This document shows positions 1 to 64,000 of a DNA stretch of 64,000 nt, piece by piece. A model generated the notes under the pieces. The model made no database searches. It saw only the letters and a list, made by a program, of their open reading frames with translations, and was not told where the DNA came from. Numbering within the stretch: position 1 is the stretch's first letter; each line of letters begins with the position of its first letter. This stretch comes from Arthrobacter sp. AFG7.2. GTDB taxonomy: Bacteria > Actinomycetota > Actinomycetes > Actinomycetales > Micrococcaceae. The position numbers and the translations under genes are program-made. The stretch is taken from contig NZ_PJMB01000001.1 of NCBI RefSeq assembly GCF_002892835.1, forward strand, positions 620,001 through 684,000, given 5' to 3'.

Positions 1-1161
1 CCTGTCCCGAAGGTCGACGATGCCGGGCGCCTCGGACTTGGGCAGCAGGGCACCGCGGTAAATTTCCAGCGCGATCCTGTGTGCGCCGCGCTGAAGGCAG
101 TTCAGGACCTGGCCGCTGTCCGGAACAAGGTCCATGGTGAGCTTGTACGGCCGGGACTCCGGTACGGCGGCCGGATTAAGCTGCTGCAGGACCTTGCGCA
201 GCCTGACCATTTCGGCGCGGAGGGTCATGCTGGAGCCGTCGCCCGGGTACAGGAGGACGCTGAGTTCCTCGGCGCTCAGTCCGTCCGGGTGCGCGCTGAG
301 CAGAGCGAGGATTTCGCTGTGCCGGGCGGACAGCACCGCGGTTTTGCCTTCGATGCTGAGCACTGCCTGGTCGCGGCCCAGCAGCTGGAGGCTGTTGCGG
401 TACAGGCTGCCTTCCTTCGCCCCCGCCCCCGGCGACCGGGAAGCACTGCCCGGGCTCCGTCGTCGTGCGGGCCCGCCGGCCAGCGTGGCCGCCAACTGGA
501 GCCGCTCCACGCGCAGCTGCGCCTGCGCGGCGGCCACGGTGGCCTCGACGAGGGACAACGTGTGGGGCGCCACCGCCGTGGCCGTACCGGTGATGTCCAC
601 AACGCCAAGGACGGCGCCGGAATCGGGATCATGGAAGGGCACCGCGGTGCAGCTCCACGGGTGTACCGTCCGCTGATAGTGCTCGGCACCGGAAATTTGG
701 ATTCCGCGGCCCAGGGCAAGGGCAGTGCCGGGAGCGCTGGTGCCAACTGTCGCTTCGGACCAGTCGGCACCGGGGACGAACATCATGCCCTCGGCCCGGC
801 GCTGCAGCGCGGGGTCCCCATCAACCCACAGCAGCCTGCCCACTTCGTCGCCCACCGCCACCAGCAGGCCGCTGTCGTGGCTGGGCTGTACCAGGAGTTT
901 GTTGATCACCGGCATGATGGCGGCCAAGGGGTGCTGCCGGCGATAGTCGTCCAGTTCGTCCTGGTCCATAACGAGCGGCGCCGCCGGGTTGTCCGGGTTC
1001 GCCTTAAAGCCCGCCGACCGCTGCCAGGATTCGCGGATCAGCGCCCGCAGGCCGGGCAGCTCCGGCGCACCGGCAAACATGCCGCCGTCGAGCTGCTCAT
1101 GCGCAGCCAGCGCGCGGAGCTGCAGCGACGCGCCGGCGCCGGGCGGGGTCAGGTTCGTCAT
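1..1161 (-). CDS. GAF-domain transcriptional regulator (3' end outside window)
   Basis: The frame is open from an ATG at 1161 to the left edge with no stop, so 387 codons are visible and the C-terminus is missing. The first ~60 residues include ALIRESWQRS, typical of AcoR-like activators. A GAF-like sensor follows at ~85-220, with HPWSCTAVPFHDPDSG and LGVVDITG. A winged-helix-like segment lies at ~290-350 (LSAEELSVLLYPGD, LRAEMVRLRKVL). No AAA+ sigma-54 interaction domain is visible, as usual for the actinobacterial versions, which often sit beside aldehyde or alcohol dehydrogenase genes. The target is unknown because the downstream neighbour is outside the window. Confidence 0.8.
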   Translation of the reverse strand, partial: MTNLTPPGAGASLQLRALAAHEQLDGGMFAGAPELPGLRALIRESWQRSAGFKANPDNPAAPLVMDQDELDDYRRQHPLAAIMPVINKLLVQPSHDSGLLVAVGDEVGRLLWVDGDPALQRRAEGMMFVPGADWSEATVGTSAPGTALALGRGIQISGAEHYQRTVHPWSCTAVPFHDPDSGAVLGVVDITGTATAVAPHTLSLVEATVAAAQAQLRVERLQLAATLAGGPARRRSPGSASRSPGAGAKEGSLYRNSLQLLGRDQAVLSIEGKTAVLSARHSEILALLSAHPDGLSAEELSVLLYPGDGSSMTLRAEMVRLRKVLQQLNPAAVPESRPYKLTMDLVPDSGQVLNCLQRGAHRIALEIYRGALLPKSEAPGIVDLRDR

Positions 1162-1294
1162 CGAACTCCTGGTTGCTGCAATCCGTCTGCAAGGTGGCGT
1201 GGCCGCTCACTGCCGGCCATGGGGTGGACGCCATTGTAGCGCGGCCCCGCTCCCCCAACCTACGCTGTGGCGTTTTCCGGCTTTTGCGCAGATG

Positions 1295-2725
1295 TCAGCC
1301 GCGGGAGATCCGGATCATGTCCTCGCGGGGGACCACCTTGATACGTTCGCGGACCACATGGTCCAGGCCCTCGGGTCCCGTCCAGGCGGCACCGAGGTTT
1401 GCTTCGTGGGCGTCTAGCCTGTTCCAGCCCTCCCACGTGGTGTACTCGATGCCGCGCTCTTCCAGCAGGTCAATGATGGCCTGGGGGTCGGGATTCTTTG
1501 CCGGCGGCAGGGTCAGCCTGTCCTCGAGCAGGAACCCGATGGTTTCCAGGGCGTCGCCCTTGGTATGGCCGATGAGGCCCACCGGTCCGCGCTTGATCCA
1601 GCCGGTGGCGTAGATGCCCGGAACCGGGTTGCCTTCGCCGTCCAGGACCCGGCCGCCTTCATTGGGAATGACGCCCCGCTTGGCGTCGTACTCGAGTTCG
1701 TCCAGCGCCGAGCCGTGGTAGCCGATGGCCCGGTAAACAGCCTGGACGGGGTACTCGATGTACTCCCCCGTGCCTTTCGCGTTTCCTGTGCCGTCCAGCT
1801 GCATGCGCTCAAACGTCATGCCACCCACCTTGCCCGACCCGTCGTCGAGCACTTCAACCGGGTTGTGCAGGAAATGCAGGTGCAGCCGGCGCGATGACGG
1901 ATTCTCGGACTCGGCGTGCTCCTCCACCAGCCAGTTGGTGAGTGTGTTCACCATGGTCTTGATCTGGTTGTTGCTGCGGATGGCGTCGTCAGAGGCCTCA
2001 TCGAATTCGAAGTCCTCGGGGTAGAGCACAATGTCCACGTCATTCATGTGGCTCAGTTCGCGCAGTTCCAGCGGCGTGAACTTCACTTGGGCAGGGCCGC
2101 GCCGGCCAAACACGTGCACGTCCGTGACCGGTGACGCCTTGAGTCCGGCGTACACGTTGTCCGGGATCTCGGTGCTCAGGAGTTCCTCCGGGTGCTTGAC
2201 CAGCATGCGGGCCACATCCAGCGCTACGTTGCCGTTGCCGATCACCGCAATTTCCCTGGCATCCAGCGGCCACTCGCGCGGTACATCCGGATGGCCGTCG
2301 TACCACGACACGAAGTCCGCGCCGCCGAAGGATTCCTGCAGTCCAATGCCGGGAATGTCCAGGTCCGCGTCCTTGACGGCTCCGGTGGAGAAGATCACCG
2401 CGTCGTAGAAGGAGCGGAAATCGTGCAGCGTGAGGTCCCGGCCGTAGGTCACGTTGCCCAGGAAGCGGATGTCGCCGCGGTCCAGGACTTTATGCAGTGC
2501 GTTGACAATGCCTTTGATACGGGGATGGTCCGGTGCCACGCCATAGCGGATCAGGCCGTACGGCGCCGGGTAGGCCTCGAACAGATCGATGCTGACCTCG
2601 AAGTCGCCGTCCTTGACCCCGCTGGACTTGGTGAGGATGTCCGCAGCGTAGACACCCGCCGGGCCCGCGCCCACAATGGCGACGCGGAGAGGACGGGAGG
2701 AGCTGGATTCGCTGGGGTTGGACAC
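1295..2725 (-). CDS. fprA: FprA-type ferredoxin--NADP+ reductase, copy 1
   Basis: FAD/NADPH-dependent reductase of the adrenodoxin-reductase/FprA family, moving electrons between NADPH and ferredoxin. The FAD-binding VAIVGAGPAGVYAA is near the N-terminus, then YGLIRYGVAPDHPRIK, the NADP-binding VIGNGNVALDVAR, and the C-terminal YATGWIKRGPVGLIGHTKGDA. I start at GTG 2725 because AGAAGGG (2732-2738) lies 6 nt upstream. An in-frame ATG at 2755 has no ribosome-binding site. A clear paralogue lies at 19070-20536 beside cysG. This copy is not linked to sulfur genes and may serve other ferredoxin partners. Confidence 0.9.
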   Translation of the reverse strand: MSNPSESSSSRPLRVAIVGAGPAGVYAADILTKSSGVKDGDFEVSIDLFEAYPAPYGLIRYGVAPDHPRIKGIVNALHKVLDRGDIRFLGNVTYGRDLTLHDFRSFYDAVIFSTGAVKDADLDIPGIGLQESFGGADFVSWYDGHPDVPREWPLDAREIAVIGNGNVALDVARMLVKHPEELLSTEIPDNVYAGLKASPVTDVHVFGRRGPAQVKFTPLELRELSHMNDVDIVLYPEDFEFDEASDDAIRSNNQIKTMVNTLTNWLVEEHAESENPSSRRLHLHFLHNPVEVLDDGSGKVGGMTFERMQLDGTGNAKGTGEYIEYPVQAVYRAIGYHGSALDELEYDAKRGVIPNEGGRVLDGEGNPVPGIYATGWIKRGPVGLIGHTKGDALETIGFLLEDRLTLPPAKNPDPQAIIDLLEERGIEYTTWEGWNRLDAHEANLGAAWTGPEGLDHVVRERIKVVPREDMIRISRG

Positions 2726-2807
2726 CGGGAGCCCTTCTGAACTGATCATCGCCATGATTCGTGAGGTGGCACCGAAAGAGGTAGCGCACAGTCCCCTATT
2801 CTAGGCC

Positions 2808-3806
2808 TCAGCCGCTTTTCGCCAGCGGCACCACGTTGCCTTCACGGTAGAGCAGCGCGCGGAGCTCCGCTTCAGCCGAGTCGGGCCGCTTGGGGTCGAT
2901 GGTTTCGCCCTCGTGGTAGTGGTCAAGCACGCGCGGGTCGACGTAACTCTTGCGCGCGATGGACGGGGTATTGCCGAGGACCTCGGAAGCGTCCATCATG
3001 GCCCGGCTGATGGCCCTCTTCCGTTTGGCAGCGGTTCGCTGCGCGCCGGTGCGGGCCAGGCTTGCGGCGGCCGCCACGGTGCCGTGCAGCGTCCGGAAAT
3101 CCTTGGCCGTGAAGTCCGAGCCGGTGCGCTCCTTCACGTAAGCGTTGATGTCGGCGCTGGTGACAGGCCGCCAGTGCCGCCCTTCCTTGTAGGCCATGAG
3201 CCTGGCATTGGGGCCGCGGCGCTTCAGCAACCGCAGCAGGGCGGCAAGGTCGGCGTCGCGGATTTCCGATTCCCAGTCTTTGCCGCTCTTGGCCGGAAAC
3301 CGCAGATGGATCCGGTCCTTGCGCACCTGGACATGGGCACACAGCAGGGTGGCGAGCCCGTGGCTGCCGTTTTCGTTGGTGTACCGCTCGGACCCCACCC
3401 GAAGGGAGCCGCTGTCCAGCATTCTGAAAGCCCCCGCGAGGACGCGCTCGCGGGTGAATCCTTCACTGCGCAGGTCCATGGTCACGCGCCGCCGGGCGGC
3501 CGGAAGCGATTCGGCCAGCTGGAGGGCACGGTCGAATTTCAGCCGGTCCTTCCGCTCCCGCCATTCCGGGTGATAAATGTACTGCCGCCGCCCCACGGCA
3601 TCCACCCCTGTGGCCTGGATGTGCCCGTTTTCAAAAGGGGCAATCCAGACGTCGGTCCAGGCCGGCGGAATGCCGATGCCTTCCAGCCGCTCCCGGACAG
3701 GGCCGGACGGCAGTGTTGATCCGTCGAGGTCGCGGTAACTGAAGCCCTTGCCCGCGGCCACGCGGCGGTAACCGCGGCCCGACGCGTTACTCCGCCGGAG
3801 CCTCAT
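2808..3806 (-). CDS. DNA topoisomerase IB
   Basis: Bacterial type IB topoisomerase of 332 residues, which relaxes supercoils through a 3'-phosphotyrosine intermediate. Counting from ATG 3806, the candidate catalytic residues are R136 (SLRVGSERY), K173 (beta-hairpin FPAKSGK), R238 with H241 (KDFRTLHGT) and nucleophile Y288 (RKSYVDPRV). All expected residues are present and the length fits the poxvirus-like bacterial family. The gene diverges from rarD. The shared intergenic stretch carries a motif (3839-3857) also found before three other transcription units. Confidence 0.92.
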   Translation of the reverse strand: MRLRRSNASGRGYRRVAAGKGFSYRDLDGSTLPSGPVRERLEGIGIPPAWTDVWIAPFENGHIQATGVDAVGRRQYIYHPEWRERKDRLKFDRALQLAESLPAARRRVTMDLRSEGFTRERVLAGAFRMLDSGSLRVGSERYTNENGSHGLATLLCAHVQVRKDRIHLRFPAKSGKDWESEIRDADLAALLRLLKRRGPNARLMAYKEGRHWRPVTSADINAYVKERTGSDFTAKDFRTLHGTVAAAASLARTGAQRTAAKRKRAISRAMMDASEVLGNTPSIARKSYVDPRVLDHYHEGETIDPKRPDSAEAELRALLYREGNVVPLAKSG

Positions 3807-3838
3807 GGAGCGGCACCCGGCCTCATGGCGAACATCAT

Positions 3839-3857
3839 AAAAGCAAGCCTACTGACT
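3839..3857 (-). promoter_or_regulatory. Shared TAGGCTT-type promoter motif, topIB/rarD intergenic
   Basis: On the minus strand this reads AGTCAGTAGGCTTGCTTTT, nearly the same as GTCAGTAGGCTTACTAT at 14418-14434. It lies 33 nt upstream of the topoisomerase start. Related sequences occur at 16472-16492 and 60186-60204. The function is unknown. Confidence 0.4.
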
Positions 3858-3871
3858 ATTTCCCGGATTGC

Positions 3872-4924
3872 ATGCCCGGCCTGCTGGAATACCTGCCTCC
3901 GGGGTGGTGTTATGGGTTCGTGCCCACACCCGACGGATCTTCCCCCCTGAGTGCCCCGGCTCCTGCCGCTGCCCCCGGTCCTTCCCGGACAGCCGGCCCC
4001 AAGGCCGTCGATAAAGAGACGACGGCGGGAATCCTCTTTGGCATTGGTGCGTACGGGCTGTGGGGGCTGCTCCCGCTGTACTTCTTCGTGCTTATGCCTG
4101 CCGGCGCCGTCGAAATCGTGGCCAACCGGGTGGTGTGGTCGCTGCTGTTTTGCGCGCTCCTCATCACCGTTACCCGCGCCTGGTCCGCCTTGGCACAGGC
4201 ACTGCGCAACCGGGCGGTGTTTGGCTCCCTTGCCCTCGCTGCCGCCCTTATCGCCGTCAACTGGCTGACCTACACCTACGGAGTGACCACCGGACAGGCC
4301 GTTGAGGCTTCCCTGGGCTACTTCATCAACCCGCTGGTGTCCGTCCTGCTGGGCGTGTTTGTCCTGAAGGAGAAGCTGCGTCCGCTGCAGTGGGCAGCCG
4401 TGGGCATCGGCTTTGTTGCGGTGGGAGTACTGACGTATTCCTACGGCAAGCTGCCGTGGATCGCCCTGACCCTGGCCTTCAGCTTCGGCTTCTATGGCTT
4501 TGTCAAGAAGCGGGTTGGTCCCAGGGTGGACGCCGTAACGAGCCTCAGCGTGGAAACCATGGTGCTCGCCCCCTTGGCCGCTGCCACCATGATCTTCCTG
4601 GCCGTCACCGGAACCGCCACCCTCACCACGCAGGGCCCCGGGCATTTTTGGCTGCTGCTGGCATCCGGGGTGATCACCGCGGTTCCACTGCTGTTCTTCG
4701 GGGCTTCCGCGCGCAGGCTTCCCATGACCACCATCGGACTGCTCCAGTACTTTGCACCCCTGTTGCAGTTCATCCTTGCCCTCGTGGTGTTCAAGGAAGC
4801 GATGACCCTGGACCGCTGGATCGGTTTCGGAGTAGTGTGGCTGGCCCTGGCCGTCCTCACCGTGGACATGCTGGCGGCGGCGCGCAGGAACTCGGTGGCC
4901 AGACGGGGAAAGCGGGGCAGATGA
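3872..4924 (+). CDS. rarD: RarD-type EamA/DMT superfamily permease
   Basis: Integral membrane protein of the drug/metabolite transporter superfamily, RarD branch. About ten hydrophobic helices start near residue 53 (GILFGIGAYGLWGLLPLYFF). The duplicated EamA architecture is visible, with EASLGYFINPLVSVLLGV in the first half and LLQYFAPLLQFILAL in the second. The N-terminal ~45 residues are Pro/Ala-rich and the start is uncertain: ATG 3872 has only a weak GGA upstream, and an in-frame GTG at 3920 would remove 16 residues. The substrate is unknown. Its stop overlaps the phytase start by 4 nt (ATGA), so the two are translationally coupled. Confidence 0.85.
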   Translation: MPGLLEYLPPGWCYGFVPTPDGSSPLSAPAPAAAPGPSRTAGPKAVDKETTAGILFGIGAYGLWGLLPLYFFVLMPAGAVEIVANRVVWSLLFCALLITVTRAWSALAQALRNRAVFGSLALAAALIAVNWLTYTYGVTTGQAVEASLGYFINPLVSVLLGVFVLKEKLRPLQWAAVGIGFVAVGVLTYSYGKLPWIALTLAFSFGFYGFVKKRVGPRVDAVTSLSVETMVLAPLAAATMIFLAVTGTATLTTQGPGHFWLLLASGVITAVPLLFFGASARRLPMTTIGLLQYFAPLLQFILALVVFKEAMTLDRWIGFGVVWLALAVLTVDMLAAARRNSVARRGKRGR

Positions 4925-6108
4925 CATCTCCTTCCCGGGAAGACACCAGGCGAACCCGTCTCCGCATCCTGGTCGCGGCACTTCTCGCCGTCGCCGTCCT
5001 GGCGGCGGCAGTGCTGTTCCTGACGAGGGGCCCTGCACCGCTGCCCGGCACCCCGGAATCTTCCCCGCCCGGCACCGCTGAACCTTCCCGGCCCGGCACC
5101 GCTGAACCTTCCCGGCCGGGCACATCGGCACCGGCGGCCGGAACGGACGGCCCCGCGGCGGAAACCTCCAGCTTTTCAGGTTCTTCGGGCGACGTGGCGG
5201 ATGATGCTGCCATCTGGGTTGATCCGGACAACCCGGGCAACAGCGTGGTGATCGCGGACAACAAGTCGGATACAGGCGGCGGTATTGCCGTTTTCGGGAT
5301 GGACGGCAAACTGGTCCACTTCCGTCCGGACGGGAAGATCGGCAATGTCGACCTGAGGACGGGGTTCCCGCTGTCCGGAAAGCCGGCCATTCTGGTGGGC
5401 GGAAACAACCGGACGGACGACACATTGGCCTTGTGGACCCTGGATCCGGAGACCAGGAACCTTACTCCGGTGACGGCCGGCACCATTGACACGGTTGAGC
5501 CCAACTACGGCTTTTGCATGTATCACAGCAATGCCACCGGCAAGTTCTACGCGTTTGTCACCCCGAACGAGGAAGGGTCCGTGCAACAGTTCGAGCTGGT
5601 GGACGACGGCACCGGAAAGGTGGAGGCCGACCTCGTCCGGGAACTTCCCATCAGCAGCATCACGGAAAGCTGCGTGGCCGACGACGAGCTGGGACACCTT
5701 TACGTCGCGCAGGAGGACGTTGGAGTGTGGAAGTACAACGCTGAACCTGATGGCGGGGCCGAACGGGTCTCCGTGGACGAAGCAGGCGCCGGCCGCCTTG
5801 TTGCGGACGTGGAGGGCTTGGGCATCAGCTACGGCCCGGACGGTTCCGGGCACCTGTTCGTTTCCAGCCAGGGCGACTCCACCATAGCCATCTACGACCG
5901 GGCCGGTGACAACGCCTTCATCAAGAAACTCAAGGTGGGCGGCAGCGGGAATATCGACGCCGTCACGGGAACCGACGGCCTGGATGTCACCACCCTGAAT
6001 GCCGGCCCGCAGTTCGAGCAGGGAGTTCTGGTTGTCCACGATGAATCGAACAGCGACGGAACAACGTCGAACCTGAAGTACATTCCGCTCAGCTCGGTTC
6101 TGGAGTAG
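4921..6108 (+). CDS. Beta-propeller phytase-like exported protein
   Basis: Protein of 395 residues. A signal/anchor helix lies at ~13-33 (RILVAALLAVAVLAAAVLFL). A Pro/Gly/Ser/Thr-rich linker to ~residue 85 contains a 24-nt tandem DNA repeat encoding PGTAEPSR twice. A beta-propeller phytase domain follows: DVADDAAIWVDP, IADNKSDTGGGIAVFGMDGK, VEPNYGFCMYHS, AQEDVGVWKY, VADVEGLGISYG. Known family members hydrolyse phytate and other phosphomonoesters with Ca2+ held by acidic residues. No lipobox cysteine is seen, so it is probably membrane-tethered or released after signal peptidase I cleavage. The start overlaps the rarD stop by 4 nt. The frame stays open upstream to 4390, but that stretch is antisense-like noise inside rarD. 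Confidence 0.88.
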   Translation: MTSPSREDTRRTRLRILVAALLAVAVLAAAVLFLTRGPAPLPGTPESSPPGTAEPSRPGTAEPSRPGTSAPAAGTDGPAAETSSFSGSSGDVADDAAIWVDPDNPGNSVVIADNKSDTGGGIAVFGMDGKLVHFRPDGKIGNVDLRTGFPLSGKPAILVGGNNRTDDTLALWTLDPETRNLTPVTAGTIDTVEPNYGFCMYHSNATGKFYAFVTPNEEGSVQQFELVDDGTGKVEADLVRELPISSITESCVADDELGHLYVAQEDVGVWKYNAEPDGGAERVSVDEAGAGRLVADVEGLGISYGPDGSGHLFVSSQGDSTIAIYDRAGDNAFIKKLKVGGSGNIDAVTGTDGLDVTTLNAGPQFEQGVLVVHDESNSDGTTSNLKYIPLSSVLE

Positions 6109-6111
6109 CAA

Positions 6112-6151
6112 AGCCAGGGGCCCCGGAACGGTTGTTCCGGGGCCCCTGGCT
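6112..6151. terminator. Bidirectional terminator hairpin
   Basis: A perfect 18-bp stem (arms 6112-6129 and 6134-6151) with a 4-nt loop GGTT, between the convergent phytase and gabT genes. There is no strong T-run, which is common in high-GC actinobacteria. Confidence 0.8.
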
Positions 6152-6195
6152 GTGTTTGCGCCGTTGCGAGGTGACGCCAACTCTTGTTTTGGCGT

Positions 6196-7566
6196 TTACG
6201 CGTGGGCCCTGATGGCAGCAGCCAAAACGTCCAGGCCGTCGTTCAGCAGTTCATCGGTGATGACCAGCGGGGGCAGCAGCCGGATGACGTTGCCGTAGGT
6301 GCCGCAGGTCAGGATGATGACACCTTCCTTGAGGCAGGCGGCAGCAACTGCCTTGGTCAGTTCCGGGTTGGGTTCCTTGGACCCGGCCTGGACCAGTTCG
6401 ATGGCCAGCATGGCGCCGCGGCCGCGGACGTCACCGATCACGGAGGACCCGGCACCACCGAGTTCGGACTGCAGTTCGCGCAGGCGTGTGGTGGCGAGGG
6501 ATTCGATGTGGCGGGCGCGGCCGGCGAGGTCGTATTCCTCCATGGTGCCGATCGACGCCAGCGCGGCAGCGCAGGCTACGGGGTTGCCGCCGTAGGTGCC
6601 GCCCAGGCCGCCCGGGTGGACGGCGTCGAGCAGGTCGGCCCGGCCGGTGATGGCGGACAGCGGCATGCCGCCGGCGATGCCCTTGGCCAGGGTCATGATG
6701 TCCGGAACAATGCCCTCGTGGTTGACGGCGAACCATTCACCCGTGCGGCAGAAACCGGACTGGACCTCATCGGCGATGAAGACGATGCCCTTTTCCTTGG
6801 CCCACGCTGCCAGTGCCGGGAGGAAGCCCTCAGCCGGGACGATGAAGCCGCCCTCGCCCTGGATGGGCTCGATGATGATCGCGGCAACCTGGGCCCCGCC
6901 GATCTGCTTCTCGATCATGGTGATGGCGCGCTTGGCAGCCTCGGCACCGGTGATCTCCGGGTTTTCCTCCCGGTAGGGGTAGCTCATGGGCATGCGGTAG
7001 ACCTCGGGCGCGAACGGGCCGAAGTTGGTCTTGTACGGCATGGCCTTGGCCGTCAGCGCCATGGTCAGGTTGGTGCGGCCGTGGTAGGCATGGTCGAAGG
7101 CCACGACGGCGTCGCGCCCGGTGGCGAGGCGGGCCACCTTGACGGCGTTCTCCACTGCTTCAGCGCCGGAGTTGAAAAGAACGGTGCGCTTTTCGTGGTC
7201 GCCGGGGGTGAGCCGGTTGAGCTGCTCGGCCACAGCCACGTAGCCCTCGTAGGGCGTGACCATGAAGCAGGTGTGCGTGAAGTGCTCCACTGCTTCCTTG
7301 ACGGCGCCGACGACGGCGGGATCGGACGCGCCAACGCTCGTCACGGCGATGCCTGAGCCGAGGTCGATGAAGGAGTTGCCGTCGACGTCGTGGATGATGC
7401 CGCCGTCGGCGTCTGCGACGTAGACGGGCACGGTGGAGGCGACGCCTGCGGCGACTACTGCCTTGCGGCGCTCTGTCAGGGCTACGGATTTGGGGCCGGG
7501 GAAGTCGGCCTGGACCCGGCGCTTCTGCTCCAGGCGGAAGGTGATGTCTGATGCGGTGGTGGTCAT
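6196..7566 (-). CDS. gabT: 4-aminobutyrate--2-oxoglutarate aminotransferase
   Basis: Class III PLP-dependent aminotransferase of 456 residues, a normal length. It transfers the GABA amino group to 2-oxoglutarate, giving succinate semialdehyde and glutamate. Seen: GSGIAVTSVGASDPAVV, NSGAEAVENAVKVAR, YHGRTNLTMALTAK, the PLP-aspartate motif FIADEVQSGFCRTG, and the Schiff-base lysine in TLAKGIAGGMPLSAI. ATG 7566 has GGAAG upstream. It follows the aldehyde dehydrogenase by 13 nt. Together they could take a putrescine-derived aminoaldehyde to GABA and on to succinate semialdehyde. Confidence 0.93.
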   Translation of the reverse strand: MTTTASDITFRLEQKRRVQADFPGPKSVALTERRKAVVAAGVASTVPVYVADADGGIIHDVDGNSFIDLGSGIAVTSVGASDPAVVGAVKEAVEHFTHTCFMVTPYEGYVAVAEQLNRLTPGDHEKRTVLFNSGAEAVENAVKVARLATGRDAVVAFDHAYHGRTNLTMALTAKAMPYKTNFGPFAPEVYRMPMSYPYREENPEITGAEAAKRAITMIEKQIGGAQVAAIIIEPIQGEGGFIVPAEGFLPALAAWAKEKGIVFIADEVQSGFCRTGEWFAVNHEGIVPDIMTLAKGIAGGMPLSAITGRADLLDAVHPGGLGGTYGGNPVACAAALASIGTMEEYDLAGRARHIESLATTRLRELQSELGGAGSSVIGDVRGRGAMLAIELVQAGSKEPNPELTKAVAAACLKEGVIILTCGTYGNVIRLLPPLVITDELLNDGLDVLAAAIRAHA

Positions 7567-7579
7567 GATGATTTCTTCC

Positions 7580-9010
7580 TTAAGAGTCGAGTGCGGACAT
7601 CACGTGCTTGATGCGCGTGTAGTCCTCCACGCCGTACATGGAGAGGTCCTTGCCGTAGCCGGACTGCTTGAAGCCGCCGTGGGGCATTTCGGCGGTGAGG
7701 AGGATGTGGGTGTTGATCCAGACGGCACCGAAGTCAAGGTCCCGGCTGAGGCGCATGGCCGTCCCGTGGTTGGACGTCCACACGCTTGAGGCGAGGGCGT
7801 ATTCCACGTCGTTCGCCAGCTCAACGGCTTCTTCCTCGGTGCTGAACTTCTGCACGGTGATGACGGGTCCGAAGGTCTCCTTCTGGACGATGTCGTCGCT
7901 CTGCTTCGCGCCGGTGATGATGGTGGGTTGGAAGAAGTACCCCTTCCCACCCGCCCTGTGGCCGCCGGTTTCGATCCGGCAGTTGGCAGGAAGGTTTTCA
8001 ACTACTGAGGTGACAGCGTTGAAGTGGTTAATGTTGTTCAGCGGGCCGAAGTAGTTGTCTTCGTCATTCTGCGAGCCGGTGTGCAGGGTCCTGGTGTGTT
8101 CCACCATGGCGGCCACAACGTCGTCGTGCACGGAATCCTCCACCAGTACCCGGGTGATGGCCGTGCAGTCCTGGCCCGCGTTGAAGAACGCGAACTCGGC
8201 GATCGCCGCTGCGCTCTTCTTGATGTCGGCGTCCTTGAACACAATGGCAGGCGCCTTGCCGCCAAGCTCCAGGTGTGCGCGCTTGAGGCCCTTGGCTGCA
8301 CCTGAGGCGACGGCGATGCCGGCGCGGACCGAGCCGGTGATTGAGACCAGGCCGGGAACCTTGTGGTCCACCATCATGGCGCCGGTCTCGCCCGTTCCCA
8401 GCACCACGTTCAGGACGCCGGCGGGGAGGATTTCCCCGGCCAGGCGGGCCAGGACCAGGGTGGATTCCGGGGTGGTGTCCGAGGGCTTCAGGACCACTGT
8501 GTTGCCGGCCGCGAGCGCGGGACCGATCTTCCAGATGGCCATCAGGAAGGGGTAGTTCCAGGGCGCCACCTGCGCCACGACGCCGATGGGCTCGCGGCGG
8601 ACGTAGGAGGTGTGCCCCTCGAAGTATTCGCCGGCGGACTTGCCTTCCAGGATGCGGGCTGCGCCGGCAAAGAAGCGGAGCTGGTCAACGCCTGCAGCAA
8701 CTTCCTCCGAGGCGATGAGGGAACGCACCTGCCCGGTGTTGCGGTGCTGGGCCTCCACGAGTTCGTCGCTGTTGGCCTCGACGGCGTCGGCAAGCTTGAG
8801 GAGCATGAGCTGGCGCTGCCCCGGGGTGACGTGCTTCCAGGTCCTGAAGGCGTCCTTGGCGGCGTTCATGGCGGCGTCCACATCGGCCTGCACGGAGACG
8901 GGCGACTGTGCCACCACTTCCCCGTTGACGGGGTTCACGATGTCCAGCAGGTCAGTGCCGGCAGGAGTGACGAACTTCCCGTTGATGAAGTTCTGCAAGG
9001 TTTGGACCAC
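7580..9010 (-). CDS. Aldehyde dehydrogenase, probably gamma-aminobutyraldehyde dehydrogenase
   Basis: NAD(P)-dependent aldehyde dehydrogenase superfamily, complete. Present are VAPWNYPFLMAIWKIGPALAAGN, the catalytic glutamate in LELGGKAP, the catalytic cysteine in NAGQDCTAI, and KETFGPVI. The start is taken as GTG 9010 (MVQTLQNFINGK) because AGAGG lies 9 nt upstream; the TTG at 9019 is too close to that site. Overall similarity and linkage to gabT point to an aminoaldehyde such as 4-aminobutanal, but succinate semialdehyde or betaine aldehyde cannot be excluded from sequence alone. The divergent PucR gene is a likely regulator. Confidence 0.87.
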   Translation of the reverse strand: MVQTLQNFINGKFVTPAGTDLLDIVNPVNGEVVAQSPVSVQADVDAAMNAAKDAFRTWKHVTPGQRQLMLLKLADAVEANSDELVEAQHRNTGQVRSLIASEEVAAGVDQLRFFAGAARILEGKSAGEYFEGHTSYVRREPIGVVAQVAPWNYPFLMAIWKIGPALAAGNTVVLKPSDTTPESTLVLARLAGEILPAGVLNVVLGTGETGAMMVDHKVPGLVSITGSVRAGIAVASGAAKGLKRAHLELGGKAPAIVFKDADIKKSAAAIAEFAFFNAGQDCTAITRVLVEDSVHDDVVAAMVEHTRTLHTGSQNDEDNYFGPLNNINHFNAVTSVVENLPANCRIETGGHRAGGKGYFFQPTIITGAKQSDDIVQKETFGPVITVQKFSTEEEAVELANDVEYALASSVWTSNHGTAMRLSRDLDFGAVWINTHILLTAEMPHGGFKQSGYGKDLSMYGVEDYTRIKHVMSALDS

Positions 9011-9165
9011 GGTGTGCAACCTCTTTCGTAGGGGCCGGCCGCGCCTGGGCTGAGTCCAGGACGGTGGTTGGAACTGCCTAGAGCCTATGCCAGCGCCCCT
9101 GCCCAGTGAATAGCCACCTGCACACCCTTTTTGAGGGTATTTAGTGCGGTTGCCCAGCGCCCCTT

Positions 9166-9171
9166 TATCCT
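9166..9171 (+). promoter_or_regulatory. Candidate -10 box for leaderless pucR-type gene
   Basis: TATCCT followed by exactly 6 nt (AGATCC) and the ATG at 9178. The same TANNNT-N6-ATG layout occurs at several other starts in this window, consistent with leaderless transcripts. Confidence 0.4.
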
Positions 9172-9177
9172 AGATCC

Positions 9178-10614
9178 ATGGCCATTTCCCTTGCCGCCCT
9201 GCTGGGTGTGAACTCGCTGAAGCTGTCCAAGGCCGGGGTCGCGGAAACCACCTGGCACCAGGACATCAACTGGGTGGCAGTGACCGAGCTGGAGGACCCG
9301 CACCGGTTCATCAACGGCGGTGAACTGATCCTGACAACAGGCCTCCGCCTGCGGTCCGCGCCCGAGCAGCGGCGCTTTGTCCGGCAGGTGCAGCGGGCCG
9401 GCGCTGTCGGCATCGGTTTTGGCGTAGGGCTTTCACACGAGACAGTTCCCCCGGCCCTGCTGGCCGAAGCCAACCGGTGGGGCCTGCCCGTGGTGGAGGT
9501 TCCCTATGAGACGCCGTTCATCGCCATCGGCAAGCTGGTGGCCGACGCCCAGTCCGCGGACCATTATGCGAAACTTGAACGCCTGATCGCCGGCCACCAG
9601 GTGCTGGCACGTGCACTGCTCACCGGTGGCGGGCTCGCTGAGCTGCTCAAGCACCTGGGCGGGATGCTGCGCACGGATGTAGCCCTGAGCCAGTTCACCG
9701 CCCAGTTGTATAACAGCAGCAGCGAATCACCCTCGGCGGACACCTGGTCCTCCTACCCCGTTCCCACCGGCCGGCGGGATGCCTGCACCCTGTGGGTCCG
9801 GCAGCCCTTCGAGGATTCGGGCATCATCGGCTACGCCCAGAACCTGATCAGCGTCGAGCTGAACAACATGGTCAAGCAGCGCCAGGCCCAGCGTGCCCTG
9901 TGCGGGCAGGTGCTGGAGGACGTGATCCATGGTGCCCTGGAGACCAGCGAGGCCCAGCGCCGCCTGGCCGGGGTAGGTGTCAACAGCACCCGGAAGAACG
10001 TGGTGCTGCTGGCTGTCTCCGCAGCGCACCATAAAGCCTTGGTGAGCACCTCGGTGCCGCGCGAACTGGAGAACGCGGTGGCCGCCGTCGTGGGCAAGGA
10101 CCTGGTGCTGGCAATCAATGACGACGGCGGCGGCGCACCTGCCCTGGCCCGGAAGCTGAGCGACCATCTCGCCGAGGCGGGTATCCACGCAACCATCGGA
10201 ATCGGGGGTGCGTACACCAAGCCGAACGGGCTGCGGTGGAGCTACTTCGAAGCCCGGGACGCGGCAAGCCACGGGCTGCCCGTGAATGAACCGGAGCGTC
10301 TGAGCCTGACGTCGCTGCTGCTGGCCAGTGAGGATGTGCCGCTGGCGGACATGGCCAATGAGTCCCTGAACCCGCTCCGCGCATTCGATGCCGCCCACGG
10401 CTCGGAACTGATGACGACGCTGGAGAGCTATCTCAACAACAACGGCTCTGTGGCTGCCGTCGCGGAGGAACTGACCCTGCACCGGAACACGGTCCGCTAC
10501 CGCCTGGCGCAGATCACCGAACTGACGGGCTACGATCCCGCGGTCACCACGGACCGTGTCCAGCTGTGGCTTGCGCTGGCCGTGGCCCGGCTGGGCGCCC
10601 GGCAGGGCAAGTAG
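9178..10614 (+). CDS. PucR family transcriptional regulator
   Basis: Protein of 478 residues with the full PucR layout. The N-terminal PucR domain (~5-125) includes ELEDPHRFINGGELILTTGLRLR. A variable middle region follows. The C-terminal helix-turn-helix is at ~425-465 (SVAAVAEELTLHRNTVRYRLAQITELTGYDP). Members regulate purine, GABA, proline or polyamine catabolism. It diverges from the aldehyde dehydrogenase-gabT operon across ~165 bp, so it is the obvious candidate activator for GABA/polyamine use. The effector is not visible. Confidence 0.9.
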   Translation: MAISLAALLGVNSLKLSKAGVAETTWHQDINWVAVTELEDPHRFINGGELILTTGLRLRSAPEQRRFVRQVQRAGAVGIGFGVGLSHETVPPALLAEANRWGLPVVEVPYETPFIAIGKLVADAQSADHYAKLERLIAGHQVLARALLTGGGLAELLKHLGGMLRTDVALSQFTAQLYNSSSESPSADTWSSYPVPTGRRDACTLWVRQPFEDSGIIGYAQNLISVELNNMVKQRQAQRALCGQVLEDVIHGALETSEAQRRLAGVGVNSTRKNVVLLAVSAAHHKALVSTSVPRELENAVAAVVGKDLVLAINDDGGGAPALARKLSDHLAEAGIHATIGIGGAYTKPNGLRWSYFEARDAASHGLPVNEPERLSLTSLLLASEDVPLADMANESLNPLRAFDAAHGSELMTTLESYLNNNGSVAAVAEELTLHRNTVRYRLAQITELTGYDPAVTTDRVQLWLALAVARLGARQGK

Positions 10615-10653
10615 GGCAAACCAAGGCGCCCCGTCCGGTGGGCTGGACGGGCG

Positions 10654-12267
10654 TCAGATAACCCCGCGCTGCAGGAGCTCGCGCGACTTCTTGCGGCCTT
10701 TACGGTACCTGGCCTCGGCGGCGCTCATCAGCGCGTCCTGCCGGCTGGCCAGCGCGGCGAAGACCGCAGCTTCTGCCGGCTGTTCCTGGCCAGGGTTGAG
10801 TGCGGCCAGCAGGTCCCGGGCTATCACGGCGTCATGGAAATCGCCCAGGACCTTTTGCTGGCGGTGTGCCGCTTTGGCCACTTGCCTGGCGCGTTTGCCG
10901 TGCACCAAAGCAGCTGTTTCCGCCACGTGCCGCAGCCGCTTTGCATCCTTGCGCACCTGGTGGAGGGCGTTGTCGTGGTCTGTCCCGCGCCGGGCGTGCG
11001 CAGCTGCCTTATGTGAGCGCCGCAGCCGCCTGGCGGACTTTTCCACGGCTTTTGCGGACACGCGCCGGCCGCGCGCCACCGTTTCCGTGCGGACAGGCGG
11101 GTTGTCGCGGAACTCTTCGAGCTCGTCGAGGAGCCGGAAGTAGCGGTCCGAGCGCAGCGCCTCCTGGAGCTGCCGGTATCCGTCGTCGAACGTGGCACCC
11201 ACTCTGTGCTCAACAAGGTTCCTGGCCGCCCCGGTGCCCTCCCCCGGCGGCAGTTCGCCGAGGTGCCCGCGGAGCCTGTCCAGCAGGACTTCGGCATCCC
11301 TCGGTCCGCCCAGCAGCCCGCCCAGCCACTTCAGTTCGTCCCGCAGCCGGCGGACCGGGCCGGCGGAATACAGCTTCCGGTAGGCCGCGAGCGCGGACCG
11401 GATCCGGCGGACAGCTGACCGCATGGTGTGCACGGACTCGGGTTCCTCCAGCCGGACCCGCGGGTCCTGGGCCAGAATCTGCTGGATCTGCCCGTCGAGG
11501 TAGGCAGTGACGACGGCGGTGGCTGGGGCTTTCTTGCCGGCGGCGAGAGCAGGGGTACTTTGGTCCTGCGCCGGGCGGGCGGCCAGGGACGGGCCGGCGC
11601 CCGGTGCTGAGCTTCCTGGGGTATCGCCGAGGGCACGGGAGAGTTTGGACGCGTGGCCCGCAGGATGTGCGCCGGCCCGGGCGAGGAGTTCCTCAGCCGG
11701 TCCGAAGATCCCCGGTCCGCCATGGACGAGCTCCAGTTCCCACTCGCGCCACTGCTGCTTCCGGCCGCCGCTTTCGGTTCCGCCACCCGGACCGTTATGC
11801 AGGCGCTCCGCCGTCACCCGGTCATCGGCGAGGTCCGCCAGGTGTACGCCGTCTTCTCCGTACAGCGCGTGGGTGGTGCGGCTGGTCTCGAGCCGGACTA
11901 CGGGTGCTACTTCCGCTCCGCGGAGGTACGCCTGGACGTGGTCGAGCAGGCTGTCCGGCACCACGCCTGGCTGCCCCAGCGGGGCGTGCAGTTCCCGCCG
12001 CTGCTGAGGTTCCGGCCCTCCGCCTCCGGCTTCCAGCGGCGGCAGTTTCAGGTGCCACCCGGCATCTGTGCCGCCAGTGCGGCGGCGCAGGGTGATCCGG
12101 CGGGAGGCAAGGGTATGCCGGGCGGTGTCAAAGTAGACAGCCTCAAGAAGTGCGGTAAGGGGAGCGCCGGCCTTAGCCACTCCGGGCAGGCTGTCCAGCG
12201 GAGGCACCACGGCGTCGCTGTCGACGTCGTACTTCTTTTCGATCTCAAGTCCTTGCGAAGCCTTCAC
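10654..12267 (-). CDS. CYTH and CHAD domain protein
   Basis: Protein of 537 residues. The N-terminal CYTH domain begins at once with the ExExK motif (LEIEKKYDVD) that binds metal and triphosphate. The C-terminal CHAD domain (~residues 240-530) is rich in His/Arg/Lys helices (VHTMRSAVRRIRSALAAYRKLY; HQVRKDAKRLRHVAETAALVHG). CYTH proteins hydrolyse triphosphates, and CHAD domains bind polyphosphate. I start at GTG 12267 because AAGGA sits 6 nt upstream and the ExExK motif follows directly; upstream in-frame starts add 40 unrelated residues. A CCCGTCC/GGACGGG hairpin (10630-10651) separates it from pucR. Confidence 0.88.
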   Translation of the reverse strand: MKASQGLEIEKKYDVDSDAVVPPLDSLPGVAKAGAPLTALLEAVYFDTARHTLASRRITLRRRTGGTDAGWHLKLPPLEAGGGGPEPQQRRELHAPLGQPGVVPDSLLDHVQAYLRGAEVAPVVRLETSRTTHALYGEDGVHLADLADDRVTAERLHNGPGGGTESGGRKQQWREWELELVHGGPGIFGPAEELLARAGAHPAGHASKLSRALGDTPGSSAPGAGPSLAARPAQDQSTPALAAGKKAPATAVVTAYLDGQIQQILAQDPRVRLEEPESVHTMRSAVRRIRSALAAYRKLYSAGPVRRLRDELKWLGGLLGGPRDAEVLLDRLRGHLGELPPGEGTGAARNLVEHRVGATFDDGYRQLQEALRSDRYFRLLDELEEFRDNPPVRTETVARGRRVSAKAVEKSARRLRRSHKAAAHARRGTDHDNALHQVRKDAKRLRHVAETAALVHGKRARQVAKAAHRQQKVLGDFHDAVIARDLLAALNPGQEQPAEAAVFAALASRQDALMSAAEARYRKGRKKSRELLQRGVI

Positions 12268-12399
12268 AAGCCGTCCTTCCACTCCACGGGCAGAGCTTCC
12301 GGAAAATGGCGTCCGGCTGCCCGCTGGCAGTCTATTGCCCTTGGCCGGGAACCCGGGAGATTCCTGCCACACAATCGCAGACATCAAACGTCTAACCTT

Positions 12400-12405
12400 T
12401 ACACT
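12400..12405 (+). promoter_or_regulatory. Candidate -10 box for leaderless MFS gene
   Basis: TACACT, then 6 nt (GGATCA), then the ATG at 12412. No Shine-Dalgarno is present between them, so a leaderless transcript is likely. Confidence 0.45.
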
Positions 12406-12411
12406 GGATCA

Positions 12412-13695
12412 ATGCCAGCTTCGCCTCCTTCTGCCGCCGCAGCGCCTGCCGCCCCTCCCCGGAGTGTTCCCGCTCCCCCCGCCCCCGCCTCGGCGTTGGC
12501 GGGGAACGAGACAAAACCGCGTTCCGCCGTCGTGTTCGGTGTGATCGCGCTGGTGCTGATCGGGCTGAACCTGCGGGCCGGGATCACCGGAGCGTCGGCA
12601 CTGCTGCATGACCTGCAGTCGGTCCTGGGCTACGGCGCCTTTGTGGCTGCCGTCATCCCGTCCATTCCCACGCTGTGCTTTGCCCTTGCCGGGGCGGGCA
12701 CCTCGTGGCTGACGGGCCGGCTGGGCGTGGAGAAGGCCATCGTGGTAGCCCTGGCAATGCTGGCCGGCGGGCTGCTCCTGCGCGGCATTCCCGCCACCGG
12801 CATGCTGGTGGCGGGCAGCGTCCTGGGCATGTCCGGCCTGGCTGTCTGCAACGTGGCAATGCCCTCCTTCATCCGGGAACACTTTGCGCACAGGACCTCG
12901 CTGATGACCGCCGTGTACACGGTAACCATGGCCACGGGTGCCACCGTGACCGCGGCAGCGGTGGTACCGCTGGCCCAGGCGCTGGGTTCCCCTTCAGCTG
13001 CCGTTGGCGCCATCGGCATCACTGCCGTAGCGGCCCTCCTGGGCTTCCTTCCCGTGGCGCTGCATGCGCACCGGAACACTCCGCAGCGGAGTGGGGCCCG
13101 GATCTCCCCCTGGCCTTTGCTGCGGGCCCGCAAGGGACTGCTCCTCACCGCGATCTTCGCGCTCCAGGCCTTGCTCGCCTATGCCCTGCTGAGCTGGTTC
13201 CCCTACATGCTGACCACCATGGGCCTGAGCGCCTCGGACAGCGGACTGATGTTCGGCTTGATGCAGCTTGTCTCGGTTCCGGCCGGGATGGTCCTGATCG
13301 CCATCGGTTCCCGGCCCCGCATGCTGCGGCCCGCGTTTTACCTGGTGAGCGTCACCATGGTGGCGGGCCTGGTGTCGCTGCTGCTCCTGCCGGTAGGGCT
13401 GGCCGCCGTTTCCGCCACCCTGCTGGGGTTCGGCCTGGGAATTTTCCCGCTGGTCATGGTGATGATCAGCCGCAGCGGCGCGAGCACCACGGAAACCACG
13501 GCGCTGTCCACGCTCGCCCAGTCCACGGGCTACCTGCTCGCCACCGCGGGGCCGTTCGGCATGGGCCTGCTGCACAGCGCCACGGGCGGCTGGACGCTGC
13601 CCCTCCTGCTGCTCCTCGCCCTTGCGCTGGCCCAGATTGTGGTGGCGCACCTGATCACCGGCAAGGCCATGACCAAAGCCGTGGGAAGGAAGTAG
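12412..13695 (+). CDS. MFS transporter, CynX/NimT-like
   Basis: Protein of 427 residues with about twelve hydrophobic segments after a Pro/Ala-rich N-terminus of ~40 residues. LNLRAGITGASALLHDLQSVLG and SIPTLCFALAGAGTSWLTGRLGVEKA resemble the cyanate/nitroimidazole (CynX/NimT) branch of the major facilitator superfamily. The frame is open far upstream (to 11653), but that part is antisense to the CYTH-CHAD gene; ATG 12412 follows a -10-like TACACT. A GntR regulator starts 6 nt downstream, so the pair is probably one transcript. The substrate is not inferable. Confidence 0.85.
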   Translation: MPASPPSAAAAPAAPPRSVPAPPAPASALAGNETKPRSAVVFGVIALVLIGLNLRAGITGASALLHDLQSVLGYGAFVAAVIPSIPTLCFALAGAGTSWLTGRLGVEKAIVVALAMLAGGLLLRGIPATGMLVAGSVLGMSGLAVCNVAMPSFIREHFAHRTSLMTAVYTVTMATGATVTAAAVVPLAQALGSPSAAVGAIGITAVAALLGFLPVALHAHRNTPQRSGARISPWPLLRARKGLLLTAIFALQALLAYALLSWFPYMLTTMGLSASDSGLMFGLMQLVSVPAGMVLIAIGSRPRMLRPAFYLVSVTMVAGLVSLLLLPVGLAAVSATLLGFGLGIFPLVMVMISRSGASTTETTALSTLAQSTGYLLATAGPFGMGLLHSATGGWTLPLLLLLALALAQIVVAHLITGKAMTKAVGRK

Positions 13696-13701
13696 CCCGC
13701 C

Positions 13702-14382
13702 ATGGTCCTGGTCCCTTCTTCCCGCACCCCGCTCGCGGACGAGGTCACTGCCAAGCTGCGCGCCATGGTCCATTCAGGCGAGTGGCCCCTTCACCAGCGC
13801 ATCCCGTCCGAGACCGAGCTGATGGCCGGCCTGGGGGTGTCCCGCGGCACCCTGCGCGAGGGCATCAAGGCGCTTGCCCACAGCGGAATGCTCGAGGTGC
13901 GGCGCGGCGACGGCACCTATGTCCGGGCCACCAGTGAGATCTCCGGAGCAGCCCGGCGCATGTACCAGGACCATACTGAGGAACACATCCTGGAAGTCCG
14001 GCTGGGCCTGGACACCCAGGCAGCCCGGCTGGCCGCACGGAATGCAACGGACGACGACGTCTCCGCCCTGCGTGCCCTGCTCACCGCCCGGGACGCGGCC
14101 TGGAGCGCCGGCGACTACGAGGCCTGGGCGCAGGCCGACTGGGGATTCCACGAACGGGTGGCACAGGCTTCCGGCAATCCGCTGCTGCACGAGCTCTACG
14201 TCAGCTTCGGCGCAGCCTTTCACCAGGACCTCCTTAAGCAGCAGCGCCGGGCGGGCTTCGACGGCCGCCCGCACGAAGGGCATGACCTCCTGGCCGATGC
14301 CATTGAGGCCCGCGACGAGGACGCCGCAGTAGGCACCGTCAACCGGAACCTGAACTCCTGCGCCGAGTGGCTTGCCGGATAA
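13702..14382 (+). CDS. GntR family regulator, FadR subfamily
   Basis: Protein of 226 residues. The N-terminal GntR winged helix (~8-78) includes RIPSETELMAGLGVSRGTLREGIKALAHSGMLEVRRGDGTYV. The C-terminal all-helical FCD ligand domain (~95-220) contains the metal-binding pattern around EVRLGLDTQAARLAA and WGFHERVAQASGNPLL. FCD regulators usually sense carboxylic acids. The 6-nt spacing from the MFS gene suggests it controls that transporter. Confidence 0.88.
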   Translation: MVLVPSSRTPLADEVTAKLRAMVHSGEWPLHQRIPSETELMAGLGVSRGTLREGIKALAHSGMLEVRRGDGTYVRATSEISGAARRMYQDHTEEHILEVRLGLDTQAARLAARNATDDDVSALRALLTARDAAWSAGDYEAWAQADWGFHERVAQASGNPLLHELYVSFGAAFHQDLLKQQRRAGFDGRPHEGHDLLADAIEARDEDAAVGTVNRNLNSCAEWLAG

Positions 14383-14417
14383 CGCTTCCTATACAGGGTT
14401 TCACCGGAACTTAATCG

Positions 14418-14434
14418 GTCAGTAGGCTTACTAT
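14418..14434 (+). promoter_or_regulatory. Shared TAGGCTTACTAT promoter motif
   Basis: GTCAGTAGGCTTACTAT, 70 nt upstream of the AI-2E-type gene. It shares 14 contiguous bases (GTCAGTAGGCTT plus flank, one A/G change) with the motif before topoisomerase IB and is related to those at 16472 and 60186. Confidence 0.4.
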
Positions 14435-14503
14435 CTGAAGAAAGGTAGTTCAGCCCGCCCTGCGCCCCGGCACGGCAGGCACCGCCGACGACGAGGAGTT
14501 CCC

Positions 14504-15742
14504 GTGGCGAGATCATCACGCCTGACCGACCACAACGTGGGCCAAGAGCCTGCGCAGCAGGCAGCGGCACAATCACCGGCCGCTGCCGCTGGCCATACCG
14601 GCGCTGCCGGCCACCAACCGCCGCCCGTCCGGAAGGCCCGGGACACCAAGTCGCCCACCCAGCTGTGGGGTGACGGCCTGGGCAGGGTTGGGATCCGTGC
14701 TGCCCAGATTCTGCTGATCCTCACCGTAGCGGTTGTCTCCGTCTACGCACTGATGCAGATCAAGCTGCTGGTCATTCCGATTCTGATCGCACTGATTCTG
14801 GCAGCCGCCATCGGCCCGTTCGTGAACATGCTCCGGCGCCGCGGGCTGCGGGGCGGCCTGGCAACCGGCATCGCGTTCATTGGGCTGCTGCTGGTGCTGG
14901 GCGGCGTTTCCACCGTGATCTACTACTCCGTCCGAAACCAATGGGGCGAACTGGCGCAGCAGGCTGCTTCCGGGCTGGATGAGCTGGAGAAGTTCCTGCT
15001 GACCGGGCCCATCCCCCTTGAGCAGGCGCAGCTGGACCAGGCGCGGGAAGGCATTGTGCAGTTCGCCACCAGCAGCCAGGTGCGGTCCGGCGCCCTCACC
15101 GGACTGTCCGTGGTGACTGAATTTCTTGCCGGCGCAAGCCTCGTGGTGATCATCCTGTTCTTCTTCCTCAAGGACGGGGCCAAAATCTGGAACTTCTTCC
15201 TCCGCCCCTTCACGGGCGAACGTGAGGCTAAACTGCGCCGGGTGGGCAGCCGCACCCTCGAGGTGCTGGGCGGCTACGTGCGGGGCACTGCCATCGTGGC
15301 CCTGGTGGACACCATCGCCATCGGAACCGCGCTGCTGATCCTGCAGGTTCCGCTCGCCATTCCGCTGGCCATCATCGTTTTCATCGGCGCCTTCATCCCG
15401 CTGGTGGGCGCTACGGTGGCCGGCATCCTGGCCGCCCTGGTGGCACTGGTGGCAAACGGGCCGGTGGTTGCCCTGATCGTGGTGGCCGTGGTCATCGCAG
15501 TCAACCAGCTGGAGGGCGATCTCCTGCAGCCCATCGTCATGGGCAAGTCCCTGCAGCTCCATGCCCTGGTGATCCTGATGGCCCTGACTGCAGGCACCAT
15601 CCTGGCCGGCATCGTCGGCGCCGTGCTGTCCGTGCCGCTGGCCGCCGTCGCCTGGGCCATTATCCAGGTGTGGACTGCCGAGGACCCCAACCTGGAGGAC
15701 ATGAACCCGGACCTGCCGCCGGCCGGTACTAAGCCGATCTAG
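14504..15742 (+). CDS. AI-2E family transporter (PF01594-type membrane protein)
   Basis: Protein of 412 residues with about eight membrane helices. The start is GTG 14504 with GAGGAG 5 nt upstream. Characteristic features are paired N-terminal helices (ILLILTVAVVSVYALMQIKLLVIPILIALILAA as two segments), a soluble amphipathic middle region (~140-190), and IVFIGAFIPLVGATVAGILAAL with NQLEGDLLQPIVMGKSLQLHALVI. The family includes TqsA and Na+/H+ antiporter-like members; the substrate here is unknown. The N-terminal ~55 residues are polar and Gln/Ala-rich. Confidence 0.88.
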   Translation: MARSSRLTDHNVGQEPAQQAAAQSPAAAAGHTGAAGHQPPPVRKARDTKSPTQLWGDGLGRVGIRAAQILLILTVAVVSVYALMQIKLLVIPILIALILAAAIGPFVNMLRRRGLRGGLATGIAFIGLLLVLGGVSTVIYYSVRNQWGELAQQAASGLDELEKFLLTGPIPLEQAQLDQAREGIVQFATSSQVRSGALTGLSVVTEFLAGASLVVIILFFFLKDGAKIWNFFLRPFTGEREAKLRRVGSRTLEVLGGYVRGTAIVALVDTIAIGTALLILQVPLAIPLAIIVFIGAFIPLVGATVAGILAALVALVANGPVVALIVVAVVIAVNQLEGDLLQPIVMGKSLQLHALVILMALTAGTILAGIVGAVLSVPLAAVAWAIIQVWTAEDPNLEDMNPDLPPAGTKPI

Positions 15743-15786
15743 GCATCAAGCTCCAGTGCAGGCTGGCAGATTTGCCTCCACGCATC

Positions 15787-15830
15787 AAAAAGGCTGGCGC
15801 CCCTGGTATCCCAGGTGCGCCAGCCTTTTT
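15787..15830. terminator. Bidirectional rho-independent terminator
   Basis: Arms 15787-15806 and 15811-15830 pair over 20 bp with one mismatch around loop TATC. An A5 flank on one side and a T5 flank on the other let it work in both directions. It lies between convergent genes. Confidence 0.85.
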
Positions 15831-15848
15831 GTGCGTCGTCTTTCGGTA

Positions 15849-16385
15849 TTACTTCTGGAGGCCGGCGAAGACGTTCTTGGGGCGCTGCATCTCACCATGC
15901 TTGGCGCCGAGGACCACCACCAGCCCGGCAAACGCGGGGATGACCCACTGGAGCATTTTCAGCTGCTGCTGGGCCGCCTTCAGCTCTTCGGAGGCATTCG
16001 GGGCGGGCTCGGTGGCACCTTCCGCACCCTCAGCGGCCATCTTCTCCACCTTCTTGCCCAGGATGCCGGAGTACAGGGTGACTGCGGCGCCCACCACGGT
16101 CACTGCCGTCTTGATGACGGTGTCACGCGCCACGCCGTCCTGCTTGGCGATCCGGTCCTTGTTCTCCCACGCGATGGCCAGGTCCGCCACAAGGTGCGAG
16201 GCGAACGCGCCGGTCTGGAACGGCGCCCATTTCATCCAGCCTGCGCTCGAGAGCCTGGTCCGTTCCGAGGGGTCCTTGGCCGCCGCCGCCGCACCGTTGA
16301 GGCCGATTGCGCCCATGAGCGATCCACCGAACCACGCTGCTGCCGTCAAATCGTGAACTGACCGGGCAATAAGATTTCCTGCCAT
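15849..16385 (-). CDS. Hypothetical small membrane protein
   Basis: Protein of 178 residues, not recognised as a named family. Hydrophobic stretches lie at ~12-35, ~88-108 and ~150-168. A polar Glu/Ala/Gln-rich segment (~118-145) contains predicted coil-forming AAQQQLKML. The N-terminus MAGNLIARSVHDLTAAAWFGGSLMG resembles a DUF4149-like membrane domain, but I cannot assign it. ATG 16385 is preferred because AGGA lies 9 nt upstream, whereas the ATG at 16394 abuts it. The promoter region contains the shared TAAGC motif at 16472-16492. Confidence 0.75.
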   Translation of the reverse strand: MAGNLIARSVHDLTAAAWFGGSLMGAIGLNGAAAAAKDPSERTRLSSAGWMKWAPFQTGAFASHLVADLAIAWENKDRIAKQDGVARDTVIKTAVTVVGAAVTLYSGILGKKVEKMAAEGAEGATEPAPNASEELKAAQQQLKMLQWVIPAFAGLVVVLGAKHGEMQRPKNVFAGLQK

Positions 16386-16471
16386 GATGTGCATTCCTAA
16401 CGTTGAACTGGTTCCGAGAGCCGCTCTTGCGGTCTTCGCTTGCCGTGTCCCTTCAAGGTCATGGTCCGCCT

Positions 16472-16492
16472 ATGGTAAGCACACTTACTAAT
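16472..16492. promoter_or_regulatory. TAAGC-type inverted motif in divergent promoter region
   Basis: ATGGTAAGCACACTTACTAA (first 20 of 21 bases) is an imperfect inverted repeat (GTAAG...CTTAC). It lies between the divergent small membrane protein gene and the 16541 gene. It resembles the elements at 3839, 14418 and 60186. Confidence 0.4.
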
Positions 16493-16527
16493 GTTACGAA
16501 AGCCCGTCTTCCGAGGGGCATAACGCG

Positions 16528-16533
16528 TAATAT
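16528..16533 (+). promoter_or_regulatory. Candidate -10 box for leaderless gene at 16541
   Basis: TAATAT, 7 nt before the ATG at 16541, with no ribosome-binding site between. Confidence 0.4.
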
Positions 16534-16540
16534 CGTGGCC

Positions 16541-16831
16541 ATGGGAAACACAGGTACTTTGTTCGGCTGGGCCTTCGGGGACCCGGCGCGGGAAAAAGAA
16601 AGCACGTACGTGGCCGGCCTCCAGGATGAGGCGCTGAAGAATGCGCGGGAGACCGCAGTGGCCAAGGGAGTAGCCGTGGTGGCGGATTCGCAGGTGTTCA
16701 CTGTCCTGAGCGCCGACGATTCCCTGGTGGAACTGGATAACGCCCCCGGAAAACTGGTGGTCCGCTGTACCGTGCACGTCGAGGGGCCGGGCGCCGGGAA
16801 GCTGCGCGCTGAAGGGCCCATGAACGGCTGA
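16541..16831 (+). CDS. Conserved hypothetical protein
   Basis: Soluble protein of 96 residues with no recognised domain. It has a helical, charged N-terminal half (DPAREKESTYVAGLQDEALKNARETAVAKG) and a beta-rich C-terminal half (VVADSQVFTVLSADDSLVELDNAPGKLVVRCTVHV). The open frame extends to 16403 but has no credible start there; ATG 16541 follows TAATAT by 7 nt. The next gene begins 3 nt after its stop, so the two are co-transcribed. Confidence 0.65.
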   Translation: MGNTGTLFGWAFGDPAREKESTYVAGLQDEALKNARETAVAKGVAVVADSQVFTVLSADDSLVELDNAPGKLVVRCTVHVEGPGAGKLRAEGPMNG

Positions 16832-16834
16832 CCC

Positions 16835-17662
16835 ATGTCCGACGCGGAATCGACCATCAGCCAGGCCGCGGATGCCGTCGAGGTGGTTTCCAACCACCCG
16901 GCCCTGGATGTCCTGGCGCGGACAGGGTTCGCCGTCATGGCGCTGCTCCACGTCATTATTGGGGCCATTTCCATCGCCGTCGCCTTCGGTCAGCCCGGCG
17001 AGGCCGAACCCACAGGGGCGATCGAGCAACTGGCCGCCAATCCCTGGGGTCCTGCAGTAATGTGGGCGTGCGTGCTGGCCTGCTTCGGGCTGGGCTTGTG
17101 GCAGGCGAGCGAGGCCACCCTGCGGGCACGCCGCCTGCCCCGCAAGGAACGGGTGTCCAAACTCATCTCGTCGGGCTTTCTGGCGATTGCCTACAGCAGC
17201 GTAGGGGTCAGCTTCGCCGGTTTCGCGGTGGGCCTGCGGGGCGACTCCAGTGAGAGCACGCGCGATTTCAGTGCGTCCCTGATGGCTGCGCCGTTAGGGC
17301 TATGGGCATTGGTGGCACTGGGCCTGACGATTGTGGGTATCGGGGTCTACTTTGTGGTCAAAGGCGTGCGGCGCGGGTTCAAGGAGGAGCTCTTCCACTT
17401 TGACGGCACCCGCCGCGGAAGGGTGATTGACGGCCTGGGCATTGCCGGCCACATTGCCAAGGGCGTGGCCCTGGTCCTCACCGGCCTCCTCTTCGTCATC
17501 GCCGCAGCCAAGCACAATCCCAGTGAATCCACCGGCCTGGATGGCAGCCTCAAAGCCCTCCAGGATCACCCGTGGGGACCGTACCTCCTGGTGGCCATCG
17601 GTGCGGGGTTTATTGCCTATGGGATCTTTGCGCTTGTCCGCTCGCGGTTTGGACGCATGTAG
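16835..17662 (+). CDS. DUF1206 domain membrane protein
   Basis: Protein of 275 residues with six hydrophobic helices arranged as three ~80-residue repeats, each starting with an Ala/Gly-rich helix: LARTGFAVMALLHVIIGAI, LISSGFLAIAYSSVGVSFAG and LGIAGHIAKGVALVLTGLLF. Each repeat then has a second helix ending near a W or G motif. This is the DUF1206 architecture common in actinobacteria; the function is unknown. It sits 3 nt after the small upstream gene. Confidence 0.85.
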   Translation: MSDAESTISQAADAVEVVSNHPALDVLARTGFAVMALLHVIIGAISIAVAFGQPGEAEPTGAIEQLAANPWGPAVMWACVLACFGLGLWQASEATLRARRLPRKERVSKLISSGFLAIAYSSVGVSFAGFAVGLRGDSSESTRDFSASLMAAPLGLWALVALGLTIVGIGVYFVVKGVRRGFKEELFHFDGTRRGRVIDGLGIAGHIAKGVALVLTGLLFVIAAAKHNPSESTGLDGSLKALQDHPWGPYLLVAIGAGFIAYGIFALVRSRFGRM

Positions 17663-17690
17663 CACAGCCATTTCAGGGTAGGAAGGAAGC

Positions 17691-18965
17691 ATGAGCCACT
17701 CCGAACTGAAGGACCAGGACCAAACGGCCAACGACGAGGCCGCGCCGGGGGACGTCGCACCGGCAATCACGGAGACTGTAGGCAGGACCTTCGCTGCCAT
17801 GTTCCGGGTGTTGAAGCTTGCCCGCCCTGACAGGCCCATCCACCCGCAGGGCATCGGGCTGACCGGGACCTTGGCCAGGACCGGCAGCCAGGGTGAACCG
17901 AGCGGCCTGGACTGGCTTGACACGCCGGGGTTGGATACCGTGGCAGCGAGGTTTTCCCGTTCCATCGGGCTGCCCCAACAGTTCCCCGACATCCTGGGGC
18001 TGGCGCTCCGGGCCACTCCCGCTGCCGGGAAAGGCGGCGGCGACGGCGGGGAAGGTGGCGGCGCGGCCGACGTCCTGTTTGCTTCCACGGGCTGGCACCT
18101 GCCCGGCAGGTTCCTGCTCCAGCCCAGGCTTGACGTTGCAAGCTCCACCCTGACAACGCTTATGCCCTACCGCGGCCGCAACGGACCCGTGCTGCTGGGG
18201 CTGCGGAGCACGCAGCTGCCGGAGGGGTCGCTGTCTTCCGGGGAATGGGTGCTTGAGCTGTCCTGGGCCACGCCAACGGGGCCCTGGCGGCAGTGCGGCG
18301 AGCTGCGCCTGAGGGCGGACCTAAAGCCCCGGGATACTCCCCTGCGCTTTGACCCCCTCAACAACCAGCCGCCGGGCACCCGGACCTACGCCTGGACGCG
18401 CCGCCTCCGGGAGCGCTCCTACCTGGCGGCCCAGCGGCAGGCTCCTGCCGCCGTCGCGCCTTCCCCCGAAGTTTCCCCAGCCGCACAAATCCTGGTCACC
18501 CCATCCACCACAGGAAGGAACACCATGTCCACCGTGTCCCAGCTGTTCAACTCCCCCGCCGCCGACGTCTGGAAAGTCGTTGCCGACGGCTGGCTGTACT
18601 CCGGCTGGGTGGTGGGCGCCTCCCGGATCCGGGCGGTGGACGACACCTGGCCGTCAGCCGGCGCCCGCCTGCACCACTCCGTGGGCGCGTGGCCCCTCGT
18701 GATCAACGACAGCACCAGGGTGACCGCCGTGGAACCGGGAAAGTCACTGGAACTGTTGGCCCGCGGCTGGCCGATGGGTGAAGCGAAAATCATCATCAGC
18801 CTCGAGGACCGGGGCGACCAATGCCTGGTGACCATCTCCGAAGACGCCATCCGCGGGCCCGGCAGGAAGGTGCCCAAGGTCATGCGGGACCCCATGATCA
18901 CCGTCCGCAACCGCGAAACGCTTAAGCGGCTGGAACTCATGGCCGCTGGCGGAGCCGGGAAGTAG
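17691..18965 (+). CDS. Fusion: uncharacterised N-terminal domain plus SRPBCC domain
   Basis: An uninterrupted 424-residue frame. Residues ~1-250 are an uncharacterised domain (VLFASTGWHLPGRFLLQPR; GPVLLGLRSTQLPEG). An Ala/Pro-rich linker covers ~251-277. Residues 278-424 form a complete SRPBCC/polyketide-cyclase-like domain (MSTVSQLFNSPAADVWKVVADG ... TISEDAIRGPG). The junction contains an ideal ribosome-binding site, AGGAAGGA, 5 nt before an in-frame ATG at 18524. This suggests two ancestral genes whose intervening stop was lost, or translation of both a fused and a short product. ATG 17691 has GGAAGGA upstream. Confidence 0.75.
   Translation: MSHSELKDQDQTANDEAAPGDVAPAITETVGRTFAAMFRVLKLARPDRPIHPQGIGLTGTLARTGSQGEPSGLDWLDTPGLDTVAARFSRSIGLPQQFPDILGLALRATPAAGKGGGDGGEGGGAADVLFASTGWHLPGRFLLQPRLDVASSTLTTLMPYRGRNGPVLLGLRSTQLPEGSLSSGEWVLELSWATPTGPWRQCGELRLRADLKPRDTPLRFDPLNNQPPGTRTYAWTRRLRERSYLAAQRQAPAAVAPSPEVSPAAQILVTPSTTGRNTMSTVSQLFNSPAADVWKVVADGWLYSGWVVGASRIRAVDDTWPSAGARLHHSVGAWPLVINDSTRVTAVEPGKSLELLARGWPMGEAKIIISLEDRGDQCLVTISEDAIRGPGRKVPKVMRDPMITVRNRETLKRLELMAAGGAGK
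18511..18526 (+). promoter_or_regulatory. Internal ribosome-binding site and start within the fusion gene
   Basis: AGGAAGGA, 5 nt before in-frame ATG 18524, at the exact boundary of the SRPBCC domain. A 147-residue SRPBCC protein could be made from 18524-18965. Confidence 0.55.
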
Positions 18966-18981
18966 CCCTGCCCGGTTAAAA

Positions 18982-19044
18982 CAATGCGGGGTCACGCCGC
19001 GCCCATAAACCAGGAGGTTACGGGCGCGAGGTGACCCCGCATTG
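18982..19044. terminator. Long hairpin between convergent genes
   Basis: Arms 18982-19004 and 19022-19044 (23 nt each) pair with two mismatches around a 17-nt loop. It lies between the fusion gene and the second fprA and probably terminates both. Confidence 0.7.
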
Positions 19045-19069
19045 CCGTGTTAGTGAGGTGCTGCGGTCC

Positions 19070-20536
19070 TTAGACCTGCGCGGCCACACCGTCACGGGAA
19101 ATGTCCACCATATCCCCGCGCGGCACAACCTTGATGCGCTCGCGCTTGACCTCGACACCGTGCGAGCCGCCGGCCTCCGTGGCCGCAGCGCCGAGGGCGA
19201 GCTCGTGGGCATCCAGCGCCAGCCAGCCTTCCCAGCTGGTGAACTTCACGCCGCGGGCGTCGAGGAGTTCGACGACGGCCTCCGCCTCCGGAACGGCGGC
19301 GACCGGCAGGTTTTCGCGGTCTTCCAGCAGGTACGTCACGGTCTCCAGGGCATCGCCCTTGGTGTGCCCGATCAGGCCGACCGGTCCACGCTTGATCCAG
19401 CCGGTGGCGTAGATACCCGGTACGTGGGTGCCGGCGGCATCCAGGACGCGGCCGCCGTCGTTCGGAATGACGCCCTTCGTGTGGTCGAACTCGATCTCCG
19501 GCAGGGCGGAGCCAAAGTAGCCGATGGCGCGGTAGACGGCCTGGACCGGGTAGTCCACGAACTCGCCGGTGCCGCGGGCGTTGCCCGTGCCGTCCAGCTC
19601 GGTGCGCTCGAACCGCATGCCGGCCACCTTGCCCGGCGTTTCGGCGTCGTCGTAGATCTCCACCGGGCTGTGCAGGAAGTGCAGGTGCAGGCGGCGGGAG
19701 GCCTTCAGCTCGGAGAGGTCCTCGGGCTGCTCGGCGATCCAGTTGGTGAGCGTACCCACCATGGTCTTGGTCTGGTTGTTGGTCTGGATCTGGCGGTCGG
19801 ATTCCTCGTCGAACTCGAAGTCCTCCGGGTACAGGATGATGTCCACGTCCTTGGAGTGGGACAGCTCGCGCAGCTCCAGCGGAGTGAACTTGACCTGGGC
19901 GGGGCCGCGGCGGCCAAAGACGTGCACGTCCGTGACCGGCGATTCCTTCAGGCCGGCATAGACGTTGTCCGGGATTTCGGAGACCAGGAGGTCGTCGGCG
20001 TGCTTGGACAGGACGCGGGCCACATCCAGGGCCACGTTGCCGTTGCCGATCACGGCGATTTCCTTGGCGTCGAGGGGCCAGTGGCGGGGAACATCGGGGT
20101 GGCCGTCGTACCAGGAGACGAAGTCCGCGCCGCCGAAGGAGCCTTCCAGCTCGATCCCGGGGATGTTCAGGTCCGCGTCCTTGATGGCGCCGGTGGCGAA
20201 GATGACGGCGTCGTAGTGGGTGCGGAGGTCCTCGATGGTGAGGTCCGTGCCGTAGTCCACGTTGCCGAAGAAGCGGATGTCGCCGCGGTCGAGCACTTTG
20301 TGCAGCGCGTTCACGATGCCCTTGATGCGGGGGTGGTCCGGGGCCACGCCGTAGCGGATCAGGCCGTAGGGTGCCGGGTAGCGGTCAAAGAGGTCGATGC
20401 TCACGGTCAGCTCGCCGCTCTTGACGGCTTCGCTCTTGGTGAGGATGTCGGCGGCGTAGACGCCGGCCGGGCCGGAGCCCACGACGGCAACGCGCAGCGG
20501 ACGTTCGGCAGAACCTACGGTGGTGCTTGATGACAC
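19070..20536 (-). CDS. fprA: FprA-type ferredoxin--NADP+ reductase, copy 2
   Basis: Protein of 488 residues with the same architecture as the copy at 1295-2725: VAVVGSGPAGVYAADIL, YGLIRYGVAPDHPRIKGIV, VIGNGNVALDVAR, YATGWIKRGPVGLIGHTKGDA. The two are strongly similar along their length. It starts 36 nt downstream of cysG and is probably in its operon. The ferredoxin-dependent sulfite reductase at 31739 needs reduced ferredoxin, so this copy is a good candidate for its NADPH-ferredoxin reductase. That partnership is inferred from context. Confidence 0.92.
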   Translation of the reverse strand: MSSSTTVGSAERPLRVAVVGSGPAGVYAADILTKSEAVKSGELTVSIDLFDRYPAPYGLIRYGVAPDHPRIKGIVNALHKVLDRGDIRFFGNVDYGTDLTIEDLRTHYDAVIFATGAIKDADLNIPGIELEGSFGGADFVSWYDGHPDVPRHWPLDAKEIAVIGNGNVALDVARVLSKHADDLLVSEIPDNVYAGLKESPVTDVHVFGRRGPAQVKFTPLELRELSHSKDVDIILYPEDFEFDEESDRQIQTNNQTKTMVGTLTNWIAEQPEDLSELKASRRLHLHFLHSPVEIYDDAETPGKVAGMRFERTELDGTGNARGTGEFVDYPVQAVYRAIGYFGSALPEIEFDHTKGVIPNDGGRVLDAAGTHVPGIYATGWIKRGPVGLIGHTKGDALETVTYLLEDRENLPVAAVPEAEAVVELLDARGVKFTSWEGWLALDAHELALGAAATEAGGSHGVEVKRERIKVVPRGDMVDISRDGVAAQV

Positions 20537-20572
20537 GGCTGTGTTCCTTTTTCTTCGATCCGGCCCGGAGGG

Positions 20573-21829
20573 CTAGGTGGTGAGGACTCGGGGCTTGTTC
20601 GGTGTGGTGGTGCTGTAGTCAGCGGTTTTGAAGTGCGACGGCGCGAAGGGGCTCACGCGCACCACGTCACCGATGACAATCACTGCGGGATTTGCGACGC
20701 CGGCGGCCTGGGCCTGGTCGGCGATGGAACCGAGCGTGCCAATCGTCACGCGCTGGTCCGGCAAATAGCCGTTTTCCACAATACCAACTGGCGTATCGGA
20801 TGGCAGGCCGGCTTTGCCCAGGGCGGACGCGGATTCGCGCAGCTGGCCCACGCCCATAAGCAGGACGATGGTGTGGTCAGGGCGTGCCGGGACCTCGGAA
20901 AGTTCCTCGTGGCCGGTGACAACGCTGAAGCCCTTGGCCAGGCCGCGGTGCGTGACGGGGATACCGGCCGCTGCCGGCACGGAGATGGCGGACGTGACAC
21001 CGGAGACCACTTCGACCTCGACGCCGTGCTGCCGGCAGTACTCGGCTTCCTCGCCGCCGCGGCCCAGCACGTAGGGGTCGCCGCCCTTGAGCCGGACCAC
21101 GCGGTGGCCGTTGAGTGCTTCCTCCACGAGGATCCGGTTGATTTCGGCCTGCGGTACGGGATGGTGGCCGGGGGTCTTGCCCACTTCGATGACGCGGACG
21201 TCGGGAGCGAGTTCGTTCAGGAGTTCGCGGGGGCCGAGGCGGTCTGCCACCACGACGTCGGCCTGGCCCAGGAGCCGGCGGCCGCGGACGGTGATGAGTC
21301 CAGTGTCACCGGGGCCGCCGCCCACCAGCGCAACGGATCCGCGGTGGGCCCGGCGGCGGCGCAACGGAAGATCGCCCGTTTCCAGGGCGGTGGCAACGGC
21401 GTTGCGCACTGCCATGGCACGCCGCGGGTCTCCCCCGGCGTTGACGGCGATCTTGATGTCATCAACTTCGGCCACGGCGGGGGTCCAGGCGGCGGAGGCC
21501 TCATGGTCGGAGGCGTTGACGCACCAGATGCGCTGCGCCTCGGCGTCGGCAGAGACCTGGGCATCAACGGCGGAATCGCCTGTGGCGGTCTGGACGAACC
21601 AGACGCCGTCGACATCTTCGGAGCGGTAGGGGCGCGGCGCCCAGGTGAGGAGGCCGGCGTCGGCCATGTCCTGGAGCGCGGCGGAGGCAACGGGAGCCAC
21701 GACGGTGACTTGTGCACCGGCGTCGAGCAGGCCCTTGGCGCGGCGGGCAGCAACGGGGCCGCCGCCCACCACCAGCACCGGGCGGCCGAGGAGCCGCAGC
21801 GCTGTGGGGTAGATATCCTGAATTGCCAT
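20573..21829 (-). CDS. cysG: Siroheme synthase: uroporphyrinogen-III methyltransferase/precorrin-2 dehydrogenase
   Basis: Protein of 418 residues. The N-terminal ~150 residues carry an NAD-binding precorrin-2 dehydrogenase domain (VLVVGGGPVAARRAKGLLDAGA). The C-terminal SUMT domain (~165-400) has VALVGGGPGDTGLITVRG, VRLKGGDPYVLGRGGEEAEYC and VVTGHEE. It makes precorrin-2 and oxidises it to sirohydrochlorin. Iron insertion is likely done by the separate chelatase at 33530. TACCGT lies 6 nt before ATG 21829, suggesting a leaderless transcript, and the shared sulfur motif lies at 21892-21907. Confidence 0.93.
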   Translation of the reverse strand: MAIQDIYPTALRLLGRPVLVVGGGPVAARRAKGLLDAGAQVTVVAPVASAALQDMADAGLLTWAPRPYRSEDVDGVWFVQTATGDSAVDAQVSADAEAQRIWCVNASDHEASAAWTPAVAEVDDIKIAVNAGGDPRRAMAVRNAVATALETGDLPLRRRRAHRGSVALVGGGPGDTGLITVRGRRLLGQADVVVADRLGPRELLNELAPDVRVIEVGKTPGHHPVPQAEINRILVEEALNGHRVVRLKGGDPYVLGRGGEEAEYCRQHGVEVEVVSGVTSAISVPAAAGIPVTHRGLAKGFSVVTGHEELSEVPARPDHTIVLLMGVGQLRESASALGKAGLPSDTPVGIVENGYLPDQRVTIGTLGSIADQAQAAGVANPAVIVIGDVVRVSPFAPSHFKTADYSTTTPNKPRVLTT

Positions 21830-21835
21830 GGATCA

Positions 21836-21865
21836 ACGGTAGGGCCGCGTCACAATCGCCAACAA
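21836..21865 (-). promoter_or_regulatory. Candidate promoter of cysG-fprA operon
   Basis: On the minus strand: -35 TTGTTG (21860-21865), 18-bp spacer, -10 TACCGT (21836-21841), then 6 nt to the cysG ATG. Confidence 0.5.
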
Positions 21866-21891
21866 AGGCCGAGCAACACCAGTTCACGCAA

Positions 21892-21907
21892 GGTAACGCT
21901 GCGTCAC
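21892..21907 (-). promoter_or_regulatory. Sulfur motif GTGAC-N4-CGTTWCC, cysG copy
   Basis: The minus strand reads GTGACGCAGCGTTACC, 63-78 nt upstream of the cysG start and 26 bp upstream of the -35 box. The same motif occurs before sir and before the ABC transporter. Confidence 0.6.
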
Positions 21908-21995
21908 ATAGCCTGCCGCCCGCCGTCGTACTCGCTTGTGGGGCACATTGGCGTGGAAGGCGGCGGTGTTTGCGTTCGCACCCGGCGTGTCCGTG

Positions 21996-22460
21996 TCAAA
22001 GTGCCCCAGGTGGGCCGCTGATGCTGCCGAGGAAGCGGCCGCGGTCCGTGATGAGCCGCTGCAGGTAGGGGCGCAGGACCAGCTTCCCGGCTATCCGGCC
22101 CAGGAACCCGAACGGAGCCGTGAACTCCACCCGGTCCGTCATGATGCATCCTCCGGCTGTGGCCTCGAATTCATGAATGTGGCGGAAGCACCTGAAGGGG
22201 CCGCGGACCTGCTCGTCCGTGAAGCTGCGGGGGAAGTCCAAATGGGTGATGCGGCTGGTCATAGTGAGCGGAAGCCCGAAGTGCCGCGCCCTCCAGGTGA
22301 CCTCCTGTCCCTCGCTGATGAGCCCCGACGTCACCCCGGCTACCGCCCGCTCCCCCGACCCCTTCTGGGACTCCACGTGGGCATCAACGCTGCGGGCCAG
22401 GTCGAAGAGCCGCTCCTGCGGAAGGCGGCTTTCAGTGCGGCACACAAAGCTCATGGTCAT
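21996..22460 (-). CDS. SRPBCC family protein
   Basis: Protein of 154 residues with the START/Bet v1-like fold pattern: N-terminal strand and helix (FVCRTESRLPQERLFDLARSVDAHVES), a middle sheet (EVTWRARHFGLPLTMTSRITHLD), CFRHIHEFEATAGGCIMTDRVEFTAPFG, and a C-terminal helix. Such proteins bind hydrophobic ligands, but the ligand here is unknown. There is no clear ribosome-binding site, and ATG 22454 is an alternative start. It lies between cysG and the ABC operon, on the same strand. Confidence 0.82.
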   Translation of the reverse strand: MTMSFVCRTESRLPQERLFDLARSVDAHVESQKGSGERAVAGVTSGLISEGQEVTWRARHFGLPLTMTSRITHLDFPRSFTDEQVRGPFRCFRHIHEFEATAGGCIMTDRVEFTAPFGFLGRIAGKLVLRPYLQRLITDRGRFLGSISGPPGAL

Positions 22461-22516
22461 TGCGCCAGTCTGCCACTCAGCCGGAGCTTCCGGGGCCTGG
22501 GGGTGCTGGCATAACT

Positions 22517-22596
22517 GCGTAACTTTTGAGCCTGGCCCAGGACCTTGCCACCGGAATTACGCGGCGTATGCGGCGCAGGGCGGGTAAAAGTTACGC
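22517..22596. repeat. Inverted repeat GCGTAACTTTT / AAAAGTTACGC
   Basis: Two perfect 11-nt arms (22517-22527 and 22586-22596) separated by 58 bp in the 231-bp gap between the SRPBCC gene and the ABC permease. They could be paired regulator sites or part of a longer RNA fold. Confidence 0.45.
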
Positions 22597-22620
22597 CTTT
22601 GGATCGCCAAGGAACAGCAG

Positions 22621-22649
22621 AGCCCGACGGCGGGAGTCGCCGTCGGGCT
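22621..22649 (-). terminator. Terminator hairpin after ABC operon
   Basis: A perfect 12-bp GC-rich stem (22621-22632 with 22638-22649), loop GGAGT, 43 nt beyond the permease stop. Confidence 0.65.
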
Positions 22650-22691
22650 TGGCTGAAGGTACGTGGGTGGCTGGATTGGCTAATGGCCGAC

Positions 22692-23639
22692 TTAGCGGGT
22701 GCTGCCGGAGAGGAGGCCGCGGCTGCGCAGGAGGCGCTTCTCAATCGGCGCGAATACCAGCAGTTCGATCAGGATGCCGACGGCGAGGATCAGCAGGATT
22801 GCCGACATCACTACGGCCATGTCGGACAGCTGCCGGCCCTGGTCCAGCAGGGAACCCAGGCCGAAGCCGATGGTACCGCCCACCGCGATGATCTCCGCGG
22901 CCATGAGCGAACGCCAGGAAAAGGCCCAGCCCTGCTTGAGCCCGCCCAGATAGCCGGGCAGGGCTGCGGGAAGGATGATCTGCAGAGCCATCTCCAGGCG
23001 GGAGGCGCCCAGGACAGTGCCAACGCGACGGTACTGCGGCGGGATCTGGTCCACCCCCGAAATGAGCCCGTTGATGATGGACGGAATGGCGCCCATGAAC
23101 ACCACGAAATACACGGTGGCGTCGGTGAGGCCGAACCAGATGATGGCCGCCGGAACCCACGCGACCGAAGGCAGGACCTGCAGGCCTGAAATCAGCGGGC
23201 CGAACGCGCGGCGAAGCGGAGCCACCTGGGCAAGCAGGAGGCCTACGGGTGTGGCGATGGCCACCGAAATAACGAAGCCCACCAGCCCGCGCTGCAGTGA
23301 CGTCCATACCGATTCCTGGACTTTGCCTTCGCTCCAGAGGACACCCATCTGGCCCAGCACGTCCATCGGGCCCGGGACCTGGTCACGCCGCTTGAAGCCC
23401 AGCGACACGTAGAACTGCCAGATCAGCACCAACACCACCAGGGCGGCGATGGGCAGCAGGACGCGGCTCCAGTCGATGCGGTTCTTGCGGGCGGCGTCGG
23501 ACTGAAGGGAGTCCAGCCCGGATTCAAGCTCCCGCAGGTCCTCGCTGCCGGTGGACGTCCGGGTGAGTGCGGCGTGGATGTGCTGAGGCGATGTGGGCTC
23601 GGAAGGGGCTTCGGCCAGAGGTGTCTGGTTACTTGGCAT
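22692..23639 (-). CDS. NitT/TauT-type ABC transporter permease
   Basis: Protein of 315 residues with six membrane helices after a polar N-terminal extension of ~55 residues. The permease EAA signature is in GTVLGASRLEMALQIILPAALPGYLGGLKQGWAFSW. It belongs to the SsuC/TauC/NrtB class. Its start overlaps the ATPase stop by 11 nt. The shared sulfur motif upstream of the operon and the nearby sulfur genes make sulfonate or another sulfur compound the best guess. Confidence 0.88.
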   Translation of the reverse strand: MPSNQTPLAEAPSEPTSPQHIHAALTRTSTGSEDLRELESGLDSLQSDAARKNRIDWSRVLLPIAALVVLVLIWQFYVSLGFKRRDQVPGPMDVLGQMGVLWSEGKVQESVWTSLQRGLVGFVISVAIATPVGLLLAQVAPLRRAFGPLISGLQVLPSVAWVPAAIIWFGLTDATVYFVVFMGAIPSIINGLISGVDQIPPQYRRVGTVLGASRLEMALQIILPAALPGYLGGLKQGWAFSWRSLMAAEIIAVGGTIGFGLGSLLDQGRQLSDMAVVMSAILLILAVGILIELLVFAPIEKRLLRSRGLLSGSTR

Positions 23640-24354
23640 GGCGGCGGATCTCCTCCCGGAGCCGGGCGGTGATGACCCCGGTCAGCTGGCCGGCAAGCCC
23701 GGCGTCGGTTCGGTGTTCCTCGGTGACGGCCCATTCCTGGACCACGCGGCCGGGGCGGGAGGACAGCAGCAGCACGCGCTGGCCCAGCCGTACGGCCTCG
23801 CGGACGTTGTGGGTGACGAAGACGATGGTGCGGCCGGTTTCCTTCCAGATCCGCTCGAGCTCATCGTGCAGCAGGTCGCGGGTGATGGCGTCCAGGGCGG
23901 CGAACGGCTCGTCCATGAGCAGCAGCTGGCGGTCCTGCGCGAGGGAGCGGGCCAGGGACACGCGCTGCCGCATGCCGCCGGACAGTTCATGGGGGCGTTT
24001 GTCCCCGGCCGTGCCCAGGTGCACCAGTTCCAGGAGCTCCTGCGCCTTGGCCTTGCGCCCGGCCTTCCCGACGCCGCGGAGTTTCAGGGCCAGCTCGATG
24101 TTCTCGCGGGCGGTCAGCCAGGGAAACAGCGCAGCGTCCTGGAACATAAAGGCGGCACCGTCGCTGGGCACTTCCAAAGCGCCCGACGACGGCGGCTCCA
24201 GTCCCGCGATGATGTTCAGCAGGGTGGATTTGCCGCAGCCGGAGGCACCGAGGAGGGCAACGAACTCGCCCTTCCCGATGGTGGCGTTGACGTCGTCCAG
24301 TACCGGGGCGCCGTCGCCGAAGCGCTTGCCCAGGTGTTCCAGTACGACTGGCAT
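23629..24354 (-). CDS. NitT/TauT-type ABC transporter ATP-binding protein
   Basis: Complete ABC ATPase of 241 residues: Walker A GASGCGKST (~38), Q-loop MFQDAALFPWLTARENIELAL, signature LSGGMRQRVSLARSLAQD, Walker B QLLLMDEPFAALD, and H-loop VFVTHNVREAVRL. This sequence style matches SsuB/TauB. It follows the binding protein by 27 nt and overlaps the permease. Confidence 0.92.
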   Translation of the reverse strand: MPVVLEHLGKRFGDGAPVLDDVNATIGKGEFVALLGASGCGKSTLLNIIAGLEPPSSGALEVPSDGAAFMFQDAALFPWLTARENIELALKLRGVGKAGRKAKAQELLELVHLGTAGDKRPHELSGGMRQRVSLARSLAQDRQLLLMDEPFAALDAITRDLLHDELERIWKETGRTIVFVTHNVREAVRLGQRVLLLSSRPGRVVQEWAVTEEHRTDAGLAGQLTGVITARLREEIRRHAK

Positions 24355-24381
24355 GGTGCCGTCCTTAAGTAGGGGGGTGGA

Positions 24382-25527
24382 TCAGTCCTGGCCGAGGCCG
24401 GCTGCTGAAATCTTGGTTGCTGCGGCTCCATTGAGCGGGCGGAGGTCGAAAAGGCCGGTGATGTCCGCCTGCTTGGTAGTGCCGGCCTCGACGCCGTCCT
24501 CCAGGAGCCGCGGGTAGCTTCCGGCGAGGGGGTCCAGCGTGAAGGCGATGTTGGCCAGGGACCGGGCCAGGACGTCGTCGGCAAGGGGTGCGCCGGCGGA
24601 TTCCTGCAGCGCGGAGTTAATGACGGCTGCCTTTTCAGCAGCGGGGGCCCCGTCCAGCCAGGCCACAGACTTGGCGTGGCCGGCCAGCAGTGCCTTGACA
24701 GCATCCGGGTGGGCCGCGGCGAACTTCTGGTTCACAATGAGTACCGTCGTGGGGAACTCGCCCGGCTTGCCGGTACCGGTCCCATTCCACAGGTCCTTTT
24801 CGTCCACCAGGACTTTCGCTCCGGCCTGTAGCACCAGCCGTGAGGCCCATGGCTCAGGCAGCCACGCGCCGTCGAGCTTTCCGTCCTGGAAGAGCTTCAG
24901 GGACTGCGCGTTTTCCGTGGGGTTGATGGCCACGTCTCCGCTGCCGTCCACGTTGGTCTCGTAGCCCTCGGCGGCGAGCCAGGCGCGGAGGGCCACGTCC
25001 TGGGTGCCGCCGAGTTGTGGCGACGCAAGGGTCTTGCCCTTGAGGTCGGCGGCGGACTCGATCTCCGGTTTCACCACCAGCTGGGCTCCTCCCGCTGCGG
25101 CACCGGCAATGATCCTCACGGACTGTCCCTGGCTCTTGACGAAGGAGTTGATGGCCGGGTTGGGGCCGATGTAGGCAGCGTCGATGGCGCCGGCGTTCAG
25201 GGCCTCGATGGCAGCGGGTCCGGCGTTGAACGTTTCGGTGCTGAGCGCGGTGCTCCCCAGGCTTTCGGCGAGGAAGCCCTGTTTGATGCCCACCAGCGCA
25301 GGGGCATGTGTGACGTTGCCGAAGAAGCCCAGCTTCAGCCCGGCCGCGGGCGAGGGCTCAACGGCCTGCGCCTCAGTGTTACGGGAAACAGTGGAGGCTA
25401 CGACGGCGCCCACCACGATCAGGAGGACCAGCCCGACGGCCAGGGCGGCTTCGACGGCACGCTTGCGCTTGGGAACTGCGCTTTCGCCTGCCACGATGCG
25501 GGTCATCCCGGGCTTGGAACTAGTCAT
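24382..25527 (-). CDS. NitT/TauT-type ABC transporter substrate-binding protein
   Basis: Protein of 381 residues. A single N-terminal hydrophobic segment (~27-45, LAVGLVLLIVVGAVVASTV) has no lipobox cysteine, so it is probably an uncleaved membrane anchor or a standard signal. LKLGFFGNVTHAPALVGIKQGFLAE, GAIDAAYIGPNPAINSFVKSQG and DGAWLPEPWASRLV are typical of the SsuA/TauA fold. ATG 25527 is chosen because a promoter (TTGAAC-N17-TATGGT) ends 6 nt before it; an upstream in-frame start at 25584 would fall outside that transcript. The substrate is inferred to be a sulfur compound. Confidence 0.88.
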   Translation of the reverse strand: MTSSKPGMTRIVAGESAVPKRKRAVEAALAVGLVLLIVVGAVVASTVSRNTEAQAVEPSPAAGLKLGFFGNVTHAPALVGIKQGFLAESLGSTALSTETFNAGPAAIEALNAGAIDAAYIGPNPAINSFVKSQGQSVRIIAGAAAGGAQLVVKPEIESAADLKGKTLASPQLGGTQDVALRAWLAAEGYETNVDGSGDVAINPTENAQSLKLFQDGKLDGAWLPEPWASRLVLQAGAKVLVDEKDLWNGTGTGKPGEFPTTVLIVNQKFAAAHPDAVKALLAGHAKSVAWLDGAPAAEKAAVINSALQESAGAPLADDVLARSLANIAFTLDPLAGSYPRLLEDGVEAGTTKQADITGLFDLRPLNGAAATKISAAGLGQD

Positions 25528-25533
25528 TGTTTC

Positions 25534-25562
25534 ACCATAGGGAGTGGCCCAAACCCGTTCAA
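25534..25562 (-). promoter_or_regulatory. Candidate promoter of sulfonate-type ABC operon
   Basis: On the minus strand: TTGAAC (25557-25562), 17-bp spacer, TATGGT (25534-25539), 6 nt to the ATG. This gives a leaderless layout. Confidence 0.55.
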
Positions 25563-25568
25563 TGAAGC

Positions 25569-25584
25569 GGAAACGGGGGGTCAC
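25569..25584 (-). promoter_or_regulatory. Sulfur motif GTGAC-N4-CGTTWCC, ABC transporter copy
   Basis: The minus strand reads GTGACCCCCCGTTTCC, ending 6 bp upstream of the -35 box. The sir promoter has exactly the same gap. Confidence 0.6.
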
Positions 25585-25625
25585 GCAGGTTCATCTGGCG
25601 TCATATTCAGCCCCTGCGCACCGGG

Positions 25626-25685
25626 GTCGCCGGAACGGTACCCGCTCGCCGTTCCGTTCCGGCGACGGGGCAGGGTTCCGGCGAC
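25626..25685. repeat. GTCGCCGGAAC repeats, one inverted and two direct
   Basis: GTCGCCGGAAC at 25626-25636 and its exact complement GTTCCGGCGAC at 25656-25666 and 25675-25685. They lie in the gap between rtcB and the ABC operon and may fold as a hairpin. Confidence 0.6.
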
Positions 25686-25687
25686 CG

Positions 25688-25759
25688 CGCGGGAGTGAGC
25701 GATCGCGCGGGTGAGTGACCACGCCGGGGGTGAGTGACCACGCGGGGTTGAGTGGCCCG
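25688..25759. repeat. Four-unit imperfect tandem repeat, ~18 bp period
   Basis: Units at 25688-25705, 25706-25723, 25724-25742 and 25743-25759 share the pattern CGCGGG-TGAGTGACCACG. The array lies directly after the rtcB stop and is too short and unspaced to be a CRISPR. Confidence 0.7.
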
Positions 25760-25760
25760 C

Positions 25761-26927
25761 TCAGTTGCCCTTGACGTTGACCAGTTGCCGGAGTTTGTGC
25801 CTGACGGTGATTAGGTCCGCGGCGTCCTGCATAACGACGTCGATGGGCTTGTAGGCAGCCGGGATTTCGTCAATAAACGCCTCGGAAGCCCGGAACTCGA
25901 TCCCCCGCATGGCCTTCTTCAGTTCTTCAAGCGAGAACGTTTTGCGGGCGGCGTTGCGGGAGTACTCGCGGCCTGCCCCGTGCGGGGAGGAGTTCAGCGA
26001 AGCCGGGTTGCCGAGCCCCTCCACCACGTACGACGCCGTTCCCATGGATCCGGGAATGAGTCCGGGATCGCCGTGCTCGGCTTTGATGGCACCCTTCCGC
26101 GACACCCAGACGAACTTGCCGTAGTGCGTCTCCTGCCGGGTGAAGTTGTGGTGGCAGTTAATCCGCTCGAGTTCCTGCACCGGTCCGCCCACCCAGCGGC
26201 TGAACTGTGCGCTCACCCGATCCATCATTTCCTCGCGGTTCAGCAGGGCGAAGTGCTGTGCCCATCGCAGCTCGGCGATGTACCGGTCGAACTGGGGCGT
26301 GCCCTCTTCAAGGTAGGCGAGGTCCGGGTCCGGCAGGTAGGTCTTGCTTTTGGTGACCACGCGCTGGGCAACGCCGATGTGGTGCTGGGCGATCTTGTTC
26401 CCGATGCCTCGTGAACCGGAGTGCAGGAACAGCCAGACGGCGTCGGATTCGTCAGCGCAGACCTCAATGAAGTGGTTGCCGGAGCCCAGCGACCCCAGCT
26501 GCAGGTCCCATTTTTCGACGTACTGAGCAGGGTTGAAGCCGGCCCCCGCAGCCAGCTGCTTCAGCTCAGCAATCCGTGGTTCCGCCGTGGCCAGCACTTT
26601 CCTGTTGTTGTGGCCGGCGGACAATGGTACGGCCCTTTCGATGTCCTCGCGCAGCTTCTTGCGGTCCTTGGGGAGGTCCGTCAGCGAGTACTGGGTCCGG
26701 ACCGCGATCATTCCGCAGCCGATGTCCACACCCACGGCAGCCGGCATGATCGCGTGCAGGGTGGGGATGACTGAACCTACAGTGGCTCCCTTGCCCAGGT
26801 GCGCATCGGGCATCAGGGCCAGGTGCGGGTAGATGAAGGGCAGCGTTGACGCCTTTACCGCCTGCTCCCGGGTCTGCGGGTCAAGGATCGAGGCCCAGTT
26901 CAGCAGTTTCGGGTTGATGGTTTCCAT
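25761..26927 (-). CDS. rtcB: RtcB family RNA ligase
   Basis: Protein of 388 residues. RtcB joins RNA 2',3'-cyclic phosphate or 3'-phosphate to 5'-OH ends using GTP and Mn2+. Metal and catalytic motifs are present: MPDAHLGKGATVGSV, VGVDIGCGM (metal cysteine), LGSGNHFIEV, HSGSRGIG, INCHHNFTRQE, GSMGTASYVVEG, and SSPHGAGREYSR (guanylylated-histidine region). ATG 26927 has GGAGG 5 nt upstream; GTG 26948 is less likely. No archease or RtcR partner is nearby, so its role (repair or tRNA healing) is open. Confidence 0.93.
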   Translation of the reverse strand: METINPKLLNWASILDPQTREQAVKASTLPFIYPHLALMPDAHLGKGATVGSVIPTLHAIMPAAVGVDIGCGMIAVRTQYSLTDLPKDRKKLREDIERAVPLSAGHNNRKVLATAEPRIAELKQLAAGAGFNPAQYVEKWDLQLGSLGSGNHFIEVCADESDAVWLFLHSGSRGIGNKIAQHHIGVAQRVVTKSKTYLPDPDLAYLEEGTPQFDRYIAELRWAQHFALLNREEMMDRVSAQFSRWVGGPVQELERINCHHNFTRQETHYGKFVWVSRKGAIKAEHGDPGLIPGSMGTASYVVEGLGNPASLNSSPHGAGREYSRNAARKTFSLEELKKAMRGIEFRASEAFIDEIPAAYKPIDVVMQDAADLITVRHKLRQLVNVKGN

Positions 26928-27002
26928 GCTTCCCTCCAGCGGCGCCACGACTAACGTGGTTCTAGGCTAACCCCGCGTTACAACGGCACCCGAAGGAGAC
27001 GC

Positions 27003-27437
27003 ATGATGGTGAACGTCCAGACCGACATCCTGATCAACCGTCCCCGCGCGGAGGTGGCCGGGTACGCCGCCGATCCGGACAACGCGCCGAAGTGGTACGT
27101 GAACATCCACAAGTCGCAGCGCCTGACCCCGGGTCCTGTGGGAACCGGCACCAAGGCAGCGTTCACTGCCAGGTTCCTTGGCCGCGAGCTCAACTACACC
27201 TACGAGTTCATGGACTATGTCCCCGGCGAAAGGCTCGTGATGCGCACTGCCCAGGGCCCCTTCCCCATGCAGACCACCTACACCTGGACGGACGACGACG
27301 GCGGGACGCGCATGACTCTTGGCAACAGCGGGAGCCCCTCAGGTTTTTCGAAGCTGGCCGGGCTGGTGATGGCACCGATGATCCGCCGGGAGACCCGCAA
27401 GGACCTGAAGAAACTCAAGTCGATCCTGGAATCGTGA
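27003..27437 (+). CDS. SRPBCC family protein
   Basis: Protein of 144 residues with the polyketide-cyclase/dehydrase-like pattern: VNVQTDILINRPRAEVAGYAADPDNAPKWY, GRELNYTYEFMDYVPGERLVMRTAQGPFPMQTTYTW, and a C-terminal amphipathic helix MIRRETRKDLKKLKSILES. AAGGAG is 4 nt before ATG 27003 and 7 nt before ATG 27006, so either start is possible. It diverges from rtcB. The ligand is unknown. Confidence 0.85.
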   Translation: MMVNVQTDILINRPRAEVAGYAADPDNAPKWYVNIHKSQRLTPGPVGTGTKAAFTARFLGRELNYTYEFMDYVPGERLVMRTAQGPFPMQTTYTWTDDDGGTRMTLGNSGSPSGFSKLAGLVMAPMIRRETRKDLKKLKSILES

Positions 27438-27459
27438 AAACGTGTGCGCCTGAAGGTCG

Positions 27460-28239
27460 TTATGTCCTGCGGTGCACCCGGCGGCGTTCGGTCCGGAGCC
27501 CTGGTTCCGCCTGCGGTTGCCGCAGCAGGCGCAGGTTGAACCAACAGAACATTGCGAGCCCCAGGTACAGGCACAGTTCCATCGCCTCGGCATACTCCGA
27601 GATGACGAAGGTAGGCTCAGGCCAGATCAGCAGCCGGAAGAGCCGGTAAGCGGCGGCCAGCAGGAAGGCGGGCACCAGGCAAAGCGGCGGGACCAGCAGG
27701 CGCCTGGATTTAAGGTGCTCCCAGCGTTTTCCAACGGCAGCCCATACCAGCGGGGCTGCGGCACCGTAGAGGCTCGCAAGGAGCATGGCCGCGGGGACCA
27801 GTTCCTGGACGCCCCGGATGTTGTGCACGGTGGTCTCACCCTGGCGGTTGACCTCGTTCAGCGCGTCAGGGGTGGCCCAGCCGAAGATCCGCTGGCCCCA
27901 GGAGATCTCCTCTCCGGTCAGGAACCAGACCCCCAGCGTGACAACGCCGTAGAGCAGGGCCATGCCCCAGCGTTTGGCGCGGACCAGGTACACCGTAATG
28001 AGGGGCAGGAAAATGCTTGCACCCAGCAGGCAGAGGAACTGGAGCCATTCAATCAGGGAGTCCTCGTTGACCAGCCAGAGGTAGAAGTCCTTGAAGGGAA
28101 GGGCAGCCGCGGCTGCGACCGCGATGATAAACGGAGTGAGTATGAGCAGCTTCGCGTGGCGGGGTGCAATTCTCCAGTCCTCGGAATCCTGCCGCAGGTG
28201 CCCTGCCGCCCGGGTTCTCCACTCTTGGATGGCCGGCAT
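27460..28239 (-). CDS. Uncharacterised membrane protein with GEEISWGQR motif
   Basis: Protein of 259 residues with about seven hydrophobic segments. A highly distinctive conserved-looking loop, LTGEEISWGQRIFGWATPD, lies near residue 110, followed by ETTVHNIRGVQELVP. Acidic and histidine residues in membrane loops (EE, H) could be a catalytic or metal site. I recognise the motif from uncharacterised bacterial membrane proteins but know no function for it. The C-terminus is Arg/His-rich. It ends convergently with the SRPBCC gene. Confidence 0.72.
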   Translation of the reverse strand: MPAIQEWRTRAAGHLRQDSEDWRIAPRHAKLLILTPFIIAVAAAAALPFKDFYLWLVNEDSLIEWLQFLCLLGASIFLPLITVYLVRAKRWGMALLYGVVTLGVWFLTGEEISWGQRIFGWATPDALNEVNRQGETTVHNIRGVQELVPAAMLLASLYGAAAPLVWAAVGKRWEHLKSRRLLVPPLCLVPAFLLAAAYRLFRLLIWPEPTFVISEYAEAMELCLYLGLAMFCWFNLRLLRQPQAEPGLRTERRRVHRRT

Positions 28240-28422
28240 GGTGCCTCCTCAGCTGTTGCGTCCGGGTGCCACAGGAGCTGGTGCCCCCGCTGACCATTAA
28301 CCCCTTGTGCCGCAGCAGGCCGCACGAGTAGCGGGTACTTGGATTTGAACGGGGCGGCACTGAGGGCCGTTCACTGTACTCAAGAACCGGGGCCCCAGGC
28401 GGGGGCGGTCCTTAAACACAGT

Positions 28423-28476
28423 CGCGGCTTGTTCGCCGTTCCGAACCGTGAGGCCAGGATGTGCGAACAAGCCGCG
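28423..28476 (-). terminator. Terminator-like hairpin after cysN
   Basis: A perfect 14-bp stem (28423-28436 with 28463-28476) and a 26-nt loop, 11 nt beyond the cysN stop. The rest of 28240-28422 holds no gene that I can see. Confidence 0.65.
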
Positions 28477-28486
28477 GTGCAATGGA

Positions 28487-29890
28487 TCAGATGCTGTAGC
28501 GCTCGTCCTCGTGGTCGCCCGGGTGGTCCTTGACCAGGCCGGCGGCCAGGGTGTTGCCGTCCAGTGGATCAATCACCAGGAAGGCGCCGGTACGGCGGTG
28601 GTGCAGGTAGTTCTCCAGCGGCAGCGGCGCGGCGAGCCGGAGCTGGGCGTGGCCGATGTCGTTGAGTTCCAGGGTGGACGCCGGCTCCAGCTTGAAGGAG
28701 GCCAGGTCCAGCTTGCCGCCAACATTGCGCACCAGTGCCTGGACCGTGCGGGTGCCGTGCTTGACCAGCACCTTCTGGCCCTCGCGGAGCGGCTTCGGGG
28801 AGAGCCAGCAGAGCGAGGCGTACAGGTCCGCCGAGGCTTCACGGACGGTCCCGGCTGCGGCGATGGTGTCACCGCGGGCGACGTCGAATTCTTCAGCCAG
28901 GCGGATGGCCACGGACTGCGGGGCGGCGGCTTCCTCCAGCGAGGCGCCGGCGAAGTCGATGCCCACCACGGTGGTGGTGCGCGGGTCCTGGCCTGGCGTC
29001 AGCACGGAGACCTGGTCCCCCACCTTGACCGATCCTTCGGTGATCTGGCCGGCGTATGCGCGGTAGTCACGGTAGGCCTCCACATCGAGGCCGGCGGCGA
29101 CAGCGTCGGGAGCCAGGGCGCCCTGCGGCCGGATGACCAGCTGCACCGGGAAGCGGAAGCTTTCCAGGTGGCTTTCCAGCTCATCGGCAGCCGGAAGGGT
29201 CTCGAGCACCTCGAGCAGTGCGGGCCCGGTGTACCAGGGGGTGCGCTCGGAGCGGTCCACCACGTTGTCGCCGTCGAGCGCCGACACGGGGATGACCAGC
29301 AGGTCGGTGATTCCATCCGAACCGAGGCCCAGTTCGCGGCCCACCTGCTGCACGTCCGCTTCGATCTCACGGAACACGGACTCACTGAAGTCCACCAGGT
29401 CGATCTTGTTCACGGCCACGATCACGTGCGCCACGCGCAGCAGCTGCAGCACGGACAGGTGCCGGCGGGTCTGCTCCAGGACGCCCTTGCGGGCGTCAAT
29501 GAGTACGACGACGGCATCCGCAGTGGACGCGCCCGTCACCGTGTTCTTGGTGTACTGGACGTGTCCGGGGCAGTCAGCCAGGATGAAGCTGCGGCGGTCG
29601 GTGGCGAAGTAGCGGTAGGCCACGTCAATGGTGATGCCCTGTTCGCGCTCGGCGCGCAGTCCGTCGGTCAGCAGGGCGAGGTCGATCCCGCCGGCAGCGC
29701 CGCCGAAGCCGCGGTCCGCCGAGGTGCGGGCAACGGCGTCGAGCGTGTCAGCCAGGATGGCCTTGGAATCGTGAAGGAGGCGGCCCACCAACGTGGACTT
29801 GCCGTCGTCGACCGATCCTGCGGTGGCGAACCGGAACAAAGTTGTGGGCAGTGCTGTCTCCAGGTCTGCAGCCAAAGTGTCGGTGCTCAT
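28487..29890 (-). CDS. cysN: Sulfate adenylyltransferase subunit 1 (GTPase)
   Basis: Protein of 467 residues. CysN GTP hydrolysis drives APS synthesis by CysD. G motifs: P-loop GSVDDGKST, REQGITIDVAYRYF, DCPGHVQYTKN and NKIDLVDF. EF-Tu-like beta-barrel domains follow. The protein ends at ERYSI with no fused APS kinase (CysC). It starts by a 1-nt overlap with the cysD stop (TAATG). It is the last gene of sir-cysH-cysD-cysN. Confidence 0.95.
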   Translation of the reverse strand: MSTDTLAADLETALPTTLFRFATAGSVDDGKSTLVGRLLHDSKAILADTLDAVARTSADRGFGGAAGGIDLALLTDGLRAEREQGITIDVAYRYFATDRRSFILADCPGHVQYTKNTVTGASTADAVVVLIDARKGVLEQTRRHLSVLQLLRVAHVIVAVNKIDLVDFSESVFREIEADVQQVGRELGLGSDGITDLLVIPVSALDGDNVVDRSERTPWYTGPALLEVLETLPAADELESHLESFRFPVQLVIRPQGALAPDAVAAGLDVEAYRDYRAYAGQITEGSVKVGDQVSVLTPGQDPRTTTVVGIDFAGASLEEAAAPQSVAIRLAEEFDVARGDTIAAAGTVREASADLYASLCWLSPKPLREGQKVLVKHGTRTVQALVRNVGGKLDLASFKLEPASTLELNDIGHAQLRLAAPLPLENYLHHRRTGAFLVIDPLDGNTLAAGLVKDHPGDHEDERYSI

Positions 29891-30954
29891 TAGAAATAGC
29901 CGTCCTTCTTGCGGTCTTCCATGGCTGCCTCGGAGATGCGGTCATCTGCACGGGTGGCGCCACGTTCGGTGAGGGTGGAGGCGGCGACTTCAACCACGAC
30001 GTCGGCCACGGTGTACGCGTCGGACTCCACCGCGCCGGTGCAGGACATGTCCCCCACGGTGCGGTAGCGGACGGTCTTGGTGATGACGTCCTCGTGCGGC
30101 AGCGGCTGTGACACCTCACCTACGGCACGCCACATGCCGTCACGGGCAAAGACCTCGCGCTCGTGGGCGTAGTACAGGCCGGGCAACTCGATGTTCTCGC
30201 GCTCGATGTAGCGCCAGATGTCAAGCTCGGTCCAGTTGCTGATGGGGAACGCGCGGACGTGCTGGCCCACGGTGTGGCGGCCGTTGTAGAGGTTCCACAG
30301 CTCGGGGCGCTGGTTGCGCGGATCCCACTGGCCGAATTCGTCCCGCAGGCTCAGGATGCGCTCCTTGGCACGGGCTTTGTCCTCGTCACGGCGGCCGCCG
30401 CCGAACACGGCGTCGAACTTGTTCTGCTGGATGGCGTCCAGCAGCGGGACGGTCTGCAGGGGGTTGCGGGTACCGTCGGCGCGTTCGGCCAGTTCGCCGC
30501 GGTCGATGAACTCCTGGACGGAACCCACCACGAGCTTCAGCCCCAGCCGCTCAACCGTGCGGTCGCGGAAGTCGATGACCTCGGGGAAGTTGTGGCCGGT
30601 GTCCACGTGCAGCACGGGGAACGGAACCTTGCCGGGCCAGAATGCCTTGGTGGCCAGGTGCAGCATCACCACGGAGTCCTTGCCGCCGGAGAACAGCAGC
30701 GCGGGCTTCTCGAACTCGGCAACAACCTCGCGGATGATGTGGATGGCCTCGGATTCGAGGGTGTCCAGGCTGGAGAGTCGGGATGAGCCGCCGAATGCCG
30801 CCCCCGCCCCTTCGCCGCTGGACTGATCTTCGATCAGTCCAGCGCGCGGCTCCGACAGGCCCGATGCCACTCCCTGGGCGGCATTCGGCGTCTCAGTAGC
30901 GTCAGTTTCCAGCACAGACAGCTCCAGATCCTCGTTGGTGGTTTGGGTGCTCAT
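29890..30954 (-). CDS. cysD: Sulfate adenylyltransferase subunit 2
   Basis: Protein of 354 residues; CysD is usually ~300. It is the ATP-pyrophosphatase-type catalytic subunit that adenylates sulfate. PP-loop LLFSGGKDSVVML, DTGHNFPEVIDFRD, FGGGRRDEDKARAKERI and FPISNWTELDIWRYI are all present. The extra length is at the N-terminus: residues ~22-55 (Gly/Ala/Ser-rich) are encoded by a 102-bp nested palindromic element (30789-30890) just before the conserved SLDTLESEAIHIIREV. The ATG at 30954 overlaps the cysH stop (ATGA). Confidence 0.95.
   Translation of the reverse strand: MSTQTTNEDLELSVLETDATETPNAAQGVASGLSEPRAGLIEDQSSGEGAGAAFGGSSRLSSLDTLESEAIHIIREVVAEFEKPALLFSGGKDSVVMLHLATKAFWPGKVPFPVLHVDTGHNFPEVIDFRDRTVERLGLKLVVGSVQEFIDRGELAERADGTRNPLQTVPLLDAIQQNKFDAVFGGGRRDEDKARAKERILSLRDEFGQWDPRNQRPELWNLYNGRHTVGQHVRAFPISNWTELDIWRYIERENIELPGLYYAHEREVFARDGMWRAVGEVSQPLPHEDVITKTVRYRTVGDMSCTGAVESDAYTVADVVVEVAASTLTERGATRADDRISEAAMEDRKKDGYF
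30789..30890. repeat. Nested palindromic element inserted in frame in cysD
   Basis: Outer arms 30789-30803 and 30876-30890 are 15-nt perfect inverted repeats (CGCCGAATGCCGCCC). Inside is a 13-bp perfect hairpin (30816-30828 with 30832-30844, loop TTC). The total is 102 bp, or 34 codons, so the frame is kept. It matches the part of CysD that exceeds the family length. Confidence 0.75.
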
Positions 30955-31742
30955 ACGTGTAGTCCGCATTCTGTCTTGTCGGAGCCCGCCCAGCGGCCGG
31001 CGCGGGGGTCGTCGCCCGGCGCCACCTTCCGGGTGCAGGGCTGGCAGCCAATGGAGGGGTAACCCTGGGAAAGCAGCGGGTTGACGGGCAGGAGGTTGTC
31101 GTCCGAGTACTGGACCAGCTGGTCGAAGGTCCAGGCGGCCACCGGGTTGACCTTGACCAGGCCGTTGGCCTCGTCCCAGGTGACCAGCGGGGTGTTGGTG
31201 CGGGTGGGGGCCTCGTCGCGGCGGACGCCGGTGAACCAGAGTTCGTAGCCGGACAGGGTGCGTCGCAGCGGGGCCACCTTGCGCAGGGCGCAGCACTGGG
31301 CGGCGTCGCGGGCAAAGAGGTCCTTGCCCAGGAGCCGGTCCTGCTGCTCCACCGTGTTCTCGGGGAGCACGTCCACCACGTTGACGCGGAGGTTCGCGGC
31401 CACCTCGTCACGCGTGGCATAGGTTTCCGGGAAGTGGTAGCCGGTCTCCAGGAACAGGACGTCGACGCCGGGCAACTGGTCCGCGACCAGTGCGGGCAGG
31501 ACGGCGTCGGCCATGGAGCAGGCGACGGCGACCGCAGGCAGGTCGAAGTTGCGCTCCACCCAGGCAATCACGTCGCGGGCCGGGGCGTCCCAGCCGAGCT
31601 CCGCAGCGCCGGCTTCGGCGAGGGCCTTCAGTTCTTCCTTGCTGCGGAGCTTCGGAGCCGCGGTGGCCACGGTCAGCTCAACCTGCGCCGATGCCTCAGC
31701 CGGTGCAACCACCTGGTCTACTCCGAGTGCGTGCTTACTCAC
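30951..31742 (-). CDS. cysH: APS reductase (CysH family)
   Basis: Protein of 263 residues. Adenylylsulfate reduction to sulfite is inferred rather than PAPS reduction, because both cysteine pairs that hold a 4Fe-4S cluster are present (AAQCCALRK and SIGCQPCTRK), along with the catalytic C-terminal TECGLH. ETGYHFPETYATRDEV and WFTGVRRDEAPTR are family motifs. GTG 31742 overlaps the sir stop (GTGA), with GGAGG 7 nt upstream. No cysC is present in this cluster, which fits a direct APS route. Confidence 0.94.
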   Translation of the reverse strand: MSKHALGVDQVVAPAEASAQVELTVATAAPKLRSKEELKALAEAGAAELGWDAPARDVIAWVERNFDLPAVAVACSMADAVLPALVADQLPGVDVLFLETGYHFPETYATRDEVAANLRVNVVDVLPENTVEQQDRLLGKDLFARDAAQCCALRKVAPLRRTLSGYELWFTGVRRDEAPTRTNTPLVTWDEANGLVKVNPVAAWTFDQLVQYSDDNLLPVNPLLSQGYPSIGCQPCTRKVAPGDDPRAGRWAGSDKTECGLHV

Positions 31743-33475
31743 TGGAGTGCCTCCTCGTCTGCTGCGTGCGCCCATTCGGCGAAGGTCTGGCCCTCGGCGC
31801 GCTGGGACACAAAGGTGCGGACCACGCGCTCCACGTAGTCGGGCAGGTCGTCAACATAGACCTTGAGGCCGCGGACGGTACGTCCCAGGCCCGCTTCCTC
31901 GCGCTCGTTGGAAGCCAGCCCGCCGCCCAGGTGGACCTGGAAGCCCGGGGAGGGGTCGCCGTCGGGCGTGGGAAGCATCATGCCCTTAAGGCCGATGTCC
32001 GCGGTCTGGATGCGGGCGCAGGAGTTGGGGCAGCCGTTGATGTGCAGCGACAGCGCGTGCGGGAGTTGACCGGACTCTGCGAGGTCGGCCAGGCGGCGCT
32101 CAAGTTCGGCAACGGCGGTGGCGGCCGTGTACTTGGTCTCCACGATGGCCAGCTTGCAGTACTCGATGCCGGTGCAGGCGATGGTGCCGCGGCGGAACAC
32201 CGACGGGCGGGCGGACAGGCCCAGCGCGTCCAGCTCGGCCACCAGGGGCTCCACCTGGTCCTTTTCGACGTCCAGGACAACGAGCTTCTGGTGCGGGGTG
32301 GTGCGCAGCCGGTAGGAGCCACGCGCCTCCAGGGTGTCCGCGAGCTTGACCAGCGCGGCGCCGGAGAGCCTGCCGGCCAGCGGGGTGGCGCCGATGAAGA
32401 ACTTGCCGTCCTTTTGTTCGTGCACCCCGATGTGGTCGCCCGGGGTCGTGGGCTTGGGCGCGGCGGGGCCGTCGGCCAGCTTGTAGCCCAGGTATTCGTC
32501 CTCGAGGATCTGGCGGAACTTCTCCGGACCCCAGTCGGCCATCAGGAACTTCAGGCGGGCCTTGGTGCGCATGCGGCGGTAGCCGTAGTCACGGAAGATG
32601 CTGGTGACGCCGAGCCACACGTCGGCGGCCTGCTCGGGGGTCACGAAGGCGCCGAGGCGTTTGCCGAGCATCGGATTGGTGGACAGCGCGCCGCCGGCCC
32701 AGAGGTCGTAGCCGATGCCGAGTTCGGGGTGGCGGACACCCACCAGGGCGAAGTCGTTGATCTCATGGACCACGTCCTGGCTGGGGTGGCCGGTGATGGC
32801 GGTCTTGTATTTGCGCGGCAGGTTGGACAGCAGCGGGTTGCCGATGAACCGCTCCCCCAGCTCCTCGATCAGCGGGGTTGGGTCGATGATCTCGTCCTTG
32901 GCGATGCCGGCCACGGGCGAACCAAGGATGACGCGGGGAACGTCGCCGCAGGCCTCGGTGGTGGAGAGGCCAACAGCTTCCAGTCGGGTCCAGATCTCGG
33001 GAATGTCCTCCACGCGGATCCAGTGCAGCTGGATGTTCTGGCGGTCGGTGAGGTCGGCAGAGTCCCGGGCGAAATCAACGGAGATCTGGCCGATGACGCG
33101 CAGCTGTTCAGTGGTGAGGGCGCCGCCGTCGATCCGCACGCGGAGCATGAAGTACTTGTCCTCGAGCTCGTGCGGCTCAAGGGTTGCGGTCTTGCCGCCG
33201 TCGATCCCGGGCTTGCGCTGGGTGTACAGGCCCCACCAGCGGAACCGGCCGTGCAGGTCCTGGCCGGGAATGGCGTCGAAGCCCTCCTTGGAGTAGATGG
33301 ACTCGATACGCTCGCGCACATTGAGGCCGTCGTCTTCCTGTTTCCAGGTTTCGTTGGCGTTCAGGGGCGTTTTGCCGTCGACTTTCCACTGCCCGTGCGG
33401 CTTCGCGGCGGGGCGGGACGGGCGGGCCGGGCGCTTGGAGGCAGCAGACGCTCCGGCTAGAGCTGTATCAGTCAT
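31739..33475 (-). CDS. sir: Ferredoxin-dependent sulfite reductase
   Basis: Protein of 578 residues with a duplicated nitrite/sulfite reductase ferredoxin-like fold. It reduces sulfite to sulfide with six electrons. The siroheme/4Fe-4S cysteines are in TIACTGIEYCKLA and LHINGCPNSCARIQ. RWWGLYTQRKPG and TTEACGDVPR match the Tyr and Cys that form a covalent link in mycobacterial SirA. The N-terminal ~30 residues are Ala/Lys/Pro-rich. It is first in sir-cysH-cysD-cysN. TACAGT lies 6 nt before ATG 33475, so it is probably leaderless. Confidence 0.94.
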   Translation of the reverse strand: MTDTALAGASAASKRPARPSRPAAKPHGQWKVDGKTPLNANETWKQEDDGLNVRERIESIYSKEGFDAIPGQDLHGRFRWWGLYTQRKPGIDGGKTATLEPHELEDKYFMLRVRIDGGALTTEQLRVIGQISVDFARDSADLTDRQNIQLHWIRVEDIPEIWTRLEAVGLSTTEACGDVPRVILGSPVAGIAKDEIIDPTPLIEELGERFIGNPLLSNLPRKYKTAITGHPSQDVVHEINDFALVGVRHPELGIGYDLWAGGALSTNPMLGKRLGAFVTPEQAADVWLGVTSIFRDYGYRRMRTKARLKFLMADWGPEKFRQILEDEYLGYKLADGPAAPKPTTPGDHIGVHEQKDGKFFIGATPLAGRLSGAALVKLADTLEARGSYRLRTTPHQKLVVLDVEKDQVEPLVAELDALGLSARPSVFRRGTIACTGIEYCKLAIVETKYTAATAVAELERRLADLAESGQLPHALSLHINGCPNSCARIQTADIGLKGMMLPTPDGDPSPGFQVHLGGGLASNEREEAGLGRTVRGLKVYVDDLPDYVERVVRTFVSQRAEGQTFAEWAHAADEEALQ

Positions 33476-33481
33476 GCATCG

Positions 33482-33511
33482 ACTGTAGGTCCCGCCCGAA
33501 TTGCGTCACAA
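33482..33511 (-). promoter_or_regulatory. Candidate promoter of sir-cysHDN operon
   Basis: On the minus strand: TTGTGA (33506-33511), 18-bp spacer, TACAGT (33482-33487), 6 nt to the ATG. Confidence 0.55.
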
Positions 33512-33517
33512 AGGCCC

Positions 33518-33533
33518 GGAAACGCTAAGTCAC
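33518..33533 (-). promoter_or_regulatory. Sulfur motif GTGAC-N4-CGTTWCC, sir copy
   Basis: The minus strand reads GTGACTTAGCGTTTCC, ending 6 bp upstream of the -35 box and overlapping the chelatase stop codon. It matches the copies before cysG and before the ABC transporter. Confidence 0.6.
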
Positions 33534-34411
33534 CTAGGGAAATATTTCGTCACGAAACGCCGGACAGCCTTGAAGAAGCCACCCCCCTGTGCATCGGCTG
33601 CCGGTTCCGCGGGGGCTTCTTTGAGGGCTTCAGCGGGCGCCATCGCGGATGATTCAACCGGTGGATGCGCGGCGGCTTCATTGGCTTTTGCGACGGCGGC
33701 GTCATACCGGTCCAGCGCAATCTCGGCGAGTACCGGGGACGGCAGCAGGGGTTCCGTCACGACGTCCGCCCCCGCCTTGCCGAGCTGGTCGTGGAAGAAG
33801 CCCGGCGCCAGGAGGTAGGAGGCAATCACCACGCGCCCGCCGACGTCGACCGCCCCCGCGGACTCCCCCGCCCCGGCACCTCCTTCCAGTTCCTCGCGAA
33901 GCATCGCGACGGCGTCGGGCACGGAGGGCTTGGCGGAGGCACCATAGGCGGCCACCATCCGGTTGGACCGCAGGCCGCGGAGCTGGCTAAGCAGTTCCTC
34001 CACGCTTACGGCGGCGTTGGGGTTGGACGAGCCGGCTGCGGCCAGCACGATCACGTCGTTGTCCGTGACGCCGGCTTCACCCAACCGCTGGTCCAGCAGC
34101 GCGGCCAGCCGCGGATCAGGCCCCAAGGGAGCTGCTGCGGCACTGCCCGGGCGGCTCTTCACCGCCCGCGCGATGTCCACCTTCACGTGGTAGCCAACGC
34201 TCAGCAGCAAGGGCACAACGACGGCGGACTCCCCCTCCGGCAGGCCCGCCACCACGTCCACCAGGTCGGGCTGCTGGACGTCGACATAGGCTTCGCGGAC
34301 GTCGAGGCCGGGGCGGAGTTCGGCAATGCCGGCGCGCAGCGCGTTGACCTCCGCAGCTCCCTGTGTGCTGGACGTCCCATGGGCGCAGGCGATCATGATG
34401 GGGCTGTTCAT
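33530..34411 (-). CDS. Sirohydrochlorin chelatase, CbiX/SirB-like, with C-terminal tail
   Basis: Protein of 293 residues with two CbiX-like halves. The first carries the metal-site histidine in IACAHGTSS and H in LLSVGYHVKVDIARAV; the second has VIVLAAAGSSNPNA. It would insert Fe2+ into sirohydrochlorin made by CysG, giving siroheme for Sir just downstream. After ~residue 245 an Ala/Glu/Pro-rich linker ends in a basic amphipathic helix, FFKAVRRFVTKYFPR, unusual for a chelatase. ATG 34411 is chosen: the conserved domain starts at once and TACGCT lies 7 nt upstream. The gene ends 54 nt before the sir start. Confidence 0.85.
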   Translation of the reverse strand: MNSPIMIACAHGTSSTQGAAEVNALRAGIAELRPGLDVREAYVDVQQPDLVDVVAGLPEGESAVVVPLLLSVGYHVKVDIARAVKSRPGSAAAAPLGPDPRLAALLDQRLGEAGVTDNDVIVLAAAGSSNPNAAVSVEELLSQLRGLRSNRMVAAYGASAKPSVPDAVAMLREELEGGAGAGESAGAVDVGGRVVIASYLLAPGFFHDQLGKAGADVVTEPLLPSPVLAEIALDRYDAAVAKANEAAAHPPVESSAMAPAEALKEAPAEPAADAQGGGFFKAVRRFVTKYFPR

Positions 34412-34418
34412 AGGGGCT

Positions 34419-34424
34419 AGCGTA
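34419..34424 (-). promoter_or_regulatory. Candidate -10 box for leaderless chelatase gene
   Basis: TACGCT on the minus strand, 7 nt before the ATG at 34411, within the 60-bp divergent gap to the TRIC-type gene. Confidence 0.35.
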
Positions 34425-34471
34425 ACGTTGGAGCCGCCCTGTCCGCCCTCTTTGAATTGCCGGGACGCTCC

Positions 34472-35128
34472 ATGACCTTCGCCTTTGACAACTCGCCGGT
34501 GTGGCTGGATCTGCTGGGCGTCTTTTTCTTCGCGGTGTCGGGATCCCTGCTGGCTGCACGGAAGCACATCGACATTGTGGGATCCCTGCTGCTGGCTTCC
34601 CTGGTGGGCCTCGGCGGCGGCGTGATCCGCGACATTATCCTGAACAGCGGGCCGCCGGCGGCGTTCACCAACCCGGCCTACCTGGTGCCGCCGCTGCTGG
34701 CTACATTCCTGGTGTACTTCCTGTTCCCCAGCGTGCAGCGCTACACGTCGCTTCTGACCCTGTTCGACGCCGGCGGCCTTGCCCTGTTCTGCATGACCGG
34801 CACCCTCAAGGCGCTGGCTGCGGGCATGAACCCGGTGGCGTCAGTGCTGCTGGGAGTGACGACGGCGGTGGGCGGCGGCCTGCTGCGGGATATCACCGCC
34901 AATGAGGTTCCTGAGCTTTTCAACCCCAAGGATATTTACGCACTGCCTGCCTTCCTGGGCGCAGCGATGACTGCGTCCCTCTGGGTCCTTGGGGTCTTCA
35001 ACGTACTGACTGCGGCGGCTATCGCAGCGGTGGTGTTCACTTTTCGCGTCCTTGCGTGGCGGCGGTCATGGCAGGCGCCGCTGGCGGTCCATGGCTGGCA
35101 TCGGCGGGGCGACGAACCGGGGCTTTGA
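34472..35128 (+). CDS. TRIC/UPF0126 family membrane channel protein
   Basis: Protein of 218 residues with seven membrane helices in two repeats, each with a glycine-rich stretch and conserved RD: ASLVGLGGGVIRDIILNSGPP and GVTTAVGGGLLRDITANEVP. Bacterial members form trimeric cation channels (TRIC type) or were earlier annotated as glycine transporters. ATG 34472 is preferred to TTG 34457; neither has a good ribosome-binding site. The C-terminal ~20 residues are polar. Confidence 0.87.
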   Translation: MTFAFDNSPVWLDLLGVFFFAVSGSLLAARKHIDIVGSLLLASLVGLGGGVIRDIILNSGPPAAFTNPAYLVPPLLATFLVYFLFPSVQRYTSLLTLFDAGGLALFCMTGTLKALAAGMNPVASVLLGVTTAVGGGLLRDITANEVPELFNPKDIYALPAFLGAAMTASLWVLGVFNVLTAAAIAAVVFTFRVLAWRRSWQAPLAVHGWHRRGDEPGL

Positions 35129-35177
35129 GCCGGGTTTCAGGGGCATTCCGCTGTCATTGGGCAGGGGCGCGATTGGC

Positions 35178-35183
35178 TAGGAT
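35178..35183 (+). promoter_or_regulatory. Candidate -10 box for leaderless gene at 35191
   Basis: TAGGAT, 7 nt before the ATG at 35191. Confidence 0.35.
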
Positions 35184-35190
35184 ATGAAGC

Positions 35191-35616
35191 ATGACTGACA
35201 TGTTCCTCGAGAAGTTCCGCGCGCTTGTTCCCAAGTATCTCGAAGACGAATGGCAGGCAGAGGACGGGCTTATTCCTGAGGAGTTGGACAAGGCCCTGGC
35301 CGACCACCAGTTCCAGATTCCCCTGGTCCTTCGCGAGTTCTACCTGGCCATCGGCGGCTGCGAGGACCTGATGGAGGCCTACCACTACTTCTGGGACCCC
35401 GACGAGCTTGAGGTCGATGACGAAGGCTTCCTGATGTTCCTTGAGGACGAGGAAGAGGAATACACCTGGGGCTTCCGGGTAGGCGACCTCAGCGTCCCGG
35501 ACCCCATTGTGTACCGCCGCAACAACGCCCGCGGCCAGTGGAAGTCAGAGGAAGGCACGTTCTCGGAGTTCGTGTTCGACATGTTCGAGTGGGCCTTCGA
35601 GGACGACGAGGACTAG
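35191..35616 (+). CDS. Acidic SUKH-like (SMI1/KNR4) hypothetical protein
   Basis: Protein of 141 residues, strongly acidic, with FLEDEEEEYTWGFRV in the middle and EDDED at the end. IPEELDKALADHQFQIPLVLREFYLAIGG resembles the SUKH helix-strand start, where IP..L..FY...GG is typical. SUKH proteins often act as immunity or recognition modules, but no toxin gene is adjacent. The assignment is tentative. Confidence 0.7.
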   Translation: MTDMFLEKFRALVPKYLEDEWQAEDGLIPEELDKALADHQFQIPLVLREFYLAIGGCEDLMEAYHYFWDPDELEVDDEGFLMFLEDEEEEYTWGFRVGDLSVPDPIVYRRNNARGQWKSEEGTFSEFVFDMFEWAFEDDED

Positions 35617-35629
35617 TCTCGCGCCAAAA

Positions 35630-35655
35630 CGGGGCACTTTGACACGGGCTCGCCG
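35630..35655. repeat. Direct repeat flanking DUF559 gene, copy 1
   Basis: A 26-nt sequence beginning CGGGGCACTTTGACACGG. It matches 36622-36647 at 23 of 26 positions in the same orientation. Confidence 0.6.
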
Positions 35656-35711
35656 GGCGCCGGCCCCGATTCAGGTTTTACAGGGCTCAAAGTAGCCCAC
35701 GACGGCGGCCC

Positions 35712-36551
35712 TCACCGCGCACCGAAGGCTCCCCGCCGGCTCAGCTCAAGTACCTCCAGCACCCGTTCCGTCATCCGCCCCGGGTGATGGACGACGTCGT
35801 CATACCCGAACCGAAGGACAAGGTACCCGCCGGCCATCGTGGCGTTGTTCCTGTTCCGGTCCTTCTTCACCTGGCGGGGCTCCAAGTGGGTAGCGCCATC
35901 AGTTTCCACCACTAGGCACTCCTCGACGAGGAAATCCACTTCCCCCACCCCGGGCAGCTCCACGTGACGCCGGACATGCAGGCCCACCCGCCGGAAGTGA
36001 TAGTTGGCCAGTACCTCCAACAGGGAGTCCGCCCTCGGGATTACATAGTCCAGGACTGCCCTTGCGCGGGCGTTCCGGTTTCCCGGGAGCTTGCCGCGGA
36101 GGAAGTCCACGGTGATGTTCCCGCTCTGCGCAGCGCACTGGACCATCACCAGCGCCTCCACCTCGGGCAGGCACCGCAAGGAATGGATCAGGACATCCGC
36201 CAGGCCAGCCAGCGGCAGCCAGGGATGATGCGGAACTGAGCACTTTCCGTGGGCAAGCGAGTCCGGCGGCGTCTTTTTGTGCCCGAGGCTCAAGTGCGGC
36301 TTCTGCGCCTTACTCACCGTCCAGAGTCCGTAAACGGGCGCAGCTGACAAGCACGTCACCAAGGCATTGTGCTCCAGCGCCATCCTCATCACACCCGCTT
36401 CACGGGGAAGGCTGTAGACGCCCGGGCGAAGGCGCACAATTCTGCCTGACGCCACAGCTTTCTCAATACTGCTTCTCGGGAAACCGGCCTGGCGAAGCTT
36501 TGCGGTCCGGGCTATGCCTGCACGCCGGCCCAAGAATGCCTCAATGTCCAT
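35712..36551 (-). CDS. AbiEi-like/DUF559 (VSR-fold nuclease) protein
   Basis: Protein of 279 residues. The N-terminal ~55 residues look like the AbiEi winged helix (IARTAKLRQAGFPRSSIEKAVASGRIVRLRPGVYSL). The C-terminal domain (~185-275) is DUF559, an endonuclease-like fold: VDFLVEECLVVETDGATHLEPRQVKKDRNRNNATMAGGYLV has the D...E..G pattern and a late RFGYDDV. No AbiEii nucleotidyltransferase partner is adjacent, so it is probably an orphan. A nearly identical 26-nt direct repeat sits on each side. Confidence 0.82.
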   Translation of the reverse strand: MDIEAFLGRRAGIARTAKLRQAGFPRSSIEKAVASGRIVRLRPGVYSLPREAGVMRMALEHNALVTCLSAAPVYGLWTVSKAQKPHLSLGHKKTPPDSLAHGKCSVPHHPWLPLAGLADVLIHSLRCLPEVEALVMVQCAAQSGNITVDFLRGKLPGNRNARARAVLDYVIPRADSLLEVLANYHFRRVGLHVRRHVELPGVGEVDFLVEECLVVETDGATHLEPRQVKKDRNRNNATMAGGYLVLRFGYDDVVHHPGRMTERVLEVLELSRRGAFGAR

Positions 36552-36621
36552 GCCTCACGGTGCCCCGCCCTGGCCGCTGACGGGAGATGGCTCCTTGGTT
36601 ATGTGGACAAGGGGGCCATCC

Positions 36622-36647
36622 CGGGGCACTTCGACACGGACCCGCCG
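36622..36647. repeat. Direct repeat flanking DUF559 gene, copy 2
   Basis: A 26-nt sequence beginning CGGGGCACTTCGACACGG, 71 nt upstream of the DUF559 start. Its partner is at 35630-35655. Confidence 0.6.
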
Positions 36648-36737
36648 ATGCTTTTGCGGGGAAAGTGCTTTTGGGGGCCGAATGTGCCTCGTTCCGGCAC
36701 CGGAAAACATTTTGACAGCGGAGGTAACAATCCGCTT

Positions 36738-36765
36738 GCACTTCATGACAAAGCTGTCATAAGCT
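36738..36765 (+). promoter_or_regulatory. Candidate promoter and palindrome in 363-bp gap
   Basis: TTGCAC (36738-36743) and TAAGCT (36760-36765), 16 bp apart, overlap the inverted repeat ATGACA-AAGC-TGTCAT (36745-36760). It points toward the hairpin at 36814. Confidence 0.35.
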
Positions 36766-36813
36766 ATTCACGGATCCGCTAAACGCCTCCGGCGGATCTG
36801 ATGCGAACGGAGA

Positions 36814-36871
36814 GATAGCCCCGGTTCGCAGCAACGTATGACTCGTATCGTTGCTGCAGACCGGGGCTATC
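36814..36871 (+). ncRNA. Candidate structured RNA or strong intergenic hairpin
   Basis: Arms 36814-36836 and 36849-36871 (23 nt each) pair at 21 positions around a 12-nt loop. The flanks AACGG/CCCGTTT extend the pairing. A promoter-like sequence lies ~50 nt upstream on the plus strand. It could be a small RNA, a terminator, or a repeat element; nothing here proves transcription. Confidence 0.35.
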
Positions 36872-36914
36872 CCGTTTAAGTGGCGGCTCCAGGCATGGTC
36901 CCCACAGGGCAAAA

Positions 36915-36954
36915 GCCCGCCGCCTTTCCGAACTGGTCGGTGAAGGCGACGGGC
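36915..36954 (-). terminator. Terminator of menaquinone minus-strand operon
   Basis: GCCCGTCGCCTT pairs with AAGGCGGCGGGC on the minus strand (one G-U pair), followed by TTTT, 15 nt beyond the polyprenyl synthase stop. Confidence 0.75.
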
Positions 36955-36969
36955 CCCTGCGGGCAAAAG

Positions 36970-38070
36970 TCAGCTGGCGCGGTCCACCACTGCCAGGGCA
37001 AAGTTGGACAGCGAATCCTTCACCACGCCCTCGGGCAACGGCCTCAAGGCGGCGATTGCCTCGTCAGCCCAGCGGCGTGCCACGATCCACGATTCGGCAG
37101 TGACGGGGTGCTCCCGCAGCCCGGCCACGGCGGCTGCGAGGGCATCATCGGACGTGAGGTCACCATCGATGAGCTGAAGGAGTTCGACGGCGGACTGGTC
37201 GCCGTCCGCTGCGGCCCTGCGCAGGAGCAGCACGGGCAGGGTCGGCACGCCTTCGCGCAGATCCGTCCCGGGAGACTTGCCGGACTTGACCTTGATGCCG
37301 GTGACGTCGATGACGTCGTCGGCAAGCTGGAAGGCCACGCCCACCTTCTCGCCGTACTCCACCAGGACAGACTCATAGGCCGGATCCGCCCCCGCGAAAA
37401 TGGCACCCAGCTGGCCGGACGCTGCCACCAGGGAGCCGGTCTTGTCTGCGATCACCGAGAGGTAATGCTCCACCGGATCCTCGTCCGGGCGCGGACCAAC
37501 GGTTTCGTGCAGCTGGCCCAGGCACAGCCGCTCAAAAGTCCGGGCCTGGATGCCCAAAGCCCGGGAACCCAGTTCGGACACCAGGATGGAGGCGCGGGCG
37601 AAGATCAGGTCGCCGGTGAGGACCGCCACCGAGTTGCCCCACACCTCATGTGCCGTGGGCGCACCACGGCGGAACGGGGCTGAATCCATTACGTCGTCGT
37701 GATACAGCGTGGCCAGGTGCGTCAGTTCCACCACGACGGCGGCCTGCACCACGGAGGGCAGGGAAGCGTCACCGAGGTGGGCGCACAGCAGGGTCAGGAG
37801 CGGCCGGATGCGCTTGCCCCCGGCTTCCACGAGGTGGCGCGACGTTGCGTCAGCCAGCGGATCCGAATTGGCAATGGCTTCGCGGAGCTTCTTTTCCACC
37901 CGGGCCAGGTTGGTGGTGATGGCCGGCCCCAGCTCGGCGTCTCCGGCGATGGCGGCGAATCCCGCCGGCAGCTGCAAACCCGTTGCGATGGCGGTGGTGT
38001 TGAGGCTGGGTTCGGACTCCGGCAGGCCGTGCCCGGCGTGCGTCCAGCTGTGGTCTGCGGGGTTGTTCAC
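36970..38070 (-). CDS. Long-chain polyprenyl diphosphate synthase
   Basis: Protein of 366 residues of the trans-isoprenyl synthase family. It has the first Asp-rich motif LYHDDVMD, the second FQLADDVIDVTG, GGKRIRPLL, and the KTGSLVAAS region. It would make the C40-C45 side chain of menaquinone, but chain length cannot be read from sequence here. The ~40-residue N-terminus is an extension. GTG 38070 overlaps the menJ stop (GTGA), so translation is coupled within menG-menJ-polyprenyl synthase. Confidence 0.92.
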   Translation of the reverse strand: MNNPADHSWTHAGHGLPESEPSLNTTAIATGLQLPAGFAAIAGDAELGPAITTNLARVEKKLREAIANSDPLADATSRHLVEAGGKRIRPLLTLLCAHLGDASLPSVVQAAVVVELTHLATLYHDDVMDSAPFRRGAPTAHEVWGNSVAVLTGDLIFARASILVSELGSRALGIQARTFERLCLGQLHETVGPRPDEDPVEHYLSVIADKTGSLVAASGQLGAIFAGADPAYESVLVEYGEKVGVAFQLADDVIDVTGIKVKSGKSPGTDLREGVPTLPVLLLRRAAADGDQSAVELLQLIDGDLTSDDALAAAVAGLREHPVTAESWIVARRWADEAIAALRPLPEGVVKDSLSNFALAVVDRAS

Positions 38071-39395
38071 TGGTTAACCCTAACTTTTTGTTGCGGATAC
38101 CGCTGGTTCGTTGCAGAGGGGGTATTGGATGTGGCCGGAACCAGCGATTCCAGGACCCGGATCACCCGGTCCTCGAAGCCCTTGGCCGAGGGGTCCGTGA
38201 GGTTGGCCAGGAGCCGCACCACGAACCGCATCAGCACTGGAATGGGCATCCCGGTACGCAGCGCGAGCTTCATGACAGCGGGTTTGCCGATGAGCACGGC
38301 AAAGGCCCGCCCCAGCGTAAAGTGCGACCCCCACTGGTTCCGCACGTAGTCCGCGTACCGCGAAAGGTGCGCATCGGCGTCGTACGTTCCGCTTGAAGCA
38401 GTCCGGGAGGAGGCATCGATGATGAACTCCGCAGCGTACCTGGCGGACTCCATGGCGTAGGAGATGCCTTCGCCGTTGAACGGGGAGACCATTCCGCCGG
38501 CGTCACCCAGGAGGAGCAGGCCCGGCGAGTAGTGCGGGGTGCGGTTGAAGCCCATGGGCAGCGCGGCGCCGCGGATCTCGCCCACCTGGTTCTCCGGCGT
38601 GAAGCCCCACGCGGCAGGCATGCCGGCGGTCCATTCGCGCAGGACCTGCTTGTAATCGAGCTTGCCGAATTCCTTCGACGAGTTCAGGATGCCCAAACCC
38701 ACGTTGGAGGTTCCGTCGCCCACGCCGAACACCCAGCCGTAACCGGGCAGCAGCTTGCCGTCGTTGCCGGGAAGTTCCAGCCACCCTTCCATCCAGTCGT
38801 CGTCCGTGCGAGGTGACGTGAAGTAGGTGCGGACGGCCACGCCGAGGGGCCGGTCGTCACGTTTCTGGATACCGAGGGAGACGGCGGTGCGGGTGGAGTT
38901 GCCGTCGGCGGCAAGTACGACGTCGGCACTAAAGGCGCGCGTCTCCCCCGTCTTGCGTCCGGCCGCGTCAAGGAGCGCTGCGCGGACACCGGTGACGCGG
39001 CCGTCGTCGTTCCGCACGGCTTCGGTGACGCTGTGCCGCTCGAGGATTTCAGCCCCGGCAGCCTGGGCATGGCGGGCCAGCTCCTCATCGAAGCCGAGCC
39101 GGGTGCGGATGAGGCCGTACTGCGGAAAGTCGGAGACCTCGGGCCAAGGCAGCTCAATGGTCCGGCCGCCCGCGATGAGGCGCAGGCCCTTGTTGCGGCG
39201 CCAGCCCTCGCCTTCAGGGTGCGGCAGGCCAAGCTTCTGGATTTCCCGGACGGCACGGGGAGTCAGGCCGTCCCCGCAGACCTTCTCACGGGGAAAGCTC
39301 GTCTTCTCCAGGACGGTGACCTCGAGGCCCGCCTTGGCGAGGTAGTACGCGGCGGTGGAACCGGCGGGCCCCGCGCCGACTATCAGTACCTTCAC
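38067..39395 (-). CDS. menJ: Geranylgeranyl reductase family flavoprotein, probable menaquinone reductase MenJ
   Basis: Protein of 442 residues. FAD-binding VLIVGAGPAGSTAAYYLAKAG, FPREKVCGDGLTPRAV, ADGNSTRTAVSLGI, and LLLGDAGGMVSPFNGEGISYAMESA are the signatures of geranylgeranyl reductases. Its position between menG and a polyprenyl synthase supports saturation of one isoprene unit of menaquinone, as for mycobacterial MenJ. It starts at GTG 39395, 3 nt after the menG stop. Confidence 0.88.
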   Translation of the reverse strand: MKVLIVGAGPAGSTAAYYLAKAGLEVTVLEKTSFPREKVCGDGLTPRAVREIQKLGLPHPEGEGWRRNKGLRLIAGGRTIELPWPEVSDFPQYGLIRTRLGFDEELARHAQAAGAEILERHSVTEAVRNDDGRVTGVRAALLDAAGRKTGETRAFSADVVLAADGNSTRTAVSLGIQKRDDRPLGVAVRTYFTSPRTDDDWMEGWLELPGNDGKLLPGYGWVFGVGDGTSNVGLGILNSSKEFGKLDYKQVLREWTAGMPAAWGFTPENQVGEIRGAALPMGFNRTPHYSPGLLLLGDAGGMVSPFNGEGISYAMESARYAAEFIIDASSRTASSGTYDADAHLSRYADYVRNQWGSHFTLGRAFAVLIGKPAVMKLALRTGMPIPVLMRFVVRLLANLTDPSAKGFEDRVIRVLESLVPATSNTPSATNQRYPQQKVRVNQ

Positions 39396-39398
39396 AGG

Positions 39399-40178
39399 TC
39401 AGCGGGTGATGTTGCGGCGCAGCTTGGCCACCGGGCCCTTGTGCGCGGCGATGGCGGCAGCAGCGTTGTCCGGCGTGGATTCTGCGGCCTTGAATGCACG
39501 GTGGACGGCCACGATGCCGCCGGTCAGGTTGCGGTACGTCACCTTTTCCCAGCCGGTGTCCTGCAGCCAGGCCGCCAGGTGGTCCTGGTCCGGCCAGGCG
39601 CGGATGGATTCGGCGAGGTAGACGTAGGCGTCCGGGTTGGAGGCGACCTTGACGGCGATGGCCGGCAGGGCGCGCATGAGGTACTCGGTGTACATGGTGC
39701 GCCACAGCGGGACCACCGGCTGCGAGAACTCGGCGATCACCAGGCGGCCGCCGGGCTTGGTCACGCGCAGCATTTCCTTGAGCGCCTTCTTGGGCTCGTT
39801 GACGTTGCGGAGGCCGAAGGAAATGGTGGTGGCGTCGAAGGTGTTGTCCGCGAACGGCAGGTTGGTGGCGTCACCGGCGATGAAGTCGATGTCCGGGCGG
39901 CGGCGCTTGCCTACCTTCAGCATTCCGAGGGAGAAGTCGCAGGCCACGACATCTATGCCCGCATCCGCATATGGCTCGCTGGAGGTGCCGGTGCCGGCCG
40001 CCAGATCGAGGACGCGCTGGCCCTTGGAGACTTCCATGGCTTCCACCACGACCTTGCGCCAGCGGCGGGTCTGCCCCATCGAGAGGACATCGTTGACGAC
40101 GTCGTATTTCGGTGCGACGTCGTCAAACATCGTGGCTACTTCGTCCGGACGCTTATCCAAGGATGCTCGGTTCACCAT
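39399..40178 (-). CDS. menG: Demethylmenaquinone methyltransferase
   Basis: Protein of 259 residues, SAM-dependent, UbiE/MenG family, performing the last methylation in menaquinone synthesis. [20 protein letters not shown] is the SAM motif, with [19 protein letters not shown] and [18 protein letters not shown] as UbiE signatures. It leads the menG-menJ-polyprenyl synthase operon and diverges from menF across 92 bp. That gap contains the inverted repeat ACATT-N6-AATGT (40180-40195) next to its start. Confidence 0.94.
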
Positions 40179-40270
40179 GACATTGTCTCAAATGTTCCGG
40201 AGGGTCCGGACCAAGGCCTGGCGGCGCCCGCTCAGGGGCCACGCAGGTGCGGGAGTAGTGTTGTCTCATC

Positions 40271-41680
40271 ATGACGAGCACGTTCCGCACCCTGACAGTC
40301 CCCCTGGATGGAAAAGATTTCCCCGGGGGGCTTCCTGCGTTTTTGGTCCGGGACGACGTCCTGTGCTGGTCGCGGCGCGAGGCAGGGCTGGCCGGCTTCG
40401 GCGAGATCGCGCGCTTCATCGCCACCGGCCCCGACAGGTTCCTCGAGGCTGACATCTGGTGGCGCCACCTTGTCCTCGAAGCCGAGGTCACGGACTCCGT
40501 GGAGCTTCCCGGGACGGGCCCGGTGGCTTTTGGCTCCTTTGCCTTCTCCAAGACCTCGGCCCATGAGTCACGGCTGATCGTGCCGGAGATCGTCGTAGGT
40601 GTGCGGGACGGGCGCGTCTGGGTCACCCAGCTGACGTTCGGCGGCGGCGACCTGACTGAGGACAGCGCCCTCGCCGCACTGGACGGCTTCCTCCTGGGCG
40701 GCTCCGCGGCTGCCCCCGCAGCACAGGCTTCGGGCAGCACGACGGCGGCGGCGGGCCCTGCCGGGGACGGCACCATGGGCGGCGTCCCCGGCAAGGCGGG
40801 CGGCGCCGTCGTACGTCCCCTCCCCCTCGCCGCGGGGGCAACCCTGCATACCGGCTCGCTGAACGAAGAAGCGTGGATGGCGGCTGTCGAAGCGGGCGTG
40901 GCTGAGATCCGGACCGGCGCGCTGGAGAAGCTGGTGCTCGCCCGCGACGTCGTGGCCACGATTCCGGCCGGCGTGCACTCCTCTGCGGTCCTCCGGGAGC
41001 TCGCCGCCCGGTACCGCGAATGCTGGACGTACGGGGTGGACGGACTGGTGGGGGCCACGCCCGAGATGCTGATCCAGGTGGAGGGCCGCACCGCCCAGGC
41101 GCGCGTGCTGGCGGGAACCCTGGACCGACGCGACGCCCACGGTGAGGACGGGCTCCCCATGGATTACGCCACCCGGGTGCTGGCCGGCTCAGAAAAACAG
41201 CGGCACGAGCACGAGATCGCCATCCAGTCGCTGACCAGTCAGCTGGCCCCGTTCTCGGAAGCGATGAATGCCCACGATGAACCGTTCATCCTTGAGCTGC
41301 CCAACGTGTGGCATCTTGCCTCGGACGTGAAGGCTGAGCTGGCGGAAATCGAGGGCCACGTGCCCACCTGCCTTGCACTCATCAACGCACTGCATCCCAC
41401 GGCCGCGGTCTGCGGAACCCCTACCCAGGTGGCAGGCGCCCTGATCCGGAAGCTGGAGCACCTGGACCGGGGCCCGTACGCAGGCCCGGTGGGATGGCTG
41501 GATGCTGCAGGAAACGGCGAATGGGGCATCGCACTGCGGGGAGCCGTGATTGAGTCCCCCACGTCAGTCCGGTTGTATGCCGGCTGCGGAATAGTGGACG
41601 GCTCCCTGCCTGAGGCTGAGCTGGCGGAAACGTGGGCAAAGTTCCGGCCGATGCTCGAGTCGCTGGGCATCAGCAGCTGA
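40271..41680 (+). CDS. menF: Isochorismate synthase
   Basis: Protein of 469 residues of the chorismate-using enzyme family. It converts chorismate to isochorismate for menaquinone. The C-terminal catalytic part has LEKLVLARDVVATIP, GVDGLVGATPEMLIQV, ARVLAGTLDRR, SEKQRHEHEIAIQSL, PTAAVCGTPT, and PYAGPVGWLDAAGNGEWGIALR. An Ala/Gly-rich stretch at ~145-185 interrupts the N-terminal domain. It diverges from menG. A trichome of siderophore genes is absent, so a menaquinone role is preferred. Confidence 0.92.
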   Translation: MTSTFRTLTVPLDGKDFPGGLPAFLVRDDVLCWSRREAGLAGFGEIARFIATGPDRFLEADIWWRHLVLEAEVTDSVELPGTGPVAFGSFAFSKTSAHESRLIVPEIVVGVRDGRVWVTQLTFGGGDLTEDSALAALDGFLLGGSAAAPAAQASGSTTAAAGPAGDGTMGGVPGKAGGAVVRPLPLAAGATLHTGSLNEEAWMAAVEAGVAEIRTGALEKLVLARDVVATIPAGVHSSAVLRELAARYRECWTYGVDGLVGATPEMLIQVEGRTAQARVLAGTLDRRDAHGEDGLPMDYATRVLAGSEKQRHEHEIAIQSLTSQLAPFSEAMNAHDEPFILELPNVWHLASDVKAELAEIEGHVPTCLALINALHPTAAVCGTPTQVAGALIRKLEHLDRGPYAGPVGWLDAAGNGEWGIALRGAVIESPTSVRLYAGCGIVDGSLPEAELAETWAKFRPMLESLGISS

Positions 41681-41734
41681 CGGTCCGGGATGGCAGACAG
41701 CCCCTGGCTGGACGGGCTTGATTTCTTCTGTGAT

Positions 41735-41796
41735 TTAGTTATCCAATAGTGAAACTAAGTTTCCTGTGATGCACATCTCATAATCGGCGCTACACT
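41735..41796 (+). promoter_or_regulatory. Palindrome-rich promoter of amino-acid ABC operon
   Basis: AT-rich stretch with the inverted repeat TTAGTT/AACTAA (41735-41740 and 41753-41758), perfect palindrome GAAACTAAGTTTC (41751-41763), TGTGATGCACA (41765-41775) and -10-like TACACT (41791-41796). These look like regulator sites for the transporter operon. Confidence 0.45.
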
Positions 41797-41845
41797 ATGA
41801 ACCGATTTAGTACCGCATACTCCGCGCAACAAAAGGTAAGAAAAC

Positions 41846-42649
41846 ATGCAGCTCAAGTCCCTGGCCACGGCCAAAATGACCGCCAAGGCAGCCGCAGTCT
41901 TCGCCGCCGGTGCCCTCACGCTCACGGCCTGCGGCGGCGGAAGCTCTACACCGGCAGCATCTGAAGGCGGCGTCCAGCTCATCAACGCCGGCAAGCTCAC
42001 TGTCTGCTCGGACATCCCCTACGAGCCCTTCGAGTTCGAAAAGGACGGCCAGACGGTCGGCTTTGACGTGGACATCGCCAAGGAACTCGCCAAGGACTTC
42101 GGTGCCGAGCTGAGCATCGTGGACAGCTCCTTCGAAGCCATCGAGACCGGCACCGCGCTGACCCAGTGCGACCTGGGCATCTCCTCGATCTCCATCACGG
42201 ACACCCGCAAGTCGGTCATGGACTTCTCCACCCCGTACCTTGATGACGACCTGGCCCTGGTTGCCAGCGAAGACTCCGGGATCAACGGACTGGACGACGC
42301 CAAGGGAAAGAAGGTGGGCGTCCAGCAGGCAACCACCGGTGCTGACTACGCCGAAGAGCAGGGCATCGACGCGCAGCAGTTCGAAGACACCGGGCTCCTG
42401 GTGCAGGCCCTTGAGGCCGGCACCATCGACGCTGCCCTCGGCAACCAGTCGGTGCTGGGCTACGCCATCAAGGACCAGCCCAAGTTCAAGAGCGTTGAGG
42501 AATTCGCCACCGGCGAGCAGCTCGGCATCTCCGTCAAGAAGGGCAACACCGCCATGCTGGAAAAGGTCAACGGAACGCTCGAGCGCCTGACCGAGGATGG
42601 GTCCCTCGAGAAGTTCAAGACCACCTGGTTCGGCGAGACCGCCAAGTAG
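41846..42649 (+). CDS. Amino-acid ABC transporter substrate-binding lipoprotein
   Basis: Protein of 267 residues. Signal peptide with lipobox LTAC (cysteine ~29). Family 3 solute-binding fold: LTVCSDIPYEPFEFEKDGQTVGFDVDIAKELAKD, DLGISSISITDTRKSVMDFSTPY, VGVQQATTGADYAEE, and DAALGNQSVLGYAIKD. It binds a polar amino acid, identity unknown. A hairpin in the 151-nt gap before the permease may keep this subunit more abundant. Confidence 0.92.
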   Translation: MQLKSLATAKMTAKAAAVFAAGALTLTACGGGSSTPAASEGGVQLINAGKLTVCSDIPYEPFEFEKDGQTVGFDVDIAKELAKDFGAELSIVDSSFEAIETGTALTQCDLGISSISITDTRKSVMDFSTPYLDDDLALVASEDSGINGLDDAKGKKVGVQQATTGADYAEEQGIDAQQFEDTGLLVQALEAGTIDAALGNQSVLGYAIKDQPKFKSVEEFATGEQLGISVKKGNTAMLEKVNGTLERLTEDGSLEKFKTTWFGETAK

Positions 42650-42733
42650 CCAAAGACCGCCAGTAGTCGCCGCTGAGGCCTGAAGGCTGCCCCGTCCTGG
42701 GTGCATCCACGGCCCTGGGAACTACGCCGCCGG

Positions 42734-42770
42734 GGCCCCGGACGAGCTGTGCCGCAGTCCGTCCGGGGCC
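42734..42770 (+). terminator. Intra-operon attenuator-like hairpin
   Basis: A perfect 11-bp stem GGCCCCGGACG/CGTCCGGGGCC with a 15-nt loop between the binding-protein and permease genes. This is typical of partial termination that favours the binding protein. Confidence 0.6.
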
Positions 42771-42800
42771 TCTGCCACGCACAACGAATGTGAGCAATCC

Positions 42801-43592
42801 ATGGCAATGACCGCACGTCAGCGAGCCAGAGTAAGCCTGTATGTCCAGGCCGGAATCTTTGTTGTGGCCATCGCCGCGCTGATCCTGGCCACCGACTGGG
42901 AGACCATCGGGAACAGCGTCTTCAACTTCGCCAAGATCGGTCCGATGTTCCCGGGCATCTTCATGACAGGCCTGACGAACACCCTGATCTACACCTTCCT
43001 CGGCTTTATCGTGGGCCTTTCCGGCGGTCTGCTGCTGGCCCTGATGAAGCTCTCCAGCTTCCCGCTGTACCGCTGGATCGCCACCGGCTACATCGAGTTC
43101 TTCCGCGGCATCCCCGCGCTGCTGGTCTTCATTGCCTTCGGCTACGGCGTACCGCTGGCCTTCGGCGTCTCGTGGAACATCACCGTGATCGTCATGATCT
43201 CGCTGGGCATGGTGGCTTCGGCCTACATCGCTGAAACCCTCCGCGCCGGCCTGCAGGCCGTGCCGAAAGGCCAGCTGGAAGCCGCCCGCTCCCTGGGCAT
43301 GCCGCAGTGGCGGGCCATGATCACCATCGTGATCCCGCAGGCATTCAAGATCGTGCTGCCGCCGCTGACCAACGAGGTCATCCTGCTCACCAAGGACTCC
43401 TCGCTGATCTACGTCCTGGGCCTGACAGCCTCGCAGTATGAGCTCACCAAGTTTGGCCGCGACGGCATCTCCAGCCTGGGCGCCGGCTTGACGCCCCTCC
43501 TGGTGGCCGGTGCTTTCTATCTGGTGATCACCATCCCCCTGAGCTTCCTGGCCCGGAAGTTCGAAAGCCGCACCGCGCGGAACAATCGATAG
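42801..43592 (+). CDS. Amino-acid ABC transporter permease
   Basis: Protein of 263 residues with about five membrane helices of the His/Glu/Gln/Arg permease family. GLTNTLIYTFLGFIVGLSGGLLLALM and the EAA region LQAVPKGQLEAARSLGMPQWRAMITIVIPQAFKIVLPPLTNE are diagnostic. It is followed by the ATPase after 12 nt. Confidence 0.92.
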   Translation: MAMTARQRARVSLYVQAGIFVVAIAALILATDWETIGNSVFNFAKIGPMFPGIFMTGLTNTLIYTFLGFIVGLSGGLLLALMKLSSFPLYRWIATGYIEFFRGIPALLVFIAFGYGVPLAFGVSWNITVIVMISLGMVASAYIAETLRAGLQAVPKGQLEAARSLGMPQWRAMITIVIPQAFKIVLPPLTNEVILLTKDSSLIYVLGLTASQYELTKFGRDGISSLGAGLTPLLVAGAFYLVITIPLSFLARKFESRTARNNR

Positions 43593-43604
43593 GCAGGGAA
43601 GACC

Positions 43605-44408
43605 ATGAACGACGTCGTACATTCCTCCGCCGGAAGCACCGGCACCATTCACGCCGCGGGCGTGGCCATCAAGGACCTGCGCAAGTCCTACGGTTCCAAT
43701 GAAGTCCTCAAGGGCATCAGCCTGAATGTGGCGCCGGGCGAAGTGGTGTGCCTGATCGGGCCGTCCGGATCCGGCAAGTCCACCCTGCTGCGCTGCGTGA
43801 ACCTGCTGGAGCAGCCCAACGAGGGCAGCATCCATGTGGGCGGTTTCGAGGCCACGGACCCCGACGTGGACATCGACAAGATGCGCCGCAAGGTGGGCAT
43901 GGTGTTCCAGCAGTTCAACCTGTTCCCGCACCTGGACGCCAAGCGTAACTGCAGCATTGCCCAGACCAAGGTCCTTAAGCGTTCGCAGGCGGAGGCTGAC
44001 GCGGTGTCCATGCACAACCTGGAGCGTGTGGGGCTGGGACACCTTGCCGACCGGTTCCCTGACCAGCTCTCCGGCGGCCAGCAGCAGCGTGTGGCCATCG
44101 CCCGCGCGCTGAGCATGGATCCGGAGCTGATGCTCTTTGACGAGCCCACCTCGGCACTGGACCCCGAGACAGTGGGCGATGTCCTCTCCGTCATGCGGAA
44201 CCTCGCCAAAGAGGGCATGACCATGCTGGTGGTGACCCACGAAATGGGCTTCGCCCGTGAAGTGGCGGACCGCGTGGTGTTCATGGACGGTGGCGTAGTT
44301 GTTGAGGAAGGTGTGGCCGAGCAGGTCATCTCCTCCCCCACGCAGCCCCGCACCAAGGAGTTCCTGCGCCGCGTCCTCGACCCGACACACATCGGTCTCG
44401 AGGAGTAG
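43605..44408 (+). CDS. Amino-acid ABC transporter ATP-binding protein
   Basis: Protein of 267 residues. Walker [11 protein letters not shown]-loop [16 protein letters not shown], signature [15 protein letters not shown], Walker [15 protein letters not shown], and H-loop [16 protein letters not shown]. It belongs to the polar amino-acid uptake class (GlnQ/HisP-like). The segment after the Q-loop, [22 protein letters not shown], departs from the usual TVLENV form. It is the last gene of the three-gene operon. Confidence 0.93.
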
Positions 44409-44447
44409 GCGCTTTTCGACGCGCTGATGCGCCGGCGATGCACACTT

Positions 44448-44483
44448 GCCCTGGCGCTGCCGAAATACCGGCAGCGCCAGGGC
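44448..44483 (+). terminator. Terminator of amino-acid ABC operon
   Basis: A perfect 15-bp stem (44448-44462 with 44469-44483) around loop AAATAC. The remaining 215 bp before the aminotransferase hold no gene that I can see. Confidence 0.75.
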
Positions 44484-44699
44484 ATGTGCGTGTCACAGGA
44501 GCTTTTGCGCGTCGGGAACCGCAGAACGCGGACGACGGCGGGACGCGCCGTCCGCTGCGGGCTTCGGTTTGCGGCGGGGCCCTTTACTTCGCCCGGTGCC
44601 GGAGCCCACAATGGTCCCTCTACAGCCTCCACTGGCTCAGCAGCGTGCTGCCCATCCAGCTGCCGTCCCACCCCGGCAGGCCAATAGAGGAGCGCCGGC

Positions 44700-45932
44700 A
44701 TGACAGACCCGACAACCACCCCGCGGCCAGCCTCGGCTGTGTCGGCTCGTGCTGCACGGCTGGCATCGATTCCCTCGTTCCAACGGGTTGACGCCTACCT
44801 TACTGAGGCCAGCCTGCGCCGGAAGGGCCAGTCGGACGTCTGTGATTTCACTTTCGGCAATCCGCACCAGATGCCGCCGGACCGGTATGTCAATACGCTG
44901 CGCGATGCCCTTACTCCGCAGCACGACCAGTGGTTCGCCTACCAGACCAACGGCGAAGCTGCCCGCGAGGCCGCTGCGGACTCCCTTCAGCGGCTGCTGG
45001 ATGTGCCGTTCCGTAAGGAGGACATCTACCTCACTACCGGCGGTTTTGCCGCCATTGCCTTGGCCCTGAAGACGGTCAGCGATCCGGGTGATGAGGTCAT
45101 TTACAGCCTGCCCCCGTGGTTCCTGTATGAGCCGCTGATTCTTGAAGCCGGACTGGTTCCGGTGAAGGTAAAGATCAACACCACGACCTTCGACGTGGAT
45201 CTTGATGCGATTGGGGCCGCCATCACGGAGCGCACCCGGGTTGTGATCGTCAATTCGCCGAACAATCCCACGGGGCGAATCTACCCTCCCGAACTGCTGC
45301 TCCGGCTGGCGGAAATGCTGGAGGCGGCCTCGGTGAGGATCGGCAGGCGGATCTATTTGGTCTCGGATGAGGCCTATAACCGGATTGTGTTTGACGGCCT
45401 CCGCTTCCACAGTCCCGTGGAGTTCTATGCGCACACGCTGCTGGCCTATTCCTACGGCAAAACGCACCTCTCCCCTGGCCAGCGGGTGGGCTACCTGGCG
45501 CTTCCGCCCACCATGCCGCAGCGGGAGGAGATGCGTCCTGCCATCACCGGCCTTCAAGTGGCGATGGGGTGGGTGTATCCGAATGCCCTGCTGCAGCATG
45601 CACTTCCCGACCTTGAGAAATTCACCGTCGACGTCGGCCAATTGCAGCGGCGCCGGGAGCGGCTGGTGGAAGCGCTGGGTGGCATGGGATATCGTGTCCA
45701 CCGGCCCGAGGGCACGTTCTACCTGTTTGCAACCTCCCCCATTCCGGACGACGAGGCGTTCACCGAGTCACTCGTCCGGCGGGATGTCTTTGTTTTTCCG
45801 GGTGTGCTGTTTGAGACCCCCGGCTTCTTCCGGATCTCTCTCACGGCCAACGACGACATGATCGAACGCAGCCTGCCTGCATTTGAAGCCGCCATGAAGG
45901 AAAGCATGAACAGGCCTGGCACACACACGTAG
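44700..45932 (+). CDS. Class I/II PLP-dependent aminotransferase
   Basis: Protein of 410 residues, fold type I. NSPNNPTGRIYPPELL, SDEAYNRIVFDG and the Schiff-base lysine in SYGKTHLSPGQRVGYLALP are present, with a C-terminal arginine in FFRISLTAND. FGNPHQMPPDRYVNTLRDAL replaces the usual N-terminal glycine-rich pattern, so it belongs to an atypical aspartate-aminotransferase-like subgroup. The amino donor is unknown. GAGGAG lies 7 nt before the ATG. It follows the amino-acid transporter, suggesting amino-acid catabolism. Confidence 0.87.
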   Translation: MTDPTTTPRPASAVSARAARLASIPSFQRVDAYLTEASLRRKGQSDVCDFTFGNPHQMPPDRYVNTLRDALTPQHDQWFAYQTNGEAAREAAADSLQRLLDVPFRKEDIYLTTGGFAAIALALKTVSDPGDEVIYSLPPWFLYEPLILEAGLVPVKVKINTTTFDVDLDAIGAAITERTRVVIVNSPNNPTGRIYPPELLLRLAEMLEAASVRIGRRIYLVSDEAYNRIVFDGLRFHSPVEFYAHTLLAYSYGKTHLSPGQRVGYLALPPTMPQREEMRPAITGLQVAMGWVYPNALLQHALPDLEKFTVDVGQLQRRRERLVEALGGMGYRVHRPEGTFYLFATSPIPDDEAFTESLVRRDVFVFPGVLFETPGFFRISLTANDDMIERSLPAFEAAMKESMNRPGTHT

Positions 45933-45978
45933 CCATGAATGACGCAGACGCCGCAGTCCGGCTGGTTGGGTGGCCGGT

Positions 45979-46521
45979 TTATCGTCCAGTACGGACTGCA
46001 ACCACCTGGAAGGCAAGGTCGAAGGAGCGGCCCACGAAACCTCGTGAACCGGTGATGCCGAACGAATAGCGGTCCAGACGGCTGGCCTGCGCCGTAACGC
46101 TGACCAGGCCGGGTTCCGGGGCTTCCCAGGACAGGACCTTCACTTCCACGGCAGCTTCCACTCCATGCATGGCCACTGTCCCGGCAAGAAGTATGGCACC
46201 TCGGTCCTCGCGAATCCCGGTTGACGAGAACGTGATACGTGGAAAAGCGGCTGCATCGAGCAGGCCCCGGCCTTTGACGTCGTGGTCCCGCCGCTCATTG
46301 GCGGAGTCGAAACTGGCCGCGTCGATGGTGGCCCTGGCGCTGCTCCCGGCCAGTGTTGACGAGACATTCAGCAGCCCGGAGGAGATAGTGAAGCCGGCAC
46401 GCACTTTTCCCAGGCCGAACATGTGCCGGGAGGAGTAGGTGACGCTGGAGCGTTCGGGATCCACCCGGTACGTGCCGGCGTCCGGCAGCGTGATGACTTG
46501 TACGGCTGGCTGCGTGGTCAT
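45979..46521 (-). CDS. YceI family protein
   Basis: Protein of 180 residues, a lipocalin-like YceI domain that binds isoprenoids in characterised members. It shows TYRVDPERSSVTYSSRHMFGLGKVRAGF, TIDAASFDSANERRDHDVKGRGLLDAAAFPRITFSS and the final RSFDLAFQVVAV. ATG 46521 is preferred (AAGGAA 7 nt upstream); the frame stays open to 46614. No signal peptide is visible, so it is cytoplasmic. It diverges from a MarR regulator with paired operator-like repeats between. Confidence 0.88.
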   Translation of the reverse strand: MTTQPAVQVITLPDAGTYRVDPERSSVTYSSRHMFGLGKVRAGFTISSGLLNVSSTLAGSSARATIDAASFDSANERRDHDVKGRGLLDAAAFPRITFSSTGIREDRGAILLAGTVAMHGVEAAVEVKVLSWEAPEPGLVSVTAQASRLDRYSFGITGSRGFVGRSFDLAFQVVAVRTGR

Positions 46522-46567
46522 GGTTTGTTCCTTAGGGCTTGGCCCGCTTCCCCCGCGCCGGGAAATT

Positions 46568-46619
46568 GCTGATGTGTCAACAACTCTGCTCTTGTTATGC
46601 TGACGTGTCAACAACTATG
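46568..46619. promoter_or_regulatory. Paired 21-bp operator-like repeats, yceI/marR gap
   Basis: GCTGATGTGTCAACAACTCT at 46568 and GCTGACGTGTCAACAACTAT at 46599 (first 20 of 21 bases each), 19/21 identical and 31 bp apart, about three helical turns. Inverted AACAA-N8-TTGTT lies between. They are probably sites for the MarR protein. Confidence 0.6.
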
Positions 46620-46645
46620 TGGTTCCTCCAGGGAAAGGATGCACG

Positions 46646-47110
46646 TTGCCTGAATATCGCCGCCTGACCCGGGACGAAGAGGAAGTGTGGTTTGCCTACA
46701 TCCTCTTCAGCCGGCAACTCGCAGCCGGAATGGAAAGGCAGTTGGCCGGAAGCGGAGTATCAGGCGCCGATTACCAGATGCTCGCTCCCCTCGCCGCGGC
46801 GGGCGCCGGCGGAATGCGGGCCCGGGACCTCGGCCACAGTGCCGGCTGGGACCGCAGCCGGCTTGCGCATCAATTGCGGCGGATGGAAGAACGTGGGCTC
46901 GTCCGCCGGGAACCGGCGCACGATGATGCCCGCGGCATTCTGGTTCACATAACGCAGGCCGGCCGGGCCGCCCTGCGTGCAGCAGCTCCGGGGCACATCG
47001 AGTGGGTCAGGGAGAACTTCCTTGAGGTGATGACTCCTGAGGAGCGGCGCTTGCTGGTCGAGCTGTCCTCCCGCGTCATGGCGAAACTTGAGCCGGAATC
47101 CCCCTCTTAG
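46646..47110 (+). CDS. MarR family transcriptional regulator
   Basis: Protein of 154 residues. The start is TTG 46646, with AAAGGA 6 nt upstream. The winged helix lies at ~45-110: ADYQMLAPLAAAGAGGMRARDLGHSAGWDRSRLAHQLRRMEERGLVRREPAHDDARGILVHIT. Dimerisation helices sit at both ends. It is likely to repress itself and the divergent yceI. Its stop overlaps the menD stop region by 4 nt on the opposite strand. Confidence 0.87.
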   Translation: MPEYRRLTRDEEEVWFAYILFSRQLAAGMERQLAGSGVSGADYQMLAPLAAAGAGGMRARDLGHSAGWDRSRLAHQLRRMEERGLVRREPAHDDARGILVHITQAGRAALRAAAPGHIEWVRENFLEVMTPEERRLLVELSSRVMAKLEPESPS

Positions 47111-48906
47111 CGTGCCAGCACTCCCCGGACTGCGGCGGCGGCGGCCTCTTTGATCCTGGCGTGCAGTGCCTTCAGCCCGTGCCGGTCAGTGCGGACTTCC
47201 ACGATGCTGCGGCCCTCGATCGGCTGCTGGAGTGCCTCAGCGAGTGCCGCCGTCGTACTTACCGAGCAATGGCCGACGCCGTACGCCGCGGCGAGTGCCG
47301 CGATGTCAACTGTGTGGGGGGTGCCGAAGAGGCGCTCGACGGCGTCGCCGTATGTTCCGGCCTCCCGTACAGTTCCATGTTCCAGCAGGTCGAAGATGGC
47401 ACCGCCGGCATCGTTGAGTACTACTATCCGCAGTTGTGGCTGCTCTTCGCCGGAACCCAGCAGCAGGCCTCCGGCGTCATGCAGGAAGGTGACGTCGCCC
47501 AGCAGGACGGTGGTTTCCTGCCGGCCGCCGATCGCGATGCCGGTAGCTGTGGAAACAGTGCCGTCGATTCCGGCAAGCCCGCGATTGGCGTAAACGGTGG
47601 CGGCAGGTTCAGGGGACGGGAGGCCGGCGAGGTCCACGTCCCGGATCCCGTTGGAGGACCCGAGCAGCAGCTGGCCCCGGGTATGTTTCCACACCAGGGA
47701 TCCGACAGCCGGACCGGTGGCAGGCGCTTCTTCAGACAGGATGCGGTCCAGCGCGTGCTGGGCGGCCGAGCCTGCGAGCAGCCAGGTGTCCAGCCATGTG
47801 GACGGGCCCCGGCCGGCAAAATCTGCCAGGTCCGCAAGGCTTTCAAGGGGCAGCTCGGTCCGTCGGCCTGGCTCGTACCAGGCCACGGGAACCGGCTGGT
47901 AGAGGGCGGACTGCACGTCTGCCCTTGCCAGAAGCGCCGCAACCGGACGCGACAGGGTGGGCCGGCCGAAGAGGACCACCCGCTCGATCGGCGTTGCCGA
48001 CCCCGGCCCGAAGTGCTCCAGCAACAGCCGGTAAGGTCCCACGGCGTTCGGCCCGAACCGGGAGTTGGAGGAGGGTTCGGCCAGCAGCGGCAGTCCGTGG
48101 GCTCGTGCGAAGGCCTCCGCGACCGGGCCGGCGTCGTGGCCGGCAAGTACTACGGTGCGTCGTTCGGGCAGTCCGGCCGGCGCCGGCGGCAGGTTCATAA
48201 TGAGCGGCTCCGTACCGATCCGGTAGCGCTGCATTTCGGCCACAGCCGGCAACCTCTCCTCAGGCGACGGGACCAGCGGATCCCGGAACGCGAGATTGAG
48301 TTGCACAGGACCGGGCGGGAGGTCGGGAAACGCCCCGGTCGCGGCAGACAGCCCCGTCTGGATGGCGCGGCGGGGGTCGGCACCGGCGGCTATATCCGCG
48401 GCGAACCGAACCTGCTCGCCGAAGAGGTCAGGCTGGATGGTGGTCTGGTTGGCACCGGTTCCGCGGAGTTCGTCAGGCCGGTCAGCGGAGAGCACAATCA
48501 GCGGGACAGCCGCGTGGTTGGCTTCCATTACAGCAGGCATCAGGTTCCCGACGGCGGTCCCTGACGTCGTGAGGACGGCGGCGGGTGAGCCGGTGGCCAA
48601 GGCCAGGCCGAGCGCCGTAAAACCGGCGGAGCGCTCGTCGATCCTGACAAGCAGCTCCACCATGCCCTCGGCCGAAGCCTCGGCCAGGGCGTAGGCCATG
48701 GGGGCCGATCGGGACCCCGGCGAGACAACCACGTGCTGCACACCGCCGTCGACCAATACCCCGACGGCGATCCGCGCGGCAGCCAACGCACTCAGCGAAG
48801 GTGGGGCGTCAGAAGCGCCTGCGGGGTACGTCTCTGCGGGGGAAGAACCTGTGGAGGCCGAGTCATGGGGCGAAGCGTTGGGGGCAGAATCGTTGTGCGA
48901 AGTCAC
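47107..48906 (-). CDS. menD: 2-succinyl-5-enolpyruvyl-6-hydroxy-3-cyclohexene-1-carboxylate synthase
   Basis: Protein of ~599 residues, ThDP-dependent. It condenses isochorismate with 2-oxoglutarate in menaquinone synthesis. HVVVSPGSRSAPMAYAL, RIDERSAGFTALGLALATG with the ThDP glutamate, SADRPDELRGTGANQTTIQPDLFG, NRGLAGIDGTVSTATG, LLGDVTFLHDAGGLL and NDAGGAIFDLLEHG are characteristic. The N-terminal ~35 residues are a Ser/Pro/Ala extension. GTG 48906 is preferred to the adjacent TTG 48909. It ends convergently with marR. Confidence 0.93.
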   Translation of the reverse strand: MTSHNDSAPNASPHDSASTGSSPAETYPAGASDAPPSLSALAAARIAVGVLVDGGVQHVVVSPGSRSAPMAYALAEASAEGMVELLVRIDERSAGFTALGLALATGSPAAVLTTSGTAVGNLMPAVMEANHAAVPLIVLSADRPDELRGTGANQTTIQPDLFGEQVRFAADIAAGADPRRAIQTGLSAATGAFPDLPPGPVQLNLAFRDPLVPSPEERLPAVAEMQRYRIGTEPLIMNLPPAPAGLPERRTVVLAGHDAGPVAEAFARAHGLPLLAEPSSNSRFGPNAVGPYRLLLEHFGPGSATPIERVVLFGRPTLSRPVAALLARADVQSALYQPVPVAWYEPGRRTELPLESLADLADFAGRGPSTWLDTWLLAGSAAQHALDRILSEEAPATGPAVGSLVWKHTRGQLLLGSSNGIRDVDLAGLPSPEPAATVYANRGLAGIDGTVSTATGIAIGGRQETTVLLGDVTFLHDAGGLLLGSGEEQPQLRIVVLNDAGGAIFDLLEHGTVREAGTYGDAVERLFGTPHTVDIAALAAAYGVGHCSVSTTAALAEALQQPIEGRSIVEVRTDRHGLKALHARIKEAAAAAVRGVLAR

Positions 48907-48959
48907 CAAACCAGTCTGCCACCCCGGACGCTCCCTTCCTTGATGTGGGTTTAACCGGA

Positions 48960-49042
48960 ACGCTCTATCACCTGCCGCCCAAGGCCGGACGGCAGGTGAT
49001 AGAGCGTCGCCAGAAAACCCCTGTTAAGTGATAGAGCGTCGC
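48960..49042. repeat. Hairpin plus direct repeat of GTGATAGAGCGTCGC
   Basis: Perfect 18-bp inverted arms (48960-48977 and 48990-49007, loop 12 nt). GTGATAGAGCGTCGC occurs at 48996-49010 and again at 49028-49042. It lies between the phoX stop and menD start, and may terminate phoX or serve as a regulator site. Confidence 0.7.
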
Positions 49043-49050
49043 AGTGGGGC

Positions 49051-51126
49051 CTACGCGTCGGTGCGGAACACCTGGATCACGGACGGACGGGGTGCGCGCG
49101 CCTGGCCTGGGGCCGGCGTCGCACCTGCCGCAACGTAGTCCGGGAAGAAGGACAGCTGCGCATCGAAGGTGCCGTCCTCGCCCGGGTGCTGTACGGCGAC
49201 GAAGACGGTGCGCTCCTCGTCATGGATGATGGGGCCGCAGGTTTCGCCGTCGCGCGGGACGGCAAGGAACTGCTCCACCTTGCCGCGCTCGGCGCCGTCA
49301 AGGGTGACCTTGAACAGGCCGTCCGCCCGGCCGATGCCGGAGGGGGCGCCGTCGGTGGAGATCCAGAGGTTGCCCACGGAGTCGAACGCTAGGTTGTCCG
49401 GGCAGGAGATGGGAGAAACCTTGTCCACCGGGAAGCCCGAGAAGTAGGTGACGTCACCCTGCGCCGGATCGCCGCAGACCATCAGCAGGTTCCAGGTGAA
49501 CGTGGTGGAGGTCTGGCCGCCCGTTTCGGTGATTTCCACGATGTGGCCGTCGCGGTTCTGGGTGCGCGGGTTGACCTCGGTGGCACCCTCGTTGGACCCG
49601 ACGCCGCGGTTCGAGTTGTTGGTACAGGCCACGTAGACCTTGCCGGTGTGCAGGCTGGGCTCCACGTCCTCGCAGCGGTCCATCTTGGTGGGGCCAACCT
49701 TGTCGGCGGCCAGACGGGTGTAGACCAGGACTTCCTCGACGGACATGCCGGGAACGGCTGAGGCCCCGTCCACCACCAGCGGCAGCCATTCACCAATGCC
49801 GTCAAATGCACCGTCGGAGGGCACGGCCCCGGTGCCGGTGATTTCCGTGGCCGGGGAGTTGCCGGTGAACCGGGCCACGTAGAGGCTGCCCGCGGACAGC
49901 AGGGTCATGTTGTGCTTGCGGTCGCCCTCCCGGTACTTGTCCTTGGAGACAAACTTGTAGAGGTAGTCGAAGCGCTCGTCGTCGCCGGAGTAGGCCACGA
50001 CGTGTCCGGATTCGGCGATGATCACGTTGGCGCCCTCGTGCTTGAAGCGGCCGAGCATGGAGTGCTTCTTCGGGGTGGAGGTGGCGTCGAACGGGTCTAC
50101 TTCGACGATCCAGCCGAAGCGGTTGGCCTCGTTCTCGTAGCCCGGGTTGCGGGTGTCCCAGCGCGGCTCGTCCAGTTCCCATTGGCGGGCGGTGGGCTTG
50201 TTGGTGATGCCGTAGCGCTTGTCGCCTGCTGACGTACCCGGCGCCACGAAGTAACTCTGGAAGTTCTCTTCACCGGAAAGGATGGTGCCCCACGGGGTGG
50301 TGCCGCCGGCGCAGTTGCCCAGGGTTCCCCTGATGACGCGGCCGGAAGGGTCTTCAACGGTCTTGACCAGCGCCGAACCGGCTGCCGGGCCGGTCAGTTC
50401 ATACTTCGTGTTGTTCAGGTAGCGGCGGTTGAGCGGTGCGCCCTTGACGTAGGTCCAAGGCTTGTTTTTGTTCTTGCGCTCCAGCTCCACCACGGTGAGA
50501 CCGTGTGCGGCTGCCCCCACAGCACGCATCTGGTCCGCGGGCATGGTGGCGGGGAACATGATGTTCTCGTTGGTGTACTCGTGGTTCGCAAAAAGCACCG
50601 CTCGGCGGCCTTTGCTGCCGGGGATCTCCAGGATGTCCGTGTAGTCGTTGTTGTACCCGAACTGCTTCTCCTGCGCCGCGGCTGTCTGGTTGTTCAGGTC
50701 GAACTGCGGAGCGTCGTTGAAGATCGGATCGCCCCAGCGGATCACCGGCTGCCAGGTGAACCCTTCAGGAACAGTGACGGCGTCCACGGCGGCGTCAATT
50801 GACGGGATGGCAGTGAACTGCAGCTTGGACTTGCCGAAGCCTTCCTTTGCCGCCTTGGACAGGCCTGCAGCGTTGGCGGACTCCGGCGACGTCGCTGCTG
50901 AACCAAGGACGACGGCGAGCGCGCCGGCGGCGCCGAAGCCCAGGGCGGCGCGGCGGGACATGGTGGCGGAGGCGATATCGCGGAAGTAGCTGTTGGAGCT
51001 GGTGTTGCAGACGTCGCCGGCGCAGGCGTTGTCGCACTTCAGTGCGCAGGTGACGGCGCTGCGCTTGCCCTTCGTGTGGCCGAGCATTGGCAGCAGGGTG
51101 AACTTGCGGGCAGTCGTTTCAGACAT
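49051..51126 (-). CDS. phoX: PhoX family alkaline phosphatase
   Basis: Protein of 691 residues. PhoX enzymes are Tat-exported Ca/Fe-dependent phosphatases. The twin-arginine motif SRRAALGFG is at ~57, after an unusually long n-region with four cysteines (C27, C31, C35, C40). DUF839 motifs include TWQPVIRWGDPIF, GRRAVLFANHEYTNEN, NCAGGTTPWGTILSGEENFQSYF, RFKHEGANVIIAESGHVVAYSGDDERFDYLYKFVS, and DNLAFDSVGNLWISTDG. ATG 51126 has GGAAGG 5 nt upstream. Two TTGACA-like boxes lie in the 177-bp upstream gap. A PHO-box-like GTTAACC/CTTCAC pair (51195-51216) is weak. Confidence 0.92.
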   Translation of the reverse strand: MSETTARKFTLLPMLGHTKGKRSAVTCALKCDNACAGDVCNTSSNSYFRDIASATMSRRAALGFGAAGALAVVLGSAATSPESANAAGLSKAAKEGFGKSKLQFTAIPSIDAAVDAVTVPEGFTWQPVIRWGDPIFNDAPQFDLNNQTAAAQEKQFGYNNDYTDILEIPGSKGRRAVLFANHEYTNENIMFPATMPADQMRAVGAAAHGLTVVELERKNKNKPWTYVKGAPLNRRYLNNTKYELTGPAAGSALVKTVEDPSGRVIRGTLGNCAGGTTPWGTILSGEENFQSYFVAPGTSAGDKRYGITNKPTARQWELDEPRWDTRNPGYENEANRFGWIVEVDPFDATSTPKKHSMLGRFKHEGANVIIAESGHVVAYSGDDERFDYLYKFVSKDKYREGDRKHNMTLLSAGSLYVARFTGNSPATEITGTGAVPSDGAFDGIGEWLPLVVDGASAVPGMSVEEVLVYTRLAADKVGPTKMDRCEDVEPSLHTGKVYVACTNNSNRGVGSNEGATEVNPRTQNRDGHIVEITETGGQTSTTFTWNLLMVCGDPAQGDVTYFSGFPVDKVSPISCPDNLAFDSVGNLWISTDGAPSGIGRADGLFKVTLDGAERGKVEQFLAVPRDGETCGPIIHDEERTVFVAVQHPGEDGTFDAQLSFFPDYVAAGATPAPGQARAPRPSVIQVFRTDA

Positions 51127-51303
51127 GGGGGCCTTCCAGGGAAAATCGATGCGGTTCACACACCCTGTCAAGCGGTTTCTACGCGGAGTCATCCGGGAAG
51201 TGAAGTTCCGGTTAACCGCGCGTGACCTGCAGGAACGGTGTCAAGCGTCGGCGCAGGGACAAGCCACACGTGAGCGGGGGTCCACCGGGAAGGCGCAAAA
51301 GTC

Positions 51304-52305
51304 CTAGGGAGCCAGCAGTGCGTGGACGCGGCGGAGCCTGGCCAGCCACCAGTCCCGGCGTTCCGGCGATGCCGCGTACTTCTCAAGCAGCCCGGCGTCG
51401 GCGGAGACGTCGCGGAGGCGGATGGCGCCGTCGTCGGACACCAAGGGATCCACGCTGATGTCCGATTCGAAGAGGGACACCGTGCCCAGCCCGCAGGCAT
51501 AGGGCAACTCAGGGAGCGCGGCCGCCAGGGCAAGGCCTGCGCGGATGCCCACCGAGGTGTCCAGCGCAGAACTGACGACGGCGGGAAGCCCGGCCTGCGC
51601 CACGATCTCCAGGGCGCGCCGCACTCCCCCAAGGGGCGCCACTTTGACCACGAGTAGGTCTGCTGCGCCGGCCCGCGCCACGCGCAGGGGGTCGGATTCC
51701 TTGCGGACGCTCTCGTCCGCGGCGATCAGCACCGGGGTTGCGGCGGACCGCATTGCCCGGCGGACCTCGGCCAGGCCCTCGATGGTGGGGACCGGCTGCT
51801 CTGCATACTCGAGCCGGACCTCCGCCAGCCGCGTCAGGGCCTCAACGGCGGATGGCACGTCCCAGCCGCCATTGGCGTCCACCCTGATGGCGGCCTCCGG
51901 CAGGGCGGAACGGACGGCGGCGAGGCGGGCGGCGTCGTCGTCGAGGGTCTGGCCGCGCTCGGCCACCTTGACCTTAACGGCGTCCACCCTGCCAAAGCGT
52001 GCCAGAACCTCCGGCACCCGTTCTGCCGGGACGGCCGGAACGGTGGCGTTCACGGGAATCAGCGAACGCAGCGGCGCGGGGAAGCCGGACCAGGCGGCCT
52101 CGATTGCGGCGGCAAGCCAGCGGGAAGACTCGGCGTCGCCATACTCCGGGAACGGGCAGAACTCGCCCCAGCCGGCCGGCCCCTGCAGCAGCAGGGACTC
52201 GCGCTCCATGATGCCCCGGAACTTCACCCGCATGGGCAGGCTCACCACGTGGGCGCCGGCCAGCAGCTCCTCCAGCACGGGCAGGGGACGCGGGTCAGTA
52301 GGCAT
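51304..52305 (-). CDS. menC: o-Succinylbenzoate synthase
   Basis: Protein of 333 residues, enolase superfamily, actinobacterial MenC type. Lysines in AVKVKVAERG and VVKVAPLGG, and metal ligands in IRVDANGGWD, LEYAEQP and IAADES are present. It dehydrates SHCHC to o-succinylbenzoate. ATG 52305 is chosen: TACAGT precedes it by 6 nt, fitting a leaderless transcript, and the domain starts there. The upstream open frame to 52524 overlaps the ArsR promoter and is rejected. Confidence 0.92.
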   Translation of the reverse strand: MPTDPRPLPVLEELLAGAHVVSLPMRVKFRGIMERESLLLQGPAGWGEFCPFPEYGDAESSRWLAAAIEAAWSGFPAPLRSLIPVNATVPAVPAERVPEVLARFGRVDAVKVKVAERGQTLDDDAARLAAVRSALPEAAIRVDANGGWDVPSAVEALTRLAEVRLEYAEQPVPTIEGLAEVRRAMRSAATPVLIAADESVRKESDPLRVARAGAADLLVVKVAPLGGVRRALEIVAQAGLPAVVSSALDTSVGIRAGLALAAALPELPYACGLGTVSLFESDISVDPLVSDDGAIRLRDVSADAGLLEKYAASPERRDWWLARLRRVHALLAP

Positions 52306-52311
52306 GGACCC

Positions 52312-52317
52312 ACTGTA
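52312..52317 (-). promoter_or_regulatory. Candidate -10 box for leaderless menC
   Basis: TACAGT on the minus strand, 6 nt before the ATG at 52305. Confidence 0.45.
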
Positions 52318-52347
52318 CAAGCGGGAACCGGCAGCCCCTTCCAATGC

Positions 52348-52363
52348 ATATCCATATGGATAT
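52348..52363. promoter_or_regulatory. Perfect palindrome ATATCCATATGGATAT, probable ArsR operator
   Basis: A 16-bp perfect palindrome 11 nt upstream of the ArsR start, in the gap shared with menC. ArsR-SRPBCC operons are usually self-repressed through such sites. Confidence 0.65.
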
Positions 52364-52374
52364 ATGATGAGCGC

Positions 52375-52716
52375 ATGGCACGGGCAGCAACCACCACTGA
52401 CGCGTTCAACGCGGTAGCCGAGCCGCGCCGTCGGGAAATCCTTGACGTCCTGACCCAGGGCGAACGGCCGGTGGGGGAACTCGTGGAGATCCTGGGCCTG
52501 GTCCAGCCCCAGGTTTCGCGGCACCTGCGTGTACTGCGCGAGGTGGGTGCCGTGGAGGTGCGGGAAGAGGGCCGGCAGCGGCTCTACAGCCTCAACCCGC
52601 AGGCGCTAAAGCCCATCCACGACTGGGTATCGGGCTACCAGCACCTCTGGGAGGAACGCTTCGAGCTGCTGGATGGGGTTCTAGCCGGCCTCCAGCAGGA
52701 AGACACGCAGGAGTAA
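52375..52716 (+). CDS. ArsR family transcriptional regulator
   Basis: Protein of 113 residues. The winged helix covers almost all of it: FNAVAEPRRREILDVLTQGERPVGELVEILGLVQPQVSRHLRVLREVGAVEVREEGRQRLYSLNPQ. No metal-binding cysteine cluster is seen, so it is the non-metal subgroup that pairs with SRPBCC proteins. ATG 52375 follows the palindrome directly. The SRPBCC gene starts 12 nt after its stop. Confidence 0.9.
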   Translation: MARAATTTDAFNAVAEPRRREILDVLTQGERPVGELVEILGLVQPQVSRHLRVLREVGAVEVREEGRQRLYSLNPQALKPIHDWVSGYQHLWEERFELLDGVLAGLQQEDTQE

Positions 52717-52728
52717 AGGAGCAGGGCA

Positions 52729-53229
52729 ATGACGCGGACAGGCATCTTGGGAATGACTTTTCCCAGCGACCGGGAAATCCTCCTCACCCGGACCGTCAAC
52801 GCACCCCGGCAGCTGGTCTACAGGGCCTGGACCACCCCCGGGCTCGTCAGGCAGTGGTGGGCAGGCCGGCGCGGTGAGATGACCGTTGCGGAAATGGACT
52901 TCCGGGTCGGCGGCGCGTGGCGGTACGTGATGGTGGCGCACGGCGGGTTCGAGGTGGCCTTCCATGGCACATACCGGGAGATCGTGCCGAACGAGCGGAT
53001 TGTCCACACCGAGATCATGGAGACGCCGGGTCCGGCGCCTGACAGCGACGAAGGGGCTGTGGTCAACACCGTCACCTTCAGCGATGCCGACGGCGGCGCC
53101 ACCCTGGTCAGCATCCGTACCGACGCGGGCAGCAAGGAAGTCCGGGACCTGATTGCCCGGTCCGGCATGGAAGGCGGCGTGCGCGAGCAGTTCGAACTTC
53201 TCGAGGAACTCGCACAGAACCCGGGTTAA
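52729..53229 (+). CDS. SRPBCC protein of the Aha1/ActivatorHsp90-like type
   Basis: Protein of 166 residues. LLTRTVNAPRQLVYRAWTTPGLVRQWWAGRRG, DFRVGGAWRYVM, FHGTYREIVPNERIVHTEIME and the C-terminal helix MEGGVREQFELLEELAQ are the family pattern. These proteins are usually co-expressed with an ArsR repressor, as here; the ligand or target is unknown. GGAG lies upstream of the ATG. Confidence 0.9.
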   Translation: MTRTGILGMTFPSDREILLTRTVNAPRQLVYRAWTTPGLVRQWWAGRRGEMTVAEMDFRVGGAWRYVMVAHGGFEVAFHGTYREIVPNERIVHTEIMETPGPAPDSDEGAVVNTVTFSDADGGATLVSIRTDAGSKEVRDLIARSGMEGGVREQFELLEELAQNPG

Positions 53230-53309
53230 GCACCGGGGCGGCCGGGATGCCCCCCGGCGGGCTGCCCACATGCGGCGGGATCCCAGCTTTTTGTGACACC
53301 CTTGAACCG

Positions 53310-54215
53310 ATGACTTCTCAACGGCAGGCACCCAGCAGGACCGCAGCCCGACCCGCACCTGGGTCGGGCTTCCTGTTCGTCCTCGCCACGCTGGCGTGCG
53401 TGGCCGGGCTGATGGCCACCTACTACTACTTCGTCCAGACCACCACGGGCCAGTTCATCGACGAATCCGCGCTGGTGGAAGCGGTGGAACTGCACGGGCC
53501 GGCGGGCAAGGCCACCACCCGGTTCCTGGACCTGCTGCCCACCGTGTCACTGGTGATGGCCGCCGTCGTGGTTCTGTTTGTCACGGTCATTCGGAAGCGC
53601 TGGGCGGAGGCCGGGATTGCCGTGGCTGCCTGCATCGGGGCGAACATTGCCACCCAGGTGCTGAAGGACCTGCTGCCGGCCCGCCCGGACAAGGGCGTGA
53701 TCACCCTCGAACTGAATTCGCTGCCGTCAGGCCACACCACGTTGGCGGCGTCGGCCGCGGCCGCGGTGTTCCTCATGGCCTCACCGCGCTGGCGCCCCAT
53801 GGCCGGGTTCGTGGGCGGCACCTTCGCCATCGCATCCGGCGTGTCCACGCTGATCAACCAGTGGCACAGGCCCGCGGATGTGGTGGCGGCGTTCCTGCTG
53901 GTGGGCGCGTTCATGATTCCCGCGGGCTGGCTCATTATCCGGCGGGGGACGTGGAATGCGTGGGACGGCTTCGGCGGGCACGTCGGTTCGGCCAGCGTCT
54001 GGCTGACGCTGCCGGTGCTGATTGGGCTGGCGTCGGCGGCGGTGGCGCTGTATTCACTGGCCCGCATTGCACCGGGACCGTGGCAGGAGACCAGCACCAC
54101 GCACTACTTCTGGGCCGGGATCTCACTCATTGTGATCGCCGGCTACCTGGCCACGGTCGCCACGACGTCCCTGTTCGCGTATGCCGCACGACGGCGGGCC
54201 TCGCCAGGGCGCTGA
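53310..54215 (+). CDS. PAP2 superfamily membrane phosphatase
   Basis: Protein of 301 residues with about seven membrane helices. The lipid-phosphatase motifs are in order: KDLLPARPD, LPSGHTTLAASAA, and NQWHRPADVVAAF. This family dephosphorylates undecaprenyl or phosphatidate-type lipids outside the membrane. ATG 53310 is preferred; the frame stays open upstream to 53247. The stop lies 3 nt from the convergent peptidase stop, with no terminator between. Confidence 0.88.
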   Translation: MTSQRQAPSRTAARPAPGSGFLFVLATLACVAGLMATYYYFVQTTTGQFIDESALVEAVELHGPAGKATTRFLDLLPTVSLVMAAVVVLFVTVIRKRWAEAGIAVAACIGANIATQVLKDLLPARPDKGVITLELNSLPSGHTTLAASAAAAVFLMASPRWRPMAGFVGGTFAIASGVSTLINQWHRPADVVAAFLLVGAFMIPAGWLIIRRGTWNAWDGFGGHVGSASVWLTLPVLIGLASAAVALYSLARIAPGPWQETSTTHYFWAGISLIVIAGYLATVATTSLFAYAARRRASPGR

Positions 54216-54218
54216 CAG

Positions 54219-55604
54219 TCACCCGGCGTTGAGGCGGGTGAGGAGCAGGGCCTCGGCCAGGATGGCATTCTCGAAATCACCCAGGTGAATCGACTCGTTG
54301 GCCCCGTGGGCACGGGAGTCCGGATCCTCGGCCCCGGTAATGAGGATGTCCGCCTCCGGATACAGCTTGTTCAGGATGTTCACGGCCGGGATCGAACCGC
54401 CAACCCCCATGCAGACAGAAGGCACGCCCCACGACTCTTCCATCGCCGCCAGCATGGCCTGCGCGGCAGGTGCCGAAGCGTCTCCGGCGAACCCCTCTGT
54501 CCGCCCACCAGGGGTAAACGTCACTTCGGCACCGAAGGGCGCGTGAGCCTCCGCATGCCGGCGCACCGCCTCCATGGCCGCGGCGGTGTCGCTGTCCGGT
54601 GCCAGGCTCAGGCTGAACCTGGCCCGGGCCACCGGCAGCAGCGTATCGGAGGACAACGCCACGCTTGGGGCGTCCACTCCGATGATGGCCAGCGCAGGCT
54701 TGGTCCACAGCCGCGACGTCAGAGTTCCCGAGCCGGCCAGCCTTACCCCCGGCCGGACCCCCGAGTCGGCCCGGAACTCAGCCTCGGACAGCGGCGGCCC
54801 CGGATCATCAGATGCGGCCAGGCCCTCCACGGCAACGCTGCCGTCGTCGTGGTGAAGCGTGGCGAGCAGCCTGGACAGCGCGGCGACGGCGTCCACCAGC
54901 GGACCGCCATACGTTCCCGAATGGAGGGCGTGGTCCAGGACGCGGACCTCGATGGTCCCAAGGACCAGCCCGCGGAGGCTGGTGGTCAGTGCCGGGACGC
55001 CTACCTTCCAGTTCCCCGAGTCGGCGACTACCAGGACATCGGCGCTGAGCAGGCCAGCGTGCTGCTGCAGCAGCGACGGAAGGCTCGGTGAGCCGGCTTC
55101 TTCCTCGCCGTCGATGAACAGGGTCACGCCCACGCCCAGTTCATCCCCCAATACCCGCAGCACATTCCGGAATGCGGCCAGGTGCAGCAGCACGCCCGCT
55201 TTGTTGTCCGCCACTCCCCTCCCCCACAGCCTGCCGCCCCTGGCGACAGCCTCAAACGGCGGACTGTCCCAGAGTTGGAGGTCACCGGCCGGCTGAACGT
55301 CGTAGTGCGCATACAGCAGGACGGTCGGCCGGCCAGGCTTTGCCGGCCAACGGCCCACCACGGCCGGCGCGCCCGGGGAACCATCCGGGCGGGGAGCCTG
55401 GAGGATGTCGACGTCGGCAATCCCCGCTTCACGGACCAGGCCGGCTACCTGCCCGGCTGCTTTGTCCAGCTGGGAGGGGTCAAAGGCTTCCCAGGCCATC
55501 GCCGGAATCCGGACCAGCCCGGTGAGTTCCCCGACAGCGGAAGCGAAGTCCGCCTGCACGGAACGGCGCAGTTCGGACAGAAGGCGCGGGTCCTTCGCCG
55601 CCAT
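54219..55604 (-). CDS. M20 family metallopeptidase (dipeptidase-like)
   Basis: Protein of 461 residues, dinuclear Zn peptidase. Metal ligands are in LLYAHYDVQP, GVADNKAGVL and FIDGEEEAGSPS, with DSGNW and the late GAEDPDSRAHGANESIHLGD completing the set. A lid/dimerisation domain lies in the middle (HSGTYGGPLVDAV). It would hydrolyse a dipeptide or amide. ATG 55604 starts 4 nt after the asnB stop, so it is part of that operon. Its substrate may be the product of the neighbouring ligase and amidotransferase. Confidence 0.9.
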   Translation of the reverse strand: MAAKDPRLLSELRRSVQADFASAVGELTGLVRIPAMAWEAFDPSQLDKAAGQVAGLVREAGIADVDILQAPRPDGSPGAPAVVGRWPAKPGRPTVLLYAHYDVQPAGDLQLWDSPPFEAVARGGRLWGRGVADNKAGVLLHLAAFRNVLRVLGDELGVGVTLFIDGEEEAGSPSLPSLLQQHAGLLSADVLVVADSGNWKVGVPALTTSLRGLVLGTIEVRVLDHALHSGTYGGPLVDAVAALSRLLATLHHDDGSVAVEGLAASDDPGPPLSEAEFRADSGVRPGVRLAGSGTLTSRLWTKPALAIIGVDAPSVALSSDTLLPVARARFSLSLAPDSDTAAAMEAVRRHAEAHAPFGAEVTFTPGGRTEGFAGDASAPAAQAMLAAMEESWGVPSVCMGVGGSIPAVNILNKLYPEADILITGAEDPDSRAHGANESIHLGDFENAILAEALLLTRLNAG

Positions 55605-55608
55605 CCTG

Positions 55609-57387
55609 CTACCCCACTCCGTGGCGCTGGAGCCACATTTCCAGGAGGGCGAACTGCCACAGGACATTGCTGTTCACCGCTGTGCGCTGGGTGTTGGGGT
55701 CAGCCAGCAGCGAGTCGATGTAGTCCGGCCGGAAGATGCCCCGCTGCTTGGCTTCGGGTGCGTGCAGGGCGTCGCGGACCATCGAAATGAACGGTTCCTC
55801 AAGGTGCCGCAGGGCTGGTACGGGGAAGTATCCCTTGCGTCGGTCCACCACGGCAGCGGGAAGCATCTGCCGGCCCAGGTCCTTCAGGATGCCCTTGCCG
55901 CCCTGGGATGCCTTGAGCTCCGGCGGGCAGGCCGCGGCGAGTTCCACCAGTTCATGGTCCAGGAACGGCACGCGGGCCTCGAGCCCCCACGCCATGGACA
56001 TGTTGTCCAGCCGCTTGACCGGATCGTCCACCATGAGCAGGTGGGTGTCCAGCCGGAGCACGGCGTCCAGGGCAGTGTCGGCGCCGGCCTCAGCCAGATG
56101 GGACGCCAGGACCTGGCTGCTCACGTCGGGCCCGGTGAACCATTCCGGCTCCAGGATCCGGAGGAGCTTCTCGTGGCTGTGGTCAACGAACGAAGCAGTG
56201 AAGGCTGACTGGGCTTCGGACCGGCCAACGCCTGCCAGCGGCTGGTGGTAGCCGTAGCCGCCAAAGACTTCGTCCGCGCCCTGGCCGCACTGCACCACTT
56301 TCAGGTGCTCGGTGACGGTCTTTGAGAGCAGGTGGAATGCCGTGACATCGTGGCTGGACATGGGCTCGGACATGGCCTCCACGGCGTCACCGATGGACGG
56401 TGCGAACTCCGAGGTGCTCACGTGCAGGCGCTCATGCCGGGTGCCGAATTCGCGGGCAATCAGGTCCGAGTACTCGAACTCGTTTCCCGAGTCCCCACCG
56501 GCGCCGTCAAAGCCGATGCTGAACGTGGACAGCCCGTGCTGCCCCTCCTCCGCAAGCAGGGCCACCAGCAGGCTCGAATCCAGTCCTCCGGACAAAAGGA
56601 CGCCCACCGGCACATCCGCAACCATCCGCCGTCGTACCGCCGTCCGCAGGGCATCCCGGACGGCGTCCTGCCAGTCGCCTGCTGACCAGCCGGCGTGCTC
56701 GTCGCGGCGGGTGTAGGAGGGCTTCCAGTATTCGCGGTCGTGCCAGGTGCCGTCCGCGCGGACGGTCCGGATGGTGGCGGCCGGCAGCTTGCGGATCCCG
56801 CTGAGGATGGTCCGCGGTGCCGGGACGATCGAGTGCCAGCTCAGGTAGTGGTGCAGGGCCACCTCATCAACGGACGTGTCGATCCCGCCCGAGGCAACGA
56901 GCGCCGGCAGGGTTGAGGCGAAGCGCAGCCGTCCTTGCAGCTCCGCCACATAGAGCGGTTTGATGCCCAGCCGGTCACGGACCAGGAGGACCTCGCAGCG
57001 GCGGGAATCGAACAGCGCGATGGCGAACATCCCCACCAGGTGGTGGACAAAGTCTTCGCCCCATTTCCGGTAGGCCTTGAGGATCACTTCCGTGTCGCTG
57101 GTGGAATGGAACGTGAACTCGGGTTCCAGCTCGCGGCGCAGTTCCTTGTAGTTGTAGATGCACCCGTTGAAGGTGACAGCCAGGCCGCCGTCGTCGAGCA
57201 TGGGCTGGGTCCCGCCGGATGAGAGGTCGATGATGCTGAGCCGCTGATGCCCCAGCGCAACCCAGCCGGCATGCCAGGTTCCCCTTCCGTCGGGTCCCCG
57301 CGATGTCATGGCCCCCATCATGTCCAGAACCGCCTCCTGGGAGGCCGTTCTCCCGTTGAAGGCGATCTCGCCGGCTATTCCGCACAT
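55609..57387 (-). CDS. asnB: Asparagine synthetase-type glutamine amidotransferase
   Basis: Protein of 592 residues. The class II glutaminase has nucleophile Cys2 (MCGIAGEIAF), and SRGPDGRGTW, NGCIYNYKELRREL. The ATP-pyrophosphatase synthetase has PP-loop VGVLLSGGLDSSLLVALL. SSHDVTAFHLLSKTV and GQGADEVFGGYGYH are close to the N-acetylglutaminylglutamine amidotransferase branch as I recall it, which amidates an osmolyte dipeptide. No Ngg synthetase is nearby, so that product is not established. Gaps are 24 nt to the decarboxylase and 4 nt to the peptidase. Confidence 0.9.
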   Translation of the reverse strand: MCGIAGEIAFNGRTASQEAVLDMMGAMTSRGPDGRGTWHAGWVALGHQRLSIIDLSSGGTQPMLDDGGLAVTFNGCIYNYKELRRELEPEFTFHSTSDTEVILKAYRKWGEDFVHHLVGMFAIALFDSRRCEVLLVRDRLGIKPLYVAELQGRLRFASTLPALVASGGIDTSVDEVALHHYLSWHSIVPAPRTILSGIRKLPAATIRTVRADGTWHDREYWKPSYTRRDEHAGWSAGDWQDAVRDALRTAVRRRMVADVPVGVLLSGGLDSSLLVALLAEEGQHGLSTFSIGFDGAGGDSGNEFEYSDLIAREFGTRHERLHVSTSEFAPSIGDAVEAMSEPMSSHDVTAFHLLSKTVTEHLKVVQCGQGADEVFGGYGYHQPLAGVGRSEAQSAFTASFVDHSHEKLLRILEPEWFTGPDVSSQVLASHLAEAGADTALDAVLRLDTHLLMVDDPVKRLDNMSMAWGLEARVPFLDHELVELAAACPPELKASQGGKGILKDLGRQMLPAAVVDRRKGYFPVPALRHLEEPFISMVRDALHAPEAKQRGIFRPDYIDSLLADPNTQRTAVNSNVLWQFALLEMWLQRHGVG

Positions 57388-57411
57388 GGTGCTGTCCTCG
57401 TTCCTTGCGAT

Positions 57412-58890
57412 TTACTGCGATCGGTGCGGTTCTTCCCGAACCACCCTGATGGTTTTGAGCGTTGGGTCAGCGGGATCCGGCAGGACCATGCCCGCTTCCA
57501 CCCCGCTCCGGAGGTAATCGATGGCGGCTTTATTGATCCGCTCGCCGGGCAGCAGGAGCGGGATTCCCGGCGGGTAAGGCGTGGCCATCTCGGCGGCGAT
57601 GCGGCCGGGGGCCTCTTCACACGGGATGACTTCCACCGGCCCGAAGAAGGCGTCCCGGGGCAGCATGACCGTCTCCAGGTAGAGCTCTTCCTCATCCGGA
57701 ATGACGACGGCGGGTGGTCGGGGAAGGTCAGGTGCAGCTTCGGTAAGTGCGCGGAGTCCCGCGAGGAGGCGGTCCGCGGTTTCCTGGTCATCCGATACCG
57801 AAATAACGGCTTCCGTGCGGCGGTGGTCTGTGGTGCCCATGTCGATGCGGCAGTTTTCCCGCAGCCAGTCCGTGGCCTGGAACCCGCTGATGCCAAGGTT
57901 CGAGACGTCAATCATGATGTGCTGGATGTCCAGGTCGTGGGAGGCCTCGGCGTGCACAAGCTCCTCCTCGAGGACGTGGAGGCCGGGGAGGGCGTCGATG
58001 TCCCGGCGGAGCCCTCGCGTCAGCTCCAGCGCGTACTCGATCATGGCTTTGCCGTCCTGCACCATTTGCCGGCGCCAGCCGTCCATTGCCGCATACAGGA
58101 GCGTGTTGGCGCTGGTGGTGGAGAGGACGTCGGCGCACTGGTTCAGGCGGACCGGGTCCACCAGGTTGCCCTGAAGGTGGAAGACGGAGCCCTGCTCAAA
58201 GCCCAGCCCCATCTTGTGCACGCTGACCACGCAGATGTCGGCCCCGGCAGACATGGCCCAGGTGGGGGTGTCCTGATGGAAGGGCAGCTGCGCGCCCCAG
58301 GCTTCATCCACAATCAGCGGCTTGCCACGTTTATGGCAAATTTCGGCGATGGCCTCGATGTCGGCGCACGTGCCGTAGGGGGTGGGGCTCACGATGAGGG
58401 CAGCCGAGGCGTCCGGGTACCGCTGCCACATCTCCTCCACAACTTCCGGTGACGGCGGATGCGAAAGCTTCAGTTCGTTGTCCCACTTAGGTTTGATCCA
58501 TCGCGGCTGCAAGCCGGAAAGCACCAGCCCGGAAACCACGGACTTGTGGGCGTCCCTGCTGATCAGGAGTTCGCCCTCGCCGCGGGTCACGGCCAGGATG
58601 GCGGCCTTGATGGACAGGGAGCTGCCGCAGGTGGTGAAGAAGGCCATGTCCGCACCCACGGCGTCGGCCATCAGCTCCTCGGCTTTGGAAAGGTAGCCGT
58701 TGGAGGACTGCCGGTCGTCCAGCCCTGAGGAGGCAACGACGTCGGACTTGAAGGCTTGCTCCCCCAGCACCTCCAGCACCCGGGGGTCAACGCCGCGGCC
58801 CTGGCGGTGGGCGGGCGGCGTGAAGCCGTAGCGCTCCAGTTTCTGGTGTTCAGCCAGGGCATCAAGCACCGGCGCTTCATTCTGGTCCAT
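57412..58890 (-). CDS. Orn/Lys/Arg decarboxylase-type PLP enzyme
   Basis: Protein of 492 residues, fold type I PLP enzyme of the SpeA/CadA-like group. It begins with RYGFTPPAHRQGRGVDPRV. FFTTCGSSLSIKAAILAV, ISRDAHKSVVSGLVLSG, LIVDEAWGAQLPFH and PLP lysine SVHKMGLGFEQGS are present, and the C-terminal Orn/Lys/Arg domain has TPYPPGIPLLLPGERI. It would release agmatine, cadaverine or putrescine from an amino acid; the substrate cannot be read from sequence. It lies between the carboxylate-amine ligase (21 nt) and asnB (24 nt). Confidence 0.88.
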   Translation of the reverse strand: MDQNEAPVLDALAEHQKLERYGFTPPAHRQGRGVDPRVLEVLGEQAFKSDVVASSGLDDRQSSNGYLSKAEELMADAVGADMAFFTTCGSSLSIKAAILAVTRGEGELLISRDAHKSVVSGLVLSGLQPRWIKPKWDNELKLSHPPSPEVVEEMWQRYPDASAALIVSPTPYGTCADIEAIAEICHKRGKPLIVDEAWGAQLPFHQDTPTWAMSAGADICVVSVHKMGLGFEQGSVFHLQGNLVDPVRLNQCADVLSTTSANTLLYAAMDGWRRQMVQDGKAMIEYALELTRGLRRDIDALPGLHVLEEELVHAEASHDLDIQHIMIDVSNLGISGFQATDWLRENCRIDMGTTDHRRTEAVISVSDDQETADRLLAGLRALTEAAPDLPRPPAVVIPDEEELYLETVMLPRDAFFGPVEVIPCEEAPGRIAAEMATPYPPGIPLLLPGERINKAAIDYLRSGVEAGMVLPDPADPTLKTIRVVREEPHRSQ

Positions 58891-58911
58891 GCGGCCTCCT
58901 GATTCCGATGT

Positions 58912-60048
58912 TTACGAGTTCTGTTTGCTGGTCAGCAGTGACGGGTCGGCCACGTCCCGCAGCAGGGTGGCCGGGAGGCTGCTGACCTTGACGGCGTCGG
59001 CGATCACCCCGCAAAGGCTTCCGGTATTGGCGAAGGCTGTGCGCTGGCGGTCTGCCCCGGTCCCGCGGGCAAGAAGCTGGAACAGCAGGAATTCAACAGC
59101 GCTGAGCTCGCCCTGCTCCCCGAGCACCGGCTGGATGTGCTCCAGCAACGCCATGACCACCTCGAAAGCAGGCCGGGGCTGATTGGTCTGCGGGTCTATC
59201 AGCTCGGCGCCAAGCCCAAACCTGCCCGCCTGCCAGGAAGCGAGCCTCAGCTGCAAGGCCGAGACCGGCGCGGGTTCTTTGCCCCGGCGCCAATCCCGGG
59301 ACGCCGTCTCCGCCAGACCCCGTACCAGGGCGGCAAGGAGGACGGCGTCATCCGCGTGGAGGCATACGTCCCCTACCCGGATTTCCACGGTCGGATGCCG
59401 GTGGCTGAGCCGGGCATCAAAATAAATCTGTCCCTTGTCCAGCAGCACTCCGGAACCGAGGATCTCCTCCACCTGCGCGTGGTACGCCTGCGCGGAACCG
59501 AAAATCTCGCAGGGACCGGCTGTTGGCCACCTGTTCCAGGCCTGGGAGCGGTAGCTCGCATAGCCGGTGTCCACGCCGTTGCTGAACGGGGAATTGGAGG
59601 TCAGTGCCATCAGAACCGGGAGCCAGATCCGGATCCGGTCCAGGATGGCAACGCCTTCCTCGTCCGACTCAACCTCCACATGCACGTGGCAGCCGCAGGT
59701 CAGCTGTTCCACGGCGGTCAGGCCAAACCGTTCGATCATCCGCTCGTAGCGCTGCCCCGGGGTGGCCGTGGACCGCACAGGCAGCGGCGAGGTTGCCAGC
59801 GCCACTGAACGGGCTCCGACGAAACGGGCTGTGGCATCGGCACTCAGGCGGCGCCTGGTGATGTCCTGCGCCAACTCCTCGAGGTTTGTCCGCGGAAGTG
59901 TGCAGGTCTCGATCTGTTCCTGCTTCATTTCGCTGCTGAGGCCATCGTCGTCGCTCAGGCTGTCCAGCACTTCACCCAGCGGCACTGCATGTCCGTCGAC
60001 GTTATCGACGATCAGGAACTCTTCTTCTATACCTACCCGACGCATCAT
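58912..60048 (-). CDS. Carboxylate-amine ligase, YbdK/GCS2 family
   Basis: Protein of 378 residues. RRVGIEEEFLIVD is the ATP/Mg-binding signature of the GCS2 glutamate-cysteine ligase-like family, followed by QIETCTLPRTNLEEL, CGCHVHVEVESDEEGV, RSQAWNRWPTAGPCEIFG and RHPTVEIRVGDVCLHADD. It joins a carboxylate, usually glutamate gamma-carboxyl, to an amine. ATG 60048 is chosen by position before the signature; 60045 and 60081 are alternatives. It leads the tight operon with the decarboxylase, asnB and M20 peptidase. Confidence 0.88.
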   Translation of the reverse strand: MMRRVGIEEEFLIVDNVDGHAVPLGEVLDSLSDDDGLSSEMKQEQIETCTLPRTNLEELAQDITRRRLSADATARFVGARSVALATSPLPVRSTATPGQRYERMIERFGLTAVEQLTCGCHVHVEVESDEEGVAILDRIRIWLPVLMALTSNSPFSNGVDTGYASYRSQAWNRWPTAGPCEIFGSAQAYHAQVEEILGSGVLLDKGQIYFDARLSHRHPTVEIRVGDVCLHADDAVLLAALVRGLAETASRDWRRGKEPAPVSALQLRLASWQAGRFGLGAELIDPQTNQPRPAFEVVMALLEHIQPVLGEQGELSAVEFLLFQLLARGTGADRQRTAFANTGSLCGVIADAVKVSSLPATLLRDVADPSLLTSKQNS

Positions 60049-60185
60049 CGTAAGCTCGCACGTTCCGGCGATTCCGCGCATCGGACCCAGCCTGACGCAT
60101 GCGGGAAACTGCTGTTATGTAATCCAGCCACATCGCTCCTCGGTAAGAAACCGGGGGGCTTATGCTTAACCTCCGCTACTACAGC

Positions 60186-60204
60186 ATAGTAAGCATGCTT
60201 ATTT
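60186..60204. promoter_or_regulatory. TAAGCATGCTTA palindrome upstream of ligase operon
   Basis: ATAGTAAGCATGCTTATTT contains a perfect 12-bp palindrome (60190-60201), ~140 nt upstream of the ligase start in the 222-bp gap. It is related to the motifs at 3839, 14418 and 16472. Confidence 0.45.
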
Positions 60205-60270
60205 CCTGGTCGCAAGCCAAAATGCCGCGGACGGCATGCACGGAGGCCACCGTCCTGGGGTGCGGCACCA

Positions 60271-61170
60271 TCAGAAGGCGCTGGGCGGAACCTCAATATC
60301 CGCCGTCGGCACTGCTGAGGCAGCGAGGGCGGAAGCAGCGATGTGGGCGGAGGACAGCTGTGCTCCGCTCCCCTGCGCCCCGTTCACCTGGGAAACAGCG
60401 GGCGACGGCGGCGTGGCCTGCCACAGGCGGGACAGCAGCTTCCCGCGGGCTGCTTCGACGAATCCGCGGAACAGTCCGAAGTCTTCAGGGAGTTCTTCGG
60501 GGTGCCACTGGATGCCCATGGCGAAGGTGTTAGCAGGGTATTCGATGGCCTCCACCACCTGGTCCTCCGTCCAGGCAGCCGCAATCAGGCCTTCTCCCAG
60601 CTTGTCCACGGCCTGGTGGTGGGACACGGGCACCGGGCCCGGGGTGGCGCCAATCAGCTGCTCCAGCCGGGAACCCTGGCGGATTTCCACCTGGATCCTG
60701 TTGAACTCATATCCGCCCAGCTGGTAGTGGCCGGCACCGATGACGTCCGGCAGGTGCTGGTGCAGGGTGCCGCCGAGGGTCACGTTCAAAAGCTGTTCGC
60801 CCCGGCAGATGCACAGGAGCGGAATGTCCTGCCGGATTGCTTCACGGATCAGGGCCTGCTCCCACGCATCCCGTTCGGGCCGGGGCTTGTCAGTCTGGGC
60901 GTGGGCTTCCTGCCCGTAGAGGGCCGGATCAACGTCCCAGCCGCCGGGAATGACCAGTCCGTCCAGCCGGCTGACCAGCACTTCGATGACTCCGGGGACT
61001 GCCGGCTGGGGCGGAAGAAGGGTGGGTACGCCGCCTGCAGCGATGATCGGGGCGAGGTAGGTTTCGGGCAGGAATGCAGCACTGACAGTGCCGCATCCGT
61101 CGGTGCCCGCCTGCTCCAGATAGGTGGTGAGCCCGATGATGGGCTTTACTGCGGCGTCGGTTGTTTCCAA
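60271..61170 (-). CDS. Gamma-glutamyl-gamma-aminobutyrate hydrolase-like class I amidotransferase
   Basis: Protein of 299 residues, PuuD-like peptidase C26 family. The nucleophile is in PLLCICRGEQLLNVTLGGTLHQ, with the His-Glu pair in AMGIQWHPEELPE; IPGGWDVDPALYGQ and PVPVSHHQAVDKLGEGL are family motifs. It hydrolyses gamma-glutamyl amides such as gamma-Glu-GABA. TTG 61170 is chosen because GGAGGAA lies 5 nt upstream. The C-terminal ~50 residues are an Ala/Ser/Pro-rich extension. It precedes the ligase operon on the same strand. Confidence 0.88.
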   Translation of the reverse strand: METTDAAVKPIIGLTTYLEQAGTDGCGTVSAAFLPETYLAPIIAAGGVPTLLPPQPAVPGVIEVLVSRLDGLVIPGGWDVDPALYGQEAHAQTDKPRPERDAWEQALIREAIRQDIPLLCICRGEQLLNVTLGGTLHQHLPDVIGAGHYQLGGYEFNRIQVEIRQGSRLEQLIGATPGPVPVSHHQAVDKLGEGLIAAAWTEDQVVEAIEYPANTFAMGIQWHPEELPEDFGLFRGFVEAARGKLLSRLWQATPPSPAVSQVNGAQGSGAQLSSAHIAASALAASAVPTADIEVPPSAF

Positions 61171-61297
61171 GGTGGTTCCTCCAGCTGATTTCCCTCGTTT
61201 AAGGATATGAGAGGGGGCTGGCTGGAATGTTTCGTGCAGGTCAAAAGCAGGTATCTTGTTGGTCACTTCCGGAGCTGGGAACTGCCGCCTCAGCCCG

Positions 61298-61319
61298 CAA
61301 AACCTTGACAAAACCTTGA
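61298..61319 (-). promoter_or_regulatory. Tandem 11-bp repeat CAAAACCTTGA upstream of hydrolase
   Basis: Two perfect copies (61298-61308, 61309-61319), period 11 bp, 130-150 nt upstream of the hydrolase start. Spacing of one helical turn suits a response-regulator site. Confidence 0.5.
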
Positions 61320-61647
61320 GGCATTACTGGTGGGTAATTTGATGATCCCGATGGATAGTAAGGGGTGTCAGGAGACGGGCAGTGGCAGCAGGCAGGCAGC
61401 AGAACGCATCCCCGCAGGATCGTTTGCAGCCCATCATTCTCCTGGCGGAGTTTTGAAGTGGGCTCCGCCAGGTATCACCCACCACCTGCCCGCCTCCTGG
61501 CTCAGGTCCAGACGGCGAGGACGTTTGTCCCCTCGGGCCAGGGCGCACGCCCCCCAAGCGTCCCGGCGTCGTTATCCCCCCATAGCGGCGCCGGGACTTC
61601 CACCGACTCCTGGTACGCCGGCCGCGCCGGATGGTTCCGCCTCCGCG
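61320..61647. other. Gene-free stretch with two hairpins
   Basis: No credible gene in 61171-61647 beyond the tandem repeat. Two hairpins are visible: CCTGGCGGAG/CTCCGCCAGG (61441-61450 with 61463-61472) and GTCCCGGCG/CGCCGGGAC (61560-61568 with 61589-61597). The second may end the methyltransferase transcript. Confidence 0.5.
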
Positions 61648-62346
61648 CTACGGCTTATCCTGCGCGGGACCAGGGCTGACGGCGGACCCCACCACGTGGG
61701 CGACTTTCGGGGAGAGCGGGCTGACGGCGAAGGTGAAACGCCGGCTGGACACCGGCCTGAAACCCGCCTCCTCGATGGCCGCAACAGTGTCGCGGTTGGG
61801 ATGGCAACCCCCCGCTAGCCGTTGCCAGGCGGGAGTCAGGACGTCTTCCACCCTGCCGATCAGACTGTTGCCAGAGCGGACGTGCTCGTAGAACGCAAGG
61901 ATTCCGCCAGGACGCAGGACCCGGCGGATCTCGGCCAATACCGGAGCCTGCTCGCTGACACTGCACAGGACGAGGCTGGCCACTACGACGTCCACACTGC
62001 CATCCTCTGCCGGAATGTGCTGGGCCACCCCAGCACGAACGCTCACTGGCACCGGTGCAGACTTGGCTTTGGTGGTGGCGATGTCCCGGAGATAGTCGTC
62101 CGGCTCAAGGGCCAGCACCTGCGTCATGGACCCCGGATACAAGGAAAACCCGGATCCGTCGCCCGCGCCGATTTCGACGACGAACCCGCGCAGTCCGGCC
62201 AGAAGCTCCCGCCGGTGTTCGGTTCCGCCGCGGCGGTTCACGCTGTCGACTGCCCGGGCATAGGCGCGGGCGAAGCGGGGATGCTGCAGTTCCGCCGGCC
62301 CGCGTTCCCGGGCGGGATTGGGGCCCGTGCTGCCGCCGCCTGTCAT
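61648..62346 (-). CDS. Class I SAM-dependent methyltransferase
   Basis: Protein of 232 residues. The SAM site VVEIGAGDGSGFSLYPG is followed by VLALEPDDYLRDIA, DVVVASLVLCSVS and EIRRVLRPGGILAFYEHVR. This layout resembles METTL7/phospholipid-type methyltransferases; the substrate is unknown. ATG 62346 has GAAGGA 4 nt upstream; the frame stays open to 62385. It follows the DUF302 gene by 10 nt. Confidence 0.88.
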   Translation of the reverse strand: MTGGGSTGPNPARERGPAELQHPRFARAYARAVDSVNRRGGTEHRRELLAGLRGFVVEIGAGDGSGFSLYPGSMTQVLALEPDDYLRDIATTKAKSAPVPVSVRAGVAQHIPAEDGSVDVVVASLVLCSVSEQAPVLAEIRRVLRPGGILAFYEHVRSGNSLIGRVEDVLTPAWQRLAGGCHPNRDTVAAIEEAGFRPVSSRRFTFAVSPLSPKVAHVVGSAVSPGPAQDKP

Positions 62347-62356
62347 ACTTTCCTTC

Positions 62357-62782
62357 TCAGTTTTCCTGGCTGACGCTGCCACCAAGGCTGGCGAGGGCCG
62401 CGCGAAGACGGGTGTCGGCGTCGTCCGCCACCTCGCGGACGGCTGGATTGTCGCTCAGCTGCACCATGGTCTGGGGATCGATGGCCTGGACGGTGGTTTC
62501 GGAGGCGCCAGCCCCGCTGCGGACCACGACGTTGCACGGCAAGAGGGCACCCAGGGCCGGTTCGGCGGCAAGGGCACGGCTGGCGAGCGCGGGATTGCAG
62601 GCGCCCAAGATCACGTAGTCGCCAACGGAGGCCGCAGCTTCCGCACCGAGCTTGGCTTCAAAGGTTGCACGGACATCGATCTCCGAAAGGATCCCGAAGC
62701 CCTGACTGGCCAGGGCCTCCCGCGCCTGCTGCATGGCGTCGTCCCACGCAAGCGGCACGGTAACAGTGTGCGTGTAACCCAT
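62357..62782 (-). CDS. DUF302 domain protein
   Basis: Protein of 141 residues: DDAMQQAREALASQGFGILSEIDVRATFEAKLGAE, YVILGACNPALASRALAAEPALGALLPCNVVVR, with two cysteines. These are typical of DUF302, often linked to sulfur or copper metabolism. GAGGAGG lies upstream of the ATG. A CsoR/CstR-like palindrome sits 42 nt upstream. Probably co-transcribed with the methyltransferase. Confidence 0.9.
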   Translation of the reverse strand: MGYTHTVTVPLAWDDAMQQAREALASQGFGILSEIDVRATFEAKLGAEAAASVGDYVILGACNPALASRALAAEPALGALLPCNVVVRSGAGASETTVQAIDPQTMVQLSDNPAVREVADDADTRLRAALASLGGSVSQEN

Positions 62783-62823
62783 GATGCCTCCTCAGTCGCC
62801 CAGTCCTGCGTACCCTCGCAAGG

Positions 62824-62841
62824 TACAACCCCGGGGGTGTA
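62824..62841 (-). promoter_or_regulatory. CsoR/CstR-like palindrome upstream of DUF302 operon
   Basis: TACAACCCCGGGGGTGTA, an imperfect palindrome (16/18) with a G/C core and TACA/TGTA ends, as in known CsoR-family sites. It lies 42 nt upstream of the DUF302 start. Confidence 0.5.
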
Positions 62842-62865
62842 TTGGCTATGGGTGGGGAAATGCCG

Positions 62866-63354
62866 CTATGGGCAGTAAATTTTGCCGTTGCTGGTGTCAT
62901 GCCACAGCACTATGTCCGACGATGCCTGCGTCTGGTCTGAGTATGTTGCCGTGACCCGGACGGTCAGCCGCCCTTGGTAGAAGCTGTCCCTTATGATCTG
63001 GGACGCCCCCGTGAGCGTGATTGACCCAGTGGATCCCGCCACACTGACTTCTGATCCTGAGTAAGCGGTTGCGATGCCGCCGTTCGCTTGGACTGCACCA
63101 TACGTGAGCGCAGCGATGCTTCTCGGAGCGGAGACGCTAAGGGTCGCGGTCTTCTGCGGGCTGTCGTTGAGGCAGGTCACTGGGGACACCGCCGGGCCGG
63201 GCCAGTTTGCTGCAGCGGTGACCGTCATTGTCGCCGTCGCGCTTTGCTGCCACAACGCGGACGCGGATGCTCCGCCAAAGCCGAGCAGCACAGTCAGGAC
63301 AAAAGCACCTATTGCGGCGGAAGCACCTGGAAGCCCCTGGAACCGCCGCATCAT
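62866..63354 (-). CDS. Exported protein, probable SipW substrate
   Basis: Protein of 162 residues. Signal peptide with a hydrophobic core ~14-33 (AAIGAFVLTVLLGFGGASASALW), then WQQSATATMTVTAAANWPGP, typical of TasA/camelysin-like alternate-signal exported proteins. The mature part is Ser/Thr-rich with beta-strand pattern and two cysteines (VTCLN, KIYCP). ATG 63354 overlaps the signal peptidase stop by 4 nt (ATGA). Function beyond export is not readable. Confidence 0.75.
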   Translation of the reverse strand: MMRRFQGLPGASAAIGAFVLTVLLGFGGASASALWQQSATATMTVTAAANWPGPAVSPVTCLNDSPQKTATLSVSAPRSIAALTYGAVQANGGIATAYSGSEVSVAGSTGSITLTGASQIIRDSFYQGRLTVRVTATYSDQTQASSDIVLWHDTSNGKIYCP

Positions 63355-63995
63355 CCGGCCCCTGCCACGGGGTCCTGCCGCCGCGACGTCCGCACCGACT
63401 TCAAGACCAGAAGCGCACCGTAACCCATGAGGCAAATGGCCGCGACGGTGGTCCATAGCCCGCGGTCGGCATTGCCCAGGGCATTGGCCAGGAAGCCAAC
63501 GTAGGGAACGGCATAGAACAGCTTGCCTTTGACCTGGATTTCACGGACGGGCTCAGTATCGGTGGCGCCGTTGTTGTCACCCTTGGTGATCAGTGTCTTT
63601 TCACCTGTTTGGGTGGCGCCGAAGCCTACGACGCGGTGGGTCTCAACCTCTGGCCGTCCCGAGTAAAGCTGGAACGTGATCACATCGCCGTACTTGAGTT
63701 CGCTGAACGGCGCCGGCTTCATCACCAGGAAGGTGCCGGGCGGAAATTTGGGTGCCATGGAGTTGGTCAGCACGGTGTACGTGTGCGACGCCGTCACCAC
63801 GGGCACCACAATCAGGACCGATGCAGCGAACAGCGCAACGAGCATTGCGGCCAGGCTGGCCATGCGTCCCAGGAGTGCCAGTGCGTGCGCACCGGTGCTT
63901 TTCTCCTTCGAGTACGACGGCGATGCAGCCTTCGGTGCGTCCGGAACGGAAGCGGCGCCTTGAGTCAGCGGGCGTTCGGTAAGGTCAGCAGCCAT
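63351..63995 (-). CDS. SipW-type signal peptidase I
   Basis: Protein of 214 residues, ER/archaeal-type serine signal peptidase with membrane helices near both ends. Ser nucleophile in TNSMAPKFPPGTFLVMKP, His general base in ETHRVVGFGA in place of lysine, and TKGDNNGATD are the three SipW motifs. The N-terminal ~40 residues are polar. ATG 63995 is 5 nt from the window edge, so an upstream start cannot be excluded. It overlaps the exported-protein gene and starts a locus that continues beyond the right edge. Confidence 0.88.
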   Translation of the reverse strand: MAADLTERPLTQGAASVPDAPKAASPSYSKEKSTGAHALALLGRMASLAAMLVALFAASVLIVVPVVTASHTYTVLTNSMAPKFPPGTFLVMKPAPFSELKYGDVITFQLYSGRPEVETHRVVGFGATQTGEKTLITKGDNNGATDTEPVREIQVKGKLFYAVPYVGFLANALGNADRGLWTTVAAICLMGYGALLVLKSVRTSRRQDPVAGAG

Positions 63996-64000
63996 CTGGC

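Follow-up and report, generated by a model that had tools for sequence, protein, structure and literature searches.

A GCS2-type ligase in place of Ngg beside AsnO in an Arthrobacter operon predicted to make an amidated glutamyl compound

Introduction

The closest described counterpart of the locus analyzed here is the NAGGN system, AsnO-Ngg-M42, for which PMC8070244 cites Sagot 2010. According to PMC8070244, Ngg acetylates one glutamine and attaches a second, AsnO amidates the end, and the NAGGN genes of P. aeruginosa are controlled by a MarR-type repressor. The classical order AsnO-ngg-M42 was also seen in Azospirillum. In a Micromonospora carrying asnO and ngg, NAGGN is a major metabolite according to PMC8146288, which fits Ngg as the NAGGN route. 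The osmolyte ABAGG of Micromonospora was considered as a related system and set aside as unrelated, being an anthranilate-glycine-glycerol ester according to PMC10513789.

Two further systems share parts with the locus. The gamma-glutamyl-putrescine (Puu) pathway is alike in its gamma-glutamyl ligation and its PuuD-family hydrolase, while the Orn/Lys/Arg decarboxylases (LdcC, AdiA and the short S. aureus form 2x3l) are alike in fold family, PLP-lysine and PYPPG motif. The locus also resembles the amidoligase clusters predicted by Iyer et al. in 2009, in which GCS2 or ATP-grasp ligases reportedly stand near Asn-synthetase-like genes and peptidases; these clusters are said to have been predicted to produce unknown peptides.

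The present locus resembles the NAGGN system in its amidotransferase family, in its compact operon with a hydrolase and in an apparent link to stress-type regulation. In contrast, it lacks Ngg, has a GCS2 ligase, carries an M20 rather than an M42 peptidase and contains an additional decarboxylase (OKR).

Results

Gene layout

The window, a stretch of 64,000 nucleotides on contig C10 of the Arthrobacter sp. AFG7.2 genome (4.05 Mb), carries five genes on the minus strand in the order PuuD, GCS2, OKR, AsnO, M20. The features are as follows.

60271..61170, minus strand: PuuD-like Peptidase_C26 hydrolase (PF07722, 208.9 bits), with a TTG start at 61170 after GGAGGA
60186..60215, minus strand: promoter-like boxes TTGCGA and TACTAT, 18 nt spacing, flanking the palindrome (by-eye reading)
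60190..60201, no strand assigned: operator-like 12-base perfect palindrome TAAGCATGCTTA, with genus conservation and genome-wide copies
58912..60081, minus strand: GCS2, a YbdK-type carboxylate-amine ligase; alternative start possible at 60048
57412..58890, minus strand: OKR, a short Orn/Lys/Arg-type PLP decarboxylase of 492 aa (PF01276, 164 bits; PF03711, 52.9 bits)
55609..57387, minus strand: AsnO, a NAGGN-family amidotransferase with a class-II glutamine amidotransferase and an Asn synthase domain (TIGR03104)
54219..55604, minus strand: M20 hydrolase (NF005914, 526.9 bits against a cut-off of 300); the open reading frame is extendable to 55667

The original prediction, five genes of named families on one strand with the last four 4–24 nt apart, agrees with the frames, the family matches and the measured gaps: 21 nt between GCS2 and OKR, 24 nt between OKR and AsnO, and 4 nt between AsnO and M20, given an M20 start at 55604. 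Its view of all five as a single cluster stands for the closely spaced GCS2-OKR-AsnO-M20 and probably not for PuuD, which lies 189 nt from GCS2, upstream of TAAGCATGCTTA. PuuD is probably a separate unit, upstream of the conserved site of the four-gene operon.

Subfamily models refined several assignments. GCS2 was placed in the YbdK-type subfamily by NF010041 (468.2 bits, cut-off 332) and TIGR02050 (286.2 bits, cut-off 176.4), and its solved relative is 1r8g, YbdK. M20 has cytosolic non-specific dipeptidases as its closest solved relatives. PuuD scored 101.7 bits against the equivalog PRK11366, far under the cut-off of 266. Within the cluster the ligase is GCS2 and not a glutamine-synthetase-like PuuA, and no Puu oxidase or dehydrogenase was found among the identified neighbours.

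Elsewhere in the window, positions 52249–53229 (plus strand) hold a short regulator frame that by eye resembles ArsR, with an AHSA1-family gene behind it. Two frames at 62866–63995 (minus strand) resemble by eye a signal peptidase and an exported SipW-type partner.

AsnO without Ngg

AsnO matched the NAGGN equivalog TIGR03104 end to end with 868.2 bits (cut-off 570.1) and is the only match above that cut-off in the host genome. It is 53.5% identical to the Sinorhizobium meliloti 1021 protein. The likeness to NAGGN clusters noted earlier is thereby borne out, and the earlier term glutamine amidotransferase, right as to family, is narrowed to AsnO. The expected absence of the Ngg synthetase was also found: a profile search of the host genome with TIGR03103 gave a top match of 22.7 bits against a cut-off of 569. 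The peptidase within the cluster is of family M20, not M42. Because two hallmarks of the NAGGN system, Ngg and a clustered M42, are missing, the locus was classed as a variant of NAGGN-like synthesis.

Eighteen AsnO positions separate the genus AsnOs from Ngg-linked AsnOs, each group being at least 90% uniform. Positions 380–382, right behind the GADEVFGGY block, read YHQ in the genus versus WYP in Ngg-linked proteins; WYP is retained in 9 of 10 other GCS2-linked AsnOs. As the genus rows are closely related, the genus-specific residues may largely reflect descent alone.

GCS2 and Ngg beside asnO across genomes

AsnO was present in 46 of 396 genomes of the phylum. The first set comprised 47 genomes, namely 45 AsnO carriers (the window's genome excluded) and two of the window's genus. 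Ngg was found in 32 of them, above the curated cut-off in 30, and it adjoined asnO in 31 of these 32; in G380 the two genes lie on separate contigs. Of the 15 Ngg-less genomes, 12 had a GCS2 gene no farther than 5 kb from asnO; none of the 32 with Ngg did (Fisher p = 9e-9, relatedness ignored). The three Ngg-less exceptions were G009, where the cluster is broken, G334 and G112. Three GCS2s of family f31, counted as linked, were weak matches of 42–44 bits (cut-off 21), and the one in G273 reads as two pieces.

In family f18, probably Streptomycetaceae, AsnO was present in 37 of 200 genomes. Thirty-three of the AsnO genomes were absent from the first set, 32 without Ngg and one with it; in the latter, Ngg adjoins asnO and GCS2 is not nearby. 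From listed coordinates, GCS2 lay within 5 kb of asnO in 26 of the 32 Ngg-less genomes, including G760, where it sits behind the S9 gene and is more like unlinked GCS2s. The remaining six were G621, G637, G666 (5.9 kb), G754 (12.7 kb), G631, whose contig stops 0.9 kb upstream of asnO, and G635, whose asnO match is partial.

In the window's genus, AsnO was found in 28 of 198 genomes. Among 25 further AsnO genomes of the genus, none had Ngg and 18 had GCS2 in the cluster.

When the first set, family f18, the genus and the window's own genome were pooled, 57 of the 73 examined AsnO carriers without Ngg had a GCS2 gene no more than 5 kb from asnO, against 0 of the 33 with Ngg. In the other 16 Ngg-less genomes no GCS2 was seen within that distance; contig ends explain some cases (G517, G631) and not others, and the sample included incomplete genomes (G600, 78%; G474, 82%; G479, 83%). 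Conservation across actinobacteria, on which the original prediction was to be judged, thus holds for the pairing of GCS2 with AsnO, while the full five-gene form was seen only in the window's genus.

No GCS2 relatives were found in viral contigs. The host genome carries two further GCS2 genes about 7 kb apart (G000, C1:51217 and C1:58982; L200), and in the GCS2 tree the first of these clusters with the AsnO-linked copies from L031 and L033.

Repeated pairing and gene architectures

In the GCS2 tree (59 rows), the label "beside AsnO" needs five changes, at least three of them forced by well-supported branches. The linked GCS2s comprise a clade of the genus, a pair with L031 and L033, a clade of families f18 and f52, a long-branch row of f55 and a very divergent pair of f31. 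The AsnO tree, made with the quick method from 69 rows, has at least two switches between the Ngg and no-Ngg states. Exchange of Ngg and GCS2 beside AsnO is therefore recurrent.

Many rows in both trees are close relatives. The AsnO tree omits the short or broken L036/L198, L199 and L135, and the GCS2 tree omits the fragments L077 and L038/L184. Loci fetched twice contribute one row each (L028/L177, L029/L179, L030/L181, L034/L186, L032/L192 and L033/L194).

The architectures vary among families. The order is GCS2-AsnO-S9 in f18; a single frame with GCS2 and a circularly permuted ATP-grasp, then AsnO and S9, in f52; a divergent GCS2, ATP-grasp, AsnO and DUF1028 in f31; and GCS2-AsnO, with no hydrolase recognised, in f55. 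L080 shows the f31 arrangement minus GCS2, and L086 has only AsnO and S9. In one set of 12 f18 loci, S9 follows AsnO in 11, that is, in all but the locus with Ngg. A hydrolase is thus often found downstream, M20 in the window and S9 or DUF1028 in other lineages.

The single-frame form upstream of AsnO, a two-ligase protein, was seen in L084, L133, L134, L204 and L205. Two named Streptomyces plasmids were viewed: that of Streptomyces fungicidicus encodes a glutamate-cysteine ligase, a NAGGN amidotransferase and an alpha/beta hydrolase, with an adjacent OsmC gene, and that of Streptomyces NBC_01276 has AsnO and a peptidase, GCS2 being absent from the stretch viewed. Five Ngg-type loci (L076, L079, L081, L107, L142) have a PuuD-like gene about 2–5 kb from asnO on the opposite strand; in two of them, L076 and L079, the genes on either side of it resemble by eye a glutamine-synthetase-like ligase, an aldehyde dehydrogenase and a short-chain dehydrogenase.

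The OKR-M20 pair in the genus

The genus comparison covered 29 asnO loci (26 fetched, plus L089, L091 and the window). All five genes, as near-full-length matches, occurred together in 14 of these, the window included. OKR and M20 were both present in 16 loci, both absent or reduced to remnants in nine, and otherwise broken in three (L091, L184, L198); L199, which starts within asnO, was excluded from the promoter and OKR/M20 counts. In L036/L198 the OKR and AsnO frames are broken, possibly through an assembly fault. As an accessory pair, OKR and M20 mostly share the same fate, either both retained or both gone.

GCS2 and AsnO are retained without OKR and M20 in L174, L176 and L185, and likewise in other families. 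In L191 and L195–L197, AsnO is accompanied by PuuD and a nitrilase-family gene, and the stretch yielded no match to GCS2, OKR or M20. PuuD is nearby in 26 of the 29 genus loci and a nitrilase-family gene in 14, the window having none of the latter. In Okibacterium (L031), an OKR-M20 unit (90% and 72% identical) is separate from an M20-GCS2-AsnO unit (GCS2 43–44%, AsnO 63%), as if the OKR-M20 pair were independently mobile.

OKR belongs to the Orn/Lys/Arg decarboxylase family by its two domains, PF01276 and PF03711, and its SVHK PLP-lysine motif, and it retains PYPPG. In contrast to the LdcC/AdiA/2x3l type, it has 492 aa, and the AsnO-linked proteins read TTSA where the three aligned solved relatives read TSP. 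TTSA occurred in all 14 readable rows counted as AsnO-linked, among them two near-copies (L034/L186) and the OKR of L031, about 8.5 kb from asnO; the TTSA region is missing from the linked copy of L091. Unlinked OKRs had TTSP or STSP in 12 rows (L008/L035 being near-copies); the row of L011 read TTSS, and five plasmid relatives also had TTSP. Judged by these alignments, the AsnO-linked OKRs form a distinct clade, and our guess is that TTSA in place of TTSP may mark an altered substrate.

A second OKR (68–70% identical) adjoins menC in some asnO-less members of the genus (L008, L010, L035) and carries TTSP, not TTSA. In L091 (16665–18137) such a menC-type copy occurs in a genome that also has the asnO cluster.

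Among the five plasmid OKR neighbourhoods, two lie near stress sigma factor genes, one of them also near an Hsp20 gene, one lies near GCS2, one near neither, and one is unannotated. These surroundings hint at a stress role of the OKR-type decarboxylase that would be independent of AsnO. The relatives concerned on Rhodococcus and Streptomyces plasmids (L233, L234, L235) stand near GCS2 or SigB/SigF/SigG genes, once with Hsp20.

The palindrome and its copies

The palindrome sits between PuuD and GCS2, upstream of GCS2-OKR-AsnO-M20. In 28 assessable asnO loci of the genus it was exact in 24, had one mismatch in three (L184, L195, L196) and two mismatches in one (L192), and it preceded the AsnO unit regardless of the first gene. 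L174, which has two GCS2 genes, carries an extra exact copy at the start of the second.

The host genome contains eight exact sites, with 0.014–0.035 expected and none for the reversed control. The seven others lie on its contigs C7, C9, C15, C18 and C20 (L224–L229). Their neighbours include genes for a PRC-barrel/DUF2382 protein, a LapA-domain protein, a pyridoxamine-oxidase-like protein (PF16242) and, behind the gene of a CBS-domain protein, a nitrilase-family protein. The copy at C18:2046 lies about 75 nt ahead of the start of a MarR regulator gene. Opposite the MarR gene stands that of an Ala-rich repeat protein, LEA-like by eye and without a Pfam match. Several neighbours belong to no known family, and at two of the places no family was recognised.

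We read the genes near these copies as a candidate stress-type regulon with a MarR member, and we infer that the MarR protein may bind TAAGCATGCTTA. The stress connection of the original prediction gains from these copies, which adjoin seemingly stress-type genes and the MarR gene. In a drought-stressed Arthrobacter strain, Helios, which may or may not carry the cluster, compatible-solute synthesis was not induced in the transcriptome, according to PMC9608346.

No copy within one mismatch occurred in 52 scanned loci (51 outside the genus, 48 of those with asnO), which rules out TAAGCATGCTTA as a general actinobacterial AsnO operator; two exact matches within L069–L108 are the sites of L089 and L091, both from the genus. 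Away from asnO, variants with one mismatch were found in the genus loci L035, L036/L198, L090, L091, L092, L190 and L193. In L035, L036, L090, L091 and L092 such a variant lies about 1.5 kb upstream of the menC-linked OKR. A literature search, mostly without full texts, found no paper on a GCS2-AsnO pathway or on TAAGCATGCTTA as a bacterial operator.

Discussion

We assign a probability of about 0.5 to the four genes forming an operon under stress control whose product, an amidated glutamyl compound, acts as a compatible solute or protectant. On the best reading, the predicted product would be an amidated gamma-glutamyl compound assembled along the lines of NAGGN, GCS2 taking the part of Ngg. 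In this scheme, whose substrates, product, step order, regulator and stress induction are all predicted, GCS2 would activate a glutamate carboxyl with ATP and couple it to an amine-bearing acceptor, which is Ngg's bond-forming job in the NAGGN pathway. Recycling of the product once stress ends would fall to the hydrolases M20 and PuuD, joined in relatives by a nitrilase-family enzyme. The operon would belong to a stress regulon through a regulator that binds TAAGCATGCTTA; the simplest candidate is the MarR protein whose gene follows another copy of the site.

The nature of the product would depend on the acceptor. With glutamine or glutamate as acceptor, the result would be a gamma-glutamyl amide whose low net charge suits a compatible solute; with an OKR-derived amine, it would be a cationic conjugate. 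OKR with M20 may act as an accessory module, providing the acceptor or tailoring it. A role of OKR as acceptor maker is possible, although the core pair does not need it, and OKR has no fixed place in the proposed scheme. The original prediction of an amine made first, then joined and amidated is not supported in that form, because it requires OKR and the GCS2-AsnO pair survives without OKR and M20.

The alternative nearest to that idea is gamma-glutamyl-polyamine metabolism, in which GCS2 would glutamylate a diamine produced by OKR, with possible amidation of the alpha-carboxyl by AsnO and hydrolysis by PuuD and M20, so that the product would be a polyamine conjugate and not an osmolyte. OKR does adjoin GCS2 with PuuD nearby, and an OKR relative in Rhodococcus koreensis adjoins a GCS2 gene in a stretch viewed that lacks AsnO. 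We nevertheless regard this reading as unlikely: GCS2 and AsnO persist where OKR is missing, PuuD falls well under its equivalog cut-off and lies upstream of the operon palindrome, and TTSA in place of TTSP suggests a changed OKR substrate. Ordinary NAGGN synthesis, with the Ngg step performed by a very divergent enzyme elsewhere in the genome, is less probable again; it accommodates the full equivalog match of AsnO, but not the wide gap between the top Ngg match and its cut-off, nor the presence of GCS2 by asnO in Ngg-less genomes from several families.

Slightly more doubtful still is that the neighbours share no pathway and are held together by position in the genus. Gene content does differ within the genus, but the GCS2-AsnO pairing is repeated in separate lineages, the spacing is 4–24 nt, OKR and M20 are lost jointly, and a single conserved site lies upstream. 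A thiol or ergothioneine pathway, with GCS2 making gamma-glutamylcysteine, is suggested by the family name, glutamate-cysteine ligase family 2; the idea was rejected because of the EgtA score (TIGR03444, 35 bits against a cut-off of 370.8). The top GCS2 matches are instead YbdK-type subfamilies, and such a pathway, the least credible of the four, has no place for AsnO.

Returning to a GCS2-dependent route to an amidated glutamyl compound, we tentatively propose, somewhat short of an even chance, a second widespread actinobacterial route to amidated dipeptide-like solutes. GCS2, alone or with a circularly permuted ATP-grasp, would have repeatedly replaced Ngg by AsnO's side; Arthrobacter would have added a repurposed OKR, and its product, a gamma-glutamyl amine or amino acid in alpha-amidated form, would represent a new class of stress metabolite governed by a MarR-type stress regulon with TAAGCATGCTTA as its mark.

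If true, this would be an osmolyte pathway that retained its amidating enzyme while the enzyme forming the bond was replaced more than once. GCS2 enzymes without an assigned substrate would acquire a partner, AsnO, and a regulatory setting. Genomes annotated with a "NAGGN amidotransferase" that lack Ngg may well produce no NAGGN, and soil actinobacteria would have a new family of nitrogen-rich protective metabolites.
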